Source of the DNA: Acrocarpospora phusangensis
GTDB lineage: Bacteria; Actinomycetota; Actinomycetes; Streptosporangiales; Streptosporangiaceae
NCBI RefSeq assembly: GCF_016862995.1
Contig: NZ_BOOA01000013.1
Coordinates: forward strand, 1-64,000
Reading direction: 5' to 3'
Length of the DNA stretch: 64,000 bases
Shown piece by piece: positions 1 to 64,000 of the stretch. How positions within the stretch are numbered: the first letter of the stretch is position 1; every line of letters begins with the position of its first letter. A program made the translations under genes and the position numbers. The notes under the pieces are model-generated. The model made no database searches. It had not been told where the DNA came from and worked only from the letters and a program-made list of their open reading frames with translations.

Positions 1-580
1 CCGTCCCGCCGGGCCGGACGACGTTGACAGTGATGCGGCGCGGGCCGAAGTCACGCGCCCACCCGCGGGCGAGCTGGTCGACGGCCGCCTTGCTCGCCGA
101 GTATTCGGCGACGCCGGGGACGGGAACCCGCTCGGCGACGTTGCTCCCCACCAGGATGACGCGTCCGCCGTCCGGCAGGAAACGGGCGGCGGCGTGCGTG
201 GTCACGATGGTCCCCAGCACGTTGGTGGCCAGCATCTGCTGGACCCCGTCGAGAAGGTCCAGGTCCACCTGGTCCACGGTGCCCATCACGGCGATGCCGG
301 CGGAGTTCACCAGCACGTCGATCCGGCCGCCCAGGAACTCGGCGGCCCGCTCGACGGCCGTCGACGCCTCGTGCGGAACGGCCTGGTCGGTCTGTACGGC
401 GAGCGCCTTCGCCCCGAGCGCGGCCAGCTCGGCGACGACCTTCTCCGCCTGCTCGCGCGACTTCCGGTAGGTGATGACGACGTTCGCGCCCTCGCGGGCG
501 AACTCACGGGCGATCTCCGCGCCGATCCCCCGCGACCCTCCGGTCACGAGCGCGGTCTTTCCTGCCAGTGCCTCGGTCAT
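1..580 (-). CDS. SDR family NAD(P)-dependent oxidoreductase (3' part missing)
   Basis: Classical short-chain dehydrogenase, truncated by the window edge; about 193 residues are visible. The Rossmann dinucleotide motif TGGSRGIG is at residues 13-20, the structural VNSAG motif follows near residue 90, and the catalytic YSASK sits near residue 155. The last visible part (GPRRITVNVVRPGGT) is the segment after the active-site helix, so only the C-terminal substrate loop and last strand are missing. Two ATGs are in frame; I chose the one at 580 because AAGGAG lies 8 nt upstream, whereas the ATG at 586 would be only 2 nt from it. Substrate is unknown. A MerR-style promoter lies directly upstream. 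Confidence 0.9.
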   Translation of the reverse strand, partial: MTEALAGKTALVTGGSRGIGAEIAREFAREGANVVITYRKSREQAEKVVAELAALGAKALAVQTDQAVPHEASTAVERAAEFLGGRIDVLVNSAGIAVMGTVDQVDLDLLDGVQQMLATNVLGTIVTTHAAARFLPDGGRVILVGSNVAERVPVPGVAEYSASKAAVDQLARGWARDFGPRRITVNVVRPGGT

Positions 581-624
581 GGCCATATCTCCTTGTGATC
601 TTCGGTGGCTTCAACCTCGGCCAG

Positions 625-656
625 ACGCTAGACGTTGACATTAATGTGAATGTCAA
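625..656 (-). promoter_or_regulatory. MerR-type promoter/operator of the SDR gene
   Basis: Read on the minus strand, a -35 hexamer TTGACA (651-656) and a -10-like TAGCGT (625-630) are separated by 20 bp. The -35 is the outer edge of a perfect inverted repeat, arms of 8 bp (TTGACATT/AATGTCAA, 635-656) with a 6-bp centre. An inverted repeat inside an over-long spacer is the hallmark of promoters controlled by MerR-family activators. No MerR gene is visible beside it; the regulator may lie outside the window. Confidence 0.55.
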
Positions 657-793
657 GCGTGCCGCGGACAGGTCCTGAATCCCGGTCAAGCTCCGCCCGT
701 CTACTCAATTGAACACAAGGTGAAATTGCCGCATATTTCACACTTCGTCTGTGAGGCCGCAGGAAGAATTAGCGGAGGCTGCCGTTTCTGGGT

Positions 794-2086
794 ATGCCTT
801 TGGGTATGAGGCCCATCCTGCCCTGGAGCACGTGCGCCACGAGCGCCGACTGCGTAGGGGTGGCGCGGCAGCCGTACGGGCGCTGTCTGCACCACCTGGA
901 AGCCGAAGAGCTGGAGGCGTGCCTGCACGCTTTCTCCCCCGGGCAGGCGGTGGACCTGCGCGGCACGGTCATCACCGGCGAGCTGCTCGACCGCATCCTC
1001 ACCGCCACCGGCCGCAAGGTGGGCCGGGCCAGGTTCGACTCCGCCAGGTTCCTGTCCCCCGCCCGCTTCGCCGACGTGGCCTTCACCGCCGACGCCTCCT
1101 TCGACGGCGCCTCCTTCGACGGTCTCGCCTCCTTCTTCGGCACCGGCTTCGCCGGCAACGCCAGCTTCCACCGCGTCCGCTTCGCCCGCGAGTTCTCCCT
1201 GTACGGCTCCCGCGTCCGCGGCCACCTCTCCCTCGACCACGCGGTGATCGCCCACGACGCCCTGTTCGGCGAGGCGTGCCTGGGCTCGGCCTCCTTCCGC
1301 GCCGCGGAGTTCCACGGCTTCGCCTCCTTCGACCGGACCAGGTTCCACGGCGACGCGACCTTCCGGGGCGCGCGGTTCTGGCGGGCGGTGTCCTTCCGGC
1401 GCACCGGGTTCGACGGCTCGTCCGGGTTCGAGTCGGTGCGTTTCGTCGGCAAGGCGTTCCTGGCGCCGTCGGCGGTGGCCAGGAGGCTGGTGCTGACCGA
1501 GGCGCGGGCGCAGGGCGCGGTGGAGATCGACGCCACCGGGTGCCCGGTGGTGCTGGACGGGGCCCGGGTGCTCGGGCGGCTGGTGCTCCGGCTCGGGGAC
1601 GCGGACCTGGATCTGCGCGGCCTGGTCAGCCGGGGGACCTCCAGCGTGACCCGGCGCGGCGGCGAGGTCCGGGTGGTGTCGGTGGACCGGCTGGACGCCG
1701 AGGAGCTGACCATCGACGGCGCCGACCTGAGCGGGTGCCATCTGCCGGGGGTGCTCGGTCCCGAAGGGCTGCGGCTGCGGGACTGCGTGTTCGCGGCCAC
1801 CCCGAGCGGCGGGCACCAGCTGCGGCTCAGCTGGCCGCCCCGCTGGCCACCGCGGTGGACGGGCCGGTGGACGGGGCGGTGGAGAGGGCGGTGGAGGCGG
1901 CGGGAGAGCCGGGCCGGAGGGTCCCGGTTACCCATGATCAAGGTCAGCTGGTTCGCGCTGGCCGCGCTGGTCACGGTGGCCGCGCTGGTGCTGTCGGCCG
2001 TGCCGCAGCCCAGCTCGCGCCGCCCGATCGGCCACCGCCCGACCACGCCGCCGGTGGCCACCCAGCACAGCGGCCTGCACGGGTGA
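794..2086 (+). CDS. Membrane-anchored pentapeptide-repeat protein
   Basis: 430 residues. An N-terminal Cys-containing segment and a short helical region (LEAEELEACL, then DLRGTVITGELLDRIL) precede about 15 degenerate pentapeptide repeats of the A(S/R)F type (residues ~75-215, for example ASFDGASFDG), which should fold as a right-handed beta helix. A second repeat-like block (~280-345) follows. Then come six WxxR tetrads (residues 347-370) and one hydrophobic segment (~385-402, WFALAALVTVAALVL) with a short Pro/Thr/His tail. Function is unknown; such proteins are common in actinomycetes as scaffolds. The start is uncertain: GGAGG lies 15 nt upstream of the first ATG, and Met5 is an alternative. 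Confidence 0.75.
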   Translation: MPLGMRPILPWSTCATSADCVGVARQPYGRCLHHLEAEELEACLHAFSPGQAVDLRGTVITGELLDRILTATGRKVGRARFDSARFLSPARFADVAFTADASFDGASFDGLASFFGTGFAGNASFHRVRFAREFSLYGSRVRGHLSLDHAVIAHDALFGEACLGSASFRAAEFHGFASFDRTRFHGDATFRGARFWRAVSFRRTGFDGSSGFESVRFVGKAFLAPSAVARRLVLTEARAQGAVEIDATGCPVVLDGARVLGRLVLRLGDADLDLRGLVSRGTSSVTRRGGEVRVVSVDRLDAEELTIDGADLSGCHLPGVLGPEGLRLRDCVFAATPSGGHQLRLSWPPRWPPRWTGRWTGRWRGRWRRRESRAGGSRLPMIKVSWFALAALVTVAALVLSAVPQPSSRRPIGHRPTTPPVATQHSGLHG

Positions 2087-2111
2087 CCCGGGTTCCCCGG
2101 GGGCCGGGTCA
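2084..2111 (+). terminator. Hairpin at the end of the pentapeptide-repeat gene
   Basis: TGACCCGG (2084-2091) and CCGGGTCA (2104-2111) form a perfect 8-bp stem that includes the stop codon. The loop itself contains a CCCC/GGGG pairing. There is no clear T run, so this is a candidate terminator or 3' stabiliser only. Confidence 0.4.
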
Positions 2112-2164
2112 GGGTAACCCCTGATGCCCACCGGCGACCCCGGCGCGTACCCTGGCAGGCGACC

Positions 2165-2842
2165 ATGGAGACATTGACCGCCACCGAGACCGTCGACGCG
2201 TACGTCGCCCGGCTGGGCCGCGCGCTGCGCGGGCCCGGCAGGCTGAAGCGGGACATGCTCGCGGAGGCCCGCGACAGCCTGCTCGACGCCGCCGAGGCCT
2301 ACCGGGCCGACGGCCTGGACCGGGACCGCGCCGAACGCCTCGCGATCGAGGACTTCGGGCCGGTCGACGTGATCGCGCCCGGCTACCAGGAGGAGCTGAC
2401 CGCGGGCCAGGGGCGCAGGACGGCGGCGGTGCTGTTCGTCACCGTGCCGTTCACCGCGCTCATGTGGTCGGCGATCTGGCACATCTTCCCGGCGGCCGAG
2501 ACGGCGGCGAAGCCGGCCTGGTTCGGCGGCGTCGCGGTCACGGTCGACTACCTCCAGCTGACCACCGGCCTGCTGAGCGGCCTGGTGCTGTTCGCGCTGC
2601 GCCGGGGCCGCCGCACCCGGGTGCTGACCCGCTCGCTCGGGCTGCTCGTGCTGGGGCAGATGCCGGTGATGGCGGTGCTCTGCTCGGCCCTGGTCTGGGG
2701 GTCGCGGCACGCGGTGGACCTGGCCTCGTACCCGCCGGGCACGGTCGCGACGTATCTCAGCATCGGGCTCTGGGCGTGGCAGCTGTGGTGCGCCTCCCGG
2801 TGCCTCAGATTCAGCGCGAAGGGGACGGCTCCGGCCGTCTGA
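2165..2842 (+). CDS. HAAS/permease-prefix domain membrane protein
   Basis: 225 residues. The first ~80 residues are a cytosolic helical domain (VDAYVARLGRALRGP... DMLAEARDSLLDA ... AIEDFGPVD) typical of the HAAS or permease prefix domain 1 family, which often sits next to PadR regulators. Four hydrophobic segments follow (about 85-103, 120-145, 155-180, 195-212). The ATG has GGCAGG 8 nt upstream. The stop lies 4 bp from the stop of a convergent PadR gene, so the pair is in the usual neighbourhood but in an unusual tail-to-tail orientation. Role unknown. Confidence 0.7.
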   Translation: METLTATETVDAYVARLGRALRGPGRLKRDMLAEARDSLLDAAEAYRADGLDRDRAERLAIEDFGPVDVIAPGYQEELTAGQGRRTAAVLFVTVPFTALMWSAIWHIFPAAETAAKPAWFGGVAVTVDYLQLTTGLLSGLVLFALRRGRRTRVLTRSLGLLVLGQMPVMAVLCSALVWGSRHAVDLASYPPGTVATYLSIGLWAWQLWCASRCLRFSAKGTAPAV

Positions 2843-2846
2843 GGGA

Positions 2847-3170
2847 TCAGCGGGAGGGGTTCAGGACGCTGCCGATCACGCTGGTGAACGAGGTCCAGGC
2901 GGACCGTTCCCCCGCCAGCTCGGCGCGGCCCGCGCCGGTCAGCCGGTAGGTGCGGCGCCTGCGCCCGCCGACGGTGGCCCACTCGCTGGCCAGGAACCCC
3001 GCGCGCTCCAGCCGGCGCAGCGCGGGATAGATCGTTCCGGTGGGCAGGTCGAGCACGCCGCCGCTGCGATCCCGGAGGGCCTCGATGATGGCGTAGCCGT
3101 GCCGCGGCTCGTGTTCCAGCACCGAGAGAAGCAGGGCGTCCAGATGCCCGCGGAGTGCGTCGGCGTTCAC
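2847..3170 (-). CDS. PadR-family transcriptional regulator
   Basis: 107 residues, the length of the compact PadR subfamily. The winged helix is clear: LDALLLSVLEHEPRHGYAIIEAL, then LPTGTIYPALRRLERAGF (recognition helix), then the wing GGRRRRTYRLTGAGR. It is divergent from cydA across a 78-bp gap that holds three ATGTAG repeats, so the simplest reading is that it represses itself and the cytochrome bd cluster. The inducing ligand cannot be read from sequence. Confidence 0.88.
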   Translation of the reverse strand: MNADALRGHLDALLLSVLEHEPRHGYAIIEALRDRSGGVLDLPTGTIYPALRRLERAGFLASEWATVGGRRRRTYRLTGAGRAELAGERSAWTSFTSVIGSVLNPSR

Positions 3171-3194
3171 GCGTTTACCCTATCCGGCGTCATC

Positions 3195-3230
3195 ATGTAG
3201 CCAGTCTACATGTAGGCTCTCTATATGTAG
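3195..3230. promoter_or_regulatory. PadR operator cluster between padR and cydA
   Basis: ATGTAG occurs at 3195, 3210 and 3225, exactly 15 bp apart. The first copy pairs with CTACAT (3206-3211) as an inverted repeat around a 5-bp centre, and CTACATGTAG (3206-3215) is itself a perfect palindrome. ATGT/ACAT half-sites are typical of PadR operators. The cluster ends 18 bp before the cydA start. Confidence 0.65.
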
Positions 3231-3248
3231 CCACGCATAAGGAGCCTC

Positions 3249-4415
3249 ATGGACGTTCTTGACCTGGCCAGGCTGCAGTTCGCGGTGACCGGAAGCCTGC
3301 ACTTCCTGTTCGTCGCGCTGACGCTCGGCCTGGCCCCTCTTGTCGCGATCATGAACACCCGGTACGTCCGCAAGGGCGACCCCGAACTGGAGCGCATGAC
3401 CCGGTTCTGGGGCCAGATCTACGTCACCAACTACGCGCTCGGCATCGTCACCGGCCTCGTGATGGAGTTCCAGTTCGGGCTGAGCTGGAGCGGCCTCACC
3501 CACTACGCGGGCGATGTCTTCGGCGCGCCGCTGGCCGTCGAGACGCTGGTCGCGTTCTTCCTGGAGTCCACCTTCCTGGGCCTGTGGATCTTCGGCTGGC
3601 ACAAGCTGCCGAAGCGGCTCCACCTGGCCTGCATCTGGCTGGTCACCCTGACCGCGTACGCCTCCGCGTTCTGGATCATGGTGGGCAACTCGTTCCTGCA
3701 GAACCCGGCGGGCGCGGTCGTCCGCGGCGACCACCTGGAGCTCGTCGACTTCGGGGCGCTGCTCGGCAACCCGACGCTGGTGATGGCGCTGCCCCACGTG
3801 CTCGCCGCGGGGCTGCTGACCGCGGGGTGCGTGGTGATGGGGGCCAGTGCGTACCAGCTGTTCCGGAGGACGGCTGAGCAGGCCTTCTTCACCAGGTCGC
3901 TGCGGATCGGCGTGGTCACCGCCTTCGCGGGCGCGTTTCTGACGAGCGGCTTCGGCTATGCCCAGTTCGGGTTCGTGGACTCCGTCCAGCCGGACAAATG
4001 GTCGGCGACTCCCCTGGCCGGGACCGGGCTCGGGAGCATGCAGATGATCGGCGAGACGATGGTCCTGCTCACCATGCTCGCCCTGATCTGCGTGAAATGG
4101 CTGCCGCGCTGGCGGTGGGCGCACCCGGTGCTGATGCTGATCACGCCGCTGCCGTTCATCGCCCTGATCCTCGGGTGGATCGCCCGCGAGGTGGGCCGCC
4201 AGCCCTGGCTCATCTACAACAAGCTCACGGTCGCCGACGCGCTCACCCCCGGGCTCACCCAGGGCCGGATCATGCTCTCCTTCGTCGCCTTCGCCGGAGT
4301 GCTCGGCCTGCTCGCGGTCGTCGACTACCTGCTGATCGCCCGCCTGGTCCGGCGCGGCCCCGCCGTGATCGCGCTGGGCGAGCAGCCCGCGCCCCAGCCC
4401 GTCCTGACCTTCTGA
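3249..4415 (+). CDS. cydA: Cytochrome bd oxidase subunit I, short form
   Basis: Quinol oxidase subunit carrying hemes b558, b595 and d in the membrane. At 388 residues it is much shorter than the E. coli-type protein (about 520). The conserved features are present: His19 in SLHFLFVALTLG, the two Glu of VETLVAFFLESTF, the His of ALPHVLAAG, and GRQPW near residue 316. The periplasmic Q loop that should follow helix 5 is almost absent: the chain runs from QPDKWSATP nearly directly to MQMIGETMV, which aligns with the heme b558 methionine region. RBS AAGGAG precedes the ATG. First gene of cydAB-DC, under the PadR operators. Confidence 0.9.
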   Translation: MDVLDLARLQFAVTGSLHFLFVALTLGLAPLVAIMNTRYVRKGDPELERMTRFWGQIYVTNYALGIVTGLVMEFQFGLSWSGLTHYAGDVFGAPLAVETLVAFFLESTFLGLWIFGWHKLPKRLHLACIWLVTLTAYASAFWIMVGNSFLQNPAGAVVRGDHLELVDFGALLGNPTLVMALPHVLAAGLLTAGCVVMGASAYQLFRRTAEQAFFTRSLRIGVVTAFAGAFLTSGFGYAQFGFVDSVQPDKWSATPLAGTGLGSMQMIGETMVLLTMLALICVKWLPRWRWAHPVLMLITPLPFIALILGWIAREVGRQPWLIYNKLTVADALTPGLTQGRIMLSFVAFAGVLGLLAVVDYLLIARLVRRGPAVIALGEQPAPQPVLTF

Positions 4416-4426
4416 AGGAGCTGTAA

Positions 4427-5161
4427 ATGGAGATCCTCTGGTTCGGGATCCTCGCCGTGCTGCTGGCCGGCTACTTCGCCCTGGAGGGCTTCGACATCGG
4501 GGTCGGGCTGCTGCTGCCCTTCACCGCGGAGCGCGACCGGGCGGTGGGCGCGATCGCGCCGTTCGTGCTGGCCAACGAGGTGTGGCTGGTGGCCGTCGTC
4601 GGCGTGCTGTTCGGCGCGTTCCCGTCACTCGAAGGGGAGGTGCTGAGCGGGCTCTACCCGGTCGTGGTGGGGCTGCTGGTGTCGTGGATCCTGCGGGACG
4701 CCGGGCTGTGGTTCCGGCGCAGGCTGGACGGGGCCCGCTGGCGGTCGTTCTGGACGGCGGCGGTGGCCCTGGGCTCGCTGGGGCTGGCGCTGTCCTGGGG
4801 CGGGGTGATCGCGGGCATCACCGGCGCTCCCGCACTACTCGGCGTCGTGTACGGGGTCGTGGTGGCCGTGCTGTTCGCCTTCCACGGGTGGACGTTCCTG
4901 GCGTGGCGGCTGCCGGAGGAGGCCGCGGCGCAGGGCGCGAGCCGTACGGGCAGGGCCCTGGCGGGGTCGGCGGCGGTGGCCTGCCTGCCGATCGTGGTGC
5001 CGCTGGCCGCGCTCGCCCCCGAGGTGGTCGGCAGGGCCGCCCCGTCGGCGACCCTGACGGTGCTGAGCCTTATCGTGTTGCCAGTCGTGCCCCTCCTGGC
5101 CGGCGCGCAGATCTGGGTCTGGCGGGCGTTCCGGAGGGGCGCCGTCCCGACCTTCTTCTAG
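4427..5161 (+). CDS. cydB: Cytochrome bd oxidase subunit II, short form
   Basis: 244 residues against the usual 330-380. The N terminus is canonical (FGILAVLLAGYFALEGFDIGVGLLLPF), as is the stretch IAPFVLANEVWLVAVVGVLFGAFP. About seven to eight hydrophobic segments can be seen. The ATG follows an AAGGAG 6 nt upstream, 11 bp after cydA. Both bd subunits are thus reduced, which suggests a consistent miniature form rather than a mutation in one gene. Confidence 0.9.
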   Translation: MEILWFGILAVLLAGYFALEGFDIGVGLLLPFTAERDRAVGAIAPFVLANEVWLVAVVGVLFGAFPSLEGEVLSGLYPVVVGLLVSWILRDAGLWFRRRLDGARWRSFWTAAVALGSLGLALSWGGVIAGITGAPALLGVVYGVVVAVLFAFHGWTFLAWRLPEEAAAQGASRTGRALAGSAAVACLPIVVPLAALAPEVVGRAAPSATLTVLSLIVLPVVPLLAGAQIWVWRAFRRGAVPTFF

Positions 5162-5185
5162 CTCCCTGCTCACTCCGGAGGGCTC

Positions 5186-6811
5186 GTGCACCGGGATCTC
5201 ATGCGGTCGCTGCCGCGCCGGCACCTGGCCGTCTGCCTGGGCGCGGCGATCGTGGCCGGCCTGCTCGTGCTGGTCCAGGCCGAACTGCTGGCCGGGGTGC
5301 TGTCCGGCCGGTTCGCGGTCGCGGCGCTGCTGCCGCTGGCGCTGGTGGTCGCGCTGCGGGGGGCGCTCGGCTGGGCGCAGGGCATCGCGGCCGGGCGTAC
5401 CGCGAGCGGGGTGAAGTCGCTGCTGCGGCACCGGCTGCTGTCCCGGTTCCAGGAGATGAGCCCGGCCGAGCACCGGTCGGGGGAGCTGGTCACGCTGACC
5501 GGGCGGGGGCTGGACGCGCTCGATCCGTACCTGACGGGGTATCTGCCGTCGGTGGCGGTGGCCGCCGTGGTTCCCGTCGCGGTGCTGGTCCGGCTCTTCG
5601 TGGCGGACCTGGCGACGGCGGTCATCGTGCTGCTCACGCTGCCGCTGATCCCGATCTTCGGGGCGCTGGTGGGCATGACCACCAAGGCCGTCACCGAGCG
5701 GCAGTGGCGGGCGCTGGCGCGGCTCGGCGGGCACTTCCTGGACGTGGTGCGCGGCCTGCCCACGCTGCGGGCCTTCGGGCGGGCGCGCTACCAGGCGTCG
5801 GTGATCCACGCGGTGGCCGGGGAGCACCGGCGGGCGACCATGCGCACGCTGCGGGTGGCGTTCCTGTCCTCGCTGGTGCTCGAACTGGTGGCGTCGTTGT
5901 CGCTGGCGCTGGTCGCGGTGCCGGTGGGGTTGCGGCTGCTGTCCGGGTCGCTGAATCTGGAGACGGCGCTGCTGGTGCTGCTGCTGGCGCCGGAGGCGTA
6001 CCTGCCGTTGCGGGCGATGGGGACCAGGTTCCACGCCGCGATGGAGGGGGTGACGGCCGCCGACCAGGCGTTCGCGCTGCTCCGGGAGGAAGGCGGGGAA
6101 CGGTCCGGGCGGCTGGACCCGCCGGACGGGGTGCCGGAGATCCGGCTGGAGTCGGTCACCGTGCGGTACCCGGGCCGGGAGGACGCGGCGCTGAGCGACG
6201 TCTCGCTCGTCATCGGGGCGGGTGAGCGGGTCGCGCTGGTGGGGCCGAGCGGGGCCGGCAAGAGCACCCTGCTCCACCTGCTGCTCGGGTTCGTCTCCCC
6301 GGCCGAGGGACGCGTGCTCGTCGGCGGCGTCGACCTGGCCGACCTCGACCTGGACGCCTGGCGGCGCCGCCTCGCCTTCGTGCCCCAGCGCCCCCACCTG
6401 TTCGCCACCTCGGTCGCCGACAACATCCGGCTCGGCTCCTCCGCCTCCCCCGGCCAGGTCCGTACGGCTGCCGCCGCCGCCCAGGCCGCCGAGTTCGCGG
6501 AAGCCCTCCCCGACGGGTACGACACGGTGCTCGGCGAACGCGGCGCGAACCTGTCGGCAGGACAGCGCCAGCGGGTCGCCCTGGCCCGCGCCTTCTGCCG
6601 CCCCGACGCCCGGGTGCTCCTCCTGGACGAGCCGACCGCCCGCCTCGACGGCCGCAGCGAGGCCGCCGTCCTCGACTCCACCCGCGCCCTCGCCGAAGGC
6701 CGTACCGCCGTCATCGTGGCCCACCGCCCCGCCATGATCGACCTCGCCGACCGCGTCATCCGCATCACCGGCGGCGTCATCACCGAAGACTCCCTGAGGA
6801 CCTCCCGATGA
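5186..6811 (+). CDS. cydD: ABC exporter CydD (thiol/heme-linked, bd oxidase assembly)
   Basis: 541 residues, GTG start with GGAGG upstream, 24 bp after cydB. Half-transporter: six hydrophobic segments in residues ~15-290, then a nucleotide-binding domain with Walker A GPSGAGKS (~353), signature LSAGQRQR, Walker B LLLDEPTARLD and the H-loop IVAHRP. CydDC exports glutathione/cysteine and is needed for bd assembly in E. coli; actinomycetes lack glutathione, so the exported thiol may differ. The stop TGA overlaps the ATG of the following mini-gene. Confidence 0.88.
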   Translation: MHRDLMRSLPRRHLAVCLGAAIVAGLLVLVQAELLAGVLSGRFAVAALLPLALVVALRGALGWAQGIAAGRTASGVKSLLRHRLLSRFQEMSPAEHRSGELVTLTGRGLDALDPYLTGYLPSVAVAAVVPVAVLVRLFVADLATAVIVLLTLPLIPIFGALVGMTTKAVTERQWRALARLGGHFLDVVRGLPTLRAFGRARYQASVIHAVAGEHRRATMRTLRVAFLSSLVLELVASLSLALVAVPVGLRLLSGSLNLETALLVLLLAPEAYLPLRAMGTRFHAAMEGVTAADQAFALLREEGGERSGRLDPPDGVPEIRLESVTVRYPGREDAALSDVSLVIGAGERVALVGPSGAGKSTLLHLLLGFVSPAEGRVLVGGVDLADLDLDAWRRRLAFVPQRPHLFATSVADNIRLGSSASPGQVRTAAAAAQAAEFAEALPDGYDTVLGERGANLSAGQRQRVALARAFCRPDARVLLLDEPTARLDGRSEAAVLDSTRALAEGRTAVIVAHRPAMIDLADRVIRITGGVITEDSLRTSR

Positions 6812-6933
6812 GCACCCCGGCCCCGCCCCTCCTGACCGCCCGGCCGGCCGGGCGTCCCGCCGAACCGGCCGACCCACTCGGGAGGATGCCGATGAGCATC
6901 CTGATCCTGCCCCTCCCGGGAGGCCGCCGATGA
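6808..6933 (+). CDS. 41-codon mini-ORF coupled between cydD and cydC
   Basis: ATG at 6808 overlaps the cydD stop as ATGA, and its own TGA (6931-6933) overlaps the cydC ATG (6930) as ATGA. The product starts MSTPAPPLLTARPAGR and ends ILILPLPGGRR; it resembles nothing I know. Its DNA contains three near copies of the start region (ATGAGCACC at 6808, ATGAGCATC at 6892, ATGAGCACC at 6930), so it may have arisen by duplication of the cydC initiation site. It could serve only to keep ribosomes moving from cydD to cydC. Coding status is uncertain. Confidence 0.45.
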   Translation: MSTPAPPLLTARPAGRPAEPADPLGRMPMSILILPLPGGRR

Positions 6934-8618
6934 GCACCTTGATTCCGCCCGGGCTGAATCGGCGGCTGGTCCTGGCCGCGCTGGCGGGGACGGCGGCCGA
7001 TCTGGCCGGGCTGGGGCTGATCGCGTCGGCGGCGTGGCTGATCACCCGGGCGGCCGAGCAGCCGCCGCTCGCCGCGCTGTCGGTGGCCATCGTCGGCGTC
7101 CGCGCCTTCGCGACCAGCCGGGGCGTCTTCCGGTACGCGGAGCGGCTGGCCGGTCACGACGTCGCCCTGCGCGCGCAGGCGTCCACCAGGGAACGGCTCT
7201 ACGAGGCGCTGATCCCGTCGCAGCCGCTCAGCCATCGGGGCGCGGACCTGCTCAGCCGCATGGTCGACGACACCGACGCGGTCCAGGACCTGCTGGTCCG
7301 GGTCCTGCTGCCCGCCGTGGCCGCCCTGGTCACGGGGGCGGTGGCCGTGGTGATCTCGCTCTTCCTGCTGCCCGCGGCGGCGTTCGCGCTGCTGGCGGGG
7401 CTGGTGGTGGCGGGTGTGCTGCTTCCGCTGGGCACGGCTGCCGCCTCCCGCCGCTGGTCGGCCCGGTTGGCCCCCGCGCGTGCCGAACTGGCGGCGCGCG
7501 TGGCCGACCTGGTGCACGGCTCGGCCGACCTGGCCGCGTACGGCGCGAAGGCCCAGGCCCTGGCCGCCGGCACGGAGGCGGACGAGCGGCTGGCCGCCCT
7601 GGAGCGCGGCCAGTCCCGGGTGAGCGCGACCGCCCTGCTGGCCGGCGTGCTCACGCAGGGGCTCACGGTCGTCGCGGTCGTCTGGATCTGCCAGGCGGCG
7701 GGCACCGGTTCCGTGGCGACGGCCGTGCTCGCCCTGATGTCGCTGGTCGCCTTCGAACCCGTACTGCCGCTGGCCTCTGCCGGGGAACGCCTGACCGGCG
7801 TGCTCGCCGCCCTGCGCCGCCTCACCGCCCTGCGCTCCACCCCGCCCGCGGTCACCGAACCCGCTTCACCCGCCGCTCCCCCGTCAGGCCCGCTCACCGT
7901 CACCGTCACCGACCTGGTGGTACGGCACGGCGACGCACCCCCGGCTCTCGACGGAGTCTCTCTCGCCCTGACCCCCGGCAAGCGGGTCGCCGTGGTCGGC
8001 CCGAGCGGCGCGGGAAAGAGCACCCTGCTGTCCGCCCTGATGCGCACCGTCGACTACGAGTCCGGAAATATCACCCTGAACGGCGTGGAAGCCCGGGACC
8101 TGGCCGCCGACGACGTCCGCAGCCTGATGACCGGCCTCACCCAGGACCCCTACGTCTTCCAGGCCACCTTCATCGACAACCTCCGCCTGGCCGGCCCCGA
8201 GGCCACCGACGACCAGCTCGCCCAGGCGATCCGCTCCGCCCAGCTCACCGACTGGTCCTCGCCCGCCGCCTGGGACACCTCCCTCGGCGAGGACGGCCGC
8301 ACCCTCTCCGGCGGCCAGCTCCAGCGCCTCGCCCTGGCCCGCGCCCTCCTCTACGACCCGCCCGTCCTCCTCCTCGACGAACCCGCGGAAGCCCTCGACG
8401 AGGAGACCGCCACCTCCCTCATGGCCGACCTCCTCGACGCCACCCACGGCCGCACCACCCTGCTCATCACCCACCGCCTCCGCGGCCTCGAAGCCGTGGA
8501 CGAGATCCTCGTCCTCGAAGACGGCCACATCACCCAGCGCGGCACCCACGCCGCCCTCTCCACCACCGACGGCTACTACCGCACCCTCTGGCAAGCCGAG
8601 TCGATGCTCCACACGTAA
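6930..8618 (+). CDS. cydC: ABC exporter CydC (partner of CydD)
   Basis: 562 residues. Six-helix ABC exporter domain (~10-290) with the segment VRAFATSRGVFRYAERL typical of CydC, then a nucleotide-binding domain: Walker A GPSGAGKST (~358), signature LSGGQLQR, Walker B LLLDEPAEALD, H-loop ITHRLR. It should form a heterodimer with CydD. RBS CGGGAGG lies about 10 nt upstream of the ATG. Last gene of the cyd cluster; a block of direct repeats and a hairpin follow. Confidence 0.88.
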   Translation: MSTLIPPGLNRRLVLAALAGTAADLAGLGLIASAAWLITRAAEQPPLAALSVAIVGVRAFATSRGVFRYAERLAGHDVALRAQASTRERLYEALIPSQPLSHRGADLLSRMVDDTDAVQDLLVRVLLPAVAALVTGAVAVVISLFLLPAAAFALLAGLVVAGVLLPLGTAAASRRWSARLAPARAELAARVADLVHGSADLAAYGAKAQALAAGTEADERLAALERGQSRVSATALLAGVLTQGLTVVAVVWICQAAGTGSVATAVLALMSLVAFEPVLPLASAGERLTGVLAALRRLTALRSTPPAVTEPASPAAPPSGPLTVTVTDLVVRHGDAPPALDGVSLALTPGKRVAVVGPSGAGKSTLLSALMRTVDYESGNITLNGVEARDLAADDVRSLMTGLTQDPYVFQATFIDNLRLAGPEATDDQLAQAIRSAQLTDWSSPAAWDTSLGEDGRTLSGGQLQRLALARALLYDPPVLLLDEPAEALDEETATSLMADLLDATHGRTTLLITHRLRGLEAVDEILVLEDGHITQRGTHAALSTTDGYYRTLWQAESMLHT

Positions 8619-8634
8619 GCCCCCGGGCTGGAAA

Positions 8635-8776
8635 CGGCTCCACGCCAGGACTTCCCGGGAGCGGCTCCGCGGAAGGGCTTCCCAGGGCGGCTCCGCGCCA
8701 GGACCCCCAGGCGCAGGCTCCACGCCAGAGCTTCCCAGGGACGGCTCCGCGCCAGGATCCTCCCGGGGGCGGCTCC
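8635..8776. repeat. Five tandem imperfect 26-28 bp repeats
   Basis: Units begin with CGGCTCC (once AGGCTCC) at 8635, 8662, 8688, 8714 and 8742, and a sixth heptamer occurs at 8770. Each unit continues roughly as (G/A)CGCCAGGAC-TTCCC-GGG. The array fills the space between cydC and the convergent htrA gene. Copies are diverged, and no open frame of interest runs through it. Confidence 0.75.
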
Positions 8777-8820
8777 CGCCGCTGCGCGGGTGGGTGGGTG
8801 GGGCATCCCCCGGAACGCGG

Positions 8821-8851
8821 AACGGCCGCACCCCCGAGCGGTGCGGCCGTT
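8821..8851. terminator. Strong hairpin terminator downstream of htrA
   Basis: Perfect 12-bp stem AACGGCCGCACC (8821-8832) / GGTGCGGCCGTT (8840-8851) with a 7-nt loop. It sits 12 bp after the htrA stop and can also end transcripts coming from cydC, since both flanks end in TT/AA. Confidence 0.75.
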
Positions 8852-8862
8852 TCCGGAGAAGG

Positions 8863-10254
8863 TCAGTTGGTCGCCGTCTTCTCCTCGAGGGAGATGGTGA
8901 CGGTGGCGGGCTGGCCGTTGCGGAGGTAGGTGAGGTTGATCTTGTCGCCGGGCTGGTGGCCGCGGATGATGCCGACGACCGTCTCGCCGGCGTCGATCGG
9001 CGTGTCGTCGATCTTGGTGATGATGTCGCCCTGCTGGAGGCCGGCCTTCTCGGCGGGACTGCCCGGCGTGACGGGCCCGACGAGGGCGCCCGGCGTGTCC
9101 CCGGAGGCGTCGCTGACGCTGACGCCGAGGTAGACGTGGACCGCCCGGCCCGTGTTGATCAGCTGCTCGGCGACCTGCTTGGCGGTGGTGATGGGGATCG
9201 CGAAGCCGACGCCGATGTTGCCGTTGCCGCCGGAGGTCGCGATCGCGGTGTTGATGCCGATGACCTGCCCGGCCGCGTTGACCAGCGCGCCACCCGAGTT
9301 CCCCGGGTTGATCGCGGCGTCGGTCTGGATCATGCCGCCGATGGTGGTGGTCTCCTCCTGGGACCGCTGCGGCTGCCCCCACCCGGGCGGGAACTGCTGC
9401 TGGTCGGGCTGGCCGCCGCCGGAGGTGACCGTACGGTCCAGGGCGCTGACGATGCCCGCGGTGACCGAGCCCTCCAGGCCGAGCGGGCTGCCGATGGCGA
9501 GCACCGAGTCGCCGACCTGCAGGCTGTCGCTGTCGCCGAGCGCGGCCTTGGTGAGGCCGGTGACGTTCTGCACGCGGATGACCGCGATGTCGGTGGTCGG
9601 GTCGGTGCCGACCAGGGTCGCCTTGGCGGTCCTGCCGTCGCTGAACTTCACGCTCAGGTCGGCGTTGGCGCCCGCGCCGGAGACGACGTGGTTGTTGGTG
9701 AGGATGAGCCCGTCGTCGGACAGGATGACCCCGGACCCCTCGCCGCCGCCCATCTGCGAGGTGACCGTGATCATCACGACCGAGGGCTGCACCCGGCGGG
9801 CGACGTCGGCCACCGTGGACCCGGTGGCGTTGCCGGAGTTGAGCACGGGGCTGGACACCACGGTCCGGGGGCCGTTGACGGCGTTGGTGACGAGCGCCCC
9901 CGCGACCCCGCCGCCGATCGCCATGGCGGCCAGCGCGAGCACCGCGCCGCCCCTCCTGAGCCCGGCGCTCCGGCCGGACGGAGCCGAAGGCACCGGCGGG
10001 ACCGCAGACGACGACGGCGGAGGCGGCGGCGGGAGCGTGAGTACGGCGGTGTCGCCGGTCCGGTACTGCCCGGCCGTCGGCGGACGGCTCCCGAACTGGC
10101 TCCACCCCTGCGTGTTCAGCACCTCGGTCGGCCCGCTCGCCGCGGCGTCCCCCGCCCCGCGGCCGCCCGTCTGGTGGCCGGCCTGGTTGCCTGTCTCGTG
10201 CGCAGCGCTCGCCGGAGAACCCGGAGTCTGCTCGCGCGGCTCGTCAGCGTTCAT
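8863..10254 (-). CDS. HtrA/DegP-type membrane-anchored serine protease
   Basis: 463 residues. A long disordered cytosolic region rich in Gly, Pro and Ser (1-98, including a run of eight prolines) precedes one membrane segment (~103-125). The trypsin-like domain carries the triad His189 (LTNNHVV), Asp222 (TDIAV) and Ser320 (GNSGGAL). A PDZ domain covers ~370-455 (GVSVSDASG... GLQQGDIITKIDD). The protease domain should face the outside and act in surface protein quality control. Upstream on the same strand is an acyl-CoA synthetase 124 bp away; a strong hairpin follows. Confidence 0.92.
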   Translation of the reverse strand: MNADEPREQTPGSPASAAHETGNQAGHQTGGRGAGDAAASGPTEVLNTQGWSQFGSRPPTAGQYRTGDTAVLTLPPPPPPSSSAVPPVPSAPSGRSAGLRRGGAVLALAAMAIGGGVAGALVTNAVNGPRTVVSSPVLNSGNATGSTVADVARRVQPSVVMITVTSQMGGGEGSGVILSDDGLILTNNHVVSGAGANADLSVKFSDGRTAKATLVGTDPTTDIAVIRVQNVTGLTKAALGDSDSLQVGDSVLAIGSPLGLEGSVTAGIVSALDRTVTSGGGQPDQQQFPPGWGQPQRSQEETTTIGGMIQTDAAINPGNSGGALVNAAGQVIGINTAIATSGGNGNIGVGFAIPITTAKQVAEQLINTGRAVHVYLGVSVSDASGDTPGALVGPVTPGSPAEKAGLQQGDIITKIDDTPIDAGETVVGIIRGHQPGDKINLTYLRNGQPATVTISLEEKTATN

Positions 10255-10378
10255 TGTGTGCCATCCCCTTACCGAAGCCCCCGGCTTTGTCCGCCGGTAC
10301 CCCTCTACGATGGCAAACCCCCGATAAGGCCCGGCTAAGCGATCACGGGCCTGACCTCGCGAAAGCCGTACAGGAATC

Positions 10379-11920
10379 TTATCCGCGCTGCTCGGATGGC
10401 CAGTACTCGTCGCGGAGGAGGCGCTTGTAAAGTTTCCCGGTCGGGTGGCGCGGCAGCTCGGCGCGGAAGTCCACGCTCTTCGGGCATTTGTAGTGGGCGA
10501 GCCCGGCGCGGCAGTAGGCGATCAGCTCGGCCTCCAGGGCGGGCCCGGCCTCCGCCGGGTCGGCGGCCTGCACGACGGCCTTGACCTGTTCGCCCATCTC
10601 CTCGTCCGGCACCCCGAAGACGGCCACGTCGGCCACCTTGGGATGCACGGCCAGCAGGTTCTCCGCCTCCTGCGGGTAGACGTTCACCCCACCCGAAATG
10701 ATCATGTACGACCTGCGGTCCGTGAGGTAGAGGAAGCCCTCCTCGTCCACGTACCCGATGTCGCCCAGCGTGGTCCAGCCGCGGCCGAGCGGATCCCGGG
10801 ACGACCGCGTCTTCTCCGGATCGCCGTGGTACTCGAAGGCAGGCCCGTCCGAGAAGTAGACCGTGCCGTGCTCCCCCGGCCCCAGTTCGGCGCCGTCCTC
10901 GTCGCACACGTGCAGCACGCCGAGCAGCGGGCGGCCTACCGTGCCGCGGTGTTTCAGCCAGTCCTCGGGCCCGGCGTAGAGGAAGCCGTTGCCCTCGGTG
11001 CCGGCGTAGTACTCGTGCACGATCGGCCCCCACCAGTCCATCATCCGCTCCTTGACCGGCACCGGGCAGGGCGCGGCCGCGTGGATGGCGCAGCGCAGCG
11101 ACGACAGGTCATGGCGGGCGCGCGTCTCGGCGGGGAGTTTGAGGAGTTTGATGAACATGGTGGGGACCCACTGGGAGTGGGTCACGCCGTACCGCTCGAT
11201 GGCGGCCAGGGCGGCTTCGGGGTCGAAGCGCTCCATGACGACGACGGTGGCGCCGAACCGCAGGAAGGTGAGGCAGTAGCGCAGCGGCGCCGCGTGGTAG
11301 AGCGGCGCGGGCGACAGGTAGACGCTGTCGGCGCTGGGCGCGAACAGGAACTGCACGAGCTGCATGAGCGGCCCGGGGGTGTCCAGCGTGGCCATGCTCA
11401 GCGGCGGTTTCACACCCTTCGGGCGCCCGGTCGTGCCGGACGAGTACAGCATGTCCGCACCCTGGCATTCGTCCGGTACGGCAGTCGCCGGGTGTCGCGC
11501 CACCGCCTCCTCGTACGAGGCGAATCCGGGGGCGACGCCGTCCAGCATGAGGCGGATCTCGACGCCGCCGGCGGCGGTGACCGCCACCTCCGCCACCTCC
11601 TCCAGGGCCTTCGAGGCGATGAAGGCGCGGGCCTCGCAGTTCTCCAGGATGTAGGCGAGCTCGCCCGCCTGGAGGCGGGAGCTGATCGCGGTGTAGTAGA
11701 GGCCGGACCGGTGCGCGGCCCACGCGACCGCCAGGAACAGCGGGTGGTTCTCCAGCATGAACGCGATGTGGTCCCCCGGCCGCAGCCCCGCCGCGCGCAG
11801 CAGGTGGGCCAGCCGGTTGGACTCCTCGTCCAGCTCTCGGTACGTGACGACCCGCCCGGACCCCGCCATGATCACGGCGGCTCTGTCGGGGGTGGCGGCG
11901 GCGATGGCTCCCGGGTGCAT
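10379..11920 (-). CDS. AMP-binding acyl-CoA synthetase
   Basis: 513 residues, ANL superfamily. Phosphate-binding loop YSSGTTGRPKG near residue 170, the YYAGTEGNGF segment (~310) of the A5 region, GDIGYVDEEGFLYLTDR (~395), and the C-terminal PTGKLYKR with the catalytic lysine (~500). It should activate a fatty or other carboxylic acid to the CoA ester in the cytosol. The FadD4-like pattern is common in actinomycete catabolic loci, but the substrate cannot be read. A 6-bp inverted repeat sits just before the start codon. Confidence 0.88.
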   Translation of the reverse strand: MHPGAIAAATPDRAAVIMAGSGRVVTYRELDEESNRLAHLLRAAGLRPGDHIAFMLENHPLFLAVAWAAHRSGLYYTAISSRLQAGELAYILENCEARAFIASKALEEVAEVAVTAAGGVEIRLMLDGVAPGFASYEEAVARHPATAVPDECQGADMLYSSGTTGRPKGVKPPLSMATLDTPGPLMQLVQFLFAPSADSVYLSPAPLYHAAPLRYCLTFLRFGATVVVMERFDPEAALAAIERYGVTHSQWVPTMFIKLLKLPAETRARHDLSSLRCAIHAAAPCPVPVKERMMDWWGPIVHEYYAGTEGNGFLYAGPEDWLKHRGTVGRPLLGVLHVCDEDGAELGPGEHGTVYFSDGPAFEYHGDPEKTRSSRDPLGRGWTTLGDIGYVDEEGFLYLTDRRSYMIISGGVNVYPQEAENLLAVHPKVADVAVFGVPDEEMGEQVKAVVQAADPAEAGPALEAELIAYCRAGLAHYKCPKSVDFRAELPRHPTGKLYKRLLRDEYWPSEQRG

Positions 11921-11921
11921 G

Positions 11922-11940
11922 AACCGAACGTTAATCGGTT
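11922..11940. promoter_or_regulatory. Candidate operator at the acyl-CoA synthetase start
   Basis: AACCGA (11922-11927) and TCGGTT (11935-11940) form a perfect inverted repeat around a 7-bp A+T-rich centre, one base before the ATG on the minus strand. Its position would let a TetR-type repressor block initiation. No dedicated regulator is adjacent. Confidence 0.4.
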
Positions 11941-12068
11941 TGATGTTCGCGGGGAAGGAACGGGAACGGCCCGCGCGGGAGAGGAGGCGCGAGCCGTCGT
12001 GTTGCTCAGTACTGCTCGATACTGCGGGATGCTACTGACCTGATTGAGGGTGTCAGGTGCGGTGAATC

Positions 12069-12605
12069 CTAGGCGTCGTAGATCGGGGTCCAGGCGCCCC
12101 AGAAGCCGCGCGGCTTCCAGTGGTCGCCGCGGGAGACCACGACCGAGATGTGCTCAGCGTTCTTGCCGCTGAACCAGAACGACTTCGGGTGCTTGCCGCA
12201 GTTCTTGAACTTCTTGAAGTAGTCCGGGCCGTGGAACGGCTCGATCTTGAAGGTGGCCCAGGCGCACTTGAACTTGTGGTGGCCCTTCCAGCCGTCGTTG
12301 TCCAGCGTGAAGCGGACGTGGAACTTGTTGCCCTCGACCCACTTCCAGTGGCAGAACTTCTTGGCCTTGTGCTTGAAGGAGCAGTTGAAGTCGACCTTCT
12401 CGTGCTTCCAGTACCACTGCTTGTACTTGTAGTCCTCGACCCTCACGTGGCCGTTGGCCTCGGCCTTGTGGTCGGCGGAGAACACGGGGCCCCACGGGGC
12501 GTCGAAGGGCACGGCCGCGTTCGCCGTGGCCGGCGAGAGCAGGGCGCCCCCGATGAGCGCGGCGGCTGCTACCGCGCTCACCGCGAGCTTCTTGATGAAT
12601 CGCAT
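12069..12605 (-). CDS. Secreted basic four-cysteine protein, copy A
   Basis: 178 residues from the ATG at 12605; a longer in-frame start would place 21 residues before the signal peptide and has no ribosome site. Signal peptide MRFIKKLAVSAVAAAALIGG...ANA with cleavage near residue 30. The mature part is rich in Lys, Trp, Phe and His and has four Cys (NCSF, KFCHW, FKCAW, KNCGK), enough for two disulfides. It is a paralogue of the next gene: shared WGP..S.D.KA, YWK, KF.CAW.TFK, CG, and VSRGD/N near the end. Family unknown to me; an extracellular role is likely. Confidence 0.75.
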   Translation of the reverse strand: MRFIKKLAVSAVAAAALIGGALLSPATANAAVPFDAPWGPVFSADHKAEANGHVRVEDYKYKQWYWKHEKVDFNCSFKHKAKKFCHWKWVEGNKFHVRFTLDNDGWKGHHKFKCAWATFKIEPFHGPDYFKKFKNCGKHPKSFWFSGKNAEHISVVVSRGDHWKPRGFWGAWTPIYDA

Positions 12606-12753
12606 TACGGGTCCTCTCGGGAAGGATTTCTGACACCCCATGTCTACGAGGAGGCAGTTGACGGGCACTTACACGACGCTTTAACCGCCTGCTCATGCCC
12701 CTGATCACGGCATATTCCGCCGAGGACCCCGCCGCTCCCCCGGGACACGCGAG

Positions 12754-12783
12754 GGCCGCGCCCCCCGGGCGGGGGACGCGGCC
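12754..12783 (-). terminator. GC-rich hairpin after secreted protein copy B
   Basis: GGCCGCGCCCCC (12754-12765) pairs with GGGGG-A-CGCGGCC (12771-12783) around a 5-nt loop with one bulged A. It lies 16 bp beyond the stop of the upstream gene on the minus strand, as expected for its terminator, and separates the two paralogues into different transcripts. Confidence 0.65.
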
Positions 12784-12798
12784 TCGATTTCGCCGGGA

Positions 12799-13362
12799 TC
12801 AGACCGCCGGGTGGACGGCCTTCCAGCCGGAGTGCTTACCCTTCGGGGCGTGGAAGTTGCCGCGCGAGACGTCGACCCAGATCTTGTCGGCGTTCACCAC
12901 GGTGAACGACAGCTTCGCGGACCCGCCGCAGGCCTTGGCGCTGCGGAAGTCGGTGTCGCCGTCCTTCTTCACGACCTTGAAGGTCTCCCACGCGCAGCGG
13001 AACTTGCGCGCGTGCACGCGGTAGTTCACCAGCGTCGAATCCACGGTGAACACCTCGTAGCGGACGGTCTTGAACGCCCGCTTCTTGTGCCACACCTTGA
13101 CCTTCTTGCAGACGCGGTCGCCCTCGTGCCACGAGCACTTCCGCTCCCAGGTCCACCACCGCTTCCAGTAGCGGACCTTCTTCTCCTTCTTCGCCACGGT
13201 GACGGTCCCCGAGGCTTTCGCCTTGCCGTCACTGGACGCGTACGGACCCCACGTCGTGGGGGCGCCGGTTAACTCGGCCGCTTGCGCGGACGCCACCGGA
13301 GCGGCGACCGCGAACATCGCGGCCGAGCCGATCCCGGCGATGACTCGGACAGCCATTCGCAT
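12799..13362 (-). CDS. Secreted basic four-cysteine protein, copy B
   Basis: 187 residues from the ATG at 13362, which has AAAGGAG 8 nt upstream. Signal peptide MRMAVRVIAGIGSAAMFAVA...ASAQA. The mature protein repeats the plan of copy A: TWGPYASSDGKAKASGTV, a Lys/Trp-rich stretch with KVRYWKRWW, Cys in KCSW and VCKK, then KFRCAWETFK, KACGG, and VSRGNFHAPKG near the end. Spacing of the four Cys is close to that of copy A. The genes are tandem, 193 bp apart, so a local duplication followed by strong divergence is likely. Confidence 0.75.
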   Translation of the reverse strand: MRMAVRVIAGIGSAAMFAVAAPVASAQAAELTGAPTTWGPYASSDGKAKASGTVTVAKKEKKVRYWKRWWTWERKCSWHEGDRVCKKVKVWHKKRAFKTVRYEVFTVDSTLVNYRVHARKFRCAWETFKVVKKDGDTDFRSAKACGGSAKLSFTVVNADKIWVDVSRGNFHAPKGKHSGWKAVHPAV

Positions 13363-13593
13363 CTCGAGTTCTCCTTTCGGGACACGCCCCAAGTCCCCCA
13401 GGAGAACCGTTCACACCCGCTCAGCCACCCACCTAACCCGAAGTACCGTCGATCTATCCTTCCGGATAGGGATCAACCAGCACCTGCCTCCGCCGCGCGA
13501 AACCGCCCCTGAGCTCCAGCATCCTCGGCCCAGACGGGTAGAACCGCGCCCTGGACCGGCGTCGTGGGCCGCATGAGTCCAACACTCATACGA

Positions 13594-13635
13594 ATGACCG
13601 AATCATTCAGACAAACGGCTGAATGATTCGGTCAT
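13594..13635. repeat. Perfect 17-bp inverted repeat downstream of lon
   Basis: ATGACCGAATCATTCAG (13594-13610) is followed after 8 nt by its exact reverse complement (13619-13635). It begins 13 bp after the lon stop. The arms are unusually A+T-rich for this genome and no T run follows, so it could be a terminator, an RNA stabiliser or a protein-binding site. Confidence 0.8.
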
Positions 13636-13648
13636 CGCATCGGAGGGG

Positions 13649-16006
<2,358 letters not shown>

Positions 16007-16020
16007 GCGTACTCCCAAAG

Positions 16021-16041
16021 GTTGAGTTATGCACGCTCAAC
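16021..16041. promoter_or_regulatory. HAIR (HspR) operator upstream of lon
   Basis: On the minus strand the site reads TTGAGC-N7-ACTCAA, one base off the known HAIR core TTGAGT-N7-ACTCAA. It lies 15 bp before the lon start codon. HspR control of lon is established in Streptomyces, so the call rests on both motif and gene context. Confidence 0.7.
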
Positions 16042-16133
16042 TAACAGGAGTGCAGCCGTGTTCCCAGATCTGCGCGTGTTCGCTGTGAGCGAGCGTAATC
16101 GTGTAATCAGGCATCTCTGGGGGTGACGCGAAA

Positions 16134-16153
16134 CATCACACCGGGGTGTGATG
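16134..16153. promoter_or_regulatory. 20-bp palindrome before the sensor kinase gene
   Basis: CATCACACC (16134-16142) and GGTGTGATG (16145-16153) are perfect 9-bp arms around GG, ending 33 bp before the kinase ATG. A likely operator, possibly for the response regulator of the same operon. Confidence 0.5.
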
Positions 16154-16186
16154 CGGGAGACAACAGCGGATTTCTAGCGTGAGGCC

Positions 16187-17455
16187 ATGATTTTCTCTCA
16201 GCTGGTACGGCTCCCGCGGGGCCTGCTGGACGCCCTGGCCCTCGGCCGGGCCAGCCCTGACCGGCCCGACAAACCCCGGCTGGCCTACGCCACCGATGCC
16301 GGCTTCTTCCTGCTGATCTTCTACTTCGTCTTCTCCATGCTCCTCGCCGACGAGAGTCCCCTGGACTCGGTGGTCTTCGAAAGCGACGGCGGGCCCACCG
16401 GGACACAGATCCGGATCTGGGACATCGAGCGCGTGCACGACGGCCTGCTGGCCCTGGCCGCCTTCGCCTCGGCCTCCCCGCTGCTGCTGCGCCGCCGCTG
16501 GCCGCTGTGGGCCTGGCGGTACGCGACGGTGGCGCTCTTCCTGGTCGCGCCGATCGTCCTCCAGGTCGGGACGGGCCCGGTCACGAGCGGCGCGGTCATC
16601 GTGTACGCGGCCTGCCTCTACACGGTGGCCGTCCGCTGCCCCGGACCCACCACGGCGGGGGTGGGCGTGTGGTCGGTGGCCGCGATGTACTTCCTGCCGG
16701 AGAAGCCGGAGGTGATGAGCTTCGGGCCGGTGATGAGCTTCGGGCCGTTCCTGGTCGCGGGGGTGCTGGCGCTCGGGTGGAACGTGCGGCGGCGCAGGCA
16801 GGCCGCCGGGGACCTGGCCGTCGAGCACGACGCCAGGGCGCTGCTCGCCGAGCGGGCCAGGATCGCCCGCGAGCTGCACGACGTGGTCGCCCACCACGTG
16901 TCCGTGATCGCGATCCAGGCGGAGGCGGTTCCGTTGCAGGCCAAGGGCGACCGGGGGCGGCTGGAGGCGGGCCTGGCCGGCATCAGGGAGCTGTCGCTGG
17001 AGGCGCTCCAGGAGATGCGGCGGGTGCTGGGCGTGCTGAGGGACGAGGACGGCGGGGCCGACACCGCGCCGCAGCCCGGCCTGGGACGCCTGGCGGAGCT
17101 GGCCGCCAACGCCCGGAGCGCGGGGCTGACGGTGGAGCTGCCGGCCGAGGTGCCCGAGGTGCCGGCGGCGGTGGGGCTGTCGGTGTACCGGATCGTGCAG
17201 GAGTCGCTCAGCAACGCGATGCGGCACGCCCCGGGGAGCCGGGTGCGGGTGGAGCTGACCCGGTCCGGGACCGAGCTGACGGTGGTGGTCGCCAACGGGG
17301 GCGGCAGCCGTACCGGGCTCGGGTCCGGCGAGGGGCAGGGGCTGATCGGGATGCGGGAGCGGGCGGCGATGCTGGGGGGCTCGTTCAGCGCCGGGCCGGT
17401 TCCCGGGGGCGGGTACCAGGTGCGGGCCACGCTGCCACTGGCGGCGGACGCGTGA
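16187..17455 (+). CDS. NarL-type sensor histidine kinase
   Basis: 422 residues. About five hydrophobic segments occur in residues 35-200, then a HisKA_3 dimerisation domain with phospho-acceptor His231 in ARELHDVVAHH, and an HATPase domain ending with GQGLIGMRERAAMLGG. This class usually autophosphorylates in response to an envelope signal and passes phosphate to the LuxR-type regulator encoded next, whose GTG overlaps this stop by 4 bp. An exact 18-bp tandem duplication (16712-16747) repeats VMSFGP in the last extracytoplasmic loop, perhaps a recent slippage event. Confidence 0.9.
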   Translation: MIFSQLVRLPRGLLDALALGRASPDRPDKPRLAYATDAGFFLLIFYFVFSMLLADESPLDSVVFESDGGPTGTQIRIWDIERVHDGLLALAAFASASPLLLRRRWPLWAWRYATVALFLVAPIVLQVGTGPVTSGAVIVYAACLYTVAVRCPGPTTAGVGVWSVAAMYFLPEKPEVMSFGPVMSFGPFLVAGVLALGWNVRRRRQAAGDLAVEHDARALLAERARIARELHDVVAHHVSVIAIQAEAVPLQAKGDRGRLEAGLAGIRELSLEALQEMRRVLGVLRDEDGGADTAPQPGLGRLAELAANARSAGLTVELPAEVPEVPAAVGLSVYRIVQESLSNAMRHAPGSRVRVELTRSGTELTVVVANGGGSRTGLGSGEGQGLIGMRERAAMLGGSFSAGPVPGGGYQVRATLPLAADA

Positions 17456-18090
17456 CGATCCGCGTGCTGATCGCGGACGACCAGGGCATGGTCCGGGCGG
17501 GCTTCGCGGCCTTCCTGAACACCCAGCCCGACATCGAGGTCGTCGGCGAGGCCGCCGACGGGGCGGAGGCGGTGGCCAGGACGGCGGAGCTCGAACCCGA
17601 CGTGGTGCTGATGGACATCCGCATGCCGGGCATGGACGGCATCACCGCCACCGGCCTGATCCGCACCGCGCGGGTGCTCATCCTCACCACCTTCGACCTC
17701 GACGAGTACGTCTACGCGGCGCTCCGCGCGGGCGCCAGCGGCTTCCTGCTGAAGGACGCCTCCGCCGCGCAGCTGGCGGAGGCGGTCCGGGTGGTGGCGG
17801 CCGGGGAGGCGCTGCTGTCGCCCCGGGTGACCCGCCGCCTGATCGCCGAGTTCACCCGGCTGCCGGCGCGGAGCCGGGTGAAGGTGGAGCGCATCACCGA
17901 CCGGGAGACCGAGGTGCTCACGCTGATCGCGCGGGGGCTGTCCAACCAGGAGATCGCGCGGGAGCTGGTGGTCTCCGAGCAGACGGTGAAGACGCACATC
18001 GGGCGCGTCCTCGCCAAACTGGGGCTGCGGGACCGGGCGCAGGCCATCGTGTACGCGTACGAGATCGGCCTCGTGCGCCCAGGTTCATGA
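17452..18090 (+). CDS. LuxR/NarL-family response regulator
   Basis: 212 residues, GTG start overlapping the kinase stop (GTGA). Receiver domain with Asp9-Asp10, phospho-acceptor Asp55 (VVLMDIRMPG), Thr in ILTTFD and Lys in FLLKDAS; C-terminal GerE helix-turn-helix (TDRETEVLTLIARGLSNQEIA... SEQTVKTHIGRVLAKLGLRDR). Likely acts on promoters carrying sites like the palindrome upstream of its operon. No clear target gene can be named, although heme oxygenase lies just downstream. Confidence 0.92.
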   Translation: MTIRVLIADDQGMVRAGFAAFLNTQPDIEVVGEAADGAEAVARTAELEPDVVLMDIRMPGMDGITATGLIRTARVLILTTFDLDEYVYAALRAGASGFLLKDASAAQLAEAVRVVAAGEALLSPRVTRRLIAEFTRLPARSRVKVERITDRETEVLTLIARGLSNQEIARELVVSEQTVKTHIGRVLAKLGLRDRAQAIVYAYEIGLVRPGS

Positions 18091-18098
18091 CACACTGT

Positions 18099-18137
18099 CG
18101 TCAAGTTGTTGACGCGCCCATCCGTCTTTTGTGACAC
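18099..18137 (+). promoter_or_regulatory. Weak promoter with inverted repeat before heme oxygenase
   Basis: CGTCAA-GTTG-TTGACG (18099-18114) is an inverted repeat whose right arm doubles as a -35 TTGACG; a -10-like GACACT follows after about 18 bp. An AAGGAG ribosome site lies 6 nt before the heme oxygenase ATG. No iron-box sequence is seen here. Confidence 0.35.
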
Positions 18138-18168
18138 TTCGTCATGAAGAACCCTTAAAGGAGTTTGG

Positions 18169-18804
18169 ATGGGCTTTTCCGAGGTGTTGCGGGCGGCGAC
18201 CTGGTCGGACCACGCGTCCGCCGAGGATGACGGCTACCTGAAGAGCCTGATGGCCGGGCGGCTCAGCCCCGAGGCGTACGGCGCGATGGTGGCCCAGCAC
18301 TATTTCGCCTACCTGGCGCTGGACGGGGCCGCGAAGGCGCTCGCGGACCACCCGGTCGCGGGCGCGTTCGTCTTTCCCGAGCTGTACCGCGAGGAGGCCC
18401 TGGTCCGCGACCTGACGACGATCTTCGGCGCGAACTGGGCGGACCACATCGAACCCAGCAAACCCACCCAGACGCTGGTGGCCCGCATCAACCAGGTCGC
18501 CGACCGGCCCGGCGGCTACATCGCCCACCACTACACTCGTTACCTCGGCGACCTGTCCGGCGGCCAGTTCATCCGGATGGAACTCCAGAAGATCTACGGG
18601 TACGGAAGGGGCGGCGGCGTGGACTTCTACTACTTCGACATCGGCAGCCTGCCCCGCTTCAAGGACGAGTACCGGCGGCGCCTGGACGCGCTCGACCTGG
18701 ACGAGGCCGGGCAGCAGCGCATCATCCGGGAGACCAAGCTCGCCTACCAGCTCAACACCGAGGTCTTGGGCGACCTCGGCCGGCTCGCGCGGGCAGCGGC
18801 CTGA
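18169..18804 (+). CDS. Biliverdin-forming heme oxygenase
   Basis: 211 residues, the usual length of HmuO/HO-1-type enzymes. Proximal heme ligand His15 in TWSDHASAE, and the distal helix GDLSGGQ with its flexible glycines near residue 128. It opens heme to biliverdin, CO and free iron using reductase electrons, in the cytosol. The ATG has AAGGAG upstream. The following TetR gene begins one base after the stop, so the two are probably one transcript. Iron release here fits the iron-uptake operon elsewhere in the window. Confidence 0.92.
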   Translation: MGFSEVLRAATWSDHASAEDDGYLKSLMAGRLSPEAYGAMVAQHYFAYLALDGAAKALADHPVAGAFVFPELYREEALVRDLTTIFGANWADHIEPSKPTQTLVARINQVADRPGGYIAHHYTRYLGDLSGGQFIRMELQKIYGYGRGGGVDFYYFDIGSLPRFKDEYRRRLDALDLDEAGQQRIIRETKLAYQLNTEVLGDLGRLARAAA

Positions 18805-18805
18805 C

Positions 18806-19396
18806 GTGCCCCGCATCTCGGCCGCGACCATCGGCGAGCATCGCGCGCAGACGCAGGACCGCATCCTGGAGGCGGTGGCGCGGCTGTCCCGCCGGCAGGG
18901 CATCGACGCGATCTCGATGACGGACGTCGCGGCCGAGGCGGGCATCACCCGCACCGTCCTCTACAACTACTTCCCGGACAAGGCGTCCCTGCTGCTCAGC
19001 TTCACCGAGCGGGTGACCCGGTACTTCGTGGAGAGCTACGACCGCGACCTGCCCGCGGACGCGTCCCCCTCGGAACGGCTCACCGCCTTCGTCCGCCTCC
19101 AGCTCACCGGCCTGATGGCGCACCCCCATCCCGGCGCGGCCGACCTGTCCGCGACCCTCGGGCCGGACGCGTACCAGCAGCTGGCCGCGCACGTGGCCCC
19201 CATGCAGCGCATCCTCTGCGAGATCGTCCAGAGCGGCGTGGACACCGGCGCCTTCCAGCCCACCGACGTCCCCGCGACGGCCCGCGTCATCCTCGCCATC
19301 CTCGGCGCAGAACGCCTCCCCCTGATGGAAGGCTCGATCACCGTCGACGAGGCCACCACCTTCGTCACCACGTTCATCCTCCGCGCGCTGACCTGA
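18806..19396 (+). CDS. TetR/AcrR-family transcriptional regulator
   Basis: 196 residues, GTG start. N-terminal helix-turn-helix (DRILEAVARLSRR... SMTDVAAEAGITRTVLYNYFPDKASLL, residues ~18-60); the C-terminal ligand domain is variable. Located between heme oxygenase (1-bp gap) and an MFS exporter (57-bp gap), all on the same strand. TetR proteins commonly repress an adjacent efflux pump, which is the likeliest role. No obvious palindrome lies in the gap before the MFS gene. Confidence 0.85.
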   Translation: MPRISAATIGEHRAQTQDRILEAVARLSRRQGIDAISMTDVAAEAGITRTVLYNYFPDKASLLLSFTERVTRYFVESYDRDLPADASPSERLTAFVRLQLTGLMAHPHPGAADLSATLGPDAYQQLAAHVAPMQRILCEIVQSGVDTGAFQPTDVPATARVILAILGAERLPLMEGSITVDEATTFVTTFILRALT

Positions 19397-19453
19397 ACAG
19401 ACCTGACCTGGCCCCCAGGCTTCGCATCCTTTCCGCACCGGTACGGTCTGAGG

Positions 19454-20824
19454 ATGGCTGGAAAGGACGCGGTGCGGCTGAAGTCCGGCGCCGGGCGGTG
19501 GATCGTGTTCACGACCGTGCTCGGGTCCGGGATCGCCATGCTGGACGGCACCGTGGTGAACGTGGCGTTGCGCGTCCTGGGCACCGACCTCGACGCCGAC
19601 GTGGCCGGGCTGCAGTGGACCGTCAACGCGTACACGCTGACGCTGGCGGGTCTGATCCTGCTGGGCGGCTCCCTCGGCGACCGGTACGGCCGGCGCAAGA
19701 TCTTCCTGTTCGGGGTGATCTGGTTCGCGGTGGCGTCGGCATTATGCGGGATCGCGCCCAACATCGAGACCCTGATCCTGGCGCGGGCCCTGCAGGGCGT
19801 CGGCGGGGCGCTGCTCACGCCCGGGTCGCTGGCGATCATCCAGTCCAGCTTCGCCCGGGAGGACCGGCCGCGCGCGATCGGCCTCTGGTCGGGCCTGGGC
19901 GGCACGGCGGCGGCGATCGGGCCGCTGCTGGGCGGCTGGATCGTGGAGGCGGCCGGCTGGCGCTGGGTCTTCCTGATCAACCTGCCGCTGGCGGCGCTGG
20001 TGGTCGCGGTGGCGATGCGGCACGTGCCGGAGAGCCGCGACGAGAGCGCGTCCGGCGACTTCGACCTGCTCGGCTCGGCCCTGGCGGCCCTGGCCCTGAC
20101 CGGCATCACGTACGGCCTGATCGAGGCGCTGAACCTGCCGCTGCTGGCCGGGTTCGCGCTGCTGGCGGCGTTCGTGCTGGTCGAGCGTTCCCGGCGGAAC
20201 CCGCTGATCCCGGTGGACATCTTCACCTCGCGCACGTTCACGGCCGTGAACGTCGTCACGCTGTTCATGTACGCGGCGATGGGCGCCGTCTTCTTCCTGC
20301 TGGTGCTGCAACTCCAGGTGGTGGCGGGGTTCAGCCCGATCGCGGCCGGTTCGGCCATGCTGCCGGTGACCGCGCTCATGCTGCTGCTCTCCCCCAGGGC
20401 CGGTGAGCTGGCCCGGCGGATCGGGCCGAAGATCCCGATGACGGCCGGGATCGTGCTGTGCGGGGCGGGATTCCTGATGATGAGCGGGATCGGCGCGGGC
20501 ACCGGCTATCTGACGGGCGTGCTGCCCGCGGCCACGGTGTTCGGGCTCGGGCTGTCGGCGGCCGTCGCGCCGCTCACGGCGACCGTGCTGGCCAGCGCGG
20601 CGGAGCGGCACGCGGGCATCGCCAGCGGCATCAACAACGCGGTCGCCCGCACCGGGAGCCTGCTCGCGGTGGCGGCCATCCCGCCGATCGTGGGGCTCAC
20701 CGGGGCGGCCTACGACAACCCGGCCGCGCTGTCGGCCGGGTTCCAGACGGCGATGGTCATCTGCGCGGCCATGATGGCGGTGTCCGCGCTCATCTCGCTG
20801 GTGGCGGTTCAGATCAGGCTGTAG
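19454..20824 (+). CDS. MFS drug exporter, DHA2 family
   Basis: 456 residues, mostly hydrophobic with 12-14 segments. Diagnostic motifs: LDGTVVNVAL in helix 1, GSLGDRYGRRKIF (motif A loop 2-3), and ARALQGVGGALLTPGSLAII (motif B/C region). Proton-driven export of a small molecule is expected; the substrate is unknown. Its 3' end overlaps the convergent FG-GAP gene by 16 bp, so the two transcripts are antisense at their ends. Confidence 0.9.
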   Translation: MAGKDAVRLKSGAGRWIVFTTVLGSGIAMLDGTVVNVALRVLGTDLDADVAGLQWTVNAYTLTLAGLILLGGSLGDRYGRRKIFLFGVIWFAVASALCGIAPNIETLILARALQGVGGALLTPGSLAIIQSSFAREDRPRAIGLWSGLGGTAAAIGPLLGGWIVEAAGWRWVFLINLPLAALVVAVAMRHVPESRDESASGDFDLLGSALAALALTGITYGLIEALNLPLLAGFALLAAFVLVERSRRNPLIPVDIFTSRTFTAVNVVTLFMYAAMGAVFFLLVLQLQVVAGFSPIAAGSAMLPVTALMLLLSPRAGELARRIGPKIPMTAGIVLCGAGFLMMSGIGAGTGYLTGVLPAATVFGLGLSAAVAPLTATVLASAAERHAGIASGINNAVARTGSLLAVAAIPPIVGLTGAAYDNPAALSAGFQTAMVICAAMMAVSALISLVAVQIRL

Positions 20825-22155
20825 CCGTACAGGCCGGAGCCGGTGCCGAGGCGCTGGCCCTTCTTGGTGACGCCGGGGTAGGAGCCGATCTTGCGGTGGC
20901 CGCGGAAGAGGGTGATCTCGCCGAGCATGGGCGCGCCGACGACCAGGTCGCCGCCGACGATCGTCAGGGCCGCGCCGAACTCGCTGGTCCCGGGGCCGGG
21001 GATGAGCAGGTTGTGGTTCTTGGTGAGGCCGCCGGACTTGGTGCCCGCGAGGACCTGGACGGCGTTCTCGCCGGGGATGCCGATGGCGAGTTCGGCGTCG
21101 CCGTCGCCGTTGAGGTCCCCGGCGGCCAGGGCCGCGCCGAAGTGGTCGTACATGCGGGGGACGCCGACGAGGCTGTTCTGGGACCAGCCCTCGGTGGTGG
21201 AGGTCTTGAGCCCGCCGCCGGAGCCGTAGATCACGTGGACGGTGCCCTCGCCGTACTCCATGGCGCGCGGGTAGACGCTGAGGCCCTCGCCGGGGACGCC
21301 GACGGCCAGGTCGTCGCGGCCGTCGCCGTTGAAGTCGGCGGCGGCCAGGGCGGAGCCGAAGTAGTCCCAGCTCTCCGCGAAGCCCTTCACCCAGGGGCTG
21401 TCCTGGCTGTAGAGGGTGGAGCGGCCCTTCTGGACGACGGTCACCGAGCCTTCGGCCTTCCTGGCCAGGTTGTCGCCGGGGGCGCCGATGGCGAGTTCCG
21501 CGGTGCCGTCGCCGTCGAAGTCGCCGGTGGCGAGCGCGGACCCGAACTGGTCGGTGGCCGCGCCGGAGTTCTTGATCATCTTCATTTTGGCGCCGTGGAT
21601 CACGACGGCGCCGCCGCCCTCGTAGCCGGGCGCGCCGATGGCCAGTTCGTCGTCGCCGTCGCCGTCCAGGTCGCCCGCCGCGAGGGCCGCGCCGAACCGG
21701 TCGCTGCCGTGGTCGGACAGGTCGAGGATCTTGACGTGGCGCAGGCCGGAGCGGGAGCCGTACAGGAGGTGGACCATGCCGTGGCCGTCGGCGCCGGCCA
21801 CCGGCTCGCGGCCGACGAACTCCTCGGACGCGCCGACGGCCAGGTCGGCGCAGCCGTCGCCGTTGAAGTCGCCGGTGGCGAGGGCCGCGCCGAACGCGTC
21901 GCCGCGCTCGGCCTCGCCGGGGATCCCGTCGCTGTCCTGCGAGATCACCTTGCTCTCGCGGAAGCCGTCGCCGGTGCCGTCGAACAGCGCGACCGCGCCC
22001 GCGCGGTCGTGTCCGCCCACCGTCGCGTACGGCATGGCCACCGCCAGGTCGGGCCGCCCGTCGCCGTTGTAGTCGGCCGCGACGCCGGCGCAGGCGGCCG
22101 CTGCCGTGCCGTGCAGCGAGGGCAGGAGCAGGACGGCGGCGAGGAGGGACTTCAC
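20809..22155 (-). CDS. Secreted FG-GAP/integrin-alpha-like beta-propeller protein
   Basis: 448 residues, GTG start overlapping the phoD stop as GTGA. Signal peptide MKSLLAAVLLLPSLHGTAAA. The rest is a beta propeller: about seven FG-GAP blades, six carrying calcium loops of the form D(Y/F/L)xGDGxx(D/E)LA(V/I)G, the last blade degenerate (GGDLVVGAP). Such proteins bind ligands outside the cell. Translational coupling to phoD suggests both are exported together, perhaps on the same substrate or surface. Confidence 0.85.
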   Translation of the reverse strand: MKSLLAAVLLLPSLHGTAAAACAGVAADYNGDGRPDLAVAMPYATVGGHDRAGAVALFDGTGDGFRESKVISQDSDGIPGEAERGDAFGAALATGDFNGDGCADLAVGASEEFVGREPVAGADGHGMVHLLYGSRSGLRHVKILDLSDHGSDRFGAALAAGDLDGDGDDELAIGAPGYEGGGAVVIHGAKMKMIKNSGAATDQFGSALATGDFDGDGTAELAIGAPGDNLARKAEGSVTVVQKGRSTLYSQDSPWVKGFAESWDYFGSALAAADFNGDGRDDLAVGVPGEGLSVYPRAMEYGEGTVHVIYGSGGGLKTSTTEGWSQNSLVGVPRMYDHFGAALAAGDLNGDGDAELAIGIPGENAVQVLAGTKSGGLTKNHNLLIPGPGTSEFGAALTIVGGDLVVGAPMLGEITLFRGHRKIGSYPGVTKKGQRLGTGSGLYGYSLI

Positions 22156-23693
22156 ACCAGGCTCCGCTCACCCGAAGGGACGGTGAACCTGGCCGAGGTG
22201 CGGGCCGGGGCGCCGCGGCGGCTGATGTAGTCGAGGGTGCGGAAGTCCGCGGTGAGCGTGTCCGGCGTGAGCCTGGCCAGGATGTATCCCCGCCGCTGGT
22301 CGATGTAGGAGATGTGCGGGTTCTCGGCCAGGACGGCGGCGGTGCGCTCGACGTCGCGGTAGCCGTCGCCGTCGCTGGCGATGGAGGAGGTGACCAACTC
22401 GACCGCGGCCTTGCTGTCCGGGTCGCCGGGGTCGGCGTGGAGCTCGGCGGCGTGGTGCATGTGCGCGTCGCCGGTGAGCACGACCGGGTTGGCCACGTCC
22501 TTGAGCCCGCGCAGCAGCGAGGCGCGCTCGGCGGCGTACCCGTCCCAGGAGTCGAGGTTGACCTCGCTGCCGGGCCCGAGCTTGTAGTCCTTCTGCGCCA
22601 TGAGGATCTGCTGGCCGATCAGGTTCCAGCGGGCCTGGGAGGCCTTCAGCCCGCTGAGCAGCCAGCGGTGCTGGTCCTGGCCGAGCAGGGTGCGCTTCTC
22701 GTCGAGGCGGTCGTCGCAGCCGGCGCGCACGCCGTCCTCGCAGGCCTGGTCGTCGCGGAACTGGCGGGTGTCCAGCAGGTGGAACTGGGCCAGGTCGCCC
22801 CAGGCCACCCGCCTGTTGATCTTTATGGCGGCGCCGTGCGGCAGGCTGGCGCGGCGCAGCGGCATGTTCTCGTAGTACGCCTGGAAGGCGCTGGCCCGGC
22901 GGCGTTCGAACGCGGGCGCGCCGCTGCTCGACTTCTCGCCGGCCCAGTTGTTCTCGATCTCATGATCGTCGAAGGCGACCAGCCAGGGGGCGACCGCGTG
23001 CGCGGCCTGCAGGTCGGGGTCGCTCTTGTACTGCGCGTGCCGCATCCGGTAGTCGGCGAGGGTGGCGCACTTCTGCCCGCCGGAGTGGTGCCGGATGTTC
23101 CCGCCGGGGGCGGTGTATCCGTCGGGCTGGTACTCGTACATGTAGTCGCCGAGGTGCACGACCAGGTCGGGTTCCTGCTCGGCCAGCCGCTTGTACGCGG
23201 TGTAGTAGCCGTGCTCGTAGTGGGCGCAGGCCGCTATGGCGAACGTCAGGGGCGACAGCCCGGCGGGCGAGGTCCGCGTCCGCCCGGCCGGCGACACGTG
23301 CCCGTCCGCCCGGAACCGGTAGAAGTACTCCCGGCCGGGCTGGAGGCCCTGGAGTTCGACGTGCACGCTGTGCGCCGAACGCCACGCCGCCGTCTCCGTG
23401 CCCGTACGGACGATGTCCGCGAACCGCTCGTCGGTGGCGACCTGCCACTGCACGTCGTAGTCCCGGGCGGGCATGCCGCCTCGGCCGTTCAGCCCGAGCG
23501 GATCGAGCACCAGCCGGGTCCACAGCACGAAGCCGTCGGCGGACGGGTCGCCCGAGGCCAGGCCGACGCCGAACGGGTCCTGACGTAGGGACCTCGCGGG
23601 GGATCTTGTCGGGGCGTACCCGGCTCCGGTAAGAAGGAGCCCGCCGGCCGCGACGCCGGACATGAACACTCTGCGTGACGGTTTTCCCTGCAC
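22152..23693 (-). CDS. phoD: Tat-exported alkaline phosphatase PhoD
   Basis: 513 residues. Twin-arginine signal SRRVFMSGVAAGGLLL at residues 6-21. Family marks: FGVGLASGDPSADGFVLWTRL, HLGDYMYEY, FDDHEIENNW, and VVLTGDAHMHHA, which hold the Ca/Fe ligands of PhoD enzymes. It releases phosphate from phosphodiesters and monoesters outside the cell. A PHO-box-like site lies about 50 bp upstream, in keeping with PhoP control known for phoD in Streptomyces. First gene of a two-gene operon with the FG-GAP protein. Confidence 0.92.
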   Translation of the reverse strand: MQGKPSRRVFMSGVAAGGLLLTGAGYAPTRSPARSLRQDPFGVGLASGDPSADGFVLWTRLVLDPLGLNGRGGMPARDYDVQWQVATDERFADIVRTGTETAAWRSAHSVHVELQGLQPGREYFYRFRADGHVSPAGRTRTSPAGLSPLTFAIAACAHYEHGYYTAYKRLAEQEPDLVVHLGDYMYEYQPDGYTAPGGNIRHHSGGQKCATLADYRMRHAQYKSDPDLQAAHAVAPWLVAFDDHEIENNWAGEKSSSGAPAFERRRASAFQAYYENMPLRRASLPHGAAIKINRRVAWGDLAQFHLLDTRQFRDDQACEDGVRAGCDDRLDEKRTLLGQDQHRWLLSGLKASQARWNLIGQQILMAQKDYKLGPGSEVNLDSWDGYAAERASLLRGLKDVANPVVLTGDAHMHHAAELHADPGDPDSKAAVELVTSSIASDGDGYRDVERTAAVLAENPHISYIDQRRGYILARLTPDTLTADFRTLDYISRRGAPARTSARFTVPSGERSLV

Positions 23694-23743
23694 TCCACCA
23701 GTGGAGCCCCCCCGGCTTGCGAATACAAGATGGGCCTCTGACC

Positions 23744-23765
23744 TGCGAAGAAACCATAAGTGAAC
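23744..23765 (-). promoter_or_regulatory. Candidate PHO box of phoD
   Basis: On the minus strand two 11-nt units lie in tandem: GTTCACTTATG, which differs once from the Streptomyces PhoP unit GKTCAYYYRSG, and GTTTCTTCGCA, which fits less well (about 8 of 11). Position 50 bp before the phoD start is suitable. Confidence 0.45.
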
Positions 23766-23934
23766 AAACCTGCGGATTACCCTCAGTAATTTTACTCAAG
23801 CCGAACATGTGACGTCGGGTAAGCGAATATTCGGCGATGGTCCGTCGCCTGCCCGTCACCGAATACCAATAAATGCCTTGATCGGTGGGTATTCACCACA
23901 GATACCCTTGGCGTACCGAGAGGAGGAGAACCCC

Positions 23935-24357
23935 ATGCCGGAACCACTGACAGTCACCGCCGCCGTGAGCGTGCCCGAGGCCGAACTGAGCTGGCGCTTC
24001 TCCCGCTCCTCCGGCCCCGGCGGCCAGGGCGTCAACACCACCGACAGCCGGGTGGAGCTCACCTTCGACCTGGCCGGCACCGACGCGCTCCCGCCCGCCC
24101 TGAAGGCGCGCGCCCTCGCCCGCCTGGCCCCGCGCCTCGTCGGCGGCACCATCACCATCGCCGCCTCCGAGTTCCGCTCCCAGCTCCGCAACCGCGAGGC
24201 CGCCCGCATGCGCCTCGCCCAGCTCCTCCGCGAGGCGATCGCACCCCCACCCCGCAAACGCCGCCCCACCAAGCCCTCCCGCGGCGCCGTCGAACACCGC
24301 CTCTCGGACAAGAAGCACCGCTCCGCCGTCAAACGCCTCCGCCGCTTCGAGGGCTGA
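23935..24357 (+). CDS. arfB: Ribosome-rescue peptidyl-tRNA hydrolase ArfB
   Basis: 140 residues from the ATG at 23935, which has AGGAGGAG 7 nt upstream. The release-factor GGQ motif is in RSSGPGGQGVNT (residues ~27-38), and the C-terminal tail is rich in Lys and Arg (PPPRKRRPTKPSRG... KKHRSAVKRLRR), which in ArfB reaches into the empty mRNA channel of stalled ribosomes. It frees nascent chains from ribosomes lacking a stop codon. Stands alone; the stop is 1 bp from the convergent DinB-like gene. Confidence 0.93.
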   Translation: MPEPLTVTAAVSVPEAELSWRFSRSSGPGGQGVNTTDSRVELTFDLAGTDALPPALKARALARLAPRLVGGTITIAASEFRSQLRNREAARMRLAQLLREAIAPPPRKRRPTKPSRGAVEHRLSDKKHRSAVKRLRRFEG

Positions 24358-24358
24358 G

Positions 24359-24985
24359 TCAGATCGAGCGGTCCTGCATTTCCCAGAGGTGGTCCAGGAC
24401 GTGCCAGATGATGCGGCGGGTCGTGTAACGGGCGGGCCAGCCGTGGTCGGCGGGGGTGTCGGAGGGGACGCCGAGGGTCTGGGTGATGGCAGTGCGCATG
24501 GCGGTCAGGTCGGCGGGGGTTTTGATGGGTTTGGGTTTGAGGCCGGCTTTGCGGGCGTAGGCGCGTTCGGCCTCGAAAACGTGGCCGATCATCTTGGTGC
24601 GGTCGCGGCCGCCGCCGCGGGGGCCCTTGCGGAGTTCTTCGGGGGCCACCTGGGCGTACGCGTCGAACTCGGCCCAGGCGGCGGTGAGCAGGGCGGCGGC
24701 GCGGGTGGCCTCGGGCTCGGCGACCGGGGTGAAGTCGCTGGGCGGGATGGCGCCGGGGGCGCCGAAATCAGTGGTGGAGTCGCCTTTGACGTGTTCGGTG
24801 ATGACGGGGTCGCCGGGATCGAACGGCAGGGCCGCGCGTTCGGCGATGAGGCGGTAGCGGGATTCGTAGCTGAGGAGCGCCTCGATCGCCTGGTCCTCGG
24901 ACTTGCCGATGCGGCACCATCCGGGCCAGTCGATCGAGCACGCGAAGACCCTCTTGGGGCCGATCTCCAGGTAGACGTGGTTCAT
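24359..24985 (-). CDS. DinB-like protein with HicB-like N terminus
   Basis: 208 residues. The first ~50 residues (VYLEIGPKRVFACSIDWPGWCRIGKSEDQAIEAL) resemble the HicB partial RNase-H fold. The C-terminal half is a DinB-type four-helix bundle with His residues in KMIGHVFEAERAY (~133) and RRIIWHVLDHLWEMQD (~190), possible metal ligands. This architecture recurs in actinomycetes, but no function is known to me. Many of its Gly/Lys stretches are conserved (ELRKGPRGGGRD). It is followed upstream by an HAD gene on the same strand, 39 bp away. Confidence 0.7.
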   Translation of the reverse strand: MNHVYLEIGPKRVFACSIDWPGWCRIGKSEDQAIEALLSYESRYRLIAERAALPFDPGDPVITEHVKGDSTTDFGAPGAIPPSDFTPVAEPEATRAAALLTAAWAEFDAYAQVAPEELRKGPRGGGRDRTKMIGHVFEAERAYARKAGLKPKPIKTPADLTAMRTAITQTLGVPSDTPADHGWPARYTTRRIIWHVLDHLWEMQDRSI

Positions 24986-25024
24986 CCCGTCAGCCTCACA
25001 CCAGATGCTGTCAGGGGGTGGCAG

Positions 25025-25807
25025 TTAATCGACGAGCTCGATCAGGTCGGCGACCGAGGGGACGACCAGGGAGGGCCGGAACGGGAACCGGTCGATCTGC
25101 TCGCGCTGGGTGACGCCGGTGAGCACGAGGATGGTGTGCAGACCGGCCTCCATGCCGCAGACGACGTCGGTGTCCATCCGGTCGCCGATCATGGCGGTGC
25201 TCTCGCTGTGGCCCTCGATGCGGTTGAGCGCGCTGCGCATCATCATCGGGTTGGGCTTCCCGACGAAGTACGGCTCCACGCCCGTGGCCTTGGTGATCAT
25301 GGCGGCCACCGCGCCGCAGGCGGGCAGGTTGCCCTCGTGGGAGGGGCCCACCGCGTCCGGGTTGGTGGCGATGAAGCGGGCGCCGTTCTCGATCAGGCGG
25401 ATCGCCCGGGTGATGTGGGAGAAGCTGTAGGTCCTGGTCTCGCCCAGGACGACGTAGTCGGGGTCCAGGTCGGTGAGGACGTAGCCGGCCTCGTGCAGCG
25501 CGGTGGTCAGGCCCGACTCGCCGATCACGTACGCCGAGCCCTCCGGGCGCTGGGCGGCCAGGAAGTCGGCGGTGGCCATGGCGGAGGTCCAGATCGCCTC
25601 CGGCGGCACGTCCAGGCCGGCCACGCGGAGCCGTACGGACAGGTCTCGGGGGGTGTAGATGGAGTTGTTGGTGAGGACGAGGAAGCGTTTGCCGGAGGCG
25701 CCGAGCTTCTTGATGAACTCGTCCGCTCCCGGCACGGGCTTGCCCTCGTGGACCAGGACGCCGTCCATGTCCGACAGCCAGCAGTCGATGGGCTTGCGCT
25801 CAGTCAT
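25025..25807 (-). CDS. HAD-IIA family phosphatase (NagD-like)
   Basis: 260 residues from the ATG at 25807. HAD motif I is DMDGVL (near residue 11), motif II LTNNS (~46), and motif III/IV lies in [14 protein letters not shown] and [10 protein letters not shown] (~205). The C2A-type cap between motifs II and III fits the NagD/4-nitrophenylphosphatase group, which dephosphorylates small sugar or nucleotide phosphates. Substrate unknown. Divergent from a luciferase-like oxidoreductase. Confidence 0.88.
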
Positions 25808-25902
25808 GTCCCAAGCATCGCAGGTCCGCGAAGATCGTCCGCCACCCACATAAGCCGAAATATCCGGAAATATCCCGAGCGTGTCTCGGGTTGTCCCCGC
25901 TC

Positions 25903-26925
25903 ATGGAGAATATTCGCGGCGTCGCGCGAGGTGCGGCCGAGGTCCCGCTGTCGGTGCTCGAACTCGCGACCGTCGGAGAGGGCAGCACCCCGGCCGAGGC
26001 GCTGCGGGGCGCGACCGAGCTGGCCAAGCGGGCCGAGACGTGGGGATACCACCGGCTCTGGGTGGCCGAGCACCACGGCATGCCGGGCGTGGCCAGCTCC
26101 TCCCCCGCCGTGATCATCGCCCATCTGGCGGCCTCCACCCGCACGATCCGGCTCGGCTCCGGCGGCGTCATGCTGCCCAACCACGCGCCGCTTGTGATCG
26201 CCGAGCAGTTCGGCACCCTGCACGCGCTCCACCCAGGGCGCATCGACCTCGGGCTCGGGCGCGCCCCCGGCACCGACGGGGTCACCGCCCAGGCGCTGCG
26301 CCGCAGCGCCAACGTCGACCCGGACGAGTTCCCCCAGGAGGTCGCCGCGCTGACCGCGTTCCTGGACGGCACCGACACCCGGGTGCAGGCCATCCCCCGC
26401 GGCGACGACCGGCCGCCCATCTGGCTGCTCGGCTCCAGCGGCTTCAGCGCGCGGCTGGCCGGGCTGCTGGGCCTGCCGTTCGCGTTCGCGCACCACTTCA
26501 GCGCGGCCAACACCGAGCCCGCGCTGGAGATCTACCGCACGTCCTTCCGCCCGTCCGGGGTGCTCGCCGAGCCGTACGCGATGATCGGGGTCGCCGCGGT
26601 GGCGGCGGAGAGCGAGGAGGAGGCGCTGCGGCAAGCCATGCCGGGCGCGCTGTCGTTCCTGCGCATGCGGCTCGGGCGGCCCGGCCGGTTCCCGACGCCG
26701 GAGGAGGCCGCCGCGTACCCGTACTCGGCGGCGGAGACCGAGTTCGTGTACGGGCGGCTGGCCGACGTCGTCCACGGCGACCCCGGCCAGGTCCGCGCCG
26801 GCCTGGACGAGCTGCGCAAGCGCACCGGCGCGGACGAGCTCATGATCACCACGATGGTGCACGGCACGGAGACCCGGCTGCGCTCCTACGAGCTGATCGC
26901 CCGCGCGTACGAGATGACGCCCTAG
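25903..26925 (+). CDS. LLM class flavin-dependent oxidoreductase
   Basis: 340 residues from the ATG at 25903 (a TTG four codons earlier is possible; no strong ribosome site for either). Luciferase-like TIM barrel: VLELATVGEG, then HRLWVAEHHGMPGVASSSP, IRLGSGGVMLPNHAPLVIAEQ and HPGRIDLGLGRAPGTD, which form the FMN site. This is the MsnO8-like subgroup of FMN monooxygenases. Its stop codon shares the bases CTAG with the stop of the convergent F420 gene. Confidence 0.87.
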   Translation: MENIRGVARGAAEVPLSVLELATVGEGSTPAEALRGATELAKRAETWGYHRLWVAEHHGMPGVASSSPAVIIAHLAASTRTIRLGSGGVMLPNHAPLVIAEQFGTLHALHPGRIDLGLGRAPGTDGVTAQALRRSANVDPDEFPQEVAALTAFLDGTDTRVQAIPRGDDRPPIWLLGSSGFSARLAGLLGLPFAFAHHFSAANTEPALEIYRTSFRPSGVLAEPYAMIGVAAVAAESEEEALRQAMPGALSFLRMRLGRPGRFPTPEEAAAYPYSAAETEFVYGRLADVVHGDPGQVRAGLDELRKRTGADELMITTMVHGTETRLRSYELIARAYEMTP

Positions 26926-27818
26926 TCCGCGGGCCTGAGCTCCGCCAGGGCCTCCTCCGCCAGGCGCATCGACGCGGCGGGGTCGGCGTCGACCGAGCCG
27001 ATCTCGGGGTTGAAGTTGAGGTCGTGGAAGACCTCGGTGACGCCCTGCTCGGCCAGGGCCGCGACGTCCTGCCTGATCTTCTCGTACGACCCGGCGAGCG
27101 GGGCCCCGGAGTCGGCCCCCGGCCGGGTCACCCCCCGGCAGATGAAGCGCAGGGCGCCGGCGTCGCGGCCGGCCTCCGCGGCCGCCTCCTTCACCACGTC
27201 GATCTGCTCGTGGATCCTGGAGAGGTCCATCCGGCTGGAGCTGATCCAGCCGTCGGCCAGGCGGCCCGCGCGGCGCAGCGCGGCGGGGGCGGCGCCGCCC
27301 ATCAGGATCGGCGGGACCGACGGCGGCTTGGGGTCCTGGTGCACGGGCGGCACCGTGTAGAACTCGCCCTCGAACTCGATCGGGTCCTCGGTCCAGAGCT
27401 TGCGCAGGACCCGCACGTACTCCTCGCCGCGCTTGCCGCGGCGCTCCAGGGGCACGCCCGAGGCGGCGAACTCCTCCTCCACCCAGCCGAGCCCCAGGCC
27501 CACGTCCAGGCGCCCGCCGGAGACGGTCTGCAGGGTGGCGAGCTGCTTGGCCAGGAGGGCCGGGGAGGCGAAGGGCATGTTGAGCACGGCCACGCCGAGC
27601 CGGATCCGGGTGGTCACGCCGGCCAGATACGCCATTGTCACCGTCGGGTCGTGGACGCTGCGGTAGCCGGGACCCATCGGGTGCCCCACCGGGTAGAGCA
27701 GGCGCTGGAACGTCCAGACCTCGTGGTAGCCCAGCTCCTCGGCCCGGGTGGCGACCCGGAGCATGTTGCCGGGCGTCGCCCACGAGCCGGACACCGGAAC
27801 CCCGAAACCAATCTTCAT
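26922..27818 (-). CDS. F420-dependent LLM class oxidoreductase
   Basis: 298 residues from the ATG at 27818 (MKIGFGVPVSGSW). TIM-barrel LLM family of the TIGR03619 type: HEVWTFQRLLYPVG, DPTVTMAYLAGVTTRIRLGVAVLNMP, LDVGLGLGWVEEEF and PPILMGGAAPAALRRAGRLADGW, typical of coenzyme F420 users of actinomycetes. The reduced or oxidised substrate is unknown. It is tail-to-tail with another LLM gene, an unusual pairing of an FMN-type and an F420-type member. Confidence 0.87.
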   Translation of the reverse strand: MKIGFGVPVSGSWATPGNMLRVATRAEELGYHEVWTFQRLLYPVGHPMGPGYRSVHDPTVTMAYLAGVTTRIRLGVAVLNMPFASPALLAKQLATLQTVSGGRLDVGLGLGWVEEEFAASGVPLERRGKRGEEYVRVLRKLWTEDPIEFEGEFYTVPPVHQDPKPPSVPPILMGGAAPAALRRAGRLADGWISSSRMDLSRIHEQIDVVKEAAAEAGRDAGALRFICRGVTRPGADSGAPLAGSYEKIRQDVAALAEQGVTEVFHDLNFNPEIGSVDADPAASMRLAEEALAELRPAD

Positions 27819-27872
27819 ACGGCCACAGTAGAGCCCGCGCGGGCCCGATCCGCCGCCGGGTAGATTGTCCCG

Positions 27873-28694
27873 GTGCCCCCCGAGCTGCTCCCCCGTCTGG
27901 TCCGGCTGTCCGGCCGCGAAGGCCCCGTGACGGTCCTCAAGGACACCCGGGTCCTGGTCGTCCGGGTGGGCGACGTGGTGCTGAAGGCGCACCCGGCGGA
28001 CACCGACGAGGCCGAGCTGAAGGCCCGCCTGGAGGTACGGCTGCCGGGCCTGCTGCTGGCCCCGCTGGGGACCGACCGGATCGACGACCGGATCGTCAGC
28101 ATCTGGCCCGCCGGGGAGCCGGTCACGCCCGACGACCTGGAGAAACCCCCGTGGGAGGAGGGCGGCCGGCTGCTGGCGCGGCTGCACGCCCAGCCCGTCC
28201 CCGCCGGGCTGCCGCCGATGGGCGGTCCCGCCCGGGTGGCCAGGGCCGTCGCCCGGCTCGAACCGGACGACCTGCCCCGCAGGGCGTACGAGACGCTGGA
28301 CCTGCGGCAGCGCGGGCACGGGCTCACGCATGGCGACTGGCATCTGGGGCAGCTGCTCCGCCTGGACGGCGCGTGGCTGCTCATCGACCCCGACGACCTC
28401 GGGTACGGCGACCCGGTCTGGGACCTCGCCCGCCCGGCGGCCTGGTACGCCTCGGGCCTGGTCTCGCCGCGGGAGTGGGACCGCTTCCTGGGCGCCTACC
28501 TGGAGGCCGGGGGGACGGCCGTCTCCGCCGGGGATCCGTGGCGGGAACTCGACGGGCCGGCCCGCGCGTTGACGGTCCAGTTGGCCGCCACGGCGTTGAC
28601 CACCGCGCGCCGCGACGACACCGCCCTTGACGAGGCGGCTGGGGCTCTGATCTCCTCCTGCGAGAGGATCCTGGCCACACCGCCACCGTCGTAG
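27873..28694 (+). CDS. APH-like phosphotransferase
   Basis: 273 residues, GTG start. Aminoglycoside-phosphotransferase/choline-kinase fold: the N lobe has VVLKAHPADTDEAELKAR (ATP-site Lys and Glu), the catalytic loop LTHGDWHLGQLL (~150-161), and the metal-binding IDPDDLGYGDPVWDLARP (~170-187). The acceptor could be an antibiotic, a sugar or another hydroxyl compound; nothing nearby decides it. Start lies 54 bp from the divergent F420 gene. Confidence 0.8.
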   Translation: MPPELLPRLVRLSGREGPVTVLKDTRVLVVRVGDVVLKAHPADTDEAELKARLEVRLPGLLLAPLGTDRIDDRIVSIWPAGEPVTPDDLEKPPWEEGGRLLARLHAQPVPAGLPPMGGPARVARAVARLEPDDLPRRAYETLDLRQRGHGLTHGDWHLGQLLRLDGAWLLIDPDDLGYGDPVWDLARPAAWYASGLVSPREWDRFLGAYLEAGGTAVSAGDPWRELDGPARALTVQLAATALTTARRDDTALDEAAGALISSCERILATPPPS

Positions 28695-28730
28695 GGTGAC
28701 TGGTTAACACCTCTTAAGGAGATGACGCTC

Positions 28731-28997
28731 ATGCAGTGCCCCAAGTGCCGCGGCAACATGCGGACTTTCGACCGTAACGGCGTCCACATCGAGCAGTGCG
28801 ACGGTTGTCGTGGAATCTTCCTCGACTACGGCGAGCTTGAGACTCTCTCCCGCATGGAGAACCAGTGGGCGCAGCAGACCTACGCGGCTCCCCCGCCCCC
28901 CGCCCCCGGCCCGGCCTGGGGCGGCGGCCACCACGGCGGCCACGGCTACCACCACGGCCACCGCAAGAGCTGGGTGAACGCGCTCTTCTCGAGCTGA
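28731..28997 (+). CDS. TFIIB-type zinc-ribbon protein
   Basis: 88 residues. The ATG at 28731 is chosen because AAGGAG ends 9 nt before it; the ATG at 28722 touches the AAGGAG. MQCPKCRGNM and QCDGCRGIFLDYGELE give two CxxC knuckles of a zf-TFIIB zinc ribbon (residues 3-40). The tail is Pro-rich and then Gly/His-rich (HHGGHGYHHGHRKSW), able to bind metal. The family is widespread and uncharacterised. A strong terminator follows. Confidence 0.8.
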   Translation: MQCPKCRGNMRTFDRNGVHIEQCDGCRGIFLDYGELETLSRMENQWAQQTYAAPPPPAPGPAWGGGHHGGHGYHHGHRKSWVNALFSS

Positions 28998-29006
28998 GCC
29001 CCACCG

Positions 29007-29033
29007 GCCGCGGCCCCTCCCCGGGGCCGCGGC
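29007..29033 (+). terminator. Intrinsic terminator after the zinc-ribbon gene
   Basis: Perfect 11-bp stem GCCGCGGCCCC (29007-29017) / GGGGCCGCGGC (29023-29033), 5-nt loop, followed by TTT. It separates the zinc-ribbon gene from the convergent lipoprotein gene and may serve both. Confidence 0.8.
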
Positions 29034-29049
29034 TTTCGCGTTCCCGGGC

Positions 29050-29988
29050 TCAGATCGGGAAGTCCTCCGGGTCCACCCGGCTGGACGGCGCGTTGCCGCC
29101 GGTGACCTTGTTGAGGGTGAGCGTCCAGTCGCTCCAGCGGATCGTGCTGCCGCTAAAGGTGGTCTTGAACCGCACCGGGTCGTCGAAGCGCTCGTAGCCG
29201 CAGGTCCGGTTGAAGCGCCGCTTCTTGCTGTCGTAGTCGACCCCGGTCGCGAAGAACACCCGGTAGTTGCCGTCCTTGATGTTCGCCACGGTGGCCCGGC
29301 TCTTCTTGCGCACGTAGACCGAGACGGCCTTGCGCTTGCCGAGCATCATGGTGAGCACCGCGTCCTGCGCGCCGCCGTTCTTCACGATCAGCTTGCTCCG
29401 CCCGCCCCGTACGGCCGAGCGCAGCACCTTCCCGTTGGACTGCCGCCGGTTCTGCTCCTTGGGCGGCTTCACGGTGAGCTTGCCGCCCGGGTAGTCGCCG
29501 AGCGAGGCCAGGTCGACGCCGGCCTCCTTGAGCGCGGCGAAGTCGTCGGACTTGCCGAGCTTGGCCAGCACCGCGGTCGCCGTGCAGAGCGAGCTGTCCT
29601 GCACCGCGGTCCGCAGGTCGCCGAGGGCGGTCTCGACGCCGCTCAGCGCGGCCAGGTAGTCGGAGTGCTCGGTGGTGATGTCGGCGGGCGGCTGGACGGG
29701 CCGCAGCTGGGTCAGGGCCGCGCCGACCGCCGTCTCGGCCTTGGTCAGCCGCTGGCTCAGCGTCTTGGGGGTGTTGGCCTTGGCCAGGTCCTTGAGCGCG
29801 GTGTCGACCGGGCCGCCCGCCGCGTCCAGCGCGGTGCGGTACGCGGCGGGGCTGAGGCCGGACGGCTGCGGCGACCCGGCGGCGCCCTGGGACGAGCCGC
29901 CGGAGCCGGGCGGCGGCTCCGGGGCGGCGGTGCACGCGGCTAAGGTGACCGCCGCCGCGGCGACGGCGAGGAACCGGGGAGTGATCAC
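29050..29988 (-). CDS. Lipoprotein of unknown function
   Basis: 312 residues, GTG start overlapping the ABC-F stop (GTGA). Lipobox VTLAAC gives a lipidated Cys near residue 19, followed by a Gly/Ser/Pro linker. A helical domain (~45-155, repeated Ala/Leu, ALTQLRPVQPPADITTEHSDYLAAL) is followed by a beta-rich domain (~185-300) with many Lys/Arg (VYVRKKSRATVANIKDGNYRVFFATGVDYD). The latter resembles domains seen in actinomycete exported proteins, but I cannot name a function. Its coupling to an ABC-F gene is notable. Confidence 0.75.
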   Translation of the reverse strand: MITPRFLAVAAAAVTLAACTAAPEPPPGSGGSSQGAAGSPQPSGLSPAAYRTALDAAGGPVDTALKDLAKANTPKTLSQRLTKAETAVGAALTQLRPVQPPADITTEHSDYLAALSGVETALGDLRTAVQDSSLCTATAVLAKLGKSDDFAALKEAGVDLASLGDYPGGKLTVKPPKEQNRRQSNGKVLRSAVRGGRSKLIVKNGGAQDAVLTMMLGKRKAVSVYVRKKSRATVANIKDGNYRVFFATGVDYDSKKRRFNRTCGYERFDDPVRFKTTFSGSTIRWSDWTLTLNKVTGGNAPSSRVDPEDFPI

Positions 29989-31604
29989 CTGTCCAACTGT
30001 TTACCGACAAGTCCGGAAGTGTCAATTCGGCGAGTCGGGCCGATGGACTCCAGGAACGGAAGATCGTGGCTGGCCACGATCAGCGCGCCCCGGTAGGCGG
30101 ACAGCGCCTGGGCGAGCTGCCGGACGCTGACCAGGTCGAGGTTGTTGGTGGGCTCGTCCAGGAGCAGCAGCTGGGGCTCGGCCAGCAGCAGCGCGGCCAG
30201 CACCGCGCGGAACCGCTCGCCGCCGGACAGGGTGCCCGCGAGCTGGTCCACGCGGGCTCCCCGGAACAGGAAGCGCGCCAGGCCCGCGCGGGCGGCGTGC
30301 GCCGAGGTCTCCGGCGCCGCCGCGCGGACGTTGCCGAGCACGCTCAGCCCGTCGTCGAGGATGTCCAGGCGCTGCGGGAGGTAGCGCGTCGGCACGAAGA
30401 CGCCGTCGGGTGATCCCGGGGCGCGCACGTGCGTGGCGATCCGCTCCAGCAGGGTGGTCTTGCCCGAGCCGTTGGGACCGACCAGGGCGATCCGTTCGGG
30501 TCCGCGGACGACGAGCCGGGTCAGCTCCTTTCCGGGGAACACACTGGCGACGGATATTTCGGAGATGTCGTGGTCGGTGACGCTCAGTCCGTCCAACGGG
30601 AGGGACAGGACCGTGCGGCCGGACGGGACGGCGGTCGCCGGGAGGACGACGCGGATCCCGGCGTCGTCGCGGACCGCCTCCTCGGCCTCGGCGAGGCGCT
30701 CGCGGGCCTGCTCGACCTTCTCCTCGTGCAGATTGCGGTGTTTGCCCGCCGACACCTGGGCCTGCCGCTTCCGGGCGCCCATGATGATCTTCGGTTCTCT
30801 CTTCTGCTCCTCCATCTTCCTGCCGTACCTGAGCCTGCGGTCGAGCTTGACGCGGGCGTCGGCCAGGTCCCGCCGCTGCCGCCGCAGCTCCCCCTCGGCC
30901 GTGCGCACGCCGCGCTCGGCGGCCTGCTGCTCCACGGCCAGGATCTCCTCGTACGCGGTGTAGTCGCCGCCGAACACCCGGCCGGACGGCAGCTCGGCGA
31001 TCTGGTCGACCAGGCCGAGCAGAGTACGGTCGTGGCTGACCACCACGAGGGTGCGCCGCCAGGCCAGGACCGCGTCGTAGAGCCGCCGCCGCGCGTCCAG
31101 GTCGAGGTTGTTGGTGGGCTCGTCCAGCAGCAGCACGTCGGGCTCGCGCAGGAACTGCGCCGCCAGGCCGGTCAGCACGGTCTCCCCGCCCGACAGCCCG
31201 GCCACCGTACGGTCGAGCTCCACGTCGCGCAGCCCGAGCCGGTCCAGCTCGCCGCGGGCCCGCTCCTCGACGTCCCAGACGACGTCCGCGTAGTCGGCCT
31301 CGGTCGCCTCCCCCCGCTCGATCGCGTGCAGCGCGCGCCGCGCCGCCGTGATGCCGAGCAGGTCGGACACCGTCCTGGCCACCCCGAGGGGCAGGTTCTG
31401 CGGCAGGTACCCGACGACGCCGGTCGCGCGTACGCTGCCCTGAGCCGGTGTCAGTTCTCCGGCCATCAGCCGCAGCAGCGTGGACTTCCCGGACCCGTTC
31501 ACCCCCACCAGGCCGGTACGCCCCGGCCCGAACGCGAGCTCCAGCCCGTCGAACACCGGCGTGCCGTCGGCCCACGCGAAAGAAAGATCATGAATTGTCA
31601 ACAT
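29985..31604 (-). CDS. ABC-F ribosome-protection/translation factor
   Basis: 539 residues, no membrane segments. Two nucleotide-binding domains: Walker A GVNGSGKST (~35) and GPNGSGKTT (~378), signatures LSGGE in both, Walker B LLLDEPTNNLD twice, and switch His in VSHDR and ASHDL. The Lys/Arg-rich linker (~240-310, KMEEQKREPKIIMGARKRQAQ) is the P-site tRNA interaction motif region. ABC-F proteins of this type free ribosomes from antibiotics or tune translation. ATG has AGGGA 6 nt upstream, inside a folded leader. Promoter and leader suggest induction by ribosome stress. Confidence 0.88.
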   Translation of the reverse strand: MLTIHDLSFAWADGTPVFDGLELAFGPGRTGLVGVNGSGKSTLLRLMAGELTPAQGSVRATGVVGYLPQNLPLGVARTVSDLLGITAARRALHAIERGEATEADYADVVWDVEERARGELDRLGLRDVELDRTVAGLSGGETVLTGLAAQFLREPDVLLLDEPTNNLDLDARRRLYDAVLAWRRTLVVVSHDRTLLGLVDQIAELPSGRVFGGDYTAYEEILAVEQQAAERGVRTAEGELRRQRRDLADARVKLDRRLRYGRKMEEQKREPKIIMGARKRQAQVSAGKHRNLHEEKVEQARERLAEAEEAVRDDAGIRVVLPATAVPSGRTVLSLPLDGLSVTDHDISEISVASVFPGKELTRLVVRGPERIALVGPNGSGKTTLLERIATHVRAPGSPDGVFVPTRYLPQRLDILDDGLSVLGNVRAAAPETSAHAARAGLARFLFRGARVDQLAGTLSGGERFRAVLAALLLAEPQLLLLDEPTNNLDLVSVRQLAQALSAYRGALIVASHDLPFLESIGPTRRIDTSGLVGKQLDR

Positions 31605-31654
31605 AAACGTCCCTGCTGAGGTCGTGTTTCATCGGACACGCGAGGACGCCGCAT
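31598..31654 (-). CDS. 18-codon upstream ORF in the ABC-F leader
   Basis: ATG at 31654 reads MRRPRVSDETRPQQGRLC and stops 4 nt inside the ABC-F gene. A second frame, ATG at 31632 (MKHDLSRDVYVDNS), also runs over the start codon and ends at 31588. Neither has a strong ribosome site, so translation is uncertain; both sit inside the folded leader, the arrangement expected of a drug-sensing attenuator. Confidence 0.35.
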   Translation of the reverse strand: MRRPRVSDETRPQQGRLC

Positions 31655-31714
31655 TACAGAAGCGGCGCCGACCTCAGAACTCCAAGGGACACTCCCAGGA
31701 CCGGGGATGGGACG
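31605..31714 (-). promoter_or_regulatory. Structured leader RNA of the ABC-F gene
   Basis: Minus-strand RNA: CUGAGGUCG (31669-31677 region) pairs perfectly with CGACCUCAG (31616-31624), closing a junction with two inner hairpins, CGCCGC/GCGGCG (loop of 9) and GUGU/ACAC. Outside this, CCCU (31685-31688) can pair with AGGG (31611-31614), which is the ABC-F ribosome site. In this fold the ribosome site is hidden. Confidence 0.5.
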
Positions 31715-31720
31715 CGACCC

Positions 31721-31759
31721 ACGTTACGCGCCCCCTTCCACCCGGATCAAAGCAATTAA
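31721..31759 (-). promoter_or_regulatory. WhiB7-like promoter of the ABC-F gene
   Basis: On the minus strand: A+T element TTAATT (31754-31759), 3-bp gap, -35 TTGATC (31745-31750), 18-bp spacer, -10 TAACGT (31721-31726). An A+T motif 3 bp upstream of the -35 is the known requirement of WhiB7, which controls ABC-F and other ribosome-drug resistance genes in actinobacteria. Confidence 0.5.
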
Positions 31760-31793
31760 CGCCCCCGCCGGAGTGGCCCGATCGCCGCATGGG

Positions 31794-31832
31794 TAAGGTA
31801 AAGCTCGCCTAAATTAGGCAAGGCTCACCTGT
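31794..31832 (+). promoter_or_regulatory. Two adjacent DtxR/IdeR iron boxes before efeU
   Basis: TAAGGTAAAGCTCGCCTAA (31794-31812) and TTAGGCAAGGCTCACCTGT (31814-31832) each match 14 of 19 positions of the iron-box consensus TTAGGTTAGGCTAACCTAA. They lie one base apart and end 12 bp before the efeU start. Iron-loaded repressor would shut the operon. Confidence 0.8.
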
Positions 31833-31844
31833 GGAAGTGATCGC

Positions 31845-32669
31845 GTGTTCGCCAGCTACCTCATCGGCCTGCGGGAAGGGCTGGAGGCGACCCTGGTCGT
31901 CTCGATTCTCGTGGCCTTCCTCGTGAAGAGCGACAGGCGGGACAAGCTCCCCCTGGTCTGGACGGGCGTCGCGGCCGCGGTGGCGCTGTCGGTCGGGTTC
32001 GGCGCGCTGCTCTCCTTCACCGCCGCCCACCTGGCCTTCGAGCAGCAGGAGCTGTTCGAGGCGGTCGCCTCGATCGCGGCCACCGTCTTCGTCACCTGGA
32101 TGATCTTCTGGATGCGCGGCGCGGCCCGCCGGATCAGCGCGGACCTGCGCGCCAAGCTGGGCGAGGCGCTCGAGGTCGGGTCGGTCGCGGTGGCCGTGAT
32201 GGCCTTCCTGGCGGTGGTCCGCGAGGGCCTGGAGACCTCCCTGCTGTTCTTCGCCTCCGCGCAGGGCGCGGCGGCCACGGCCACCCCGCTCATCGGCATC
32301 ACCCTCGGCCTGCTCACCTCCATCGTCATCGGCTGGGGCCTGTACGCCAGCGCCATCCGCGTCAACCTCACCAAGTTCTTCACCTGGACCGGCATCCTCC
32401 TCATCCTGGTCGCCGGCGGCATCCTCAAGTACGGCGTGCACGACCTCCAGGAAGCCGGCATCCTCCCGGGCCTCAACACCCTCGCCTTCGACATCAGCGC
32501 GGTGCTCGACCCGAGCGCCTGGTACTCGGCCCTGCTGAGCGGCATGTTCAACATCACCGCCGCGCCGAGCGTGCTGGAGACGATCGCCTGGACGGCGTAC
32601 GTGCTGCCGGTCATGTTCCTCTTCCTCCGCCCGGCCGCCCCGGCCAAGGTCGCCGCGCCCGCCTCGTAA
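31845..32669 (+). CDS. efeU: Iron permease EfeU (FTR1 family)
   Basis: 274 residues, GTG start, seven hydrophobic segments. Two REGLE motifs that bind iron are present: LREGLEATLVV (helix 1, ~8-18) and VREGLETSLLFF (helix 4, ~125-136). It moves iron across the membrane with EfeO and EfeB. First gene of efeUOB, directly behind two iron boxes; 19 bp to efeO. Confidence 0.93.
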   Translation: MFASYLIGLREGLEATLVVSILVAFLVKSDRRDKLPLVWTGVAAAVALSVGFGALLSFTAAHLAFEQQELFEAVASIAATVFVTWMIFWMRGAARRISADLRAKLGEALEVGSVAVAVMAFLAVVREGLETSLLFFASAQGAAATATPLIGITLGLLTSIVIGWGLYASAIRVNLTKFFTWTGILLILVAGGILKYGVHDLQEAGILPGLNTLAFDISAVLDPSAWYSALLSGMFNITAAPSVLETIAWTAYVLPVMFLFLRPAAPAKVAAPAS

Positions 32670-32688
32670 AACCGACTGGAGTCATCCC

Positions 32689-33825
32689 ATGCGCAAGACC
32701 CTTCTCCTCGGCGCTCTCGCCCTGGCCACCCTCACCGCCTGCGGCGGCACCGAGAGCGCGGCCCCCGCGGCGGGCGGCTCCGCCCCCGCCGGGAACGGGA
32801 AGGTGGCGGTGGCCGCCAGCGACACCGCCTGCCAGGTGGGCACGGCCGAGGTCGCGGCCGGCACCTCGACGTTCTCCATCACCAACGGCGGCAGCAAGGT
32901 CACCGAGTTCTACGTGTACGCCCCCGGCGACCGGGTCATGGGCGAGGTGGAGAACATCGTGCCCGGCCTGACCCGGGACCTGGTGATCGAGCTGCCGGCC
33001 GGGACGTACGAGACGGCCTGCAAGCCCGGCATGATCGGCAAGGGCATCCGGGGGCCGCTCAAGGTGACCGGCGAGCACAAGCCGCTCACCGACGACGCCC
33101 AGCTGGCCGAGGCCACCGCCAGCTACGGGCGTTACGTCAAGAGCCAGACGGACGCGCTGCTGGTCAAGACGCAGGAGTTCGTGGACGCGGTCAAGGCGGG
33201 CGACCAGGAGAAGGCGAAGGCGCTCTTCCCGGTGGCGCGCACGTACTGGGAGCGGATCGAGCCGGTGGCCGAGATCTTCGGCGACCTGGACCCCAAGATC
33301 GACGGCCGTGAGGAGGTCATCGAGGAGGGCATGGAGTTCACCGGCTACCACCGCCTGGAGCGGGACCTGTGGAAGACCGGGGACATCAGCGGCTCCGGGC
33401 CGATCGCCGACCAGCTGATGAGCGACGTGAAGCTGATCGTGGAGAAGGCCAACGCGGAGAAGCTGTCCCCGCTCCAGCTGGGCAACGGCGCGAAGGAACT
33501 GCTGGACGAGGTGGCCACCGGCAAGATCACCGGTGAGGAGGACCGCTACTCCCACACCGACCTGTGGGACTTCGCGGCCAACCTGGAAGGTTCGCAGGCC
33601 GCCGTGCAGTCGCTCCGCCCGGTCCTGGAGGCGCGGGACGCCGCGCTGGTGCAGACTCTGGACGAGAAGTTCGCCGCCGCCGAGGCGGCCCTGGAGGTGC
33701 ACCGCAAGGGCGACGGCTGGAAGCTGCACACCGAGCTGTCCAAGGACGAGCTGAAGGTGCTCTCGGACGCGATCAACGCCCTGGCCGAGCCGGTCAGCAG
33801 GATCGCCGCCGTGGTGGCGCAGTAG
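32689..33825 (+). CDS. efeO: Iron-uptake lipoprotein EfeO
   Basis: 378 residues. Signal peptide with lipobox TLTAC (Cys near residue 18). Cupredoxin-like domain (~40-130, with Cys-containing DTACQVGTAEV and ACKPGMIGKGIRGPLKV) and an imelysin/M75 domain (~140-378) with the metal motif HRLE in GMEFTGYHRLERDLW. EfeO binds periplasmic/extracellular iron and hands it to EfeU. ATG preceded by an ACTGGAG ribosome site. Confidence 0.93.
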   Translation: MRKTLLLGALALATLTACGGTESAAPAAGGSAPAGNGKVAVAASDTACQVGTAEVAAGTSTFSITNGGSKVTEFYVYAPGDRVMGEVENIVPGLTRDLVIELPAGTYETACKPGMIGKGIRGPLKVTGEHKPLTDDAQLAEATASYGRYVKSQTDALLVKTQEFVDAVKAGDQEKAKALFPVARTYWERIEPVAEIFGDLDPKIDGREEVIEEGMEFTGYHRLERDLWKTGDISGSGPIADQLMSDVKLIVEKANAEKLSPLQLGNGAKELLDEVATGKITGEEDRYSHTDLWDFAANLEGSQAAVQSLRPVLEARDAALVQTLDEKFAAAEAALEVHRKGDGWKLHTELSKDELKVLSDAINALAEPVSRIAAVVAQ

Positions 33826-33856
33826 CCGCCGGGCTCACGACTGAGAAGGAGCGGAT

Positions 33857-35125
33857 ATGGCGGGCATCAGCCGCCGGAGACTCTTCGGTCTCGGCGCGGC
33901 CGGAGTGGCCGCCGCGGGCGCGGGCACGCTGGCGGTCCGGTCCCTCCAGGGCGAGGAGGCCGGTCCCACGACGGCCACCGCCGCCGGGTCCGGCACCGAA
34001 TCCGCCGCGGTGCCGTTCTACGGCGAGCACCAGGCCGGGATCGTCACCCCGGCCCAGGACCGGCTGCACTTCGTCGCCTTCGACGTGACCACGCGGGACC
34101 GCGCCGAGCTCGTCGAGCTGCTCCAGGAGTGGACGGCGGCGGCGGCCAGGATGACCCAGGGCCAGGAGGCCGGGGCGCTCGGCGCGGTGGGCGGCCTGCC
34201 CGAGGCCCCGCCGGACGACACCGGCGAGGCCCTGGGGCTGCCCGCCTCCGGGCTGACCCTCACCGTCGGATTCGGCCCGTCCCTGTTCGACGACCGGTTC
34301 GGGCTCGCCGGCCGCAGGCCGCAGGCCCTGGCCGACCTGCCGAAGTTCCCCGGCGAGGCGCTGCTGCCGGAGATCTCCGGCGGCGACCTGTGCGTGCAGG
34401 CGTGCGCGCACGACCCGCAGGTGGCGGTGCACGCGATCCGCAACCTGGCCAGGATCGGCTTCGGCCGGGTCTCGGTGCGCTACTCGCAGCTGGGCTTCGG
34501 CCGTACGTCCTCGACGTCGCGGTCGCAGGCCACGCCGCGCAACCTGATGGGCTTCAAGGACGGCACCGCCAACCTGAAGCTGGAGGACACCGCCATGCTC
34601 AGGGAGCACCTGTGGGCGGCCCCCGAGGACGGCGCGGCGTGGATGGCCGGCGGCAGCTACCTGGTCACCCGCAAGATCAGGATGCACATCGAGACCTGGG
34701 ACCGGACCTCGCTCACCGAGCAGGAGGCGATCTTCGGCAGGAACAAGGGCGAGGGCGCGGCGCTCGGCATGGCGAAGGAGTTCGACGAGCCGGACTTCGC
34801 CAAGCGGGGCCCGGACGGCCAGCCCCTGATCGCCGACATCGCGCACGTGCGGCTGGCCCATCCGTCCAGCCACGGCGGAGCGCGTATGCTCCGCCGCGGC
34901 TACAACTTCGTGGACGGCTCCGACGGCCTGGGCCGCCTGGACGCGGGGCTGTTCTTCATCGCCTACCAGCGGGACCCGCGCCGCCAGTTCGTCCCCGTGC
35001 AACTGGCGCTGGCCCGGCAGGACGTGCTCAACGAGTACATCAAGCACGTCTCCAGCGGGCTGTTCGCGGTCCCGCCGGGAGTGCGGGACGCCGGCGACTA
35101 CTGGGGCCGCGGCCTGTTCGGCTGA
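33857..35125 (+). CDS. efeB: Deferrochelatase/peroxidase EfeB (DyP type)
   Basis: 422 residues. Tat signal SRRRLFGLGAAGVAAAGAG (residues 5-23). DyP-type heme peroxidase: the distal GFKDGTANL (~234-242, catalytic Asp) and the C-terminal HVRLAHPSSHGGARMLRRG with the proximal His (~335-355). It is exported folded with heme and supports iron uptake, by oxidising ferrous iron or releasing iron from heme. GAAGGAG precedes the ATG. Third gene of the iron operon; works in line with the heme oxygenase in the same window only by inference. Confidence 0.93.
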   Translation: MAGISRRRLFGLGAAGVAAAGAGTLAVRSLQGEEAGPTTATAAGSGTESAAVPFYGEHQAGIVTPAQDRLHFVAFDVTTRDRAELVELLQEWTAAAARMTQGQEAGALGAVGGLPEAPPDDTGEALGLPASGLTLTVGFGPSLFDDRFGLAGRRPQALADLPKFPGEALLPEISGGDLCVQACAHDPQVAVHAIRNLARIGFGRVSVRYSQLGFGRTSSTSRSQATPRNLMGFKDGTANLKLEDTAMLREHLWAAPEDGAAWMAGGSYLVTRKIRMHIETWDRTSLTEQEAIFGRNKGEGAALGMAKEFDEPDFAKRGPDGQPLIADIAHVRLAHPSSHGGARMLRRGYNFVDGSDGLGRLDAGLFFIAYQRDPRRQFVPVQLALARQDVLNEYIKHVSSGLFAVPPGVRDAGDYWGRGLFG

Positions 35126-35131
35126 GCCCGC

Positions 35132-36121
35132 TCAGCCGGCTCCGGCCGCGTCCAGCCTCGCGCGCTGGTCCGCGGTGAGGTCCAGGTCGACCGCGCCCAG
35201 CGCCTCGTCCAGCTGGGCCACCGAGGAGCAGCCGACCAGCGGCAGCACCGGGATCTCGCCGCCGATCAGCCAGGACAGCACCACCTGGTTCACGGTCGCC
35301 CCGGTCTCGGCGGCGACCGCGGCGAGCGCGGCCTTCCTCGCCTCGTTGGCCGGGCCCTCCAGCCCGGCGCCGAGCTTGTCCGGCCGGACGTAGCCGCCCC
35401 GGAGCAGCGGCCCGTACGCCACCAGGGTCAGCTCCGGGTTCTCGCGCAGGTAGCTGAGCAGGTCGCCGCTGGTCGTGCCCAGGTCGCCGTCCGCCGACAG
35501 CTCCATCCGCCGGTCGGTACGGCGGCGCAGGTAGCTGTGCTGGTACTGGAGCACCTCGTAGCCGGGCAGGCCCGCCGCGGCGGCGATGGCACGCGCCCGC
35601 TCCACCCGCCAGGTCCAGTGGTTGCTCACGCCGAGCATGCCCACCGTGCCGTCGGCGACCAGGTCGGCGAAGCCCTCCACGGTCTCCCTGAGCGGCACCC
35701 TGGTGTCCTCGATGTGCGCGTACATCAGGTGCAGCCGGTCCATGCCGAGGCGTTCCCTGCTGCGCTCCGCCGACTCCCTGATGATCTTGGCCGAGAGGCC
35801 CTCGGGGTTGTCCACGTAGCTGGTGCCGGGGGCGAGCGGGCGCCCGCCCACCTTGGTGGCGATGACGATCTCGTCGCCGACGCCCCGGCTGCGCCGCCAG
35901 CGCCCGAGCAGGTTCTCGCTCTCCCCGCCCTGGCCGCCGTTCTCCCAGAACGCGTAGTTGCCGGAGGTGTCGATGAAGGTGCCCCCGGCCTCGGCGTACC
36001 GGTCGAGGATGGCCATCGAGGTGGCCTCGTCGGTGGCCGTGCCGAACAGCATCGCGCCGAGGCTGAGCACGCTCACCTCGCGGCGGGTGCCCGGGTCGGT
36101 GCCGATCGTGCGGTATCTCAT
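35132..36121 (-). CDS. Aldo/keto reductase
   Basis: 329 residues from the ATG at 36121, which has AAGGAGA about 6 nt upstream; longer in-frame starts lack one. AKR barrel with the tetrad Asp (TFIDTSGNYAF), Tyr (same motif, ~53), Lys (IATKVGG) and His (LMYAHIED), and the NADPH site LVGCSSVAQLDEAL near the C terminus. Substrate unknown. Convergent with efeB 7 bp apart; behind it on the same strand lies a PHP-type metallohydrolase, with a 16-bp palindrome in the gap. Confidence 0.88.
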   Translation of the reverse strand: MRYRTIGTDPGTRREVSVLSLGAMLFGTATDEATSMAILDRYAEAGGTFIDTSGNYAFWENGGQGGESENLLGRWRRSRGVGDEIVIATKVGGRPLAPGTSYVDNPEGLSAKIIRESAERSRERLGMDRLHLMYAHIEDTRVPLRETVEGFADLVADGTVGMLGVSNHWTWRVERARAIAAAAGLPGYEVLQYQHSYLRRRTDRRMELSADGDLGTTSGDLLSYLRENPELTLVAYGPLLRGGYVRPDKLGAGLEGPANEARKAALAAVAAETGATVNQVVLSWLIGGEIPVLPLVGCSSVAQLDEALGAVDLDLTADQRARLDAAGAG

Positions 36122-36190
36122 CCGGATCTCCTTCCAGCGCCCGGGTCGCATATGCCAGGTCAGATCGGGCGCTGGTAGGAAGTCTGGATT

Positions 36191-36206
36191 CTGGAGCGCG
36201 CTCCAG
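36191..36206. promoter_or_regulatory. LacI-type operator palindrome
   Basis: CTGGAGCGCGCTCCAG is a perfect 16-bp palindrome between the PHP hydrolase stop and the aldo/keto reductase start. Its TGGAGCG half-site resembles LacI/GalR-family operators of actinomycete sugar genes. It lies 70 bp before the reductase ATG. Confidence 0.5.
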
Positions 36207-36214
36207 GTCAAACG

Positions 36215-38176
36215 TCAGAGCCGGGAACGGTAGACGGCCGCGGCCTTCTCGATCAGGTCGAGGTGGTCGCGGAGCTGGTCGGGCGAGTCGAGGCGGGCGT
36301 GCTCCCGGACCGTGCCCACCAGCAGGGTGAGCCACTCCAGGCACCAGCGCACGTCCTCGGCGCGGGCCACGTGCCGGCCGGCGACGTCCAGGTAGACCGG
36401 GCTGGTGTGCGCGTACACCTCGCGGTGGAGCGAGCGGGGGTGGGCGCCGCCGGAGGCCGCGGCCACGACGTACGTGGGTTCGTGGACGTCGAAGGTGGCC
36501 GACAGCTCCCCGGCGGGGCCGGCCGCGAGCACGCCCGCCGCGGTGTGCAGCTCCAGGCGCTCCACCTCGGGCCCGACCGTACGGGCGGTGACGGTGACCC
36601 GGTCGCCGGGCCGCAGGTGCAGGGTGGCCCCGATGTCGTGCGCGACGCCCGTGTTCTCGTCGGTCACCGAGAGCTCCAGCCAGGGGCCGGTGGTGGCGAA
36701 GGTCCGGCCGTGCCGTACGGCCTCGGCGAAGGACTCGGCGGAGAGGGGGCCGCCGAGGCGGGCGTAGACGCGCTCCCAGCCGGGCGGGCTGGAGACGGTG
36801 TCCTGGCGGGTGAAGGAGAGCATCGTGTCGGTGCCGGCCAGGGCGGCCAGGCGGTTGCCCGCGCCGATCAGGCGGCGGTAGACGCCGACCGTCCCGGAGA
36901 TCTCCGAGAAGTGCAGCAGCTCCATGCCGTCCACCAGGCCGAGGGCCGCGTCCACCACGAGGGCGCGCGCGTCGCAGTTGCGCTCGCCCGCGCCGGTGAT
37001 CTCGCCGGGCTCCCCGATCGGGCCGTGGAACGGGTGGGCGTACCCGAGCACGGCCTGGAGTTCCTTCAGCTCGCCGCAGGCGGCGCCGTTGGGCGGCCAG
37101 TCGGCCTGGTCCAGGAAGCCGGTGTGGTAGATCGACGGGGGCGCGGTGAGCCCGAACGCGTGCACGTGGCCGAGCAGGTCGTTGCGGTACTCCACGCCCA
37201 TCCTGGCCACGTGGGTGGCGTCCGACCAGGGCAGGTCGCGGCCGGCCCAGTGCTGGAGCGCCTCCTTGTCGTAGACGCGCTCGCCGGCCACGTTCCCGGC
37301 GACCAGGTTGAGCACGTGCAGGTCCTCGCCGTGCTGCATGGCGGCGGCCGCGGCGGGGGTGCCCACGGTGTCGCCGGCCCAGTTGAGGTGCACGTGCAGG
37401 TCGGCGCCGTACCAGCCGCGGGCGGCCGCGTCGTAGAGGCGGCGGGGGGCCATCTCGACCAGGGTCTCCCGCCAGGGGGCGGGGTGCACGGAGGTCTGGG
37501 CGGTGCCGTACTCCATGCCGCGGGCGACGCGGATGGTGAGCGGCTCGGACGGGACCTCCAGCACCAGGTCGTCGCCGTGGAAGAACGGCTCGCCCCGGTA
37601 GTCGCGGCGGCGGTCGGCGCCCTCCGGGTACCAGCCCTGGCCGTCGCCGGTGGTGACGCTCCAGCGGCACATGAAGCCCGCCCGCAGCCGCAGCCGCGCC
37701 GGGACGGCGGCCCTGGTCAGCACCGACAGGTCGACGTCCTCCCCGGCCACGGTGAGCCGGCTGGCGGTGGTGATCTCCAGCAGCCGGGCCCCACCGGCCG
37801 GGACCTGGCACTCCCGCCCGTCCACCGTCACGCCGGTGGCGGCGCCGCGGGCGGAGTCGACGAGCAGCACGCCGGGTAACGGGTGCTCCGACAGCACGGC
37901 CAGCGGCCGGGCCTCCAGCCGCAGCCCGGCCGGCGTGAGCCGCAGCACGGTCAGCCCGTCGGGCGTCGGCCGCCCGCGCAGCGCGTCCCGGAACGCCTCG
38001 TCCAGGTCCGGCGCCATCGACATCTGGTACGCCTCATCCGGGAACCGGAGGAAGCTCATCATCCGCACATACCCGAGTGGCGGTTCACCCCACGTGAGGC
38101 CGTGCTCGGCCAGTAGAGTGCGGTACTCGTCCAGCGCGCGAGCCACCACCGGCGGCAGCATCGGATTGCGGTACAC
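36215..38176 (-). CDS. CehA/McbA-family (PHP-domain) metallohydrolase
   Basis: 653 residues, GTG start with GGGAGG 4 nt upstream (ATG at codon 6 is an alternative). N-terminal beta domain (~60-235), then a PHP metal site: GADLHVHLNWAG (~263), later DARALVVDAALGLVDGMELLHFSE and LAALAGTDTMLSF. CehA and McbA hydrolyse the carbamate carbaryl, but most members have unknown substrates. No signal peptide is visible. Paired with an aldo/keto reductase on the same strand behind a LacI-like palindrome, which hints at carbohydrate-related metabolism. Confidence 0.78.
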   Translation of the reverse strand: MYRNPMLPPVVARALDEYRTLLAEHGLTWGEPPLGYVRMMSFLRFPDEAYQMSMAPDLDEAFRDALRGRPTPDGLTVLRLTPAGLRLEARPLAVLSEHPLPGVLLVDSARGAATGVTVDGRECQVPAGGARLLEITTASRLTVAGEDVDLSVLTRAAVPARLRLRAGFMCRWSVTTGDGQGWYPEGADRRRDYRGEPFFHGDDLVLEVPSEPLTIRVARGMEYGTAQTSVHPAPWRETLVEMAPRRLYDAAARGWYGADLHVHLNWAGDTVGTPAAAAAMQHGEDLHVLNLVAGNVAGERVYDKEALQHWAGRDLPWSDATHVARMGVEYRNDLLGHVHAFGLTAPPSIYHTGFLDQADWPPNGAACGELKELQAVLGYAHPFHGPIGEPGEITGAGERNCDARALVVDAALGLVDGMELLHFSEISGTVGVYRRLIGAGNRLAALAGTDTMLSFTRQDTVSSPPGWERVYARLGGPLSAESFAEAVRHGRTFATTGPWLELSVTDENTGVAHDIGATLHLRPGDRVTVTARTVGPEVERLELHTAAGVLAAGPAGELSATFDVHEPTYVVAAASGGAHPRSLHREVYAHTSPVYLDVAGRHVARAEDVRWCLEWLTLLVGTVREHARLDSPDQLRDHLDLIEKAAAVYRSRL

Positions 38177-38392
38177 CTGGCCTCCCCGTAGTCGTGAACG
38201 CCAGCATGGTCACATGCGCCCCTGAATGAAAAAATGCAATCGTGCGTTCCGGTGCGGTTCTCTGCACCCGGGTGTGATAAGAGGCAGCCCCAGGGGGGAC
38301 TCGACTCCTCAATTACCCCAAAGTGAACACGCGCTGAATTCTCTATTCCGGACGCACCGGGCAAAGCGGTCGGCTCACATAATTCGGGTGAG

Positions 38393-39454
38393 ATGACTAG
38401 ACGCTGGATCGGCGCCGGACTGGCGCTCCTGCTCGGCGCGGCGGTCGCCGCCGCCCTGGTCCTGGGGAACCGGGAGGGCTCCGGGCTCACGGTGGTACGC
38501 GGGGTGATCGGGTCCGAGAAGAAGCCGTTCTTCGACGACCCGCAGGTCAAGGCCGCTTTCGCGAAGCACGGCCTGCAGGTGGAGGTGGACACGGCCGGCT
38601 CCCGGGAGATCGCCGGCTCGGTGGACCTGAGCGCGTACGCGTTCGCGTTCCCGTCGAGCGCCCCCGCGGCCGAGAAGATCAAGAAGGACCGGGGCGCGAA
38701 CGTGACGTTCTCCCCGTTCCACTCGCCCATGAGCGTGGCGACATTCCAGCCCATCGTGGACACCCTCACGAAAGCGGGCGTTGTCACCGGCGAAACCTTC
38801 GATATCCGGAAATATCTGGATCTGGTGGCTAAAGGGACGCGGTGGGATGCATTGCCCGGTTCGTCGTATCAGGCGCGGAAGCGGGTCCTGCTGACGACGA
38901 CGGACATCCGCACCTCCAATTCGGCCGCCATGTACCTGGCGATGACCAGTTATGTCGCCAACGGCGACGACGTGGTGACCTCCGCGGACCGGTCGGCGCA
39001 GGTCGCCGAGGCGGTCGCGCCGCTCTTCCTCGACCAGGGCTACTCCGAGTCGACGACCGAGGCGCCCTTCGAGGACTACCTCGCCATGGGCATGGGCAAG
39101 ACGCCCATGGTCATGATCTACGAGGCGCAGTACGCGGCCCACCTGTTCGCCGCCGACGGCGCGATCCGCCCGGAGATGCGCCTGCTCTACCCCTCGCCCA
39201 CCGTGCTCAGCAAGCACACCCTGGTCCCCTTCGACGAGCCGGCCACCCGGGTCGGCCGCCTGCTCACCGAGGACCCCGAGTTCGCCGCCCTGGCCGCCCG
39301 GTACGGCTTCCGCACCGCGAACCCGCAGGTCTTCGCAGGCCTCGCGAAGAACACCCCGCTCACCACGAATCTGGTCAACGTGGTCGAGCCACCCACATAC
39401 GACCATCTGGAGCAGCTCATCTCGTTGATCGAGGAGCGCTACCTCAAGCCGTAA
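38393..39454 (+). CDS. Binding-protein-like exported protein of the TelA operon
   Basis: 353 residues. N-terminal anchor or uncleaved signal (IGAGLALLLGAAVAAALVL, 6-24) without a lipobox. The rest looks like a solute-binding protein: VVRGVIGSEKKPFFDDPQV... ending in a long C-terminal helix (DHLEQLISLIEERYL). It is similar in plan to the first half of the VWA protein two genes downstream. The family is often annotated as substrate-binding and occurs beside TelA genes. Nothing shows what it binds. The 216-bp gap upstream holds the palindrome CACCCGGGTG (38265-38274). Confidence 0.7.
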   Translation: MTRRWIGAGLALLLGAAVAAALVLGNREGSGLTVVRGVIGSEKKPFFDDPQVKAAFAKHGLQVEVDTAGSREIAGSVDLSAYAFAFPSSAPAAEKIKKDRGANVTFSPFHSPMSVATFQPIVDTLTKAGVVTGETFDIRKYLDLVAKGTRWDALPGSSYQARKRVLLTTTDIRTSNSAAMYLAMTSYVANGDDVVTSADRSAQVAEAVAPLFLDQGYSESTTEAPFEDYLAMGMGKTPMVMIYEAQYAAHLFAADGAIRPEMRLLYPSPTVLSKHTLVPFDEPATRVGRLLTEDPEFAALAARYGFRTANPQVFAGLAKNTPLTTNLVNVVEPPTYDHLEQLISLIEERYLKP

Positions 39455-39502
39455 CAGGCCGTGAAAGGCCTGAGAAGCCGTAGAAGCCGTGAGGATTCTC
39501 CG

Positions 39503-40594
39503 TTGGACTTAGTACTCACCCCGCCGGACCCGGTCCCGCCGGTGCCCGCCGAGAAGGCCGCCTCGATGTTGCCGATCTCGGCCGAGCGCGGCGCGGAACT
39601 GGCCGAGCGGGCCCGCGCGTTCGCCGCCGAGCTCGCCGGGATGGACCCGCGCGCGCCGGAGTTCACCCGCAAGGTGGCGGGCATCACCGCCATGGGCGAC
39701 ACCGAGATCCGCTCGTCCGCCCAGGTGGCCAACCGCATGCTCAAGCGCCCGGTGGTCAGCGCGGCGGGCCCGGTCCCCACGCAGCTGGTCGCCCTGCGCC
39801 GCACGATCGTGGACCTGGACCCGCGCCAGGCCACCGGAGCCCGCAAGTTCCTCGGGCTCATCCCCGCCGGCCTGCGCGACTACTTCGCGAAGTTCCACAG
39901 CGCGCAGAAGCACCTGGACGACATCGTCCGCGCCCTCAGGTCCGGCCAGGACGAACTGCTCAAGGACAACGCCGCGATCGAGGGCGAACGCCGTGTGCTC
40001 TGGGAGTCGATGCTGAAGCTCCAGGAGTACGCGACGCTGGCCGCCGCCCTGGACGCCGAGCTGGAGAACCACCTGCTCACCGCGGACGAGGAGCGCGCGG
40101 TGGCGATCCGCTCCGACGCCCTGTTCGGGGTCCGCCAGAAGCACCAGGACCTGCTCACCCAGCTGGCCGTCTCGGCGCAGGGCTATCTCGCCCTGGACCT
40201 GGTGCGCAAGAACAACCTGGAGCTCATCAAGGGCGTCGACCGGGCCACGACCACCACGGTGGCGGCCCTGCGCACGGCCGTCACGGTGGCGCAGGCGCTG
40301 GCCGGGCAGAAGCTGGTGCTGGACCAGATCAGCGCGCTCAACCAGACCACCTCGGACCTGATCGTGGCCACCAGCGAGCTGCTGCGCACCCAGGCGGCCG
40401 AGATCCAGACGCAGAGCGCGTCCACCACCGTCAACCTGGACTCGCTGCGGCGGGCGTTCGACAACATCTACGCCACCATCGACATGATCGACACGTTCCG
40501 CGCGCAGGCCACGGAGAACATGGCCACGACCATCGGCAGCCTGTCGGTGGAGCTGGAGCACGCGCAGACGTACTTGGCCAGGAGCGCGGAATGA
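39503..40594 (+). CDS. TelA/YaaN-family toxic anion resistance protein
   Basis: 363 residues from the TTG at 39503, which has GAGGA 7 nt upstream; an in-frame GTG at 39461 has no ribosome site. Mostly alpha-helical and soluble: VANRMLKRPVVSA, then DLDPRQATGARKFLGLIPAGLRDYFAKF, IVRALRSGQDELLKDNAAIEGERRVLWESM, and a long coiled-coil C terminus. TelA members were linked to tellurite and antimicrobial resistance, mechanism unknown. The stop overlaps the next ATG (ATGA), so it is coupled to the VWA protein. Confidence 0.85.
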   Translation: MDLVLTPPDPVPPVPAEKAASMLPISAERGAELAERARAFAAELAGMDPRAPEFTRKVAGITAMGDTEIRSSAQVANRMLKRPVVSAAGPVPTQLVALRRTIVDLDPRQATGARKFLGLIPAGLRDYFAKFHSAQKHLDDIVRALRSGQDELLKDNAAIEGERRVLWESMLKLQEYATLAAALDAELENHLLTADEERAVAIRSDALFGVRQKHQDLLTQLAVSAQGYLALDLVRKNNLELIKGVDRATTTTVAALRTAVTVAQALAGQKLVLDQISALNQTTSDLIVATSELLRTQAAEIQTQSASTTVNLDSLRRAFDNIYATIDMIDTFRAQATENMATTIGSLSVELEHAQTYLARSAE

Positions 40595-42102
40595 GGCGTG
40601 TTCCGCTGGTCGCGCGGGTGGCGCTGGCCGGGGCGCTGGCGCTGACCGGGGCCGGGGCCTGCTCGGGCGGGGAGGAGCCGCTGCGGGTCCTGGCCGGGAG
40701 CGAGGTCAAGGACCTGGAGCCGCTGCTCAAGGAGTCGGGCCTGAACGTCGAGCTGACCTACACGGGCACGCTGGACGGCGCGGAGCAGGTCGCGAGCGGC
40801 GGCGCGGACGGCCGCTACGACGCGATCTGGTTCTCCTCCAACCGGTACCTGTCCCTCATCGACGGCGCGCGGGAGCGCCTGTCCACCCAGACCAAGGTCA
40901 TGGTGTCGCCGGTGGTGCTCGGCCTGAAGCCGGCCAAGGCCGCCGAGCTCGGCTGGGACTCGGCTCCCCCGTCCTGGTCGGACATCGCCGCGGCGGCCAC
41001 CGCGGGGCGCTTCACCTTCGGCATGACGAACCCGGCCTCCTCCAACAGCGGCTTCTCCGCCCTTGTCGGGGTGGCGGCGGCGCTGTCGGACGCCGGCGAC
41101 GCGCTCAGCGCCGAGCAGATCCACGCGGTCACCCCGCAGCTGAAGGGCTTCTTCTCGGCGCAGCGGCTGACCTCGGGCTCCTCCGGCTGGCTCGCCGACG
41201 CGTACGCGCGCAGCCCCGGCGTGGACGGCCTGATCAACTACGAGTCGGTGCTGCGCGGCATGAACCTCACGCTCATCTACCCGAGCGACGGGGTGGTCTC
41301 CGCCGACTACCCGCTGACGCTGCTCGCCGCCTCCCCGAAGAAGGCCGAGTACGACCGGCTGGCCACCTGGCTGCGCTCCGGCGACGTCCAGCGGAAGATC
41401 ATGACCACCACGTTCCGGCGGCCGATCGTGCCCGGCATCGGGTCCGAGAAGCCGGTGCTGGAGCTGCCGTTCCCGAACCGGCGATCGGCGGCGGACGAGC
41501 TGATCGGCGCGTACCTGAACGAGGTGCGGGTGCCCGCGCGGGCGAGGTTCGTGCTGGACACCTCGGGTTCGATGGAGGGCGAGCGGATCGACGCCCTGCG
41601 CCAGGCCCTGGTCACCCTGACCGGCGCGGACACCTCGGCCTCCGGCACCTTCTCCCGGTTCCGCAACCGCGAGCGGGTGACCATGATCCCGTTCAACGAC
41701 ACCCCGCGGCCGCCCAGCGCGTTCACGCTGCCCGAACGCGATCCGGAGCCGGCGCTGCGCGAGATCCGGTCCTTCGCGGAAGGGCTGCGGGCCGGCGGCG
41801 GCACCGCCATCTTCGACGCGCTCCGCACCGCCTACCAGGAGCCGGTGGAGCCCGGCCACTACACCTCGATCGTGCTGATGACCGACGGCGAGAACACCGA
41901 CGGCTCCACCGCCGCGGACTTCGACGCCTTCTTCCGCGGCCTCCCGGAGGGCCAGCGCATGGTCCCCACCTTCGTCGTCCTGTTCGGCGACAGCGACGTG
42001 GAGGAGATGACCGCGATCGCGAACCTGACCGGCGGCGCGGTCTTCGACGCCCGGACCGGCTCGCTGGCCGCCGCCTTCAAGGAAATCCGTGGCTACCAGT
42101 AA
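40591..42102 (+). CDS. Exported binding-protein/VWA fusion protein
   Basis: 503 residues. Signal peptide with a probable lipobox (ALTGAGAC, Cys at ~24). Residues ~30-300 form a solute-binding-protein-like domain (PLRVLAGSEVKDLEPLLKESG; NPASSNSGFSALVG). Residues ~318-500 are a von Willebrand A domain with an intact MIDAS: DTSGSMEG, the Thr of GGGTAIFDAL, and MTDGENTDG. It should bind a metal-dependent ligand outside the membrane. It is coupled to telA at its start and overlaps the next gene by 14 bp. Confidence 0.82.
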   Translation: MRRVPLVARVALAGALALTGAGACSGGEEPLRVLAGSEVKDLEPLLKESGLNVELTYTGTLDGAEQVASGGADGRYDAIWFSSNRYLSLIDGARERLSTQTKVMVSPVVLGLKPAKAAELGWDSAPPSWSDIAAAATAGRFTFGMTNPASSNSGFSALVGVAAALSDAGDALSAEQIHAVTPQLKGFFSAQRLTSGSSGWLADAYARSPGVDGLINYESVLRGMNLTLIYPSDGVVSADYPLTLLAASPKKAEYDRLATWLRSGDVQRKIMTTTFRRPIVPGIGSEKPVLELPFPNRRSAADELIGAYLNEVRVPARARFVLDTSGSMEGERIDALRQALVTLTGADTSASGTFSRFRNRERVTMIPFNDTPRPPSAFTLPERDPEPALREIRSFAEGLRAGGGTAIFDALRTAYQEPVEPGHYTSIVLMTDGENTDGSTAADFDAFFRGLPEGQRMVPTFVVLFGDSDVEEMTAIANLTGGAVFDARTGSLAAAFKEIRGYQ

Positions 42103-42682
42103 CCGGGTGCTGACCTACCTGGGCTCCACCAGGAACATCACCGGCTCGATCCTGGCGCTGATCGGCGTCGGCCTCGTCTTCGCGGGCGTCGCGGGCGCCT
42201 TCTGGCCGATCGTCGTCGCGGGCCTGTACGGCATCGGCGCCCTCCTGGCCCCCGCCGACCGCACCCGCGTGGTCCTCTCCCACGCCGAGGTGGAGACCAC
42301 CGAGCTGCGCCGGGACCTGGAGGCGCTGCTGGCCGGCCTGCCCGGGGCGTACCCCGAGGACGTGCGGCGGCGGGCGCACGAGCTGGGCGGCCTGCTGCGG
42401 GAGGTGCTGGACCGGGCGGAGGTCCTCACCACCGCGCCCGACCAGCTGCACATCGTGTCCCAGACCATCCGCGACTACCTGCCGACGAGCCTCAACGCCT
42501 ACCGCAACCTGCCGCCGTCCCGCCGCCCGGCGGCCCACGCGGAGCTGCTCGGCCAGCTGGACCTGCTCCGGGCCGGGCTGGCCAGGGTCGCCGACGCCGT
42601 CTACCAGGGCGACGAGCAGGCGCTGCGCGCGCAGAGCCGATTCCTCAGGGAACGCTTCGGCGGCTCGGAACTCGACCTCTGA
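42089..42682 (+). CDS. XpaC-like membrane protein of the TelA operon
   Basis: 197 residues, GTG start with AAGGA upstream inside the end of the VWA gene. Two hydrophobic segments (~17-52) form a hairpin in the membrane; the rest is a helical cytosolic domain (DLEALLAGLPGAYPEDVRRRAHELGGLLREVLDRAE... ). TelA genes of Bacillus sit next to XpaC, a membrane protein of similar plan, so this is probably its counterpart, but sequence alone does not prove it. Last gene of the operon. Confidence 0.6.
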   Translation: MATSNRVLTYLGSTRNITGSILALIGVGLVFAGVAGAFWPIVVAGLYGIGALLAPADRTRVVLSHAEVETTELRRDLEALLAGLPGAYPEDVRRRAHELGGLLREVLDRAEVLTTAPDQLHIVSQTIRDYLPTSLNAYRNLPPSRRPAAHAELLGQLDLLRAGLARVADAVYQGDEQALRAQSRFLRERFGGSELDL

Positions 42683-42689
42683 GGCGCGC

Positions 42690-43634
42690 TCAGGAGTCGC
42701 CTGAGCGCATCCCGTAGAGCAGGTCGGCGGCCTGGGCGGGCGTCAGGGTGCCGTCCAGGACCTGGGACTCGATCCGGGGCGCGGCCTCGCGGGTACGGTC
42801 GCGCAGGTCGGCGAGGACGCGGTCGCGGACCATCTGCCAGGTCCAGTCGACGGCCTGGCGGCGGCGTCTGGCGTCCAGGTCGGTGTGTTCCTGGTGGCGC
42901 AGGACGCGGGCCCAGAGCTCGTCCAGGCCCGCGCCGGTGAGGGCGCTGCAGGTGAGGACCGGGGTGTCCGAGCGCAGCAGGCGCAGCGCGCCGCCCAGTT
43001 CGCGGGCCGCGCGCCGGGCGGACAGCTCGTGCTCGCCGTCGGCCTTGTTCACGGCGATCACGTCGGCCAGTTCGAGCACGCCCTTCTTGATGCCCTGGAG
43101 CTGGTCGCCGGTGCGGGCCAGGGTGAGCAGCAGGAAGGTGTCCACCATGTCGGCGACGGCGGTCTCGGACTGGCCGACGCCGACGGTCTCCACCAGGACC
43201 GTGTCGTAGCCGGCCGCCTCCACCACGACCATGGCCTCGCGGGTGGCCTGGGCCACGCCGCCGAGGGTGCCCGCCGTGGGGGACGGCCGGATGAACGCCC
43301 TCGGGTCGGCGGACAGGCGGGACATCCGGGTCTTGTCGCCCAGGATGCTGCCGCCGGAGCGGGTCGAGGACGGATCCACCGCGAGGACCGCGACCCGGTG
43401 GTCCCTGGCCGTGAGGCGGGTGCCGAGGGCCTCGATGAAGGTGGACTTGCCGACGCCGGGCACGCCGCTGACACCGACCCGGCGCGCCTTGCCCGCGTGC
43501 GGGCTCAGCTCGGCGAGCAGCTCCTGGGCGAGCCGCCGGTGGTCGGGCAGGGTGGACTCGACCAGGGTGATCGCGCGGGCGATGCCCCGGCGGGAGCCCG
43601 ACAGCACGCCGTCCGCGTACTCCCCCGCGCTCAT
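42690..43634 (-). CDS. meaB: Methylmalonyl-CoA mutase GTPase chaperone MeaB
   Basis: 314 residues. G3E GTPase: Walker [10 protein letters not shown] (~60), [36 protein letters not shown] (Walker B/switch), and the guanine motif NKAD. It guards and reloads the B12 cofactor of the mutase. ATG overlaps the mutase stop as ATGA, so the three genes mutA-mutB-meaB are one unit. Convergent with the TelA operon, 7 bp apart. Confidence 0.95.
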
Positions 43635-45739
43635 CGTTCCAGCTGACGCAGCAGATCGAGGGCGGCTTCCGAGACGACCGTGCCGGGCTGGAAGATGGCC
43701 GAGGCCCCCGCGGCGAGGAGCGCGGGCACGTCGCCGTCCGGGATGACGCCGCCGACCGCGATCATGATGTCGCCGGCGCCCAGCTCGTCCAGGGCTTGTT
43801 TGAGCGCCGGCACCAGGGTGAGGTGGCCGGCCGCGAGGGAGGAGACGCCGACGATGTGCACGTCCGCTTCGACCGCCTGCCTGGCCACCTCCTCCGGCGT
43901 CTGGAACAGCGGGCCGACGTCCACGTCGAAGCCCAGGTCGGCGAAGCCGGTGGCGATCACCTTCTGGCCGCGGTCGTGGCCGTCCTGCCCCATCTTCGCG
44001 ACCAGGATGCGGGGGCGGCGGCCGTGCGCCCGCGCGAACTCCTCGCAGGCCGCCCGCACCCCGTCCACTCCGGAACCCACCTCGCTGCGGTAGACGCCGG
44101 TGATGGTGTGGATGCGGGCCTCGTGCCTGCCGAACACCTTCTCCAGCGCGTCGGAGATCTCCCCGACGGTGGCCTTCGCCCGCGCCGCCTCCACGGCCAG
44201 CGCGAGCAGGTTCTCCGACCCGGCGGCGCCCTTGCCCAGCGCTTCGAGCGCGGCCGCCACCTGCTCGGGCGAACGCTCCTCGCGCAGCCGGCGCAGCTTG
44301 GCCAGCTGCTGGTCGCGGACCGAGGTGTTGTCCACCTTGAGCACCTCGATCGGCTCGTCCGCGTCCGGCCGGTAGCGGTTGACGCCGATGACCGGCTGCC
44401 GCCCCGAGTCGATCCTGGCCTGGGTACGGGCCGCCGCCTCCTCGATGCGCAGCTTGGGCAGGCCCTTGTCGATGGCGCGGGCCATGCCGCCGGTCTCCTC
44501 CACCTCCCGGATGTGCGCCCAGGCGCGTTCGGCCAGTTCGGCGGTGAGCCGCTCCACGTAGTAGGAGCCGCCCCACGGGTCGATCACGCGGGTGGTGCCG
44601 GACTCCTGCTGGAGCAGCAGCTGGGTGTTGCGGGCGATCCTGGCCGAGAAGTCGGTGGGCAGGGCCAGCGCCTCGTCCAGCGCGTTGGTGTGCAGCGACT
44701 GGGTGTGCCCCTGGGTGGCGGCCATCGCCTCCACGCAGGTCCGTACGACGTTGTTGAAGACGTCCTGGGCGGTCAGCGACCAGCCGGAGGTCTGGGAGTG
44801 GGTGCGCAGCGACAGCGACTTCGGGTTCTTCGCGCCGAAGCCGCGGACCAGCTCGGCCCAGAGCAGCCGGGCGGCGCGCAGCTTGGCGACCTCCATGAAG
44901 AAGTTCATGCCGATGCACCAGAAGAACGACAGCCGGGGCGCGAACGCGTCCACGTCCATGCCCGCGCCGACGCCCGCCCGCAGGTACTCCACGCCGTCGG
45001 CCAGGGTGTAGGCCAGCTCCAGGTCGCAGGTGGCCCCGGCCTCCTGCATGTGGTAACCCGAGATGGAGATGGAGTTGAACTTGGGCATGCGCCCGGCCGT
45101 GTACGCGAAGATGTCGGAGATGATCCGCATCGACGGGCCCGGCGGGTAGATGTAGGTGTTGCGGACCATGAACTCCTTGAGGATGTCGTTCTGGATGGTC
45201 CCCTGCAGCTGCTCCGGCGCGACGCCCTGCTCCTCGGCGGCGACGATGAACAGCGCCAGCACCGGCAGCACCGCGCCGTTCATGGTCATCGAGACGGACA
45301 TGCGGTCCAGCGGGATGCCGTCGAAGAGCTGGCGCATGTCGTAGATGGAGTCGATGGCCACGCCCGCCATGCCGACGTCGCCCGCGACCCTCGGGTGGTC
45401 GGAGTCGTAGCCGCGGTGGGTGGCCAGGTCGAAGGCGACCGACAGGCCCTTCTGCCCGGCGGCCAGGTTGCGGCGGTAGAAGGCGTTGGACTCCTCGGCG
45501 GTGGAGAACCCGGCGTACTGGCGGATCGTCCACGGCTGGTTGACGTACATGGTCGGGTACGGCCCGCGCAGGAACGGCGCCACACCCGGATAGGTCGGGA
45601 GGTAGCCGGGCAGGTCGTCGGTGTCGTAGAGGGGTTTCACGGCGATGCCCTCGGGGGTGTCCCAGGGTTCGGCGTCCACGGCCGGGATCTGGTCCTTCCC
45701 GATGCCGAGGCCGATGCCGGCGAAATCAGGAATGCTCAT
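43631..45739 (-). CDS. mutB: Methylmalonyl-CoA mutase large (catalytic) subunit
   Basis: 702 residues from the ATG at 45739. Substrate barrel: [30 protein letters not shown], later [13 protein letters not shown] and [15 protein letters not shown]; the C-terminal B12 domain has the base-off motif DGHDRG in [13 protein letters not shown] (~607-620) with its ligand His. Interconverts L-methylmalonyl-CoA and succinyl-CoA. Its start overlaps the small-subunit stop (ATGA). No methylmalonyl-CoA epimerase is visible in the window. Confidence 0.96.
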
Positions 45740-47478
45740 CGGCCGTCTCCCTCCGAGGTGTGCACGCGGATATCCAGGTCCGCGAACGTCGTTCTCAGCA
45801 CGTCCAGGGCGTCGCCGCCGGCGCGGATGGTGCCGTCCACTCCGGGATATTCCCCCTTGCCCGCCAGCCAGACCCGGCGGGCCCCGGCGGCGCGGAGCGC
45901 GGCGGCCACGGTTTCGGCGTGCTCGCCGTACAGGCGGTCGCTGGAGCAGAGGCAGGCGACCGGGGTGCCGGCGTCGCGGAAGGCCTCGGCCATCGCGGCG
46001 GCGTCGGTGCCGGGGCCGCTGGTGACGGTGGCGATCCCGCCGGCGGCGAACAGGTTGGCCGCGAAGGAGGCCCGCGCGGTGTGCACGGCGACCGGGCCGA
46101 TGGTGGCCAGGAAGACCGCCGGGCGGGTGGGCCGGGCGTCGGCGAGGTCGCGCAGCGCCTCGTACCCGGCGGCGTGCCTGACCAGGCCGGGCGAGGCGGG
46201 CAGCCCGGGGCCGGGCGCGCGGACGACCGGGCGCTCGGTCAGGTTGGGGAACTCGCTGACGCCGGTGATCGGGTGCTTCCTGCGGGCGATGTCCCGCGCC
46301 CTGGCCGTCCGGGTCTCCGCCAGCCGGGCGGGGATCAGCGTGTCGAGGGCGGCGGCGAACCCGCCGGCCCGCTCGATCTCCTGGAACCACGACCAGCCGC
46401 GTTCGGCCAGCGCGGCGGTGAGGTTCTCCACGTAGTAGGAGCCGCCCGCCGGGTCCAGGACCCTGGCCACCCCGGCCTCCTCGACCAGCAGGGACTGGGT
46501 GTTGCGGGCGATCCTGCGGGCGAAGCCGTCCGGCAGGCCGAGGGCGGCGTCGAACGGCTGCACGGTCACCGCGTCCGCGCCGCCGGTGCCCGCGCCGAAG
46601 CAGGCCAGCGTGGTGCGGAGCATGTTCACCCACGGGTCGCGGGCGGTCATCATCGCCGAGGAGGTCACCGCGTGCTGCCGCTGCGTGGCGGCGGGCACCC
46701 CGCACACCTCGGCCACGCGGGCCCACAGGCGGCGGGCGGCCCGCAGCTTGGCGATGGTCAGGAACTGGTCGGCGGTGGCCGCGTAGCGGAACTCCAGATG
46801 CCCGAACGCCTGCTCGGCGGAGACCCCGGCGTCGGTGAGCGCCCGCAGCGCCGCCACCCCGGCCGCGATCGAGCAGCCCAGCTCGGCCGCCTCCCCGCCC
46901 CCCGCGTCGTGGTACGGCAACGCGTCCACGGTCACCGCCAGCACGGCCGGCTGCTCGGCGGCGCAGCGGTGCACCAGGCCGGCCAGGCCCGGGTGGAGTG
47001 GGGACGCGCCCAGGTTGCCGCCCGCCAGGGCGGTGCCGGACGCCAGCTCCAGGAAGATCCGGGCCGCCTCCTCGGTGCGCGGTCCGGCGTCCAGCACGAC
47101 CGGCGCGAGGTCGAGGAAGACCCCGTCCAGCACGGCCGGCAGGTCGGCGGGGGCGAGCGAGGTCAGGTCCAGCCAGAGGGAGGTGACGCCGTTCTCCAGG
47201 TCGGCCTGGATCGCGTCCCTGGTCGCCGCCGGGTCCGGGTCGGCGTGGCGCTGCCGTACGTCCCAGCCGGCCTCGGGCGGCAGCACGCGGGGCGCGGCCG
47301 GGAGCCGGTCGTAGAGGGGGGCGATCCCGATCCCGTCGTCGGTGGCGGAGGACAGCGCGGCCTCCGGATCATCGCCCTCGTAGCCGGATCTGCGCAGCAC
47401 GCCGAGAGCGAGTTCGCGCCACCGTTCCCGCGATCCCGGCGGGAACCCGGCGGCGAGGTCCAGAGGAGACACCGTCAT
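45736..47478 (-). CDS. mutA: Methylmalonyl-CoA mutase small subunit
   Basis: 580 residues. Same fold as the catalytic subunit with matching segments ([33 protein letters not shown]), but the C-terminal domain lacks the DxHxxG cobalamin motif, as expected for the non-catalytic partner of the heterodimeric enzyme. Feeds propionyl-CoA carbon into or out of succinyl-CoA, relevant to odd-chain fatty acid, valine and polyketide metabolism. Confidence 0.94.
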
Positions 47479-47538
47479 GAACCGGATGCTAAGCCGAATC
47501 GGGCCCTTATTCCGCCAACGGGTGTCCGTTTCGGCGCG

Positions 47539-48306
47539 TCACGGCTTCGCCTTGAACGAGGCGTCCCAGGTCAGGCGGCCCACGATGCCGTCGTCAGGAA
47601 GATCGACTCTTCTCTGGAAGGTCTTGCAGACGTCCCGGGAACGCTGGCCGTACGCGCCGTCGGCGTCGAGTTCGAAGCCGATGCGCTTCATCTGGGTCTG
47701 CCAGGTCCTGACGTCGTCGCCGCGCATCACCGGCGGGAAGCGCAGCAGCCGTCCCGGCCAGCGCGGCGCGCCCGGTTCCACCGGCGGGTCGCCGCCGCCG
47801 GGACGCGGCGCGCCCCGCTGGACCCAGGCGTAGAGCGGTCCACCCGGGCAGTCGGTGGAGTAGCCGTCCCGGTGCCCCTTGATCTCCCGGCCCGCGCCGC
47901 CCTCGGCCCGCAGGTACTCGATGGCGTCCAGGATGCCGTGCAGGATCGCGTCGGTGGGCTCCACCAGGCCGGCGTTGCCGACCAGGCCGAGCACGGCGTA
48001 GTGGCCGGCGTTGAGGCCGGCGCCGTTGGCCGCGGGCACGTGTCTCGGGCCGCGTCCGGTGAAGACCTTGCGATGAGGACAGACCACCATCGAATAGCCG
48101 ATATCAATCCAGCCATTCCCATCCATGTGGAAATTCTGAATTGATTTCACCATTGCCACGCATTTCGCGTGATCATTGACGATGGCCGGATCGACGCGCC
48201 CGCCCGTGTAGTGCACTTTGACGCCGCGGGTCGAACTGAGCGGCGAATAGGACCCCTTCGGGGCACGCGCGCCCCAGGCGGTGCGGGTCACGAGGTCGAT
48301 GGCCAC
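47539..48306 (-). CDS. PGRP-type N-acetylmuramoyl-L-alanine amidase without signal peptide
   Basis: 255 residues from the GTG at 48306, which has AGGAG 6 nt upstream; the upstream in-frame codons lack a ribosome site. The amidase_2 domain shows RTAWGARAP, zinc His in VHYTGG, and GHRDGYSTDCPG with the other ligands (His and Cys), residues ~5-155. After a Pro/Gly linker comes a peptidoglycan-binding domain (~190-250, VRTWQTQMKRIGFELDADGAYG). No export signal is present. Cleaves the stem peptide from muramic acid. Confidence 0.82.
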   Translation of the reverse strand: MAIDLVTRTAWGARAPKGSYSPLSSTRGVKVHYTGGRVDPAIVNDHAKCVAMVKSIQNFHMDGNGWIDIGYSMVVCPHRKVFTGRGPRHVPAANGAGLNAGHYAVLGLVGNAGLVEPTDAILHGILDAIEYLRAEGGAGREIKGHRDGYSTDCPGGPLYAWVQRGAPRPGGGDPPVEPGAPRWPGRLLRFPPVMRGDDVRTWQTQMKRIGFELDADGAYGQRSRDVCKTFQRRVDLPDDGIVGRLTWDASFKAKP

Positions 48307-48390
48307 GAAGATCTCCTGTATGTCGTACTGATTCGCGAGCCTATTGCGGAACGGTCTAGCGCATTGCCCGATTGCCCGAATCCGCATGGA

Positions 48391-49344
48391 CTATGTGCGA
48401 TCGGGCCTCTCGCCGCGATCCACGCGTATCACCCGGCTCTCGGTGACGATGGCGGTGATGAGGTCGGCGGGGGTGACGTCGAAGGCCGGGTTGAGCGCCT
48501 CGGTGCCCTCGGGCGCCAGCCGTACGCCGCCGACGGAGACGACCTCGGCGGCGCCGCGGTCCTCGATGTGGATGGCGTCCCCGTCGGGGGTGGCCAGGTC
48601 GATGGTGTTCTCGGGGGCGATGACCAGGAAGGGCACACCGGCGCGGCGGGCCCCGAGGGCCAGGGCGTACGAGCCGATCTTGTTGGCGGTGTCGCCGTTG
48701 GCGGCGATCCGGTCGGCGCCGATGAGCACGGCGTCGGCGGCGCCCCTGGCCAGCAGGAACGGCCCGGCGGAGTCCACGATCAGGCGGTGCGGCGCGCCCA
48801 TCCTGGCCAGTTCCCAGGCGGTCAGCCTGGCGCCCTGCAGCAGCGGCCTGGTCTCCAGGGCGATGGCCTCGCGGAGCGCGCCGCGCTCGTGCATGGTCTG
48901 GATGACGCCGAGGGCGGTGCCGCGTTCCACGGTGGCCAGCCCGCCGGTGTTGCAGACCGTCATCACCCGGGTGGCGCCGCGCTCGGCCAGCAGGTCCGCG
49001 CCGCGCGCGCCCATGGCGAGGCAGGCGGCGACGTCCTCGTCCCTGATCTCCAGCGCGCGGGCCAGCGGGTCGGGGCTGGCCGCGGCCTGGTCGACGCCCC
49101 AGGCCAGGTTGACGGCCGTGGGCCTGGCCGACCTGAGGGGCCCGATCGGCTCGCCCGTACGCGCCGCGAGCGCGACCCCGAGCGCGCCGGCCACCCCGAG
49201 CGCGGGCGCGCCGCGGACCGCCAGCCGTTTGATGGCGTCGATCAGGTCCGCCACCGTGGTGACGCGGAGGTAGGCCAGCTCGCCCGGCAGCCGGGTCTGG
49301 TCGACGAGCACGATCGCGCCGTCCACCCAGTCAATCGTCCTCAT
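48391..49344 (-). CDS. mtnA: Methylthioribose-1-phosphate isomerase
   Basis: 317 residues, a little shorter than the usual ~340-360. Catalytic Cys in TVCNTGGLATV (~128) and catalytic Asp in GADRIAANGDTANKIGS (~208); substrate loop RGAPALGVAGALGVAL (~44). Converts 5-methylthioribose-1-phosphate to methylthioribulose-1-phosphate in methionine salvage. Other salvage genes are not in the window. The amidase gene 29 bp upstream runs the same way. Confidence 0.93.
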   Translation of the reverse strand: MRTIDWVDGAIVLVDQTRLPGELAYLRVTTVADLIDAIKRLAVRGAPALGVAGALGVALAARTGEPIGPLRSARPTAVNLAWGVDQAAASPDPLARALEIRDEDVAACLAMGARGADLLAERGATRVMTVCNTGGLATVERGTALGVIQTMHERGALREAIALETRPLLQGARLTAWELARMGAPHRLIVDSAGPFLLARGAADAVLIGADRIAANGDTANKIGSYALALGARRAGVPFLVIAPENTIDLATPDGDAIHIEDRGAAEVVSVGGVRLAPEGTEALNPAFDVTPADLITAIVTESRVIRVDRGERPDRT

Positions 49345-49373
49345 AACGGGCCAGCCTAGACACACCCGTCCGT

Positions 49374-50498
49374 CTACAGGCGAGCCGCCAGGTCGAACAG
49401 CACCTCGTCGTGGCCGCGGGCGGTCATCAGGCAGAGGCCGATCGGGCGGCCGTCGAGCAGCCCCGCGGGCAGGCTGAGGGCCGGGCCGCCGGACAGCGGC
49501 GCCAGGCAGGTCAGCCGGAGCGTGCTCAGCCGCCGGTCCTCGGGACGCCCGATCGCCGGGGCCGCGCCGGGCGCGGCGGGCAGCACGAGCACGCCGCCGC
49601 CGTCCAGCAGCACCCTGATCCGGTCGGCGGCCTCGCCGAGGGCCTTGCGGGCCAGGGTGACCTCCTCGCGGGTGAGTCCCTCCGCGCGCCGGAACCGCGC
49701 GGCCACGCCGGGCCCGAAGCCGGGCCGCTCCCGGGTGATCCACTCGCCGTGGCACTCCCAGGCCTGGGCCGCCTGCGCGATCGCGAACGCGTCGGTGACG
49801 TCGTGGCCGAGCGGGGTGCGGTGCACCGGCAGGCCCAGCCGGGCGATCGCGGCGGCCAGCGCCGCGCCGACCCGGGGCGACTGCTCGGCCCACAGGTCGG
49901 GAGGCACGCAGAGCCGGGTGGCGGGCGTGTTCTGGCCCGTCCCGTCGAGCAGGGCCCCGGCCGCCGTGCGGAGCAGGCCGAGGTCGCGGGTGAGCAGGCC
50001 GGGCACGTCGAACTCGGGGGCGAGGGGGACCATGCCGTCGCGCGGGGCGCGGGCGTGGGTGGGGCGGAAGCCGTACAGGCCGGTGTAGGAGGCGGGGACG
50101 CGGATGGAGCCGGCCGTGTCGGTGCCGAGCCCGAGGTCGGCCAGCCCGGCGGCCACGGCCGCCGCGGATCCGCTGGAGGAGCCGCCGCAGACGTGCCCGG
50201 GCGCGGCCGGATTCTCGGGGATGCCGTAGTGCTGATTGGTCCCGCCCAGGCTGTAGGCGAACTCGTCGGTGTGCGTCTTCCCGGCCAGTACGGCTCCCGC
50301 CGCCCGCAGCCGCGCCACCGCGCCCGCGTCGCCGGTGGCCGCCCCGTGCGTCTCCAGCCACCGGGGATGCCCGGCGCCCGTCGGCGTGCCCGCGACGTCG
50401 AAGACGTCCTTGACGGCCAGCCTCACCCCGGCGAGCGGCCCGGAACCTCCGGGCGTTTCCGGCGGCGTTCCCCACAGCACGAACGGATCGATCCCCAC
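49374..50498 (-). CDS. Amidase-signature hydrolase
   Basis: 374 residues, GTG start with GGAGG upstream. Ser-cisSer-Lys triad: Lys in RLAVKDVFDV (~30), cis-Ser and nucleophile in GGSSSGSAAAVAAG and TDTAGSIRVPASYTGLYGFRPT. It is short for the family (often 450 or more), with the C-terminal part compact. Hydrolyses an unknown amide; the DFAG/Allantoin-like subgroup cannot be told. Divergent from the AAA ATPase across 171 bp. Confidence 0.87.
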   Translation of the reverse strand: MGIDPFVLWGTPPETPGGSGPLAGVRLAVKDVFDVAGTPTGAGHPRWLETHGAATGDAGAVARLRAAGAVLAGKTHTDEFAYSLGGTNQHYGIPENPAAPGHVCGGSSSGSAAAVAAGLADLGLGTDTAGSIRVPASYTGLYGFRPTHARAPRDGMVPLAPEFDVPGLLTRDLGLLRTAAGALLDGTGQNTPATRLCVPPDLWAEQSPRVGAALAAAIARLGLPVHRTPLGHDVTDAFAIAQAAQAWECHGEWITRERPGFGPGVAARFRRAEGLTREEVTLARKALGEAADRIRVLLDGGGVLVLPAAPGAAPAIGRPEDRRLSTLRLTCLAPLSGGPALSLPAGLLDGRPIGLCLMTARGHDEVLFDLAARL

Positions 50499-50669
50499 TT
50501 ATCCTCCAAAAGTGGCCAGGTCGACGTTCCGGTTACGGCTACGCCCCACTTCCTATGCCAGCCCAATTTCACGTCCGGTATGCCAGAGTTTCGAGGAGGT
50601 TACAGGTGGCCACGGCATTAGGGGGAAAATGCGTCGACAATCATCGCCCCAGGTGAGGATCATGAGCAT

Positions 50670-51785
50670 ATGAGCAATGTGGTTAAGGAGGTTCAGTTCT
50701 CCCCGCAGCCCGAGCCGCTGGCGATGAAAGTCTGGATCGACGACAGCGACACCCCCAGCGACGTCATCGACGCCCTGGCCCTCTCCCCGTTCGCCACCGG
50801 GGAGCAGCCGTGGTCGCGCACGGTGACGCTGGACCGGGTGCGCCCGGACGCGCCGCTGGCGCCCTCGCGCGGCAGGCTGCTGCGTTCGGCCAGCACGGTG
50901 GACGGCCCCGACTCCCGCCTGTACGCCGGCGACGGCTGGACGCTGCGCGTGGTGCGGTACACCAACCAGTCGGTCGCCGTCGGGGTGTCCGCGATCAGCG
51001 AGGAGCTGGCCGCCGCGATCATGGACGAGGTGGTCAAGGACGCCGAGGAGGAGGCCCCGCAGGACGCGGACGTGGTCTCCATGGGCTTCTGGTGGATGGG
51101 CCAGCAGGGCCGCCGCCGGTCCGGCAAGAAGATCACGACCTCGCCCTGGGAGGCGGTGCGGGCCAACTATCCGCGCGCCGCCGCCGACCGGCTGGACCGG
51201 GTCATGGCCGTCCGCCCCGGCGACGTGAACGGCCGCCTCCTGCTGCTGCACGGCCCGCCCGGCACGGGCAAGACGACGCTGCTGCGCACACTCGCCCGGG
51301 AGTGGGCCGGCTGGTGCCAGGTCGACTGCGTGCTGGACCCGGAGCGGCTGTTCGGCGACCCCGGCTACCTCATGGAGGTCGCGATCGGCTGCGAGTGCCC
51401 GGACCACGGCGAGGGCAAGTGGCGGCTGCTCGTGCTGGAGGACTGCGACGAGCTGATCCACGCCGAGGCCAAGGCCTCCACCGGGCAGGGCCTGTCCCGG
51501 CTGCTCAACCTCACCGACGGCCTGCTCGGCCAGGGCAGGGACGTGCTCGTGGCCATCACCACCAACGAGGACCTGGCCCGCCTGCACCCGGCCGTGGTCC
51601 GGCCGGGACGCTGCCTGGCGCAGATCGAGGTGGGACGGATGGACACCGAGCAGGCGGCGGCCTGGCTGGGCACCACCGACGGCATCGGCCCTGGCGGGGC
51701 CACGCTGGCGGAGCTGTTCGCGCTACGTTCTGGCCGCCTGCCCGCCGAGCCTGAGCCGGTCGCCGGCATCGGCCTCTACCTCTGA
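50670..51785 (+). CDS. DUF5925-like AAA ATPase
   Basis: 371 residues. An N-terminal domain of ~150 residues (WIDDSDTPSDVIDALALSPF; VVRYTNQSVAVGV) fits the DUF5925 family of actinomycetes. The AAA domain follows: Walker A GPPGTGKTT (~193), Walker B LVLEDCDE (~254), sensor AITTNE and arginine finger RPGR (~310). Function unknown. The ATG at 50670 lies 11 nt from GAGGA; an ATGAGCA duplicated 8 bp earlier starts a frame of only three codons. Its last 63 bp overlap the convergent lipase gene. Confidence 0.8.
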   Translation: MSNVVKEVQFSPQPEPLAMKVWIDDSDTPSDVIDALALSPFATGEQPWSRTVTLDRVRPDAPLAPSRGRLLRSASTVDGPDSRLYAGDGWTLRVVRYTNQSVAVGVSAISEELAAAIMDEVVKDAEEEAPQDADVVSMGFWWMGQQGRRRSGKKITTSPWEAVRANYPRAAADRLDRVMAVRPGDVNGRLLLLHGPPGTGKTTLLRTLAREWAGWCQVDCVLDPERLFGDPGYLMEVAIGCECPDHGEGKWRLLVLEDCDELIHAEAKASTGQGLSRLLNLTDGLLGQGRDVLVAITTNEDLARLHPAVVRPGRCLAQIEVGRMDTEQAAAWLGTTDGIGPGGATLAELFALRSGRLPAEPEPVAGIGLYL

Positions 51786-52820
51786 CAGGTACGCAACGAC
51801 CTCGGGGACCTGGGCGAGACTCAGGTCTCCGTCGTCGCGTACTTTCCCGACCTGCTCGCGTTCCAGGACCCGCCGCCACGGGAAGCCGGGCAGGGCGGAC
51901 CCGGCCAGGTAGACGTTGCCGAACGCGAGCGCGGGGACGGCGGCGAGGGCACGGCCGAGCACACCGGCGCCGCGCCCGAGGCCGGCGAAGTGGATCGCGC
52001 CGTGCCGGTGGCGGGCGTAGACCTGGCCGTACTCGTCCAGGAACCCGTGCGCGGGCACGGCCCGCACGTCGGCGCGCCCGGCCAGGGCGCGCCGCAGCGC
52101 CTGCCAGTTCCGGTCGCGGGAGCGGGTCAGGAAGACGACCGTGCGGGGCTCGACGCCGAGGATCGGCGTGGTCGGGAGACCCGGCCCGGCGACGGCCGCC
52201 CAGATCAGCCGGTGGTGATCCCGCAGCGAGTGGTGGTCCGCGCCGGGCACCGTGACGTGCCGCGCGTTCGCGAACTGCTCCACGTCCAGGCTGTCGTCCC
52301 GGGTGACCAGGGTGTCCCCGGTGCCGAGCAGCTGCACGACCCGCGGCGGGAGCACCGTCCGGTCGAAGTGGTCCAGCCAGCGCACCCGCAGATCCGTCAG
52401 GTACGGCGCGCCGCGCCGCAGATCCGCCATCGCCCGCCCGGTGAGCGCCAGCCGCCGCGCGTCCACCCCCCGGTTCGGGGCGGCCAGCAGCACGATCCGG
52501 CTCACCCGCCCGGCCCACGCCTTCGTCTCCCTGCTGTCCTCGTCCCCGCGCGCGATCAGGTACGCGTGCCGGACCAGCAGCCCGCCCACGCTGTGCCCGA
52601 CCAGGACGACCCGCCCGAGCCCGCCCATCTCCCACCAGATCCTGGCGATCCACGAGCTCAGCTCCCTGGCGAGCTCCCCGGCGGAACGCCGGTCCCACGG
52701 CCGGACGCGTACGGGCGACACCTCGGCCCGCCACGACTCCCCCAGGTCCGCGGCCAGCCGGCGCAGCGGGGCGGGGTCGCCGTCCAGGCCGGGGACGTAC
52801 ACGAGCAGGTTGACTCCCAT
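51723..52820 (-). CDS. Alpha/beta-hydrolase lipase-like protein
   Basis: 365 residues from the ATG at 52820 (GTG at 52853 is an alternative). The nucleophile elbow GHSVGG (~85-90) with LVRHAYLIARG and RIVLLAAPNRGVDARRL fits the PGAP1/lipase family; His in ADHHSLRDHH is a likely catalytic residue. A second, less clear domain (~230-365) follows. No signal peptide. Overlaps the DUF5925 gene tail to tail. A hairpin abuts the start codon, and no separate ribosome site is seen. Confidence 0.7.
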   Translation of the reverse strand: MGVNLLVYVPGLDGDPAPLRRLAADLGESWRAEVSPVRVRPWDRRSAGELARELSSWIARIWWEMGGLGRVVLVGHSVGGLLVRHAYLIARGDEDSRETKAWAGRVSRIVLLAAPNRGVDARRLALTGRAMADLRRGAPYLTDLRVRWLDHFDRTVLPPRVVQLLGTGDTLVTRDDSLDVEQFANARHVTVPGADHHSLRDHHRLIWAAVAGPGLPTTPILGVEPRTVVFLTRSRDRNWQALRRALAGRADVRAVPAHGFLDEYGQVYARHRHGAIHFAGLGRGAGVLGRALAAVPALAFGNVYLAGSALPGFPWRRVLEREQVGKVRDDGDLSLAQVPEVVAYLSEVEADAGDRLRLGGQAART

Positions 52821-52851
52821 GCCGGCAGCCTGTCCCGGACGGGCTGCCGGC
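52821..52851 (-). other. Hairpin touching the lipase start codon
   Basis: GCCGGCAGCC (52821-52830) and GGCTGCCGGC (52842-52851) form a perfect 10-bp stem with an 11-nt loop. On the minus strand the stem ends exactly at the lipase ATG and begins 18 bp after the NRAMP-like stop. It could end transcription from that gene, or hide the lipase initiation region. Confidence 0.55.
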
Positions 52852-52869
52852 ACATGAGTACACCCCTAC

Positions 52870-54363
52870 CTAAAACGTGACGAGCGGATCGCCCACGAAG
52901 TCGGCGATGAAGTTGACGAAGAAGAAGCCGAAGAACAGGAAGTTGAGCACCAGGACCGCGTAGTGCCACGGGCGCGGCCGGGCCGCCTTCGGCAGCCTGC
53001 TGTTGAGGTACATCAGCAGGAACGGGTAGATGAGCGCGCCGAGGTTGGACATGTTGGCCGACCACTGCACCAGGCTGACCGGCAGCGCCAGGTGCAGCAC
53101 CACCGCGATGATCACGAGCAGGACCAGCATGAACGGGTAGTAGAAGCGGCGCGGGTCGCCCTCGATGAGGGCGCGCAGGCGGGGGCTGGTGGCGTGGGCG
53201 GCGTCGGTGGTGACCCGGACCATGGCCTCGAAGATGCCCAGCTGGGTGGAGAACAGGATGAGCACGCCGAGGATCAGCATCAGGTAGAACATGCCCCGGC
53301 CGTACTCGTCGCCGAGGGCGGCGGCCACGAAGGTGGGCACGTTCGCCGTCGTCGGGCGGTCCCCGGACATCTCCACCGCGCGGGCCATCAGCATGGTGGG
53401 CAGCAGCATGCCCAGGATGGCGCCGACGAAGAAGACGCCCCACATGTCGGTCAGGAGCAGCCGGTACCAGCGCTTCCAGAGCCGCTGGTTCTTCTCGTCG
53501 TCGGGGAAGGTGAAGCCGCTGGCCAGCAACTCGGTACGCGCGCCGCGCAGGCCGGAGATGAAGCCGGTGCGGTAGCCCATGCCGTAGCCCTTGTCCCGGT
53601 AGTGGCCCATCACGTACCAGTTCAGGCCGGAGGCGAGCGCGGTGAAGCCGGCCAGCGCTCCGAGCTGGGTGGCCGAGATGCCGGCGGGCGGCGCGGCCGG
53701 GGTGACGAAGCCGCGGATGGCCTCCCACCACTGGCTGAACGGGACCACGAACAGGTCGATGATCAGCAGCCCCGCCAGGATGGCGCTGATCATGACCCAG
53801 TTGGCGAGCTCCAGGGCGCGGCTGACCCGGCGGGCGGCGGCGGTGATCAGGAAGACCAGGAGCAGCAGGGCGATCGCCCACAGCCTCGGCTCCTCGGCCC
53901 CGGCGGGGGGCACCTCGCCGTGGACCAGCGCGTACACGCCCTGGCCCGCGGAGGCGGCCCAGCCGCCCGCGATGAAGGCGAAGATGACGACGAAGACCGA
54001 GAGGGGCACCCAGAGCAGGTAGCCGGGCGGGACGCGGCCCCAGCCGACCACCGGGGCCTCGCCGGTGGCCATGATGTAGCGCGAGATCTCGACGTTGTAG
54101 AAGGTCTGCAGCACGGCCGAGATGGTGATCACCCAGCCGACGCCGATGAAGCCGTACTGGCCGACGGCCTGCGGGCCGAGCAGCCACTCGCCGCTGCCGA
54201 TGGAGATGCCCAGGGCGATCAGGCTGGGGCCGATGGCGAACTTGACCAGCTCCTTCGGCCCGATCCTGGAGACCTTGAACACTTCCTCGGGGGACGGGAG
54301 GTCGGTGACGGAGAGATCCGGGCGGCTGACGCCGAGCGGACGGGTCGAGGAGACTTCGGTCAT
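52870..54363 (-). CDS. NRAMP-like membrane transporter
   Basis: 497 residues, about 11 hydrophobic segments starting near residue 40. It aligns with the NRAMP/APC fold, but helix 1 reads ALGISIGSGEWLLGP where metal-transporting NRAMPs have DPGN, and the helix 6 MPH motif is not evident (GLNWYVMGHYRDKGYG is nearby). It therefore may carry something other than Mn or Fe, perhaps by a different coupling. The cytosolic N terminus is 35 residues. Upstream is divergent to the M20 peptidase. Confidence 0.8.
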   Translation of the reverse strand: MTEVSSTRPLGVSRPDLSVTDLPSPEEVFKVSRIGPKELVKFAIGPSLIALGISIGSGEWLLGPQAVGQYGFIGVGWVITISAVLQTFYNVEISRYIMATGEAPVVGWGRVPPGYLLWVPLSVFVVIFAFIAGGWAASAGQGVYALVHGEVPPAGAEEPRLWAIALLLLVFLITAAARRVSRALELANWVMISAILAGLLIIDLFVVPFSQWWEAIRGFVTPAAPPAGISATQLGALAGFTALASGLNWYVMGHYRDKGYGMGYRTGFISGLRGARTELLASGFTFPDDEKNQRLWKRWYRLLLTDMWGVFFVGAILGMLLPTMLMARAVEMSGDRPTTANVPTFVAAALGDEYGRGMFYLMLILGVLILFSTQLGIFEAMVRVTTDAAHATSPRLRALIEGDPRRFYYPFMLVLLVIIAVVLHLALPVSLVQWSANMSNLGALIYPFLLMYLNSRLPKAARPRPWHYAVLVLNFLFFGFFFVNFIADFVGDPLVTF

Positions 54364-54501
54364 GGGGCGCCTTCCTCTCGCGCGGCCCCCGAGGTCAACT
54401 TCGAGCCTTACTCCGACTTCTCACACGGGCAAGGCCCTATTTGTTAGGTTCCTTCCGCCGCCCTGGCACGGCCACCCCCGCGGACCGGGGAAAATGGCAC
54501 G

Positions 54502-55779
54502 GTGAGCGACTCCACGACCGAGGCAGCCGAGATCTGCTCGCGGCTGCTCCGCATCGACAGCACCAATCCCGGCCCCGGTGAGCGCACGGCCGCGGAGTAT
54601 GTGGCGGGCCTGCTCGCGGAGGCGGGCGTGGAACCGGTCATGGTCGAGTCGGCGCCGCGCCGTACCAGCGTGATCGCTCGCGTTCCCGGGGACTCTCCCG
54701 ACGCGCTGCTCATCCACGGTCACCTGGACGTGGTGCCCGCCGACCCCGCCGAGTGGAAGCTGCACCCGCTCTCCGGCGAGATCGCCGACGGCTGCGTGCA
54801 CGGCCGCGGGGCGGTCGACATGAAGGGCAGCCTGGCCATGACCCTGGCCCTGGTCCGCGACCTGGCCCGCCGCGGCGTGCGCCCCCGCCGCGACCTGGTC
54901 CTGGCCTTCCTCGCCGACGAGGAGTCCACCGGGGAGTACGGCTCCCGCTACGCCGCCGAGCGGCACCGCGACCTCTTCGACGGCTGCACCGAGGCGATCA
55001 GCGAGTCCGGCGGCTTCACCGTCACCGCGGACGGCGCCAGGATCTACCCCGTGGCCGTCGCCGAGCGCGGCACCGCGTGGATGCGGGTCACCGCCCGCGG
55101 CGTACCCGGCCACGGCTCCAAGCCGCCCGTCGACAACCCGGTCGCCGAACTGGCCCGCGCCCTGGCCCGGCTGGCCGACCACACCTGGCCCGTGCGGCTC
55201 ACGCCGGCCGTCGCCGCCCTGATCAGGGGCATCGGCCAGGCGCTCGGCACGAGCATCGACCTGGGCGACCTGGACGCCGAGCTGAAGCGCCTGCCGCCCA
55301 CGGCCGCGGCCCTGTTCAAGGGCGTCATCCGCAACTCGGTCAACCCGACCATGGTCAACGCCGGCTACAAGGTGAACGTGATCCCCGGCACCGCCGAGGC
55401 CACCCTGGACGGGCGTTTCCTGCCGGGCACCCACGAGGACTTCCTGGCCACCGTCGACCGCCTGCTCGGTCCCAAGATCACCCGGGAGTTCGTCAACTTC
55501 GAGGAGGCGCCCTCCGCCCCCGCGCACGGCCTCTTCGACGACCTCTGCGCGGCCCTGCGCCGGGAGGACCCGTCCGCCCGCCCGGTCCCGTACGTCATGA
55601 CCGGCGGCACCGACGCCAAGTCCTTCGCCCGCATCGGCATCCCCAGCTACGGCTTCGCGCCCCTGCTGCTGCCGCCGGACCTGGACTATTTCACCATGTT
55701 CCACGGAATCGACGAACGTGTGCCCGTTTCGGGCCTCGACTTCGGCGTCCGCGTGCTCAACCATCTCGTTGGCGGGTAA
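54502..55779 (+). CDS. M20-family metallopeptidase/deacylase
   Basis: 425 residues, GTG start. Di-zinc site: HGHLDVVP (~73), GRGAVDMKG (bridging Asp, ~100), ADEESTGEYG (base Glu, ~137), and the last His of the C-terminal MFHGIDERVP. The dimerisation domain has GHGSKPPVDNPV (~203). Substrates of this family are N-acyl amino acids or dipeptides; none can be chosen here. Divergent from the NRAMP-like gene. Confidence 0.9.
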   Translation: MSDSTTEAAEICSRLLRIDSTNPGPGERTAAEYVAGLLAEAGVEPVMVESAPRRTSVIARVPGDSPDALLIHGHLDVVPADPAEWKLHPLSGEIADGCVHGRGAVDMKGSLAMTLALVRDLARRGVRPRRDLVLAFLADEESTGEYGSRYAAERHRDLFDGCTEAISESGGFTVTADGARIYPVAVAERGTAWMRVTARGVPGHGSKPPVDNPVAELARALARLADHTWPVRLTPAVAALIRGIGQALGTSIDLGDLDAELKRLPPTAAALFKGVIRNSVNPTMVNAGYKVNVIPGTAEATLDGRFLPGTHEDFLATVDRLLGPKITREFVNFEEAPSAPAHGLFDDLCAALRREDPSARPVPYVMTGGTDAKSFARIGIPSYGFAPLLLPPDLDYFTMFHGIDERVPVSGLDFGVRVLNHLVGG

Positions 55780-55806
55780 CACAGGCCCACGCACAAGGCG
55801 GAGACG

Positions 55807-56283
55807 ATGCGGGTAGCCGTGACCGGTCACCGGGATCTCAGCCCGGGGACCGCCGACCTGGTCCGTACGGCGCTGGAAGGCCTGCTCGTCCCGCACGGCG
55901 CGGAGGTGGTGGGCGTCTGCTGCCTGGCCCCGGGGGCCGACCAGATCTTCGCCGAGACGGTCCTGCGCCTGGGCGGCCGGCTGGAGGCCATCGTCCCGGC
56001 CCGCGCGTACGGCTCCGCCCTGCCGCCGCCCGACCGGGAGCGTTTCGAGGGGTTGCTGGACCGGGCCGACCCGGTGCGCCGCCTGTCCCACGAGGAGCCG
56101 ACGCCGGCCGTCTTCGCGGCGGCCAACGAGGTGATGCTGGCGGACGCCGACGTGCTGGTGGCGGTCTGGGACGGCGGGCCCTCGCGCGGCGTGGGCGGGA
56201 CGGCGGAGGTCGTGGACGCGGCGCGGCGCCGGCGCATCCGGGTGGAGATTCTCTGGCCGGAAGGCGCCGAGCGCCTCAGCTGA
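55807..56283 (+). CDS. SLOG-like small nucleotide-binding protein
   Basis: 158 residues. Rossmann-like: MRVAVTGHRDLSPGTA (start), GVCCLAPGADQIFAETVLRLGGRLEAIVPA, and ADVLVAVWDGGPSRGVGGTAEVVDAARRRRI. The GHR start and GAD(Q/T).F(A/V)E motif are those of SLOG-type proteins that bind nucleotide or nucleotide-sugar ligands, and such domains occur in signalling and defence loci. It ends 320 bp before the FxsA precursor, so a link to that locus is possible but unproved. Confidence 0.6.
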   Translation: MRVAVTGHRDLSPGTADLVRTALEGLLVPHGAEVVGVCCLAPGADQIFAETVLRLGGRLEAIVPARAYGSALPPPDRERFEGLLDRADPVRRLSHEEPTPAVFAAANEVMLADADVLVAVWDGGPSRGVGGTAEVVDAARRRRIRVEILWPEGAERLS

Positions 56284-56603
56284 TAAGACAAATGGCGCAC
56301 GATCCGACATATAGCCAAATCGCCACTTTCGGAACGTTAGTCCCGTTCTTCTTTGAAACCTTACTGTGTGGTTACGTTTACGATAGTATATCGATACCCA
56401 GTTATCTCGGTTTGATCACAGATAAGAATTTTGCTCGCACTGCGTGTACGCTTTGTCACCTCTTGAGAGCAGGGCTTAAAAAATCAAACCGAGGGACACG
56501 TCACTTCCCGCAACAAGGCAATGGCGAAGCGTTAGGCTGCAGGGTGCTGGATGGCACCTGCGCTCGAGCGCTTCTTAGCGCCGTAAGCGGCCTAACTTCG
56601 GAA
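56284..56603 (+). other. A+T-rich region upstream of fxsA
   Basis: 320 bp without a convincing gene. By hand count 56341-56460 contains 51 G or C in 120 bases (about 43%), far below the surrounding DNA. It has the palindrome TATCGATA and CGATA-gta-TATCG (within 56381-56398), which could be a promoter or operator. One frame is open through it into fxsA, but its codons are not of the local type. Confidence 0.6.
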
Positions 56604-56786
56604 ATGGATAAAATGATCACCAAGGCAGAAACGCCGAACCTCGCCTCAGCCGTCATGGATGTTCATGACTTTTCGCTTGAGGAGCTCACGACCCAGGGTT
56701 CGCACCGCTCGTCCCTGGCCAGAATCGTGCCGATGGCGTCGGACAACCCCAGAGTCGCCGTAGCCGCCTTCCAGTCGTCTCTATAG
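56604..56786 (+). CDS. fxsA: FxSxx-COOH RiPP precursor peptide
   Basis: 60 residues, starting MDKMITKAETPNLASAVMDV and ending AVAAFQSSL, so the last five residues FQSSL fit the FxSxx-COOH signature exactly. The middle (VHDFSLEELTTQG) has the leader-like acidic amphipathic part that the maturase probably recognises. FxsB installs a cyclophane crosslink between the Phe ring and a neighbouring Ser or other residue in this family. No strong ribosome site is seen; ATG 56613 is an alternative. It is 17 bp from fxsB. Confidence 0.85.
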   Translation: MDKMITKAETPNLASAVMDVHDFSLEELTTQGSHRSSLARIVPMASDNPRVAVAAFQSSL

Positions 56787-56803
56787 CACTGGATCGGGGC
56801 GAC

Positions 56804-59026
56804 GTGAGTGGGATTATCCTGCCGTTCGATCAGTTTGTCCTGAAAATTCATAGCCGTTGTGATCTCGCTTGCGACCACTGCTATGTCTACGAGCACGCTG
56901 ACCAGAGCTGGCGCGGCCGCCCCAAAGCCATGTCCGTCGAAACGGCGGCATTAGCCGCCGAGCGCATCGCCGAGCACGTCGAAGAGCACGACGTGAAAAA
57001 TATTCACGTCGTGCTCCACGGGGGCGAGCCATTGCTGGCCGGTCACGACCTGCTGGCCGACATCATCCGCGTGCTCCGGGAACGCCTCGACGGAATCTGC
57101 CATCTTGATCTTCGAATCCATACCAACGGCGTCACCCTCGACAGCAGGTTCTGCGACCTTTTCGCCAAAAATCAGATTAAAGTCGGAATTTCCCTGGACG
57201 GCGACCGGATCGCGAACGACCGGCACCGGTTGTACGCGAACGGCCGCTCCAGCTACGACCAGGTGATCAAGGCGATCGCCCTGCTCCGCGCCCGCCCGGA
57301 GATCTACGCGGGCCTGCTCTGCACCATCGACGTCGCCAACGATCCGATCGCCGTCTACGAAGCCCTCGTCGCCCTCCAGCCGCCCCGGGTCGACTTCCTG
57401 CTCCCGCACGCCACCTGGGACGAGCCGCCGCCGCGCCCGTCCGCCACCGCCTACGCCGACTGGCTGATCACGATCTTCGACCGCTGGCAGGCGGACGGCC
57501 GCCCGGTCCCGGTGCGCCTCTTCGAGTCGGTGATCAACACCGTCCAGGGCCGCGGCAGCCTCAGCGAGGCCATCGGCCTGGAGCCCACCACCCTCGTCGT
57601 GATCGAGACCGACGGCGGCTACGAGCAGGTCGACTCGCTCAAGGTGGCCTTCGACGGCGCCCCGGCCACCGGCTTCGACCTGGCCGGGCACTCGCTCAAC
57701 GAGGTGGCAGGGCACCCCGGCGTGCGGGCCCGCCAGCGCGGCCTGGACGGGCTCTCCGCCACCTGCCGGGCCTGCCCGGTGGTCCGCAGCTGCGGCGGCG
57801 GGCTCTACCCGCACCGGTTCCGGGACGGCTCCTTCGACAACCCGAGCGTCTTCTGCGCCGACCTGCTCGCCCTCATCTCACATATCCGGGACAACACCGC
57901 GATGATCAACCCGGCGAACAACCACGGCATGCCCGCCGCGACCTACGACGCCCTGGCCTCCGGGTTCGGGGACGGCGGCGACATCGAGACGCTGGCCCGG
58001 TCGCAGTCGAGCCTCCAGCGCATGATCGTCGCGTCGCTGCCGGACCGGCCGCCCGCGGCCTGGGACCTGCTCGTGGCGCTCGACCGCGACCACCGCGCCA
58101 CCCTGCTCACGGTGCTGGCCCATCCGTACGTGCGGGTCTGGGCGGCCACGCGGGCCCACGCCGGTCCCGGCTACCTGGCCAACATCGCCGCCGCGGCGGC
58201 GTACCGGGCGGGGCTCTCCGTGCGGGTGCCGGTGGCGGTGACCGGCGGCTCGGTGCACCTGCCCACCGTAGGCACGTTCGACGAGGTGCCGGGCGACACC
58301 GCCACGCTGGTCGTCGAGGCGGGCTCCGCCTGGATCGACGGGCCCGCGACCGCGCTGATCGGGACCCGCCGCCTCCGCTCCGGGGACTTCTCCGTCCTGC
58401 TGGAGGACCGCGACCCGAACCGCGACTGCCACCAGTGGCCGGCCGCCGCCACGCTCGGCAAGGCCGACGCCGACGCCTGGCAGGAGTGCTTCGACCCCGC
58501 CTGGCGGCTCATCGAGTCCGACTACCCCGCGTACGCGGAAGGGCTGCGCGCGGGGCTGTCCACGATCATGCCGCTCGCCCCCGCGCCCGCGGGCAAGGAC
58601 GTGTCCTCCACGGCCAGGCACGCGTTCGGCGCCGTCGCCGCCGCCCTGCCCGCCGACCCGGCCACCCTGGCGCTGCTGCTCATCCACGAGTTCCAGCACG
58701 TCAAGCTGGGCGCCCTGCTCGACCTCTTCGACCTGTACGACGAGTCGGACACCACGCTCTATCACGCCCCCTGGCGCCAGGACCCGCGACCGCTCGAAGG
58801 GCTGCTGCAGGGCACGTACGCGCACATCGCGGTCAGCGATTTCTGGCGGGTGCGTCGCGACCGCGTCACCGGGCCGGAGCAGGTGAGGGCGCGGGAGCAG
58901 TACACGCTCTGGCGCGGCCACACCGAGGGGGCCATCGAGACGCTGTCCGCCTCGGGCCGGCTCACGGTCTTCGGCGACCGGGCCGTCGCCCGCATGCGGC
59001 GGACCGTCCAGGGCTGGGAGAGCTGA
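56804..59026 (+). CDS. fxsB: FxsB radical SAM/SPASM cyclophane-forming maturase
   Basis: 740 residues, GTG start. The SAM [4Fe-4S] motif CDLACDHC (Cys19, 23, 26) is followed by a TIM barrel and a SPASM-like cysteine cluster (CRACPVVRSCGGG, then FCADL near residue 350). Unlike most radical SAM maturases it has a second half of ~370 residues ending in a zinc-protease-like motif HEFQH (628-632), typical of FxsB. It modifies the FxsA tail. Whether the HEXXH half cleaves the product is not known. Confidence 0.93.
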   Translation: MSGIILPFDQFVLKIHSRCDLACDHCYVYEHADQSWRGRPKAMSVETAALAAERIAEHVEEHDVKNIHVVLHGGEPLLAGHDLLADIIRVLRERLDGICHLDLRIHTNGVTLDSRFCDLFAKNQIKVGISLDGDRIANDRHRLYANGRSSYDQVIKAIALLRARPEIYAGLLCTIDVANDPIAVYEALVALQPPRVDFLLPHATWDEPPPRPSATAYADWLITIFDRWQADGRPVPVRLFESVINTVQGRGSLSEAIGLEPTTLVVIETDGGYEQVDSLKVAFDGAPATGFDLAGHSLNEVAGHPGVRARQRGLDGLSATCRACPVVRSCGGGLYPHRFRDGSFDNPSVFCADLLALISHIRDNTAMINPANNHGMPAATYDALASGFGDGGDIETLARSQSSLQRMIVASLPDRPPAAWDLLVALDRDHRATLLTVLAHPYVRVWAATRAHAGPGYLANIAAAAAYRAGLSVRVPVAVTGGSVHLPTVGTFDEVPGDTATLVVEAGSAWIDGPATALIGTRRLRSGDFSVLLEDRDPNRDCHQWPAAATLGKADADAWQECFDPAWRLIESDYPAYAEGLRAGLSTIMPLAPAPAGKDVSSTARHAFGAVAAALPADPATLALLLIHEFQHVKLGALLDLFDLYDESDTTLYHAPWRQDPRPLEGLLQGTYAHIAVSDFWRVRRDRVTGPEQVRAREQYTLWRGHTEGAIETLSASGRLTVFGDRAVARMRRTVQGWES

Positions 59027-59396
59027 CCCGCCCGCGACATCTTTCCCACGCGTATCCCTATCGCCGCGCCGAATATCGGTATTCGGCCCGCCCACCCGTA
59101 CGGGCCTCTCGTCATGCCGCCGATTTCAGGTACGGTCGGACCTGGGTGGAATACGGTGAAATCGTGCCCGGCGGAACGGAATCACGCTCGGCCGGGCGCT
59201 GATTCCGTGCGGGCCGTAAAGGGTAAGCGCGGCGTGCTCGGAAACGCGTATTCCCCGGTTGTTTCCTGTGCCCATAACGGTAGATTTCGCCACAGATTGG
59301 GTGTGACAACGGAGAAATCCCATCGAAATATTCCTCACGGGCACTCCTTCGGACTAATCTGCGTTCCTACGGTAAAGCCCGCGAGGAAGGAGGCGG
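59027..59396. other. Intergenic region fxsB-fxsC with hairpin
   Basis: 370 bp with no convincing gene. GCCGAATA (59068-59075) and TATTCGGC (59080-59087) form an 8-bp stem with a TCGG loop shortly after fxsB, a likely processing or termination structure. The ATG of fxsC has AAGGAGG upstream (59385-59395 region). A promoter for fxsC may lie in the A+T-richer part near 59290-59370, but no clean hexamers are seen. Confidence 0.5.
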
Positions 59397-60659
59397 ATGG
59401 CACCAAACCCGACCTCACGATCGGTGGTCCAAGGCCCCTGCTTCTTTCTCAGCTACGCGCACATCCCGGGCCTCGACTCCACCCGCGGGCCCGACCCGAA
59501 CAGATGGGTGGCGAGACTCTTTATCGATCTCTCCGAGATCGTCCTGAACGAGACAAAACTCAAGGCCGCACAGGCCGGATTCATGGATCGCGGCATTCAG
59601 TCCGGCGACCGATGGCCGGAGCAGCTGGCCGGCGCGCTGGCCACCTGCCGGGTTTTCATCCCGTTGTACTCGCCCCGCTACTTCGACAGCCAAGAATGCG
59701 GGAAGGAATGGACGGCTTTCGCCCAGCGGCTGGAGGCGACACCCGATCGCGGCAACCGGCTCACCGCCATCATCCCGGCTCTCTGGGCGCCGCTCCAGGA
59801 TCCTGAGCATCTGCCGAAATGCGCGCAGGAAATTCAGTTCGACCACGAGATGTTCGGCCCCCGATATCGCCAGGAGGGCTTCTACGGGCTGATGAAGTCC
59901 CGGTCGATGCGCACACACTACGAGACCGCCATCAAGGCGCTGGCGCGCCGGATCATCAAGGTGGCCGAGCAGGATCTCGTGCCGCCCGGCGAGCCCGTCG
60001 ACTACATGAGCCTGACCAGCGCGTTCCACGACGCGGCGGGCGAACCGCCGGCCAAGTCCAGCTCGCCCCGGATGCGGCTGACCGTGGTCGCGCCCGACCT
60101 GTCCCGGCTGCCGGATGGGCGGCTCACCGAGTCGTACGGGCAGACTCCGCAAGAATGGAATCCGTTTCCGAAACCCGGCGAGCACCGGCCGCTGGCCTCC
60201 TATGCGATGGAACTGGCGCTGCGCCACGGATATCTTCTCGAAGTCGGCTCATTCGACAATCACGTCGAACACCTCACCGGCGCGGGCGGCCCCGACGCGC
60301 CCAGCGTGCTCGTCGTGGATCCGTGGGCGGCGCGGCACGCGGAAACGCGGGAAGTGCTGCGCCGCGTTTGCGGGCAGGACCGGCGGCCGCAGCCGATCGT
60401 GCCGTGGAACCTTCAGGACGAGCAGACGGCGGCGGCGGAATCCGAGTTGCGCGCGTTGCTCCGCGAGGTCATTCCGGAACGGCCCGGTCTGCCCGTCGTC
60501 AGCCACATCTCCTCACTGGGCGCATTTCAGCGGGGGCTGCCGAGAATTTTCACCAGTGCCGCCAAGAGCTACTTGAAGTCGGCGCCCAACTATTCCCCCC
60601 GTGGCGTGCCCGGCACCCGACCGCGACTGACGAAGACGGAGGATTCCGATGGTAAGTGA
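59397..60659 (+). CDS. fxsC: TIR-like protein FxsC
   Basis: 420 residues. N-terminal TIR-like domain (1-~185): GPCFFLSYAHIPG, WVARLFIDLSEIVL, DRGIQSGDRWPEQLAGALATCRVFIPLYSPRYF, ECGKEW. TIR domains of bacteria often cleave NAD or make signals from it; the catalytic Glu may be in ECGKEW. The second half (~210-390) repeats a weaker alpha/beta pattern (MRLTVVAPDL; PSVLVVDPWA). Always found with FxsA/FxsB/FxsT; its job is unknown. The stop overlaps the fxsT start by 11 bp. Confidence 0.88.
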   Translation: MAPNPTSRSVVQGPCFFLSYAHIPGLDSTRGPDPNRWVARLFIDLSEIVLNETKLKAAQAGFMDRGIQSGDRWPEQLAGALATCRVFIPLYSPRYFDSQECGKEWTAFAQRLEATPDRGNRLTAIIPALWAPLQDPEHLPKCAQEIQFDHEMFGPRYRQEGFYGLMKSRSMRTHYETAIKALARRIIKVAEQDLVPPGEPVDYMSLTSAFHDAAGEPPAKSSSPRMRLTVVAPDLSRLPDGRLTESYGQTPQEWNPFPKPGEHRPLASYAMELALRHGYLLEVGSFDNHVEHLTGAGGPDAPSVLVVDPWAARHAETREVLRRVCGQDRRPQPIVPWNLQDEQTAAAESELRALLREVIPERPGLPVVSHISSLGAFQRGLPRIFTSAAKSYLKSAPNYSPRGVPGTRPRLTKTEDSDGK

Positions 60660-63600
60660 CCAGAATGGCAAGATCATCACCTTCTATTCGTTCAAGGGCG
60701 GAACCGGCCGCACCATGGCCCTCGCCAACACCGCGTGGATTCTGGCCAGCCACGGCCGACGTGTTCTGGTCATCGACTGGGACCTGGAATCGCCCGGTCT
60801 GCACCGCTTCTTTCACCCCTTCCTGGACGAGAGTGTGATCGCCGCCACGAAGGGGGTGGTGGACATGATCACGGACTATCAGTGGGCCACCACGTCCCCG
60901 CATGACGAGCCTGACTGGCACAGGGAGTACGCCCGGGTCACCCGGCACGCGGTCTCCCTGGAGAAATGGGACTTCCCCGGCGCGGGCACCTTGGACTTCC
61001 TCTCCGCCGGGCGTCGCAACCGCGACTATTCCTCGCTGTCCACCTTCGACCTCGACGTCTTCTATGAGCGGGGCGGCGGGCAGTTCCTGGACGCCCTGCA
61101 GGCCGACATGCGCCGCAACTACGACTACACGCTGATCGACAGCCGTACCGGGTTCAGTGATATCGCGGACATCTGCACCATCGCGTTGCCGGACGTGCTG
61201 GTCGACTGCTTCACCATGAGCGACCAGAGCATCGACGGGGCCGCCGAGGTCGCCCGGATCATCGACAAGCAGTATCCCGACCACAACATCCGCATCCTGC
61301 CGGTGCTCATGCGGGTGGACGACGGGGAGAAGAAGAAGGTCGACGCGGGGCGCATGCACGCCAGGGACCAGTTCGTCGGGTTCCCGAAGGGGCTCTCGCC
61401 GGACGGGGTGAAGAACTACTGGGCGACCATCGAGGTGCCGTACAAGCGGTTCTACGCGTTCGAGGAGACGCTGGCGACGTTCGGGGACAGCCCGGGGTCG
61501 CCGGGGTCGCTGCTGTCCGCGTACGAGCGGCTCACCTCGGCCATCACCGACGGGACCGTGGCGGCCATGCCGCCGATGGAGGAGACCGTGCGGCTGCGCT
61601 GGCTGGAGGCGTTCACCCGGCGGCAGCCCGCCCAGCATCCCGACATCCGGCTGAGCTACGCGCCGGAGGACCGCATGTGGGCGGACTGGGTGATGGCCGT
61701 GCTGGAGCAGGCCGGCTTCCGCGTCACCCCCGTCACCCGGTACGGCTCCGCCGACCGCTCCCCCGCCCAGGAGATGCCCGAGTCGGCCAGCACGGTGGTC
61801 ATCCTCTCCCCGGCCTACCTGCGGGGTTCACAGCGGGACGAGTGGCCGTCCAGCGCCGACCTGCCGACCGGGACACCGCCGGACGTGGTCTCGCTGCGGG
61901 TCTCCGACGCCGTACGGCTGACCATGCCGGTGGGTGAGCGCCCGCCGGTGGACCTGGTCCGGCTCAGCTCGGAGGACGCCGTCGAGGCGGTGCTGCGCGC
62001 GGTCGGCAGGGCGGGGCACGGCCACGACACGATCGAGCTGTCCCAGCTGGGCACCCGCTACCCGGGCACCCAGCCGTCCATCTGGAGCGTCGGCGCCCGC
62101 AACGCCTCCTTCACCGGCCGCAACATCGCCCTGGAGACGCTCCGCAACCAGCTGCTGGGCAGCAGCCAGGCCGTGGTCCTCCCCCAGGCCCTGTACGGCA
62201 TGGGCGGCGTCGGCAAGACCCAGGTCGCCCTGGAGTACGCGCACCGCTTCGCGGCCGACTACGACCTGGTCTGGTGGATCCCGGCCGAGCAGCCCGACCT
62301 GATCAACCCGATGCTGGCGGAGCTGGCCAGGCGGATCGGCCTGCCGGTCAGCGACAGCGTGGTGGAGGGCGCGCTGGCGGCCAGGGAGGCGCTGCGGCGG
62401 GGCGAGCCGCACGCCCGCTGGCTGCTGATCTTCGACAACGCGGGCGACCCGGAGGAGCTCAAGCCGTTCCTGCCGGGCGGCACCGGCCACGTGATCGTGA
62501 CCTCCCGGATCCAGACCTGGTCGAACATCGCGGCGCCGCTGGAAGTGGACGTGTTCAGCCAGCAGGAGAGCGTGGAGCACCTGCTCCGCCGGGTGCCCCG
62601 GCTGGCCCCCGCGGACGCGCTGAGCGTGGCCGAGGAGCTCGGCTTCCTGCCGCTGGCGGTGGAGCAGGCGGCGGCCTGGCTGAGCGAGACCGGTCTTTCG
62701 GCCGCCGAATACGTGACCCAGCTGCAGAAGCAGGCTCCCAGGATCCTGGCCATGAACCGGCCGACGGACTACGAGAACTCGGTCGCGGCCACCTGGAACG
62801 TCTCGCTGGAGCAGCTGCGCAGCAGGTCGCCCGCGGCCGAGCGCATGCTCCAGCTCTGCGCGTACTTCTCCCCCGACCCGATCTCGCTGTCGCTGATCTA
62901 CAGCGACGACATGATGCGGGCGCTGCTGCCGTACGACGACTCGCTGCGCGGCGAGAAGCTGGTGCTGGGGCGGGTGATCCGGGAGATCAGCCGGTTCGCG
63001 CTGGCGAAGATCGACCAGGGCAGCAAGACCATCCAGGTGCACCGCCTGGTGCAGACGGTCATCCGGGACCAGATGTCCTCCGACGACATCGAGACCATCT
63101 CCCACCAGGTCCACCACATCCTGGTGGCGGCCCGCCCGCAGACCGGCGAGGTGGACGACCCGGAGAACTGGCAGCAGTACGACCTGATCTGGCCGCACCT
63201 GCTGCCCTCCGACGCGGAGAAGTGCGTGGAGGAGGAGACCAGGCAGCTGCTCACCGAGCGGGTCCGCTACTGGTGGAAGCGCGGCGAGTACGACAGCGCC
63301 CTCCAGCTGGGCCAGCGCCTGGCCGACTACTGGGAGGAGAAGTTCGGGCAGTTGGAGCGGCAGCGGCTGCACATGCTGTTCAACATCGCCAACGTGCTCC
63401 GCTCCCAGGGCAACTTCGCGGAGGCGCGCAAGCTGGACGAGTGGGTGCTGGCCCAGCAGAGCAAGACGCTGAAGGAGAACCACCCGCACACGCTGATGAC
63501 GACCGGCGGCCTGGCGGCCGACCTGCGGGCGCTCGGCGAGTTCGCCCGCGCGCTGGAGATGGACCGCAACAACCACGAGCAGTGGAAGGAGACCTACGGC

Positions 63601-64000
63601 GAGGACTACCCGCGCACCCTCAACTCGGCCAACAACCTGGCCGTGTCCTACCGGCTGGTGGGCGACTGGCGCAGCGCCAAGGAGCTGGACGAGGACACCC
63701 TGCAGCGCATGGGCGAGGTGTTCGGCCCGGGGCACCCGTACACGCTGAGCACGGCGCAGAACCTGGCCAGGGACATGCGCGAGGCGGGCGAGTTCGCGGC
63801 GTCGGTGGAGCTGCTCAACCGGACCCTGACGGGCTACAGCATGCTCCAGTTCGACGACTACCCGGACGCGCTGCGGGCCGCCAAGAGCATCGCGGTCTCG
63901 CTGCGGCGGGCCGGCGAGCGGCAGGAGGCGCTGAAGCGGGCCCAGGACACCCACGACCACTACCAGCGGCTGTTCCCGTTCCACCCGGAGTCCAGCGCGG
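60649..64000 (+). CDS. fxsT: FxsT multidomain MinD/TIR/NB-ARC/TPR protein (3' end missing)
   Basis: At least 1117 residues, cut by the window edge. Start ATG 60649 with GGAGGA 6 nt upstream, inside the end of fxsC. Order: MinD/ParA-type P-loop (KGGTGRT, 16-22), a TIR-like segment (~330-450, LSYAPEDRMWADWV), an NB-ARC/STAND ATPase with Walker A YGMGGVGKT (~520), and tetratricopeptide repeats from ~890. STAND proteins oligomerise on sensing a ligand, so FxsT may sense the peptide or a target. Family known only from FxSxx-COOH loci. Confidence 0.9.
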   Translation, partial: MVSDQNGKIITFYSFKGGTGRTMALANTAWILASHGRRVLVIDWDLESPGLHRFFHPFLDESVIAATKGVVDMITDYQWATTSPHDEPDWHREYARVTRHAVSLEKWDFPGAGTLDFLSAGRRNRDYSSLSTFDLDVFYERGGGQFLDALQADMRRNYDYTLIDSRTGFSDIADICTIALPDVLVDCFTMSDQSIDGAAEVARIIDKQYPDHNIRILPVLMRVDDGEKKKVDAGRMHARDQFVGFPKGLSPDGVKNYWATIEVPYKRFYAFEETLATFGDSPGSPGSLLSAYERLTSAITDGTVAAMPPMEETVRLRWLEAFTRRQPAQHPDIRLSYAPEDRMWADWVMAVLEQAGFRVTPVTRYGSADRSPAQEMPESASTVVILSPAYLRGSQRDEWPSSADLPTGTPPDVVSLRVSDAVRLTMPVGERPPVDLVRLSSEDAVEAVLRAVGRAGHGHDTIELSQLGTRYPGTQPSIWSVGARNASFTGRNIALETLRNQLLGSSQAVVLPQALYGMGGVGKTQVALEYAHRFAADYDLVWWIPAEQPDLINPMLAELARRIGLPVSDSVVEGALAAREALRRGEPHARWLLIFDNAGDPEELKPFLPGGTGHVIVTSRIQTWSNIAAPLEVDVFSQQESVEHLLRRVPRLAPADALSVAEELGFLPLAVEQAAAWLSETGLSAAEYVTQLQKQAPRILAMNRPTDYENSVAATWNVSLEQLRSRSPAAERMLQLCAYFSPDPISLSLIYSDDMMRALLPYDDSLRGEKLVLGRVIREISRFALAKIDQGSKTIQVHRLVQTVIRDQMSSDDIETISHQVHHILVAARPQTGEVDDPENWQQYDLIWPHLLPSDAEKCVEEETRQLLTERVRYWWKRGEYDSALQLGQRLADYWEEKFGQLERQRLHMLFNIANVLRSQGNFAEARKLDEWVLAQQSKTLKENHPHTLMTTGGLAADLRALGEFARALEMDRNNHEQWKETYGEDYPRTLNSANNLAVSYRLVGDWRSAKELDEDTLQRMGEVFGPGHPYTLSTAQNLARDMREAGEFAASVELLNRTLTGYSMLQFDDYPDALRAAKSIAVSLRRAGERQEALKRAQDTHDHYQRLFPFHPESSA

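Follow-up and report, generated by a model that had tools for sequence, protein, structure and literature searches.

An intact FxsABCT (FxSxx-COOH) locus of Acrocarpospora phusangensis and the alpha/beta hydrolase, SLOG and SLATT genes that recur beside related loci

The window, the whole stretch of 64,000 nucleotides of Acrocarpospora phusangensis DNA that was analysed, contains an FxsABCT (FxSxx-COOH) locus of the known kind, and by its sequence matches the gene set is intact (Table 1). The four genes are accompanied by an alpha/beta hydrolase gene (ABH), which recurs in nearly all of the 80 best related loci, and in many relatives by a SLOG/SLATT pair, of which this strain has the SLOG gene. 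This linkage is a new addition that we did not find described in the literature looked at, and it provides concrete partners for considering the purpose of the FxSxx peptide. Given the recurrence of ABH and, in part, of SLOG/SLATT, we did not accept FxsABCT alone as a description of the locus.

Table 1. Features of the locus (window positions; for ABH and the end of fxsT, contig positions)
Feature	Coordinates	Strand	Basis
SLOG-fold (YpsA-like) protein, 158 aa	55807..56283	+	AlphaFold2 fold match
AT-rich intergenic leader of fxsA	56284..56603	+	49.7% GC vs 71.6% GC in the window
fxsA precursor, 60 residues, C-terminus FQSSL	56604..56786	+	ORF, motif, position
fxsB, 740 aa: radical SAM/SPASM half and alphaKG-HExxH hydroxylase-like half	56804..59026	+	TIGR04269, TIGR04267
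Possible AAC(3)-like acetyltransferase remnant	59059..59256	+	relatives have such a gene at the same place
fxsC, 420 aa: TIR domain and FxsC C-terminal domain	59397..60659	+	NF040588, TIGR04276, TIR_2
fxsT, 1301 aa: MinD-like, degenerate TIR, NB-ARC, TPRs	60649..64000, on to contig 64554	+	NF040586, NF047398, Pfam
ABH, 306 aa, tail-to-tail with fxsT, just past the window	contig 64523-65443	-	Abhydrolase_1, 69.8 bits

Identity of the locus and proposed mechanism

The gene set was assigned with the NCBIfam families TIGR04268, TIGR04269, TIGR04276, NF040588 and NF040586. FxsB (radical SAM/SPASM), FxsC and FxsT all scored above their curated cut-offs, and an FxSxx C-terminus lies immediately 5' of FxsB. 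The sequence-only reading had already named this set, and its general impression of a signalling or conflict module is also borne out. Section 24 of Kaur et al. 2020 (PMC7159879) covers the standalone form of the FxSxx system, with FxsB, FxsC and an AP-ATPase carrying an inactive MinD-like domain, proposes a peptide toxin or signal for it and names a CRP-like factor as an occasional partner; the present locus has the same FxSxx-tailed precursor, FxsB, FxsC and AP-ATPase. The portion of that text consulted does not tie FxsABCT to SLOG, SLATT, ABH or AAC(3), although its figures or source data may show them.

Our tentative reading is that the locus is a peptide-linked STAND/TIR signalling module with the following mechanism. 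From family membership and precedent, the radical SAM half of FxsB would join Phe(-5) to Ser(-3) of FQSSL in a three-residue cyclophane, and on the same grounds the HExxH half may hydroxylate the FxsA peptide. The modified tail would be a ligand or guard of the FxsT TPRs, and its presence or loss would switch the NB-ARC. FxsT, whose own TIR is without a conserved Glu and whose MinD-like domain has Arg for Lys, would act as a scaffold activating FxsC, and the TIR of FxsC would convert NAD+ to a nucleotide signal. SLOG may read this signal and, where SLATT is present, pass it to that two-transmembrane protein at the membrane. ABH would be a core partner that possibly trims or clears the peptide or the signal. 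Since no SLATT was found in this strain, its output would be SLOG alone, ABH or something unseen; the SLOG/SLATT arm being optional, and rare in the window's own family, counts against the module reading. The proposal gives a testable order of peptide, STAND switch, TIR product, SLOG and membrane, and the recurring flanking genes in Streptomyces suggest that harmless laboratory strains would lend themselves to study by ordinary gene deletion.

A wider and more doubtful idea is that FxsABCT forms the input half of a larger actinomycete circuit, running from a cyclophane peptide through a STAND scaffold, a TIR enzyme and SLOG to a dedicated SLATT, with a near-constant ABH. If so, a RiPP bearing a cyclophane would serve as the intracellular ligand of an NLR-like protein within such a circuit, and the peptides of loci lacking FxsB would be matured in trans.

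The FxsA precursor and its predicted maturation

The fxsA frame runs from an ATG at 56604 to a stop at 56786 (translation MDKMITKAETPNLASAVMDVHDFSLEELTTQGSHRSSLARIVPMASDNPRVAVAAFQSSL), with an in-frame ATG at 56613 as a possible alternative start, and FxsB begins at a GTG at 56804, 17 bp after fxsA. An F.S.. terminus was found in one of the 376 stop-terminated ORFs of at least 30 aa on both strands of the window, namely fxsA; the coordinates agree with the 60-residue ORF that had been proposed earlier as the precursor. Against TIGR04268 (FxSxx-COOH), FxsA scored 23.7 bits (E 4e-5), under the curated cut-off of 28 bits, and its name therefore rests on motif, position and relatives. With TIGR04268 at E 1, 98 of 100 genomes had a match and just 18 had one above the cut-off, so FxsA in relatives was sought by position.

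An ORF ending F.[SATG].. was found upstream of FxsB in 90 of 96 loci (some genomes are twice in the set), and three of the six loci without a detected FxsA (L096, L113 and L141) have a partial FxsB. In all 81 distinct tails F stands at -5, a position fixed by the search; 78 have S at -3, for which the search accepted S, A, T or G, and 78 have L or I as the last residue (-1). A tie between residue -2 (Ser/Ala) and HExxH loss, seen between clades and confounded with clade, was dropped: the three HExxH-less loci outside Streptomycetaceae have two Ser and one Ala, and the link was not upheld.

In the leader of fxsA, a block near 56500-56534 is conserved with A. corrugata. A pattern search with this block returned the copies of this strain and of A. 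corrugata, together with a 7-mismatch match on the opposite strand in one further locus (L119). The Rfam search of 55700-56900 gave a single match (E 0.83), far under the gathering score.

On another contig of the same genome (C8), two FxSxx ORFs lie upstream of FxsC-FxsT with no adjoining FxsB. The earlier expectation that fxsA homologues come with an FxsB partner fails there in cis and holds at the level of the genome, which has FxsB above the cut-off on contigs C13 and C49.

FxsB scored 577 bits against TIGR04269 (cut-off 370) and 166 bits against TIGR04267 (cut-off 40), with CxxxCxxC at 56858-56881. Its closest PDB sequence match was the rSAM domain of ChlB (9gm3, E 1.6e-87), and residues 379-738 matched 22nu/22ob (E 1.3e-74). 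The triceptide enzymes MscB and ChlB are likewise radical SAM/SPASM peptide maturases, and the product of FxsB here is a prediction. The InterPro entry of MscB is presumably the same as that of FxsB. According to the part of the source used here (PMC11002830), MscB forms a cyclophane by joining Phe C4 and Ser Cbeta.

FxsC and FxsT

FxsC scored 201 bits against NF040588, 126 bits against TIGR04276 and 41.8 bits against TIR_2, above the cut-off. Glu104 (codon 59706-59708), the putative catalytic Glu, was invariant in 98 of 98 aligned sequences; we take it to be the TIR catalytic position from the motifs of TIR domains. With this residue conserved, FxsC is a candidate catalytic TIR NADase. Its AlphaFold2 model (mean pLDDT 87.1, pTM 0.67) had TIR domains as closest PDB matches, although these were weak (RUN1, E 6e-4; SPARTA, E 9e-4).

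The part of FxsT inside the window scored 856 bits against NF040586 and 141 bits against NF047398. In the MinD-like domain, Arg replaces Lys (KGGTGRT), whereas the NB-ARC P-loop is intact (GMGGVGKT); R21, K523 and T524 were each conserved in 97 of 97 sequences. No Glu of the TIR region was conserved at 97% among the 97 aligned. Family and Pfam matches agree with the earlier description of a TIR-like FxsC and a MinD/TIR/NB-ARC/TPR FxsT.

Two other readings of the whole locus bear on these proteins. In one, the modified FxsA tail would be an exported RiPP signal or natural product acting between cells, with FxsT as an AfsR-like NB-ARC/TPR regulator and with FxsC and ABH in maturation or immunity. 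The radical SAM RiPP architecture and the conserved hydrolase alongside are consistent with it, as is a match of FxsT residues 483-734 to AfsR, a SARP regulator, that scored 60 bits against a cut-off of 1430 bits. However, the seven families shared by the two clades (see below) include no transporter-like or dedicated leader peptidase-like family, and the Pfam scan found no DNA-binding domain in the part of FxsT inside the window. We consider this reading unlikely.

The other is an anti-phage abortive defence of the TIR/STAND type with the peptide as trigger or inhibitor, which we judge improbable to a similar degree. TIR, STAND ATPase, SLOG and SLATT belong to the typical repertoire of conflict systems in the parts of two surveys used here (PMC7159879, PMC9503650), and the MinD part of FxsT matched the PADLOC candidate PDC-M28B at 78 bits. 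Within each clade, however, inheritance looks stably chromosomal: c7 and c8, two flanking families, occur in 32/48 and 29/48 Streptomycetaceae loci, and an M20 gene in 13/32 of the others. PADLOC models at E 0.01 matched none of FxsC, ABH and the window SLOG, and FxsB reached at most 41 bits against viperin models, as radical SAM proteins may.

Linked ABH, SLOG and SLATT genes

For the peptide-linked signalling module, the neighbours were surveyed in the best 80 of 427 FxsC loci, 48 from Streptomycetaceae and 32 from Streptosporangiaceae. This set overlaps a second one of 100 relatives' genomes, chosen for an FxsB or FxsC gene; L047 and L086, for instance, denote a single region. Loci within one clade have flanking genes in common and are not independent. 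Among the 80 saved ORF clusters (at least 80 aa), those with more than 5 loci and both clades were FxsB, FxsC, FxsT, ABH, SLATT, SLOG and AAC3 only. FxsA is absent from the clusters because the clustering excluded ORFs shorter than 80 aa and those whose codon-position GC was unusual. SLOG and AAC3 were counted in 44 and 26 of the 80 loci by ORF clustering, and in 51 and 37 by tblastn. A minor ORF cluster of 5 loci (3 and 2 per clade) looks, on visual inspection, like a membrane transporter.

ABH was present in 77 of these best 80 loci, and the three loci without it are truncated by contig ends; it lies downstream and convergent in 67 of the 77 and upstream in 10. Its triad candidates were S102 (95/96), D248 (96/96) and H276 (96/96). 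In the second set, ABH was adjacent in 19 of the 20 loci showing both the MinD part and the 3' part of FxsT, the exception being L077. Among incomplete loci, L068 has ABH with the FxsT start off the contig, and L057 breaks off where its contig stops; in L055 one FxsT is likewise interrupted by the contig end, and a second match covers residues 1-329 only, without ABH. FxsT matches reach only residues 420 and 325 in L073 and L074, which have no ABH, nor does the fragmentary L066. ABH was found in none of nine short-FxsT loci (L012, L063, L064 and L080-L085). Of the 24 ABH matches of at least 297 bits across the 100 relatives' genomes, 22 are next to an FxsT, one is at a contig edge and one (G003:C24) has none near. 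The sequence-only reading had left the upstream SLOG gene unused, and the conserved ABH, beyond the window end, was invisible to it.

The SLOG model (mean pLDDT 95.3) matched B. subtilis YpsA best (2nx2, E 3e-9), followed by DprA, ShosA and LOG; the ThsA SLOG domain, solved with 3'cADPR by its PDB title, came at rank 28 (E 1e-3). No Pfam model exceeded its cut-off (PF06908, 16.6 bits against 27.7). G7, H8, G43, D45 and the GGT130-132 loop were invariant in 55 of 55 aligned sequences, which together with the YpsA match places the protein in the SLOG superfamily by fold. From this model it is a predicted sensor of a nucleotide derivative, or an enzyme; because YpsA, DprA and LOG fit better than the ThsA SLOG, it may instead have an enzymatic role or a different ligand. 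In the part of one source used here, YpsA-clade SLOG is stated or predicted to be a cADPR sensor and SLATT an ADPr-regulated effector (PMC9503650).

In the best 80 of 427 loci, a SLOG homologue was found in 51 and a tandem SLATT gene in 53, SLATT being present in 44/48 Streptomycetaceae versus 9/32 Streptosporangiaceae loci, the window's family. Among the 69 loci whose flanks extend at least 6.5 kb ahead of FxsC and 1.5 kb beyond FxsT, 48 had SLOG and SLATT, 3 SLATT alone and 18 neither. Over 21 loci of the second set, SLATT occurred in 1 and SLOG in 4. SLOG without SLATT was seen in the window, L047/L086 (L086 is outside the 69-locus subset), L054 and L062. In 10 of 10 genomes, picked for having the locus SLATT, SLATT_3 gave exactly one match, which overlapped that gene; in genome G016 the one match lies 0.9 kb from FxsB. 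Searches with SLATT_3 and SLATT_1 (PF18184, PF18181) found none in the present genome, whereas G016 was positive for both in the same searches; the SLOG of the pair is kept here.

As in Thoeris, whose effector ThsA is a SIR2-SLOG protein, and in other TIR-SLOG systems, TIR and SLOG proteins are encoded together. Unlike in Thoeris, their neighbours here include a STAND protein and a peptide predicted to be modified, and SLOG is paired with SLATT in 48 of the 69 well-flanked loci, with no SLATT found in this genome. The MoxR-vWA and GAP1 conflict systems, in the part of Kaur et al. 2020 consulted, use the same kinds of effector domain, SLATT or an alpha/beta hydrolase; here, none of the seven both-clade families was assigned to VMAP, vWA or MoxR.

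SLOG, SLATT and ABH could be passengers kept by ordinary synteny, since other flanking genes are common to loci within each clade and many Streptosporangiaceae loci are without the SLOG/SLATT pair. This is quite improbable: ABH takes two positions and the SLOG/SLATT pair four arrangements relative to fxs, the other clusters bridging both clades reach 5 loci at most, and ABH adjoins FxsT in each of the three paralogous loci of this genome.

The HExxH half of FxsB

With TIGR04267 ('aKG-HExxH-type peptide beta-hydroxylase') above its cut-off and an intact HEFQH motif at 58685-58699 (residue 628), the C-terminal half belongs by sequence to the alphaKG-HExxH peptide beta-hydroxylases. A radical-SAM-fused HExxH protein beta-hydroxylates despite its metallopeptidase annotation, and a related enzyme cleaves the backbone oxidatively, or hydrolytically without the leader, according to the part of the source used (PMC12636437). 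Of 46 Streptomycetaceae FxsB, 45 are without HExxH (L151 is the exception; the frames of L141 and L148 are cut or truncated), and the other locus genes persist. Among FxsB frames above 600 aa with a detected FxsA, it is absent in 42/42 Streptomycetaceae and 3/47 others, a distribution needing two changes on the tree. Two scanned Streptomycetaceae FxsB exceeded the cut-off of NF040587, the 'inactivated beta-hydroxylase extension form'.

The sequence-only suggestion that this half is a peptidase cutting FxsA and freeing a C-terminal peptide is weakened by the family name, the motif loss in otherwise kept loci and the two inactivated-form matches; we rejected it as the main reading and regard it as very improbable, although the motif is intact here, the backbone-cleaving relative favours it and Kaur et al. 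2020, in the part consulted, describe a metallopeptidase cleaving such precursors (PMC7159879).

dN/dS values and a possible gene remnant

Against the orthologous Acrocarpospora corrugata locus, dN/dS was 0.10 for FxsA, 0.25 for FxsB, 0.16 for FxsC, 0.11 for FxsT, 0.14 for ABH and 0.26 for SLOG (Nei-Gojobori, one pair). The possible AAC(3)-like remnant matched a Thermocatellispora protein by tblastn (42 bits, E 1e-7) and, over 59064-59153 only, an A. corrugata protein (35 bits, E 4e-5).

Gene set and conserved partners

The locus in the window belongs to the already-known FxsABCT kind and, with its additional conserved partners, is a richer form of it. The genes fxsA, fxsB, fxsC, and fxsT were found in this order, as the sequence-only reading had proposed, and they run in one direction. 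The precursor ending in FQSSL was likewise borne out, fxsA being the single ORF with an F.S.. ending among the 376 window ORFs of at least 30 aa. The NCBIfam match of fxsA fell under the cut-off; the gene is therefore assigned mainly by its position, its motif, and its relatives. A block 5' of fxsA (56500-56534; AT-rich leader, 30-base core, 1 mismatch) is common to the strain and Acrocarpospora corrugata.

Features of the fxs locus and of a further locus (L010) of the same genome
Feature	Position	Direction	Remark
fxsA	56604-56786	same as fxsB, fxsC, fxsT	C-terminus FQSSL
fxsB	56804-59026	same as fxsA, fxsC, fxsT	radical SAM half and HExxH half
possible AAC(3)-like acetyltransferase remnant	59059-59256		weak match; relatives carry the gene at the same place
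fxsC	59397-60659	same as fxsA, fxsB, fxsT	TIR protein
fxsT	60649-64554	same as fxsA, fxsB, fxsC	3' end outside the window
Alpha/beta hydrolase (ABH)	contig 64523-65443	minus	this strain, just outside the window
ORF ends, FNSSI	L010 8972 and 9356	+	

The partners were counted in the best 80 of 427 loci, fetched by FxsC alignment, with clades assigned by genus name (32 Streptosporangiaceae, 48 Streptomycetaceae). ABH occurred in 77 of these 80 loci: 67 have it downstream in convergent orientation, and 10 have it upstream. The remaining three loci stop at or before the FxsT end. One ABH homologue (L069, contig C24 of the relative G003, 8886-9764) was the sole close one in the 100 relatives to have no FxsT in the fetched 20 kb. 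In 37 of the 80, there is a gene for an AAC(3)-like acetyltransferase. ORF calling gave 26 of these genes, two of them directly after FxsB and the other 24 either in the FxsB-FxsC interval or immediately 5' of FxsC. Beyond FxsB, FxsC, FxsT, ABH, SLATT, SLOG, and AAC(3), each ORF cluster common to both clades reached at most five of the best 80 loci. No link of FxsABCT to ABH, SLOG, or SLATT was found in the open-access papers searched or in text passages of PMC7159879.

Proposed mechanism and the SLOG/SLATT arm

These extra conserved partners give a testable mechanism, in which the modified FxsA tail would gate FxsT, and an NAD-derived signal from FxsC would act through SLOG and, where present, on SLATT at the membrane; beyond the FxsB chemistry, we infer all of it. 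Glu104 of the FxsC TIR is present in 98/98 aligned proteins. In FxsT, the P-loop K523/T524 and Arg21 of the MinD-like motif are invariant (97/97 each), and no Glu of its TIR region is conserved at 97% in the 97 aligned proteins. Together, these residues suggest an enzymatic role for FxsC, with FxsT as the switch and scaffold.

Of the best 80 of 427 loci, 53 carry SLATT and 51 carry SLOG; the 69 sufficiently flanked ones comprised 48 with both, three with SLATT only, none with SLOG only, and 18 with neither. The arm is an optional, mostly Streptomycetaceae trait, since SLATT occurred in 44/48 Streptomycetaceae loci versus 9/32 Streptosporangiaceae loci of this set, and in 1/21 loci fetched from the window's relatives. 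The SLATT protein of one locus (L119) is a tandem of SLATT_3 (129 bits) and SLATT_1 (108 bits). In each of 10 genomes picked for a SLATT-bearing locus, the sole SLATT_3 match overlaps the gene at the locus, and the relative G016 has one such match near its FxsB. The window's version holds both SLOG and ABH. The strain's genome yielded no SLATT_3 or SLATT_1 match, and the SLATT step is inapplicable to this strain, as far as the genome shows. The SLOG protein model (pLDDT 95) matched YpsA best, with the ThsA SLOG at rank 28.

FxsB and its HExxH half

Both halves of FxsB appear intact, the radical SAM half with CxxxCxxC and additional cysteines, the second with HEFQH. The best PDB sequence matches were the ChlB radical SAM domain (9gm3) for FxsB and 22nu/22ob for the second half. 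In published work, MscB joins Phe C4 to Ser Cbeta (PMC11002830), and an HExxH protein fused to radical SAM is a hydroxylase (PMC12636437).

HExxH is absent from 45/46 Streptomycetaceae FxsB, with L151 as the exception; the proteins of L141 and L148 are incomplete. With FxsB frames above 600 aa and a detected FxsA (89 rows, 83 distinct), it is absent from 42/42 Streptomycetaceae versus 3/47 others; the tree requires two changes. Because FxsA, FxsC, FxsT, and ABH persist in HExxH-less loci, this activity seems dispensable for the core function.

Other fxs loci of the strain

Contig C49 carries a second locus of split type (L012, 5580-10657), in which FxsB is split and the HExxH protein stands apart. 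Its FxsT is short and lies on the opposite strand, and a precursor near 10870 ends in FDASL. On contig C25 (L013, 7642-10437), a 931-aa ORF has an FxsC-like region at its end; FxsT, FxsB, and ABH gave no match within the fetched 20 kb. Contigs C8 and C67 have FxsC, FxsT, and ABH with no adjoining FxsB. On C8 (L010, 116001-136000), two tandem short ORFs ending in FNSSI lie upstream of an intact FxsC-FxsT-ABH; as FxsB is not alongside, they may be precursors matured in trans. The same locus holds a shorter FxsT-like ORF (16070-18527, 506 aa), which matches FxsT 1-476 only and has a convergent alpha/beta hydrolase of its own downstream.
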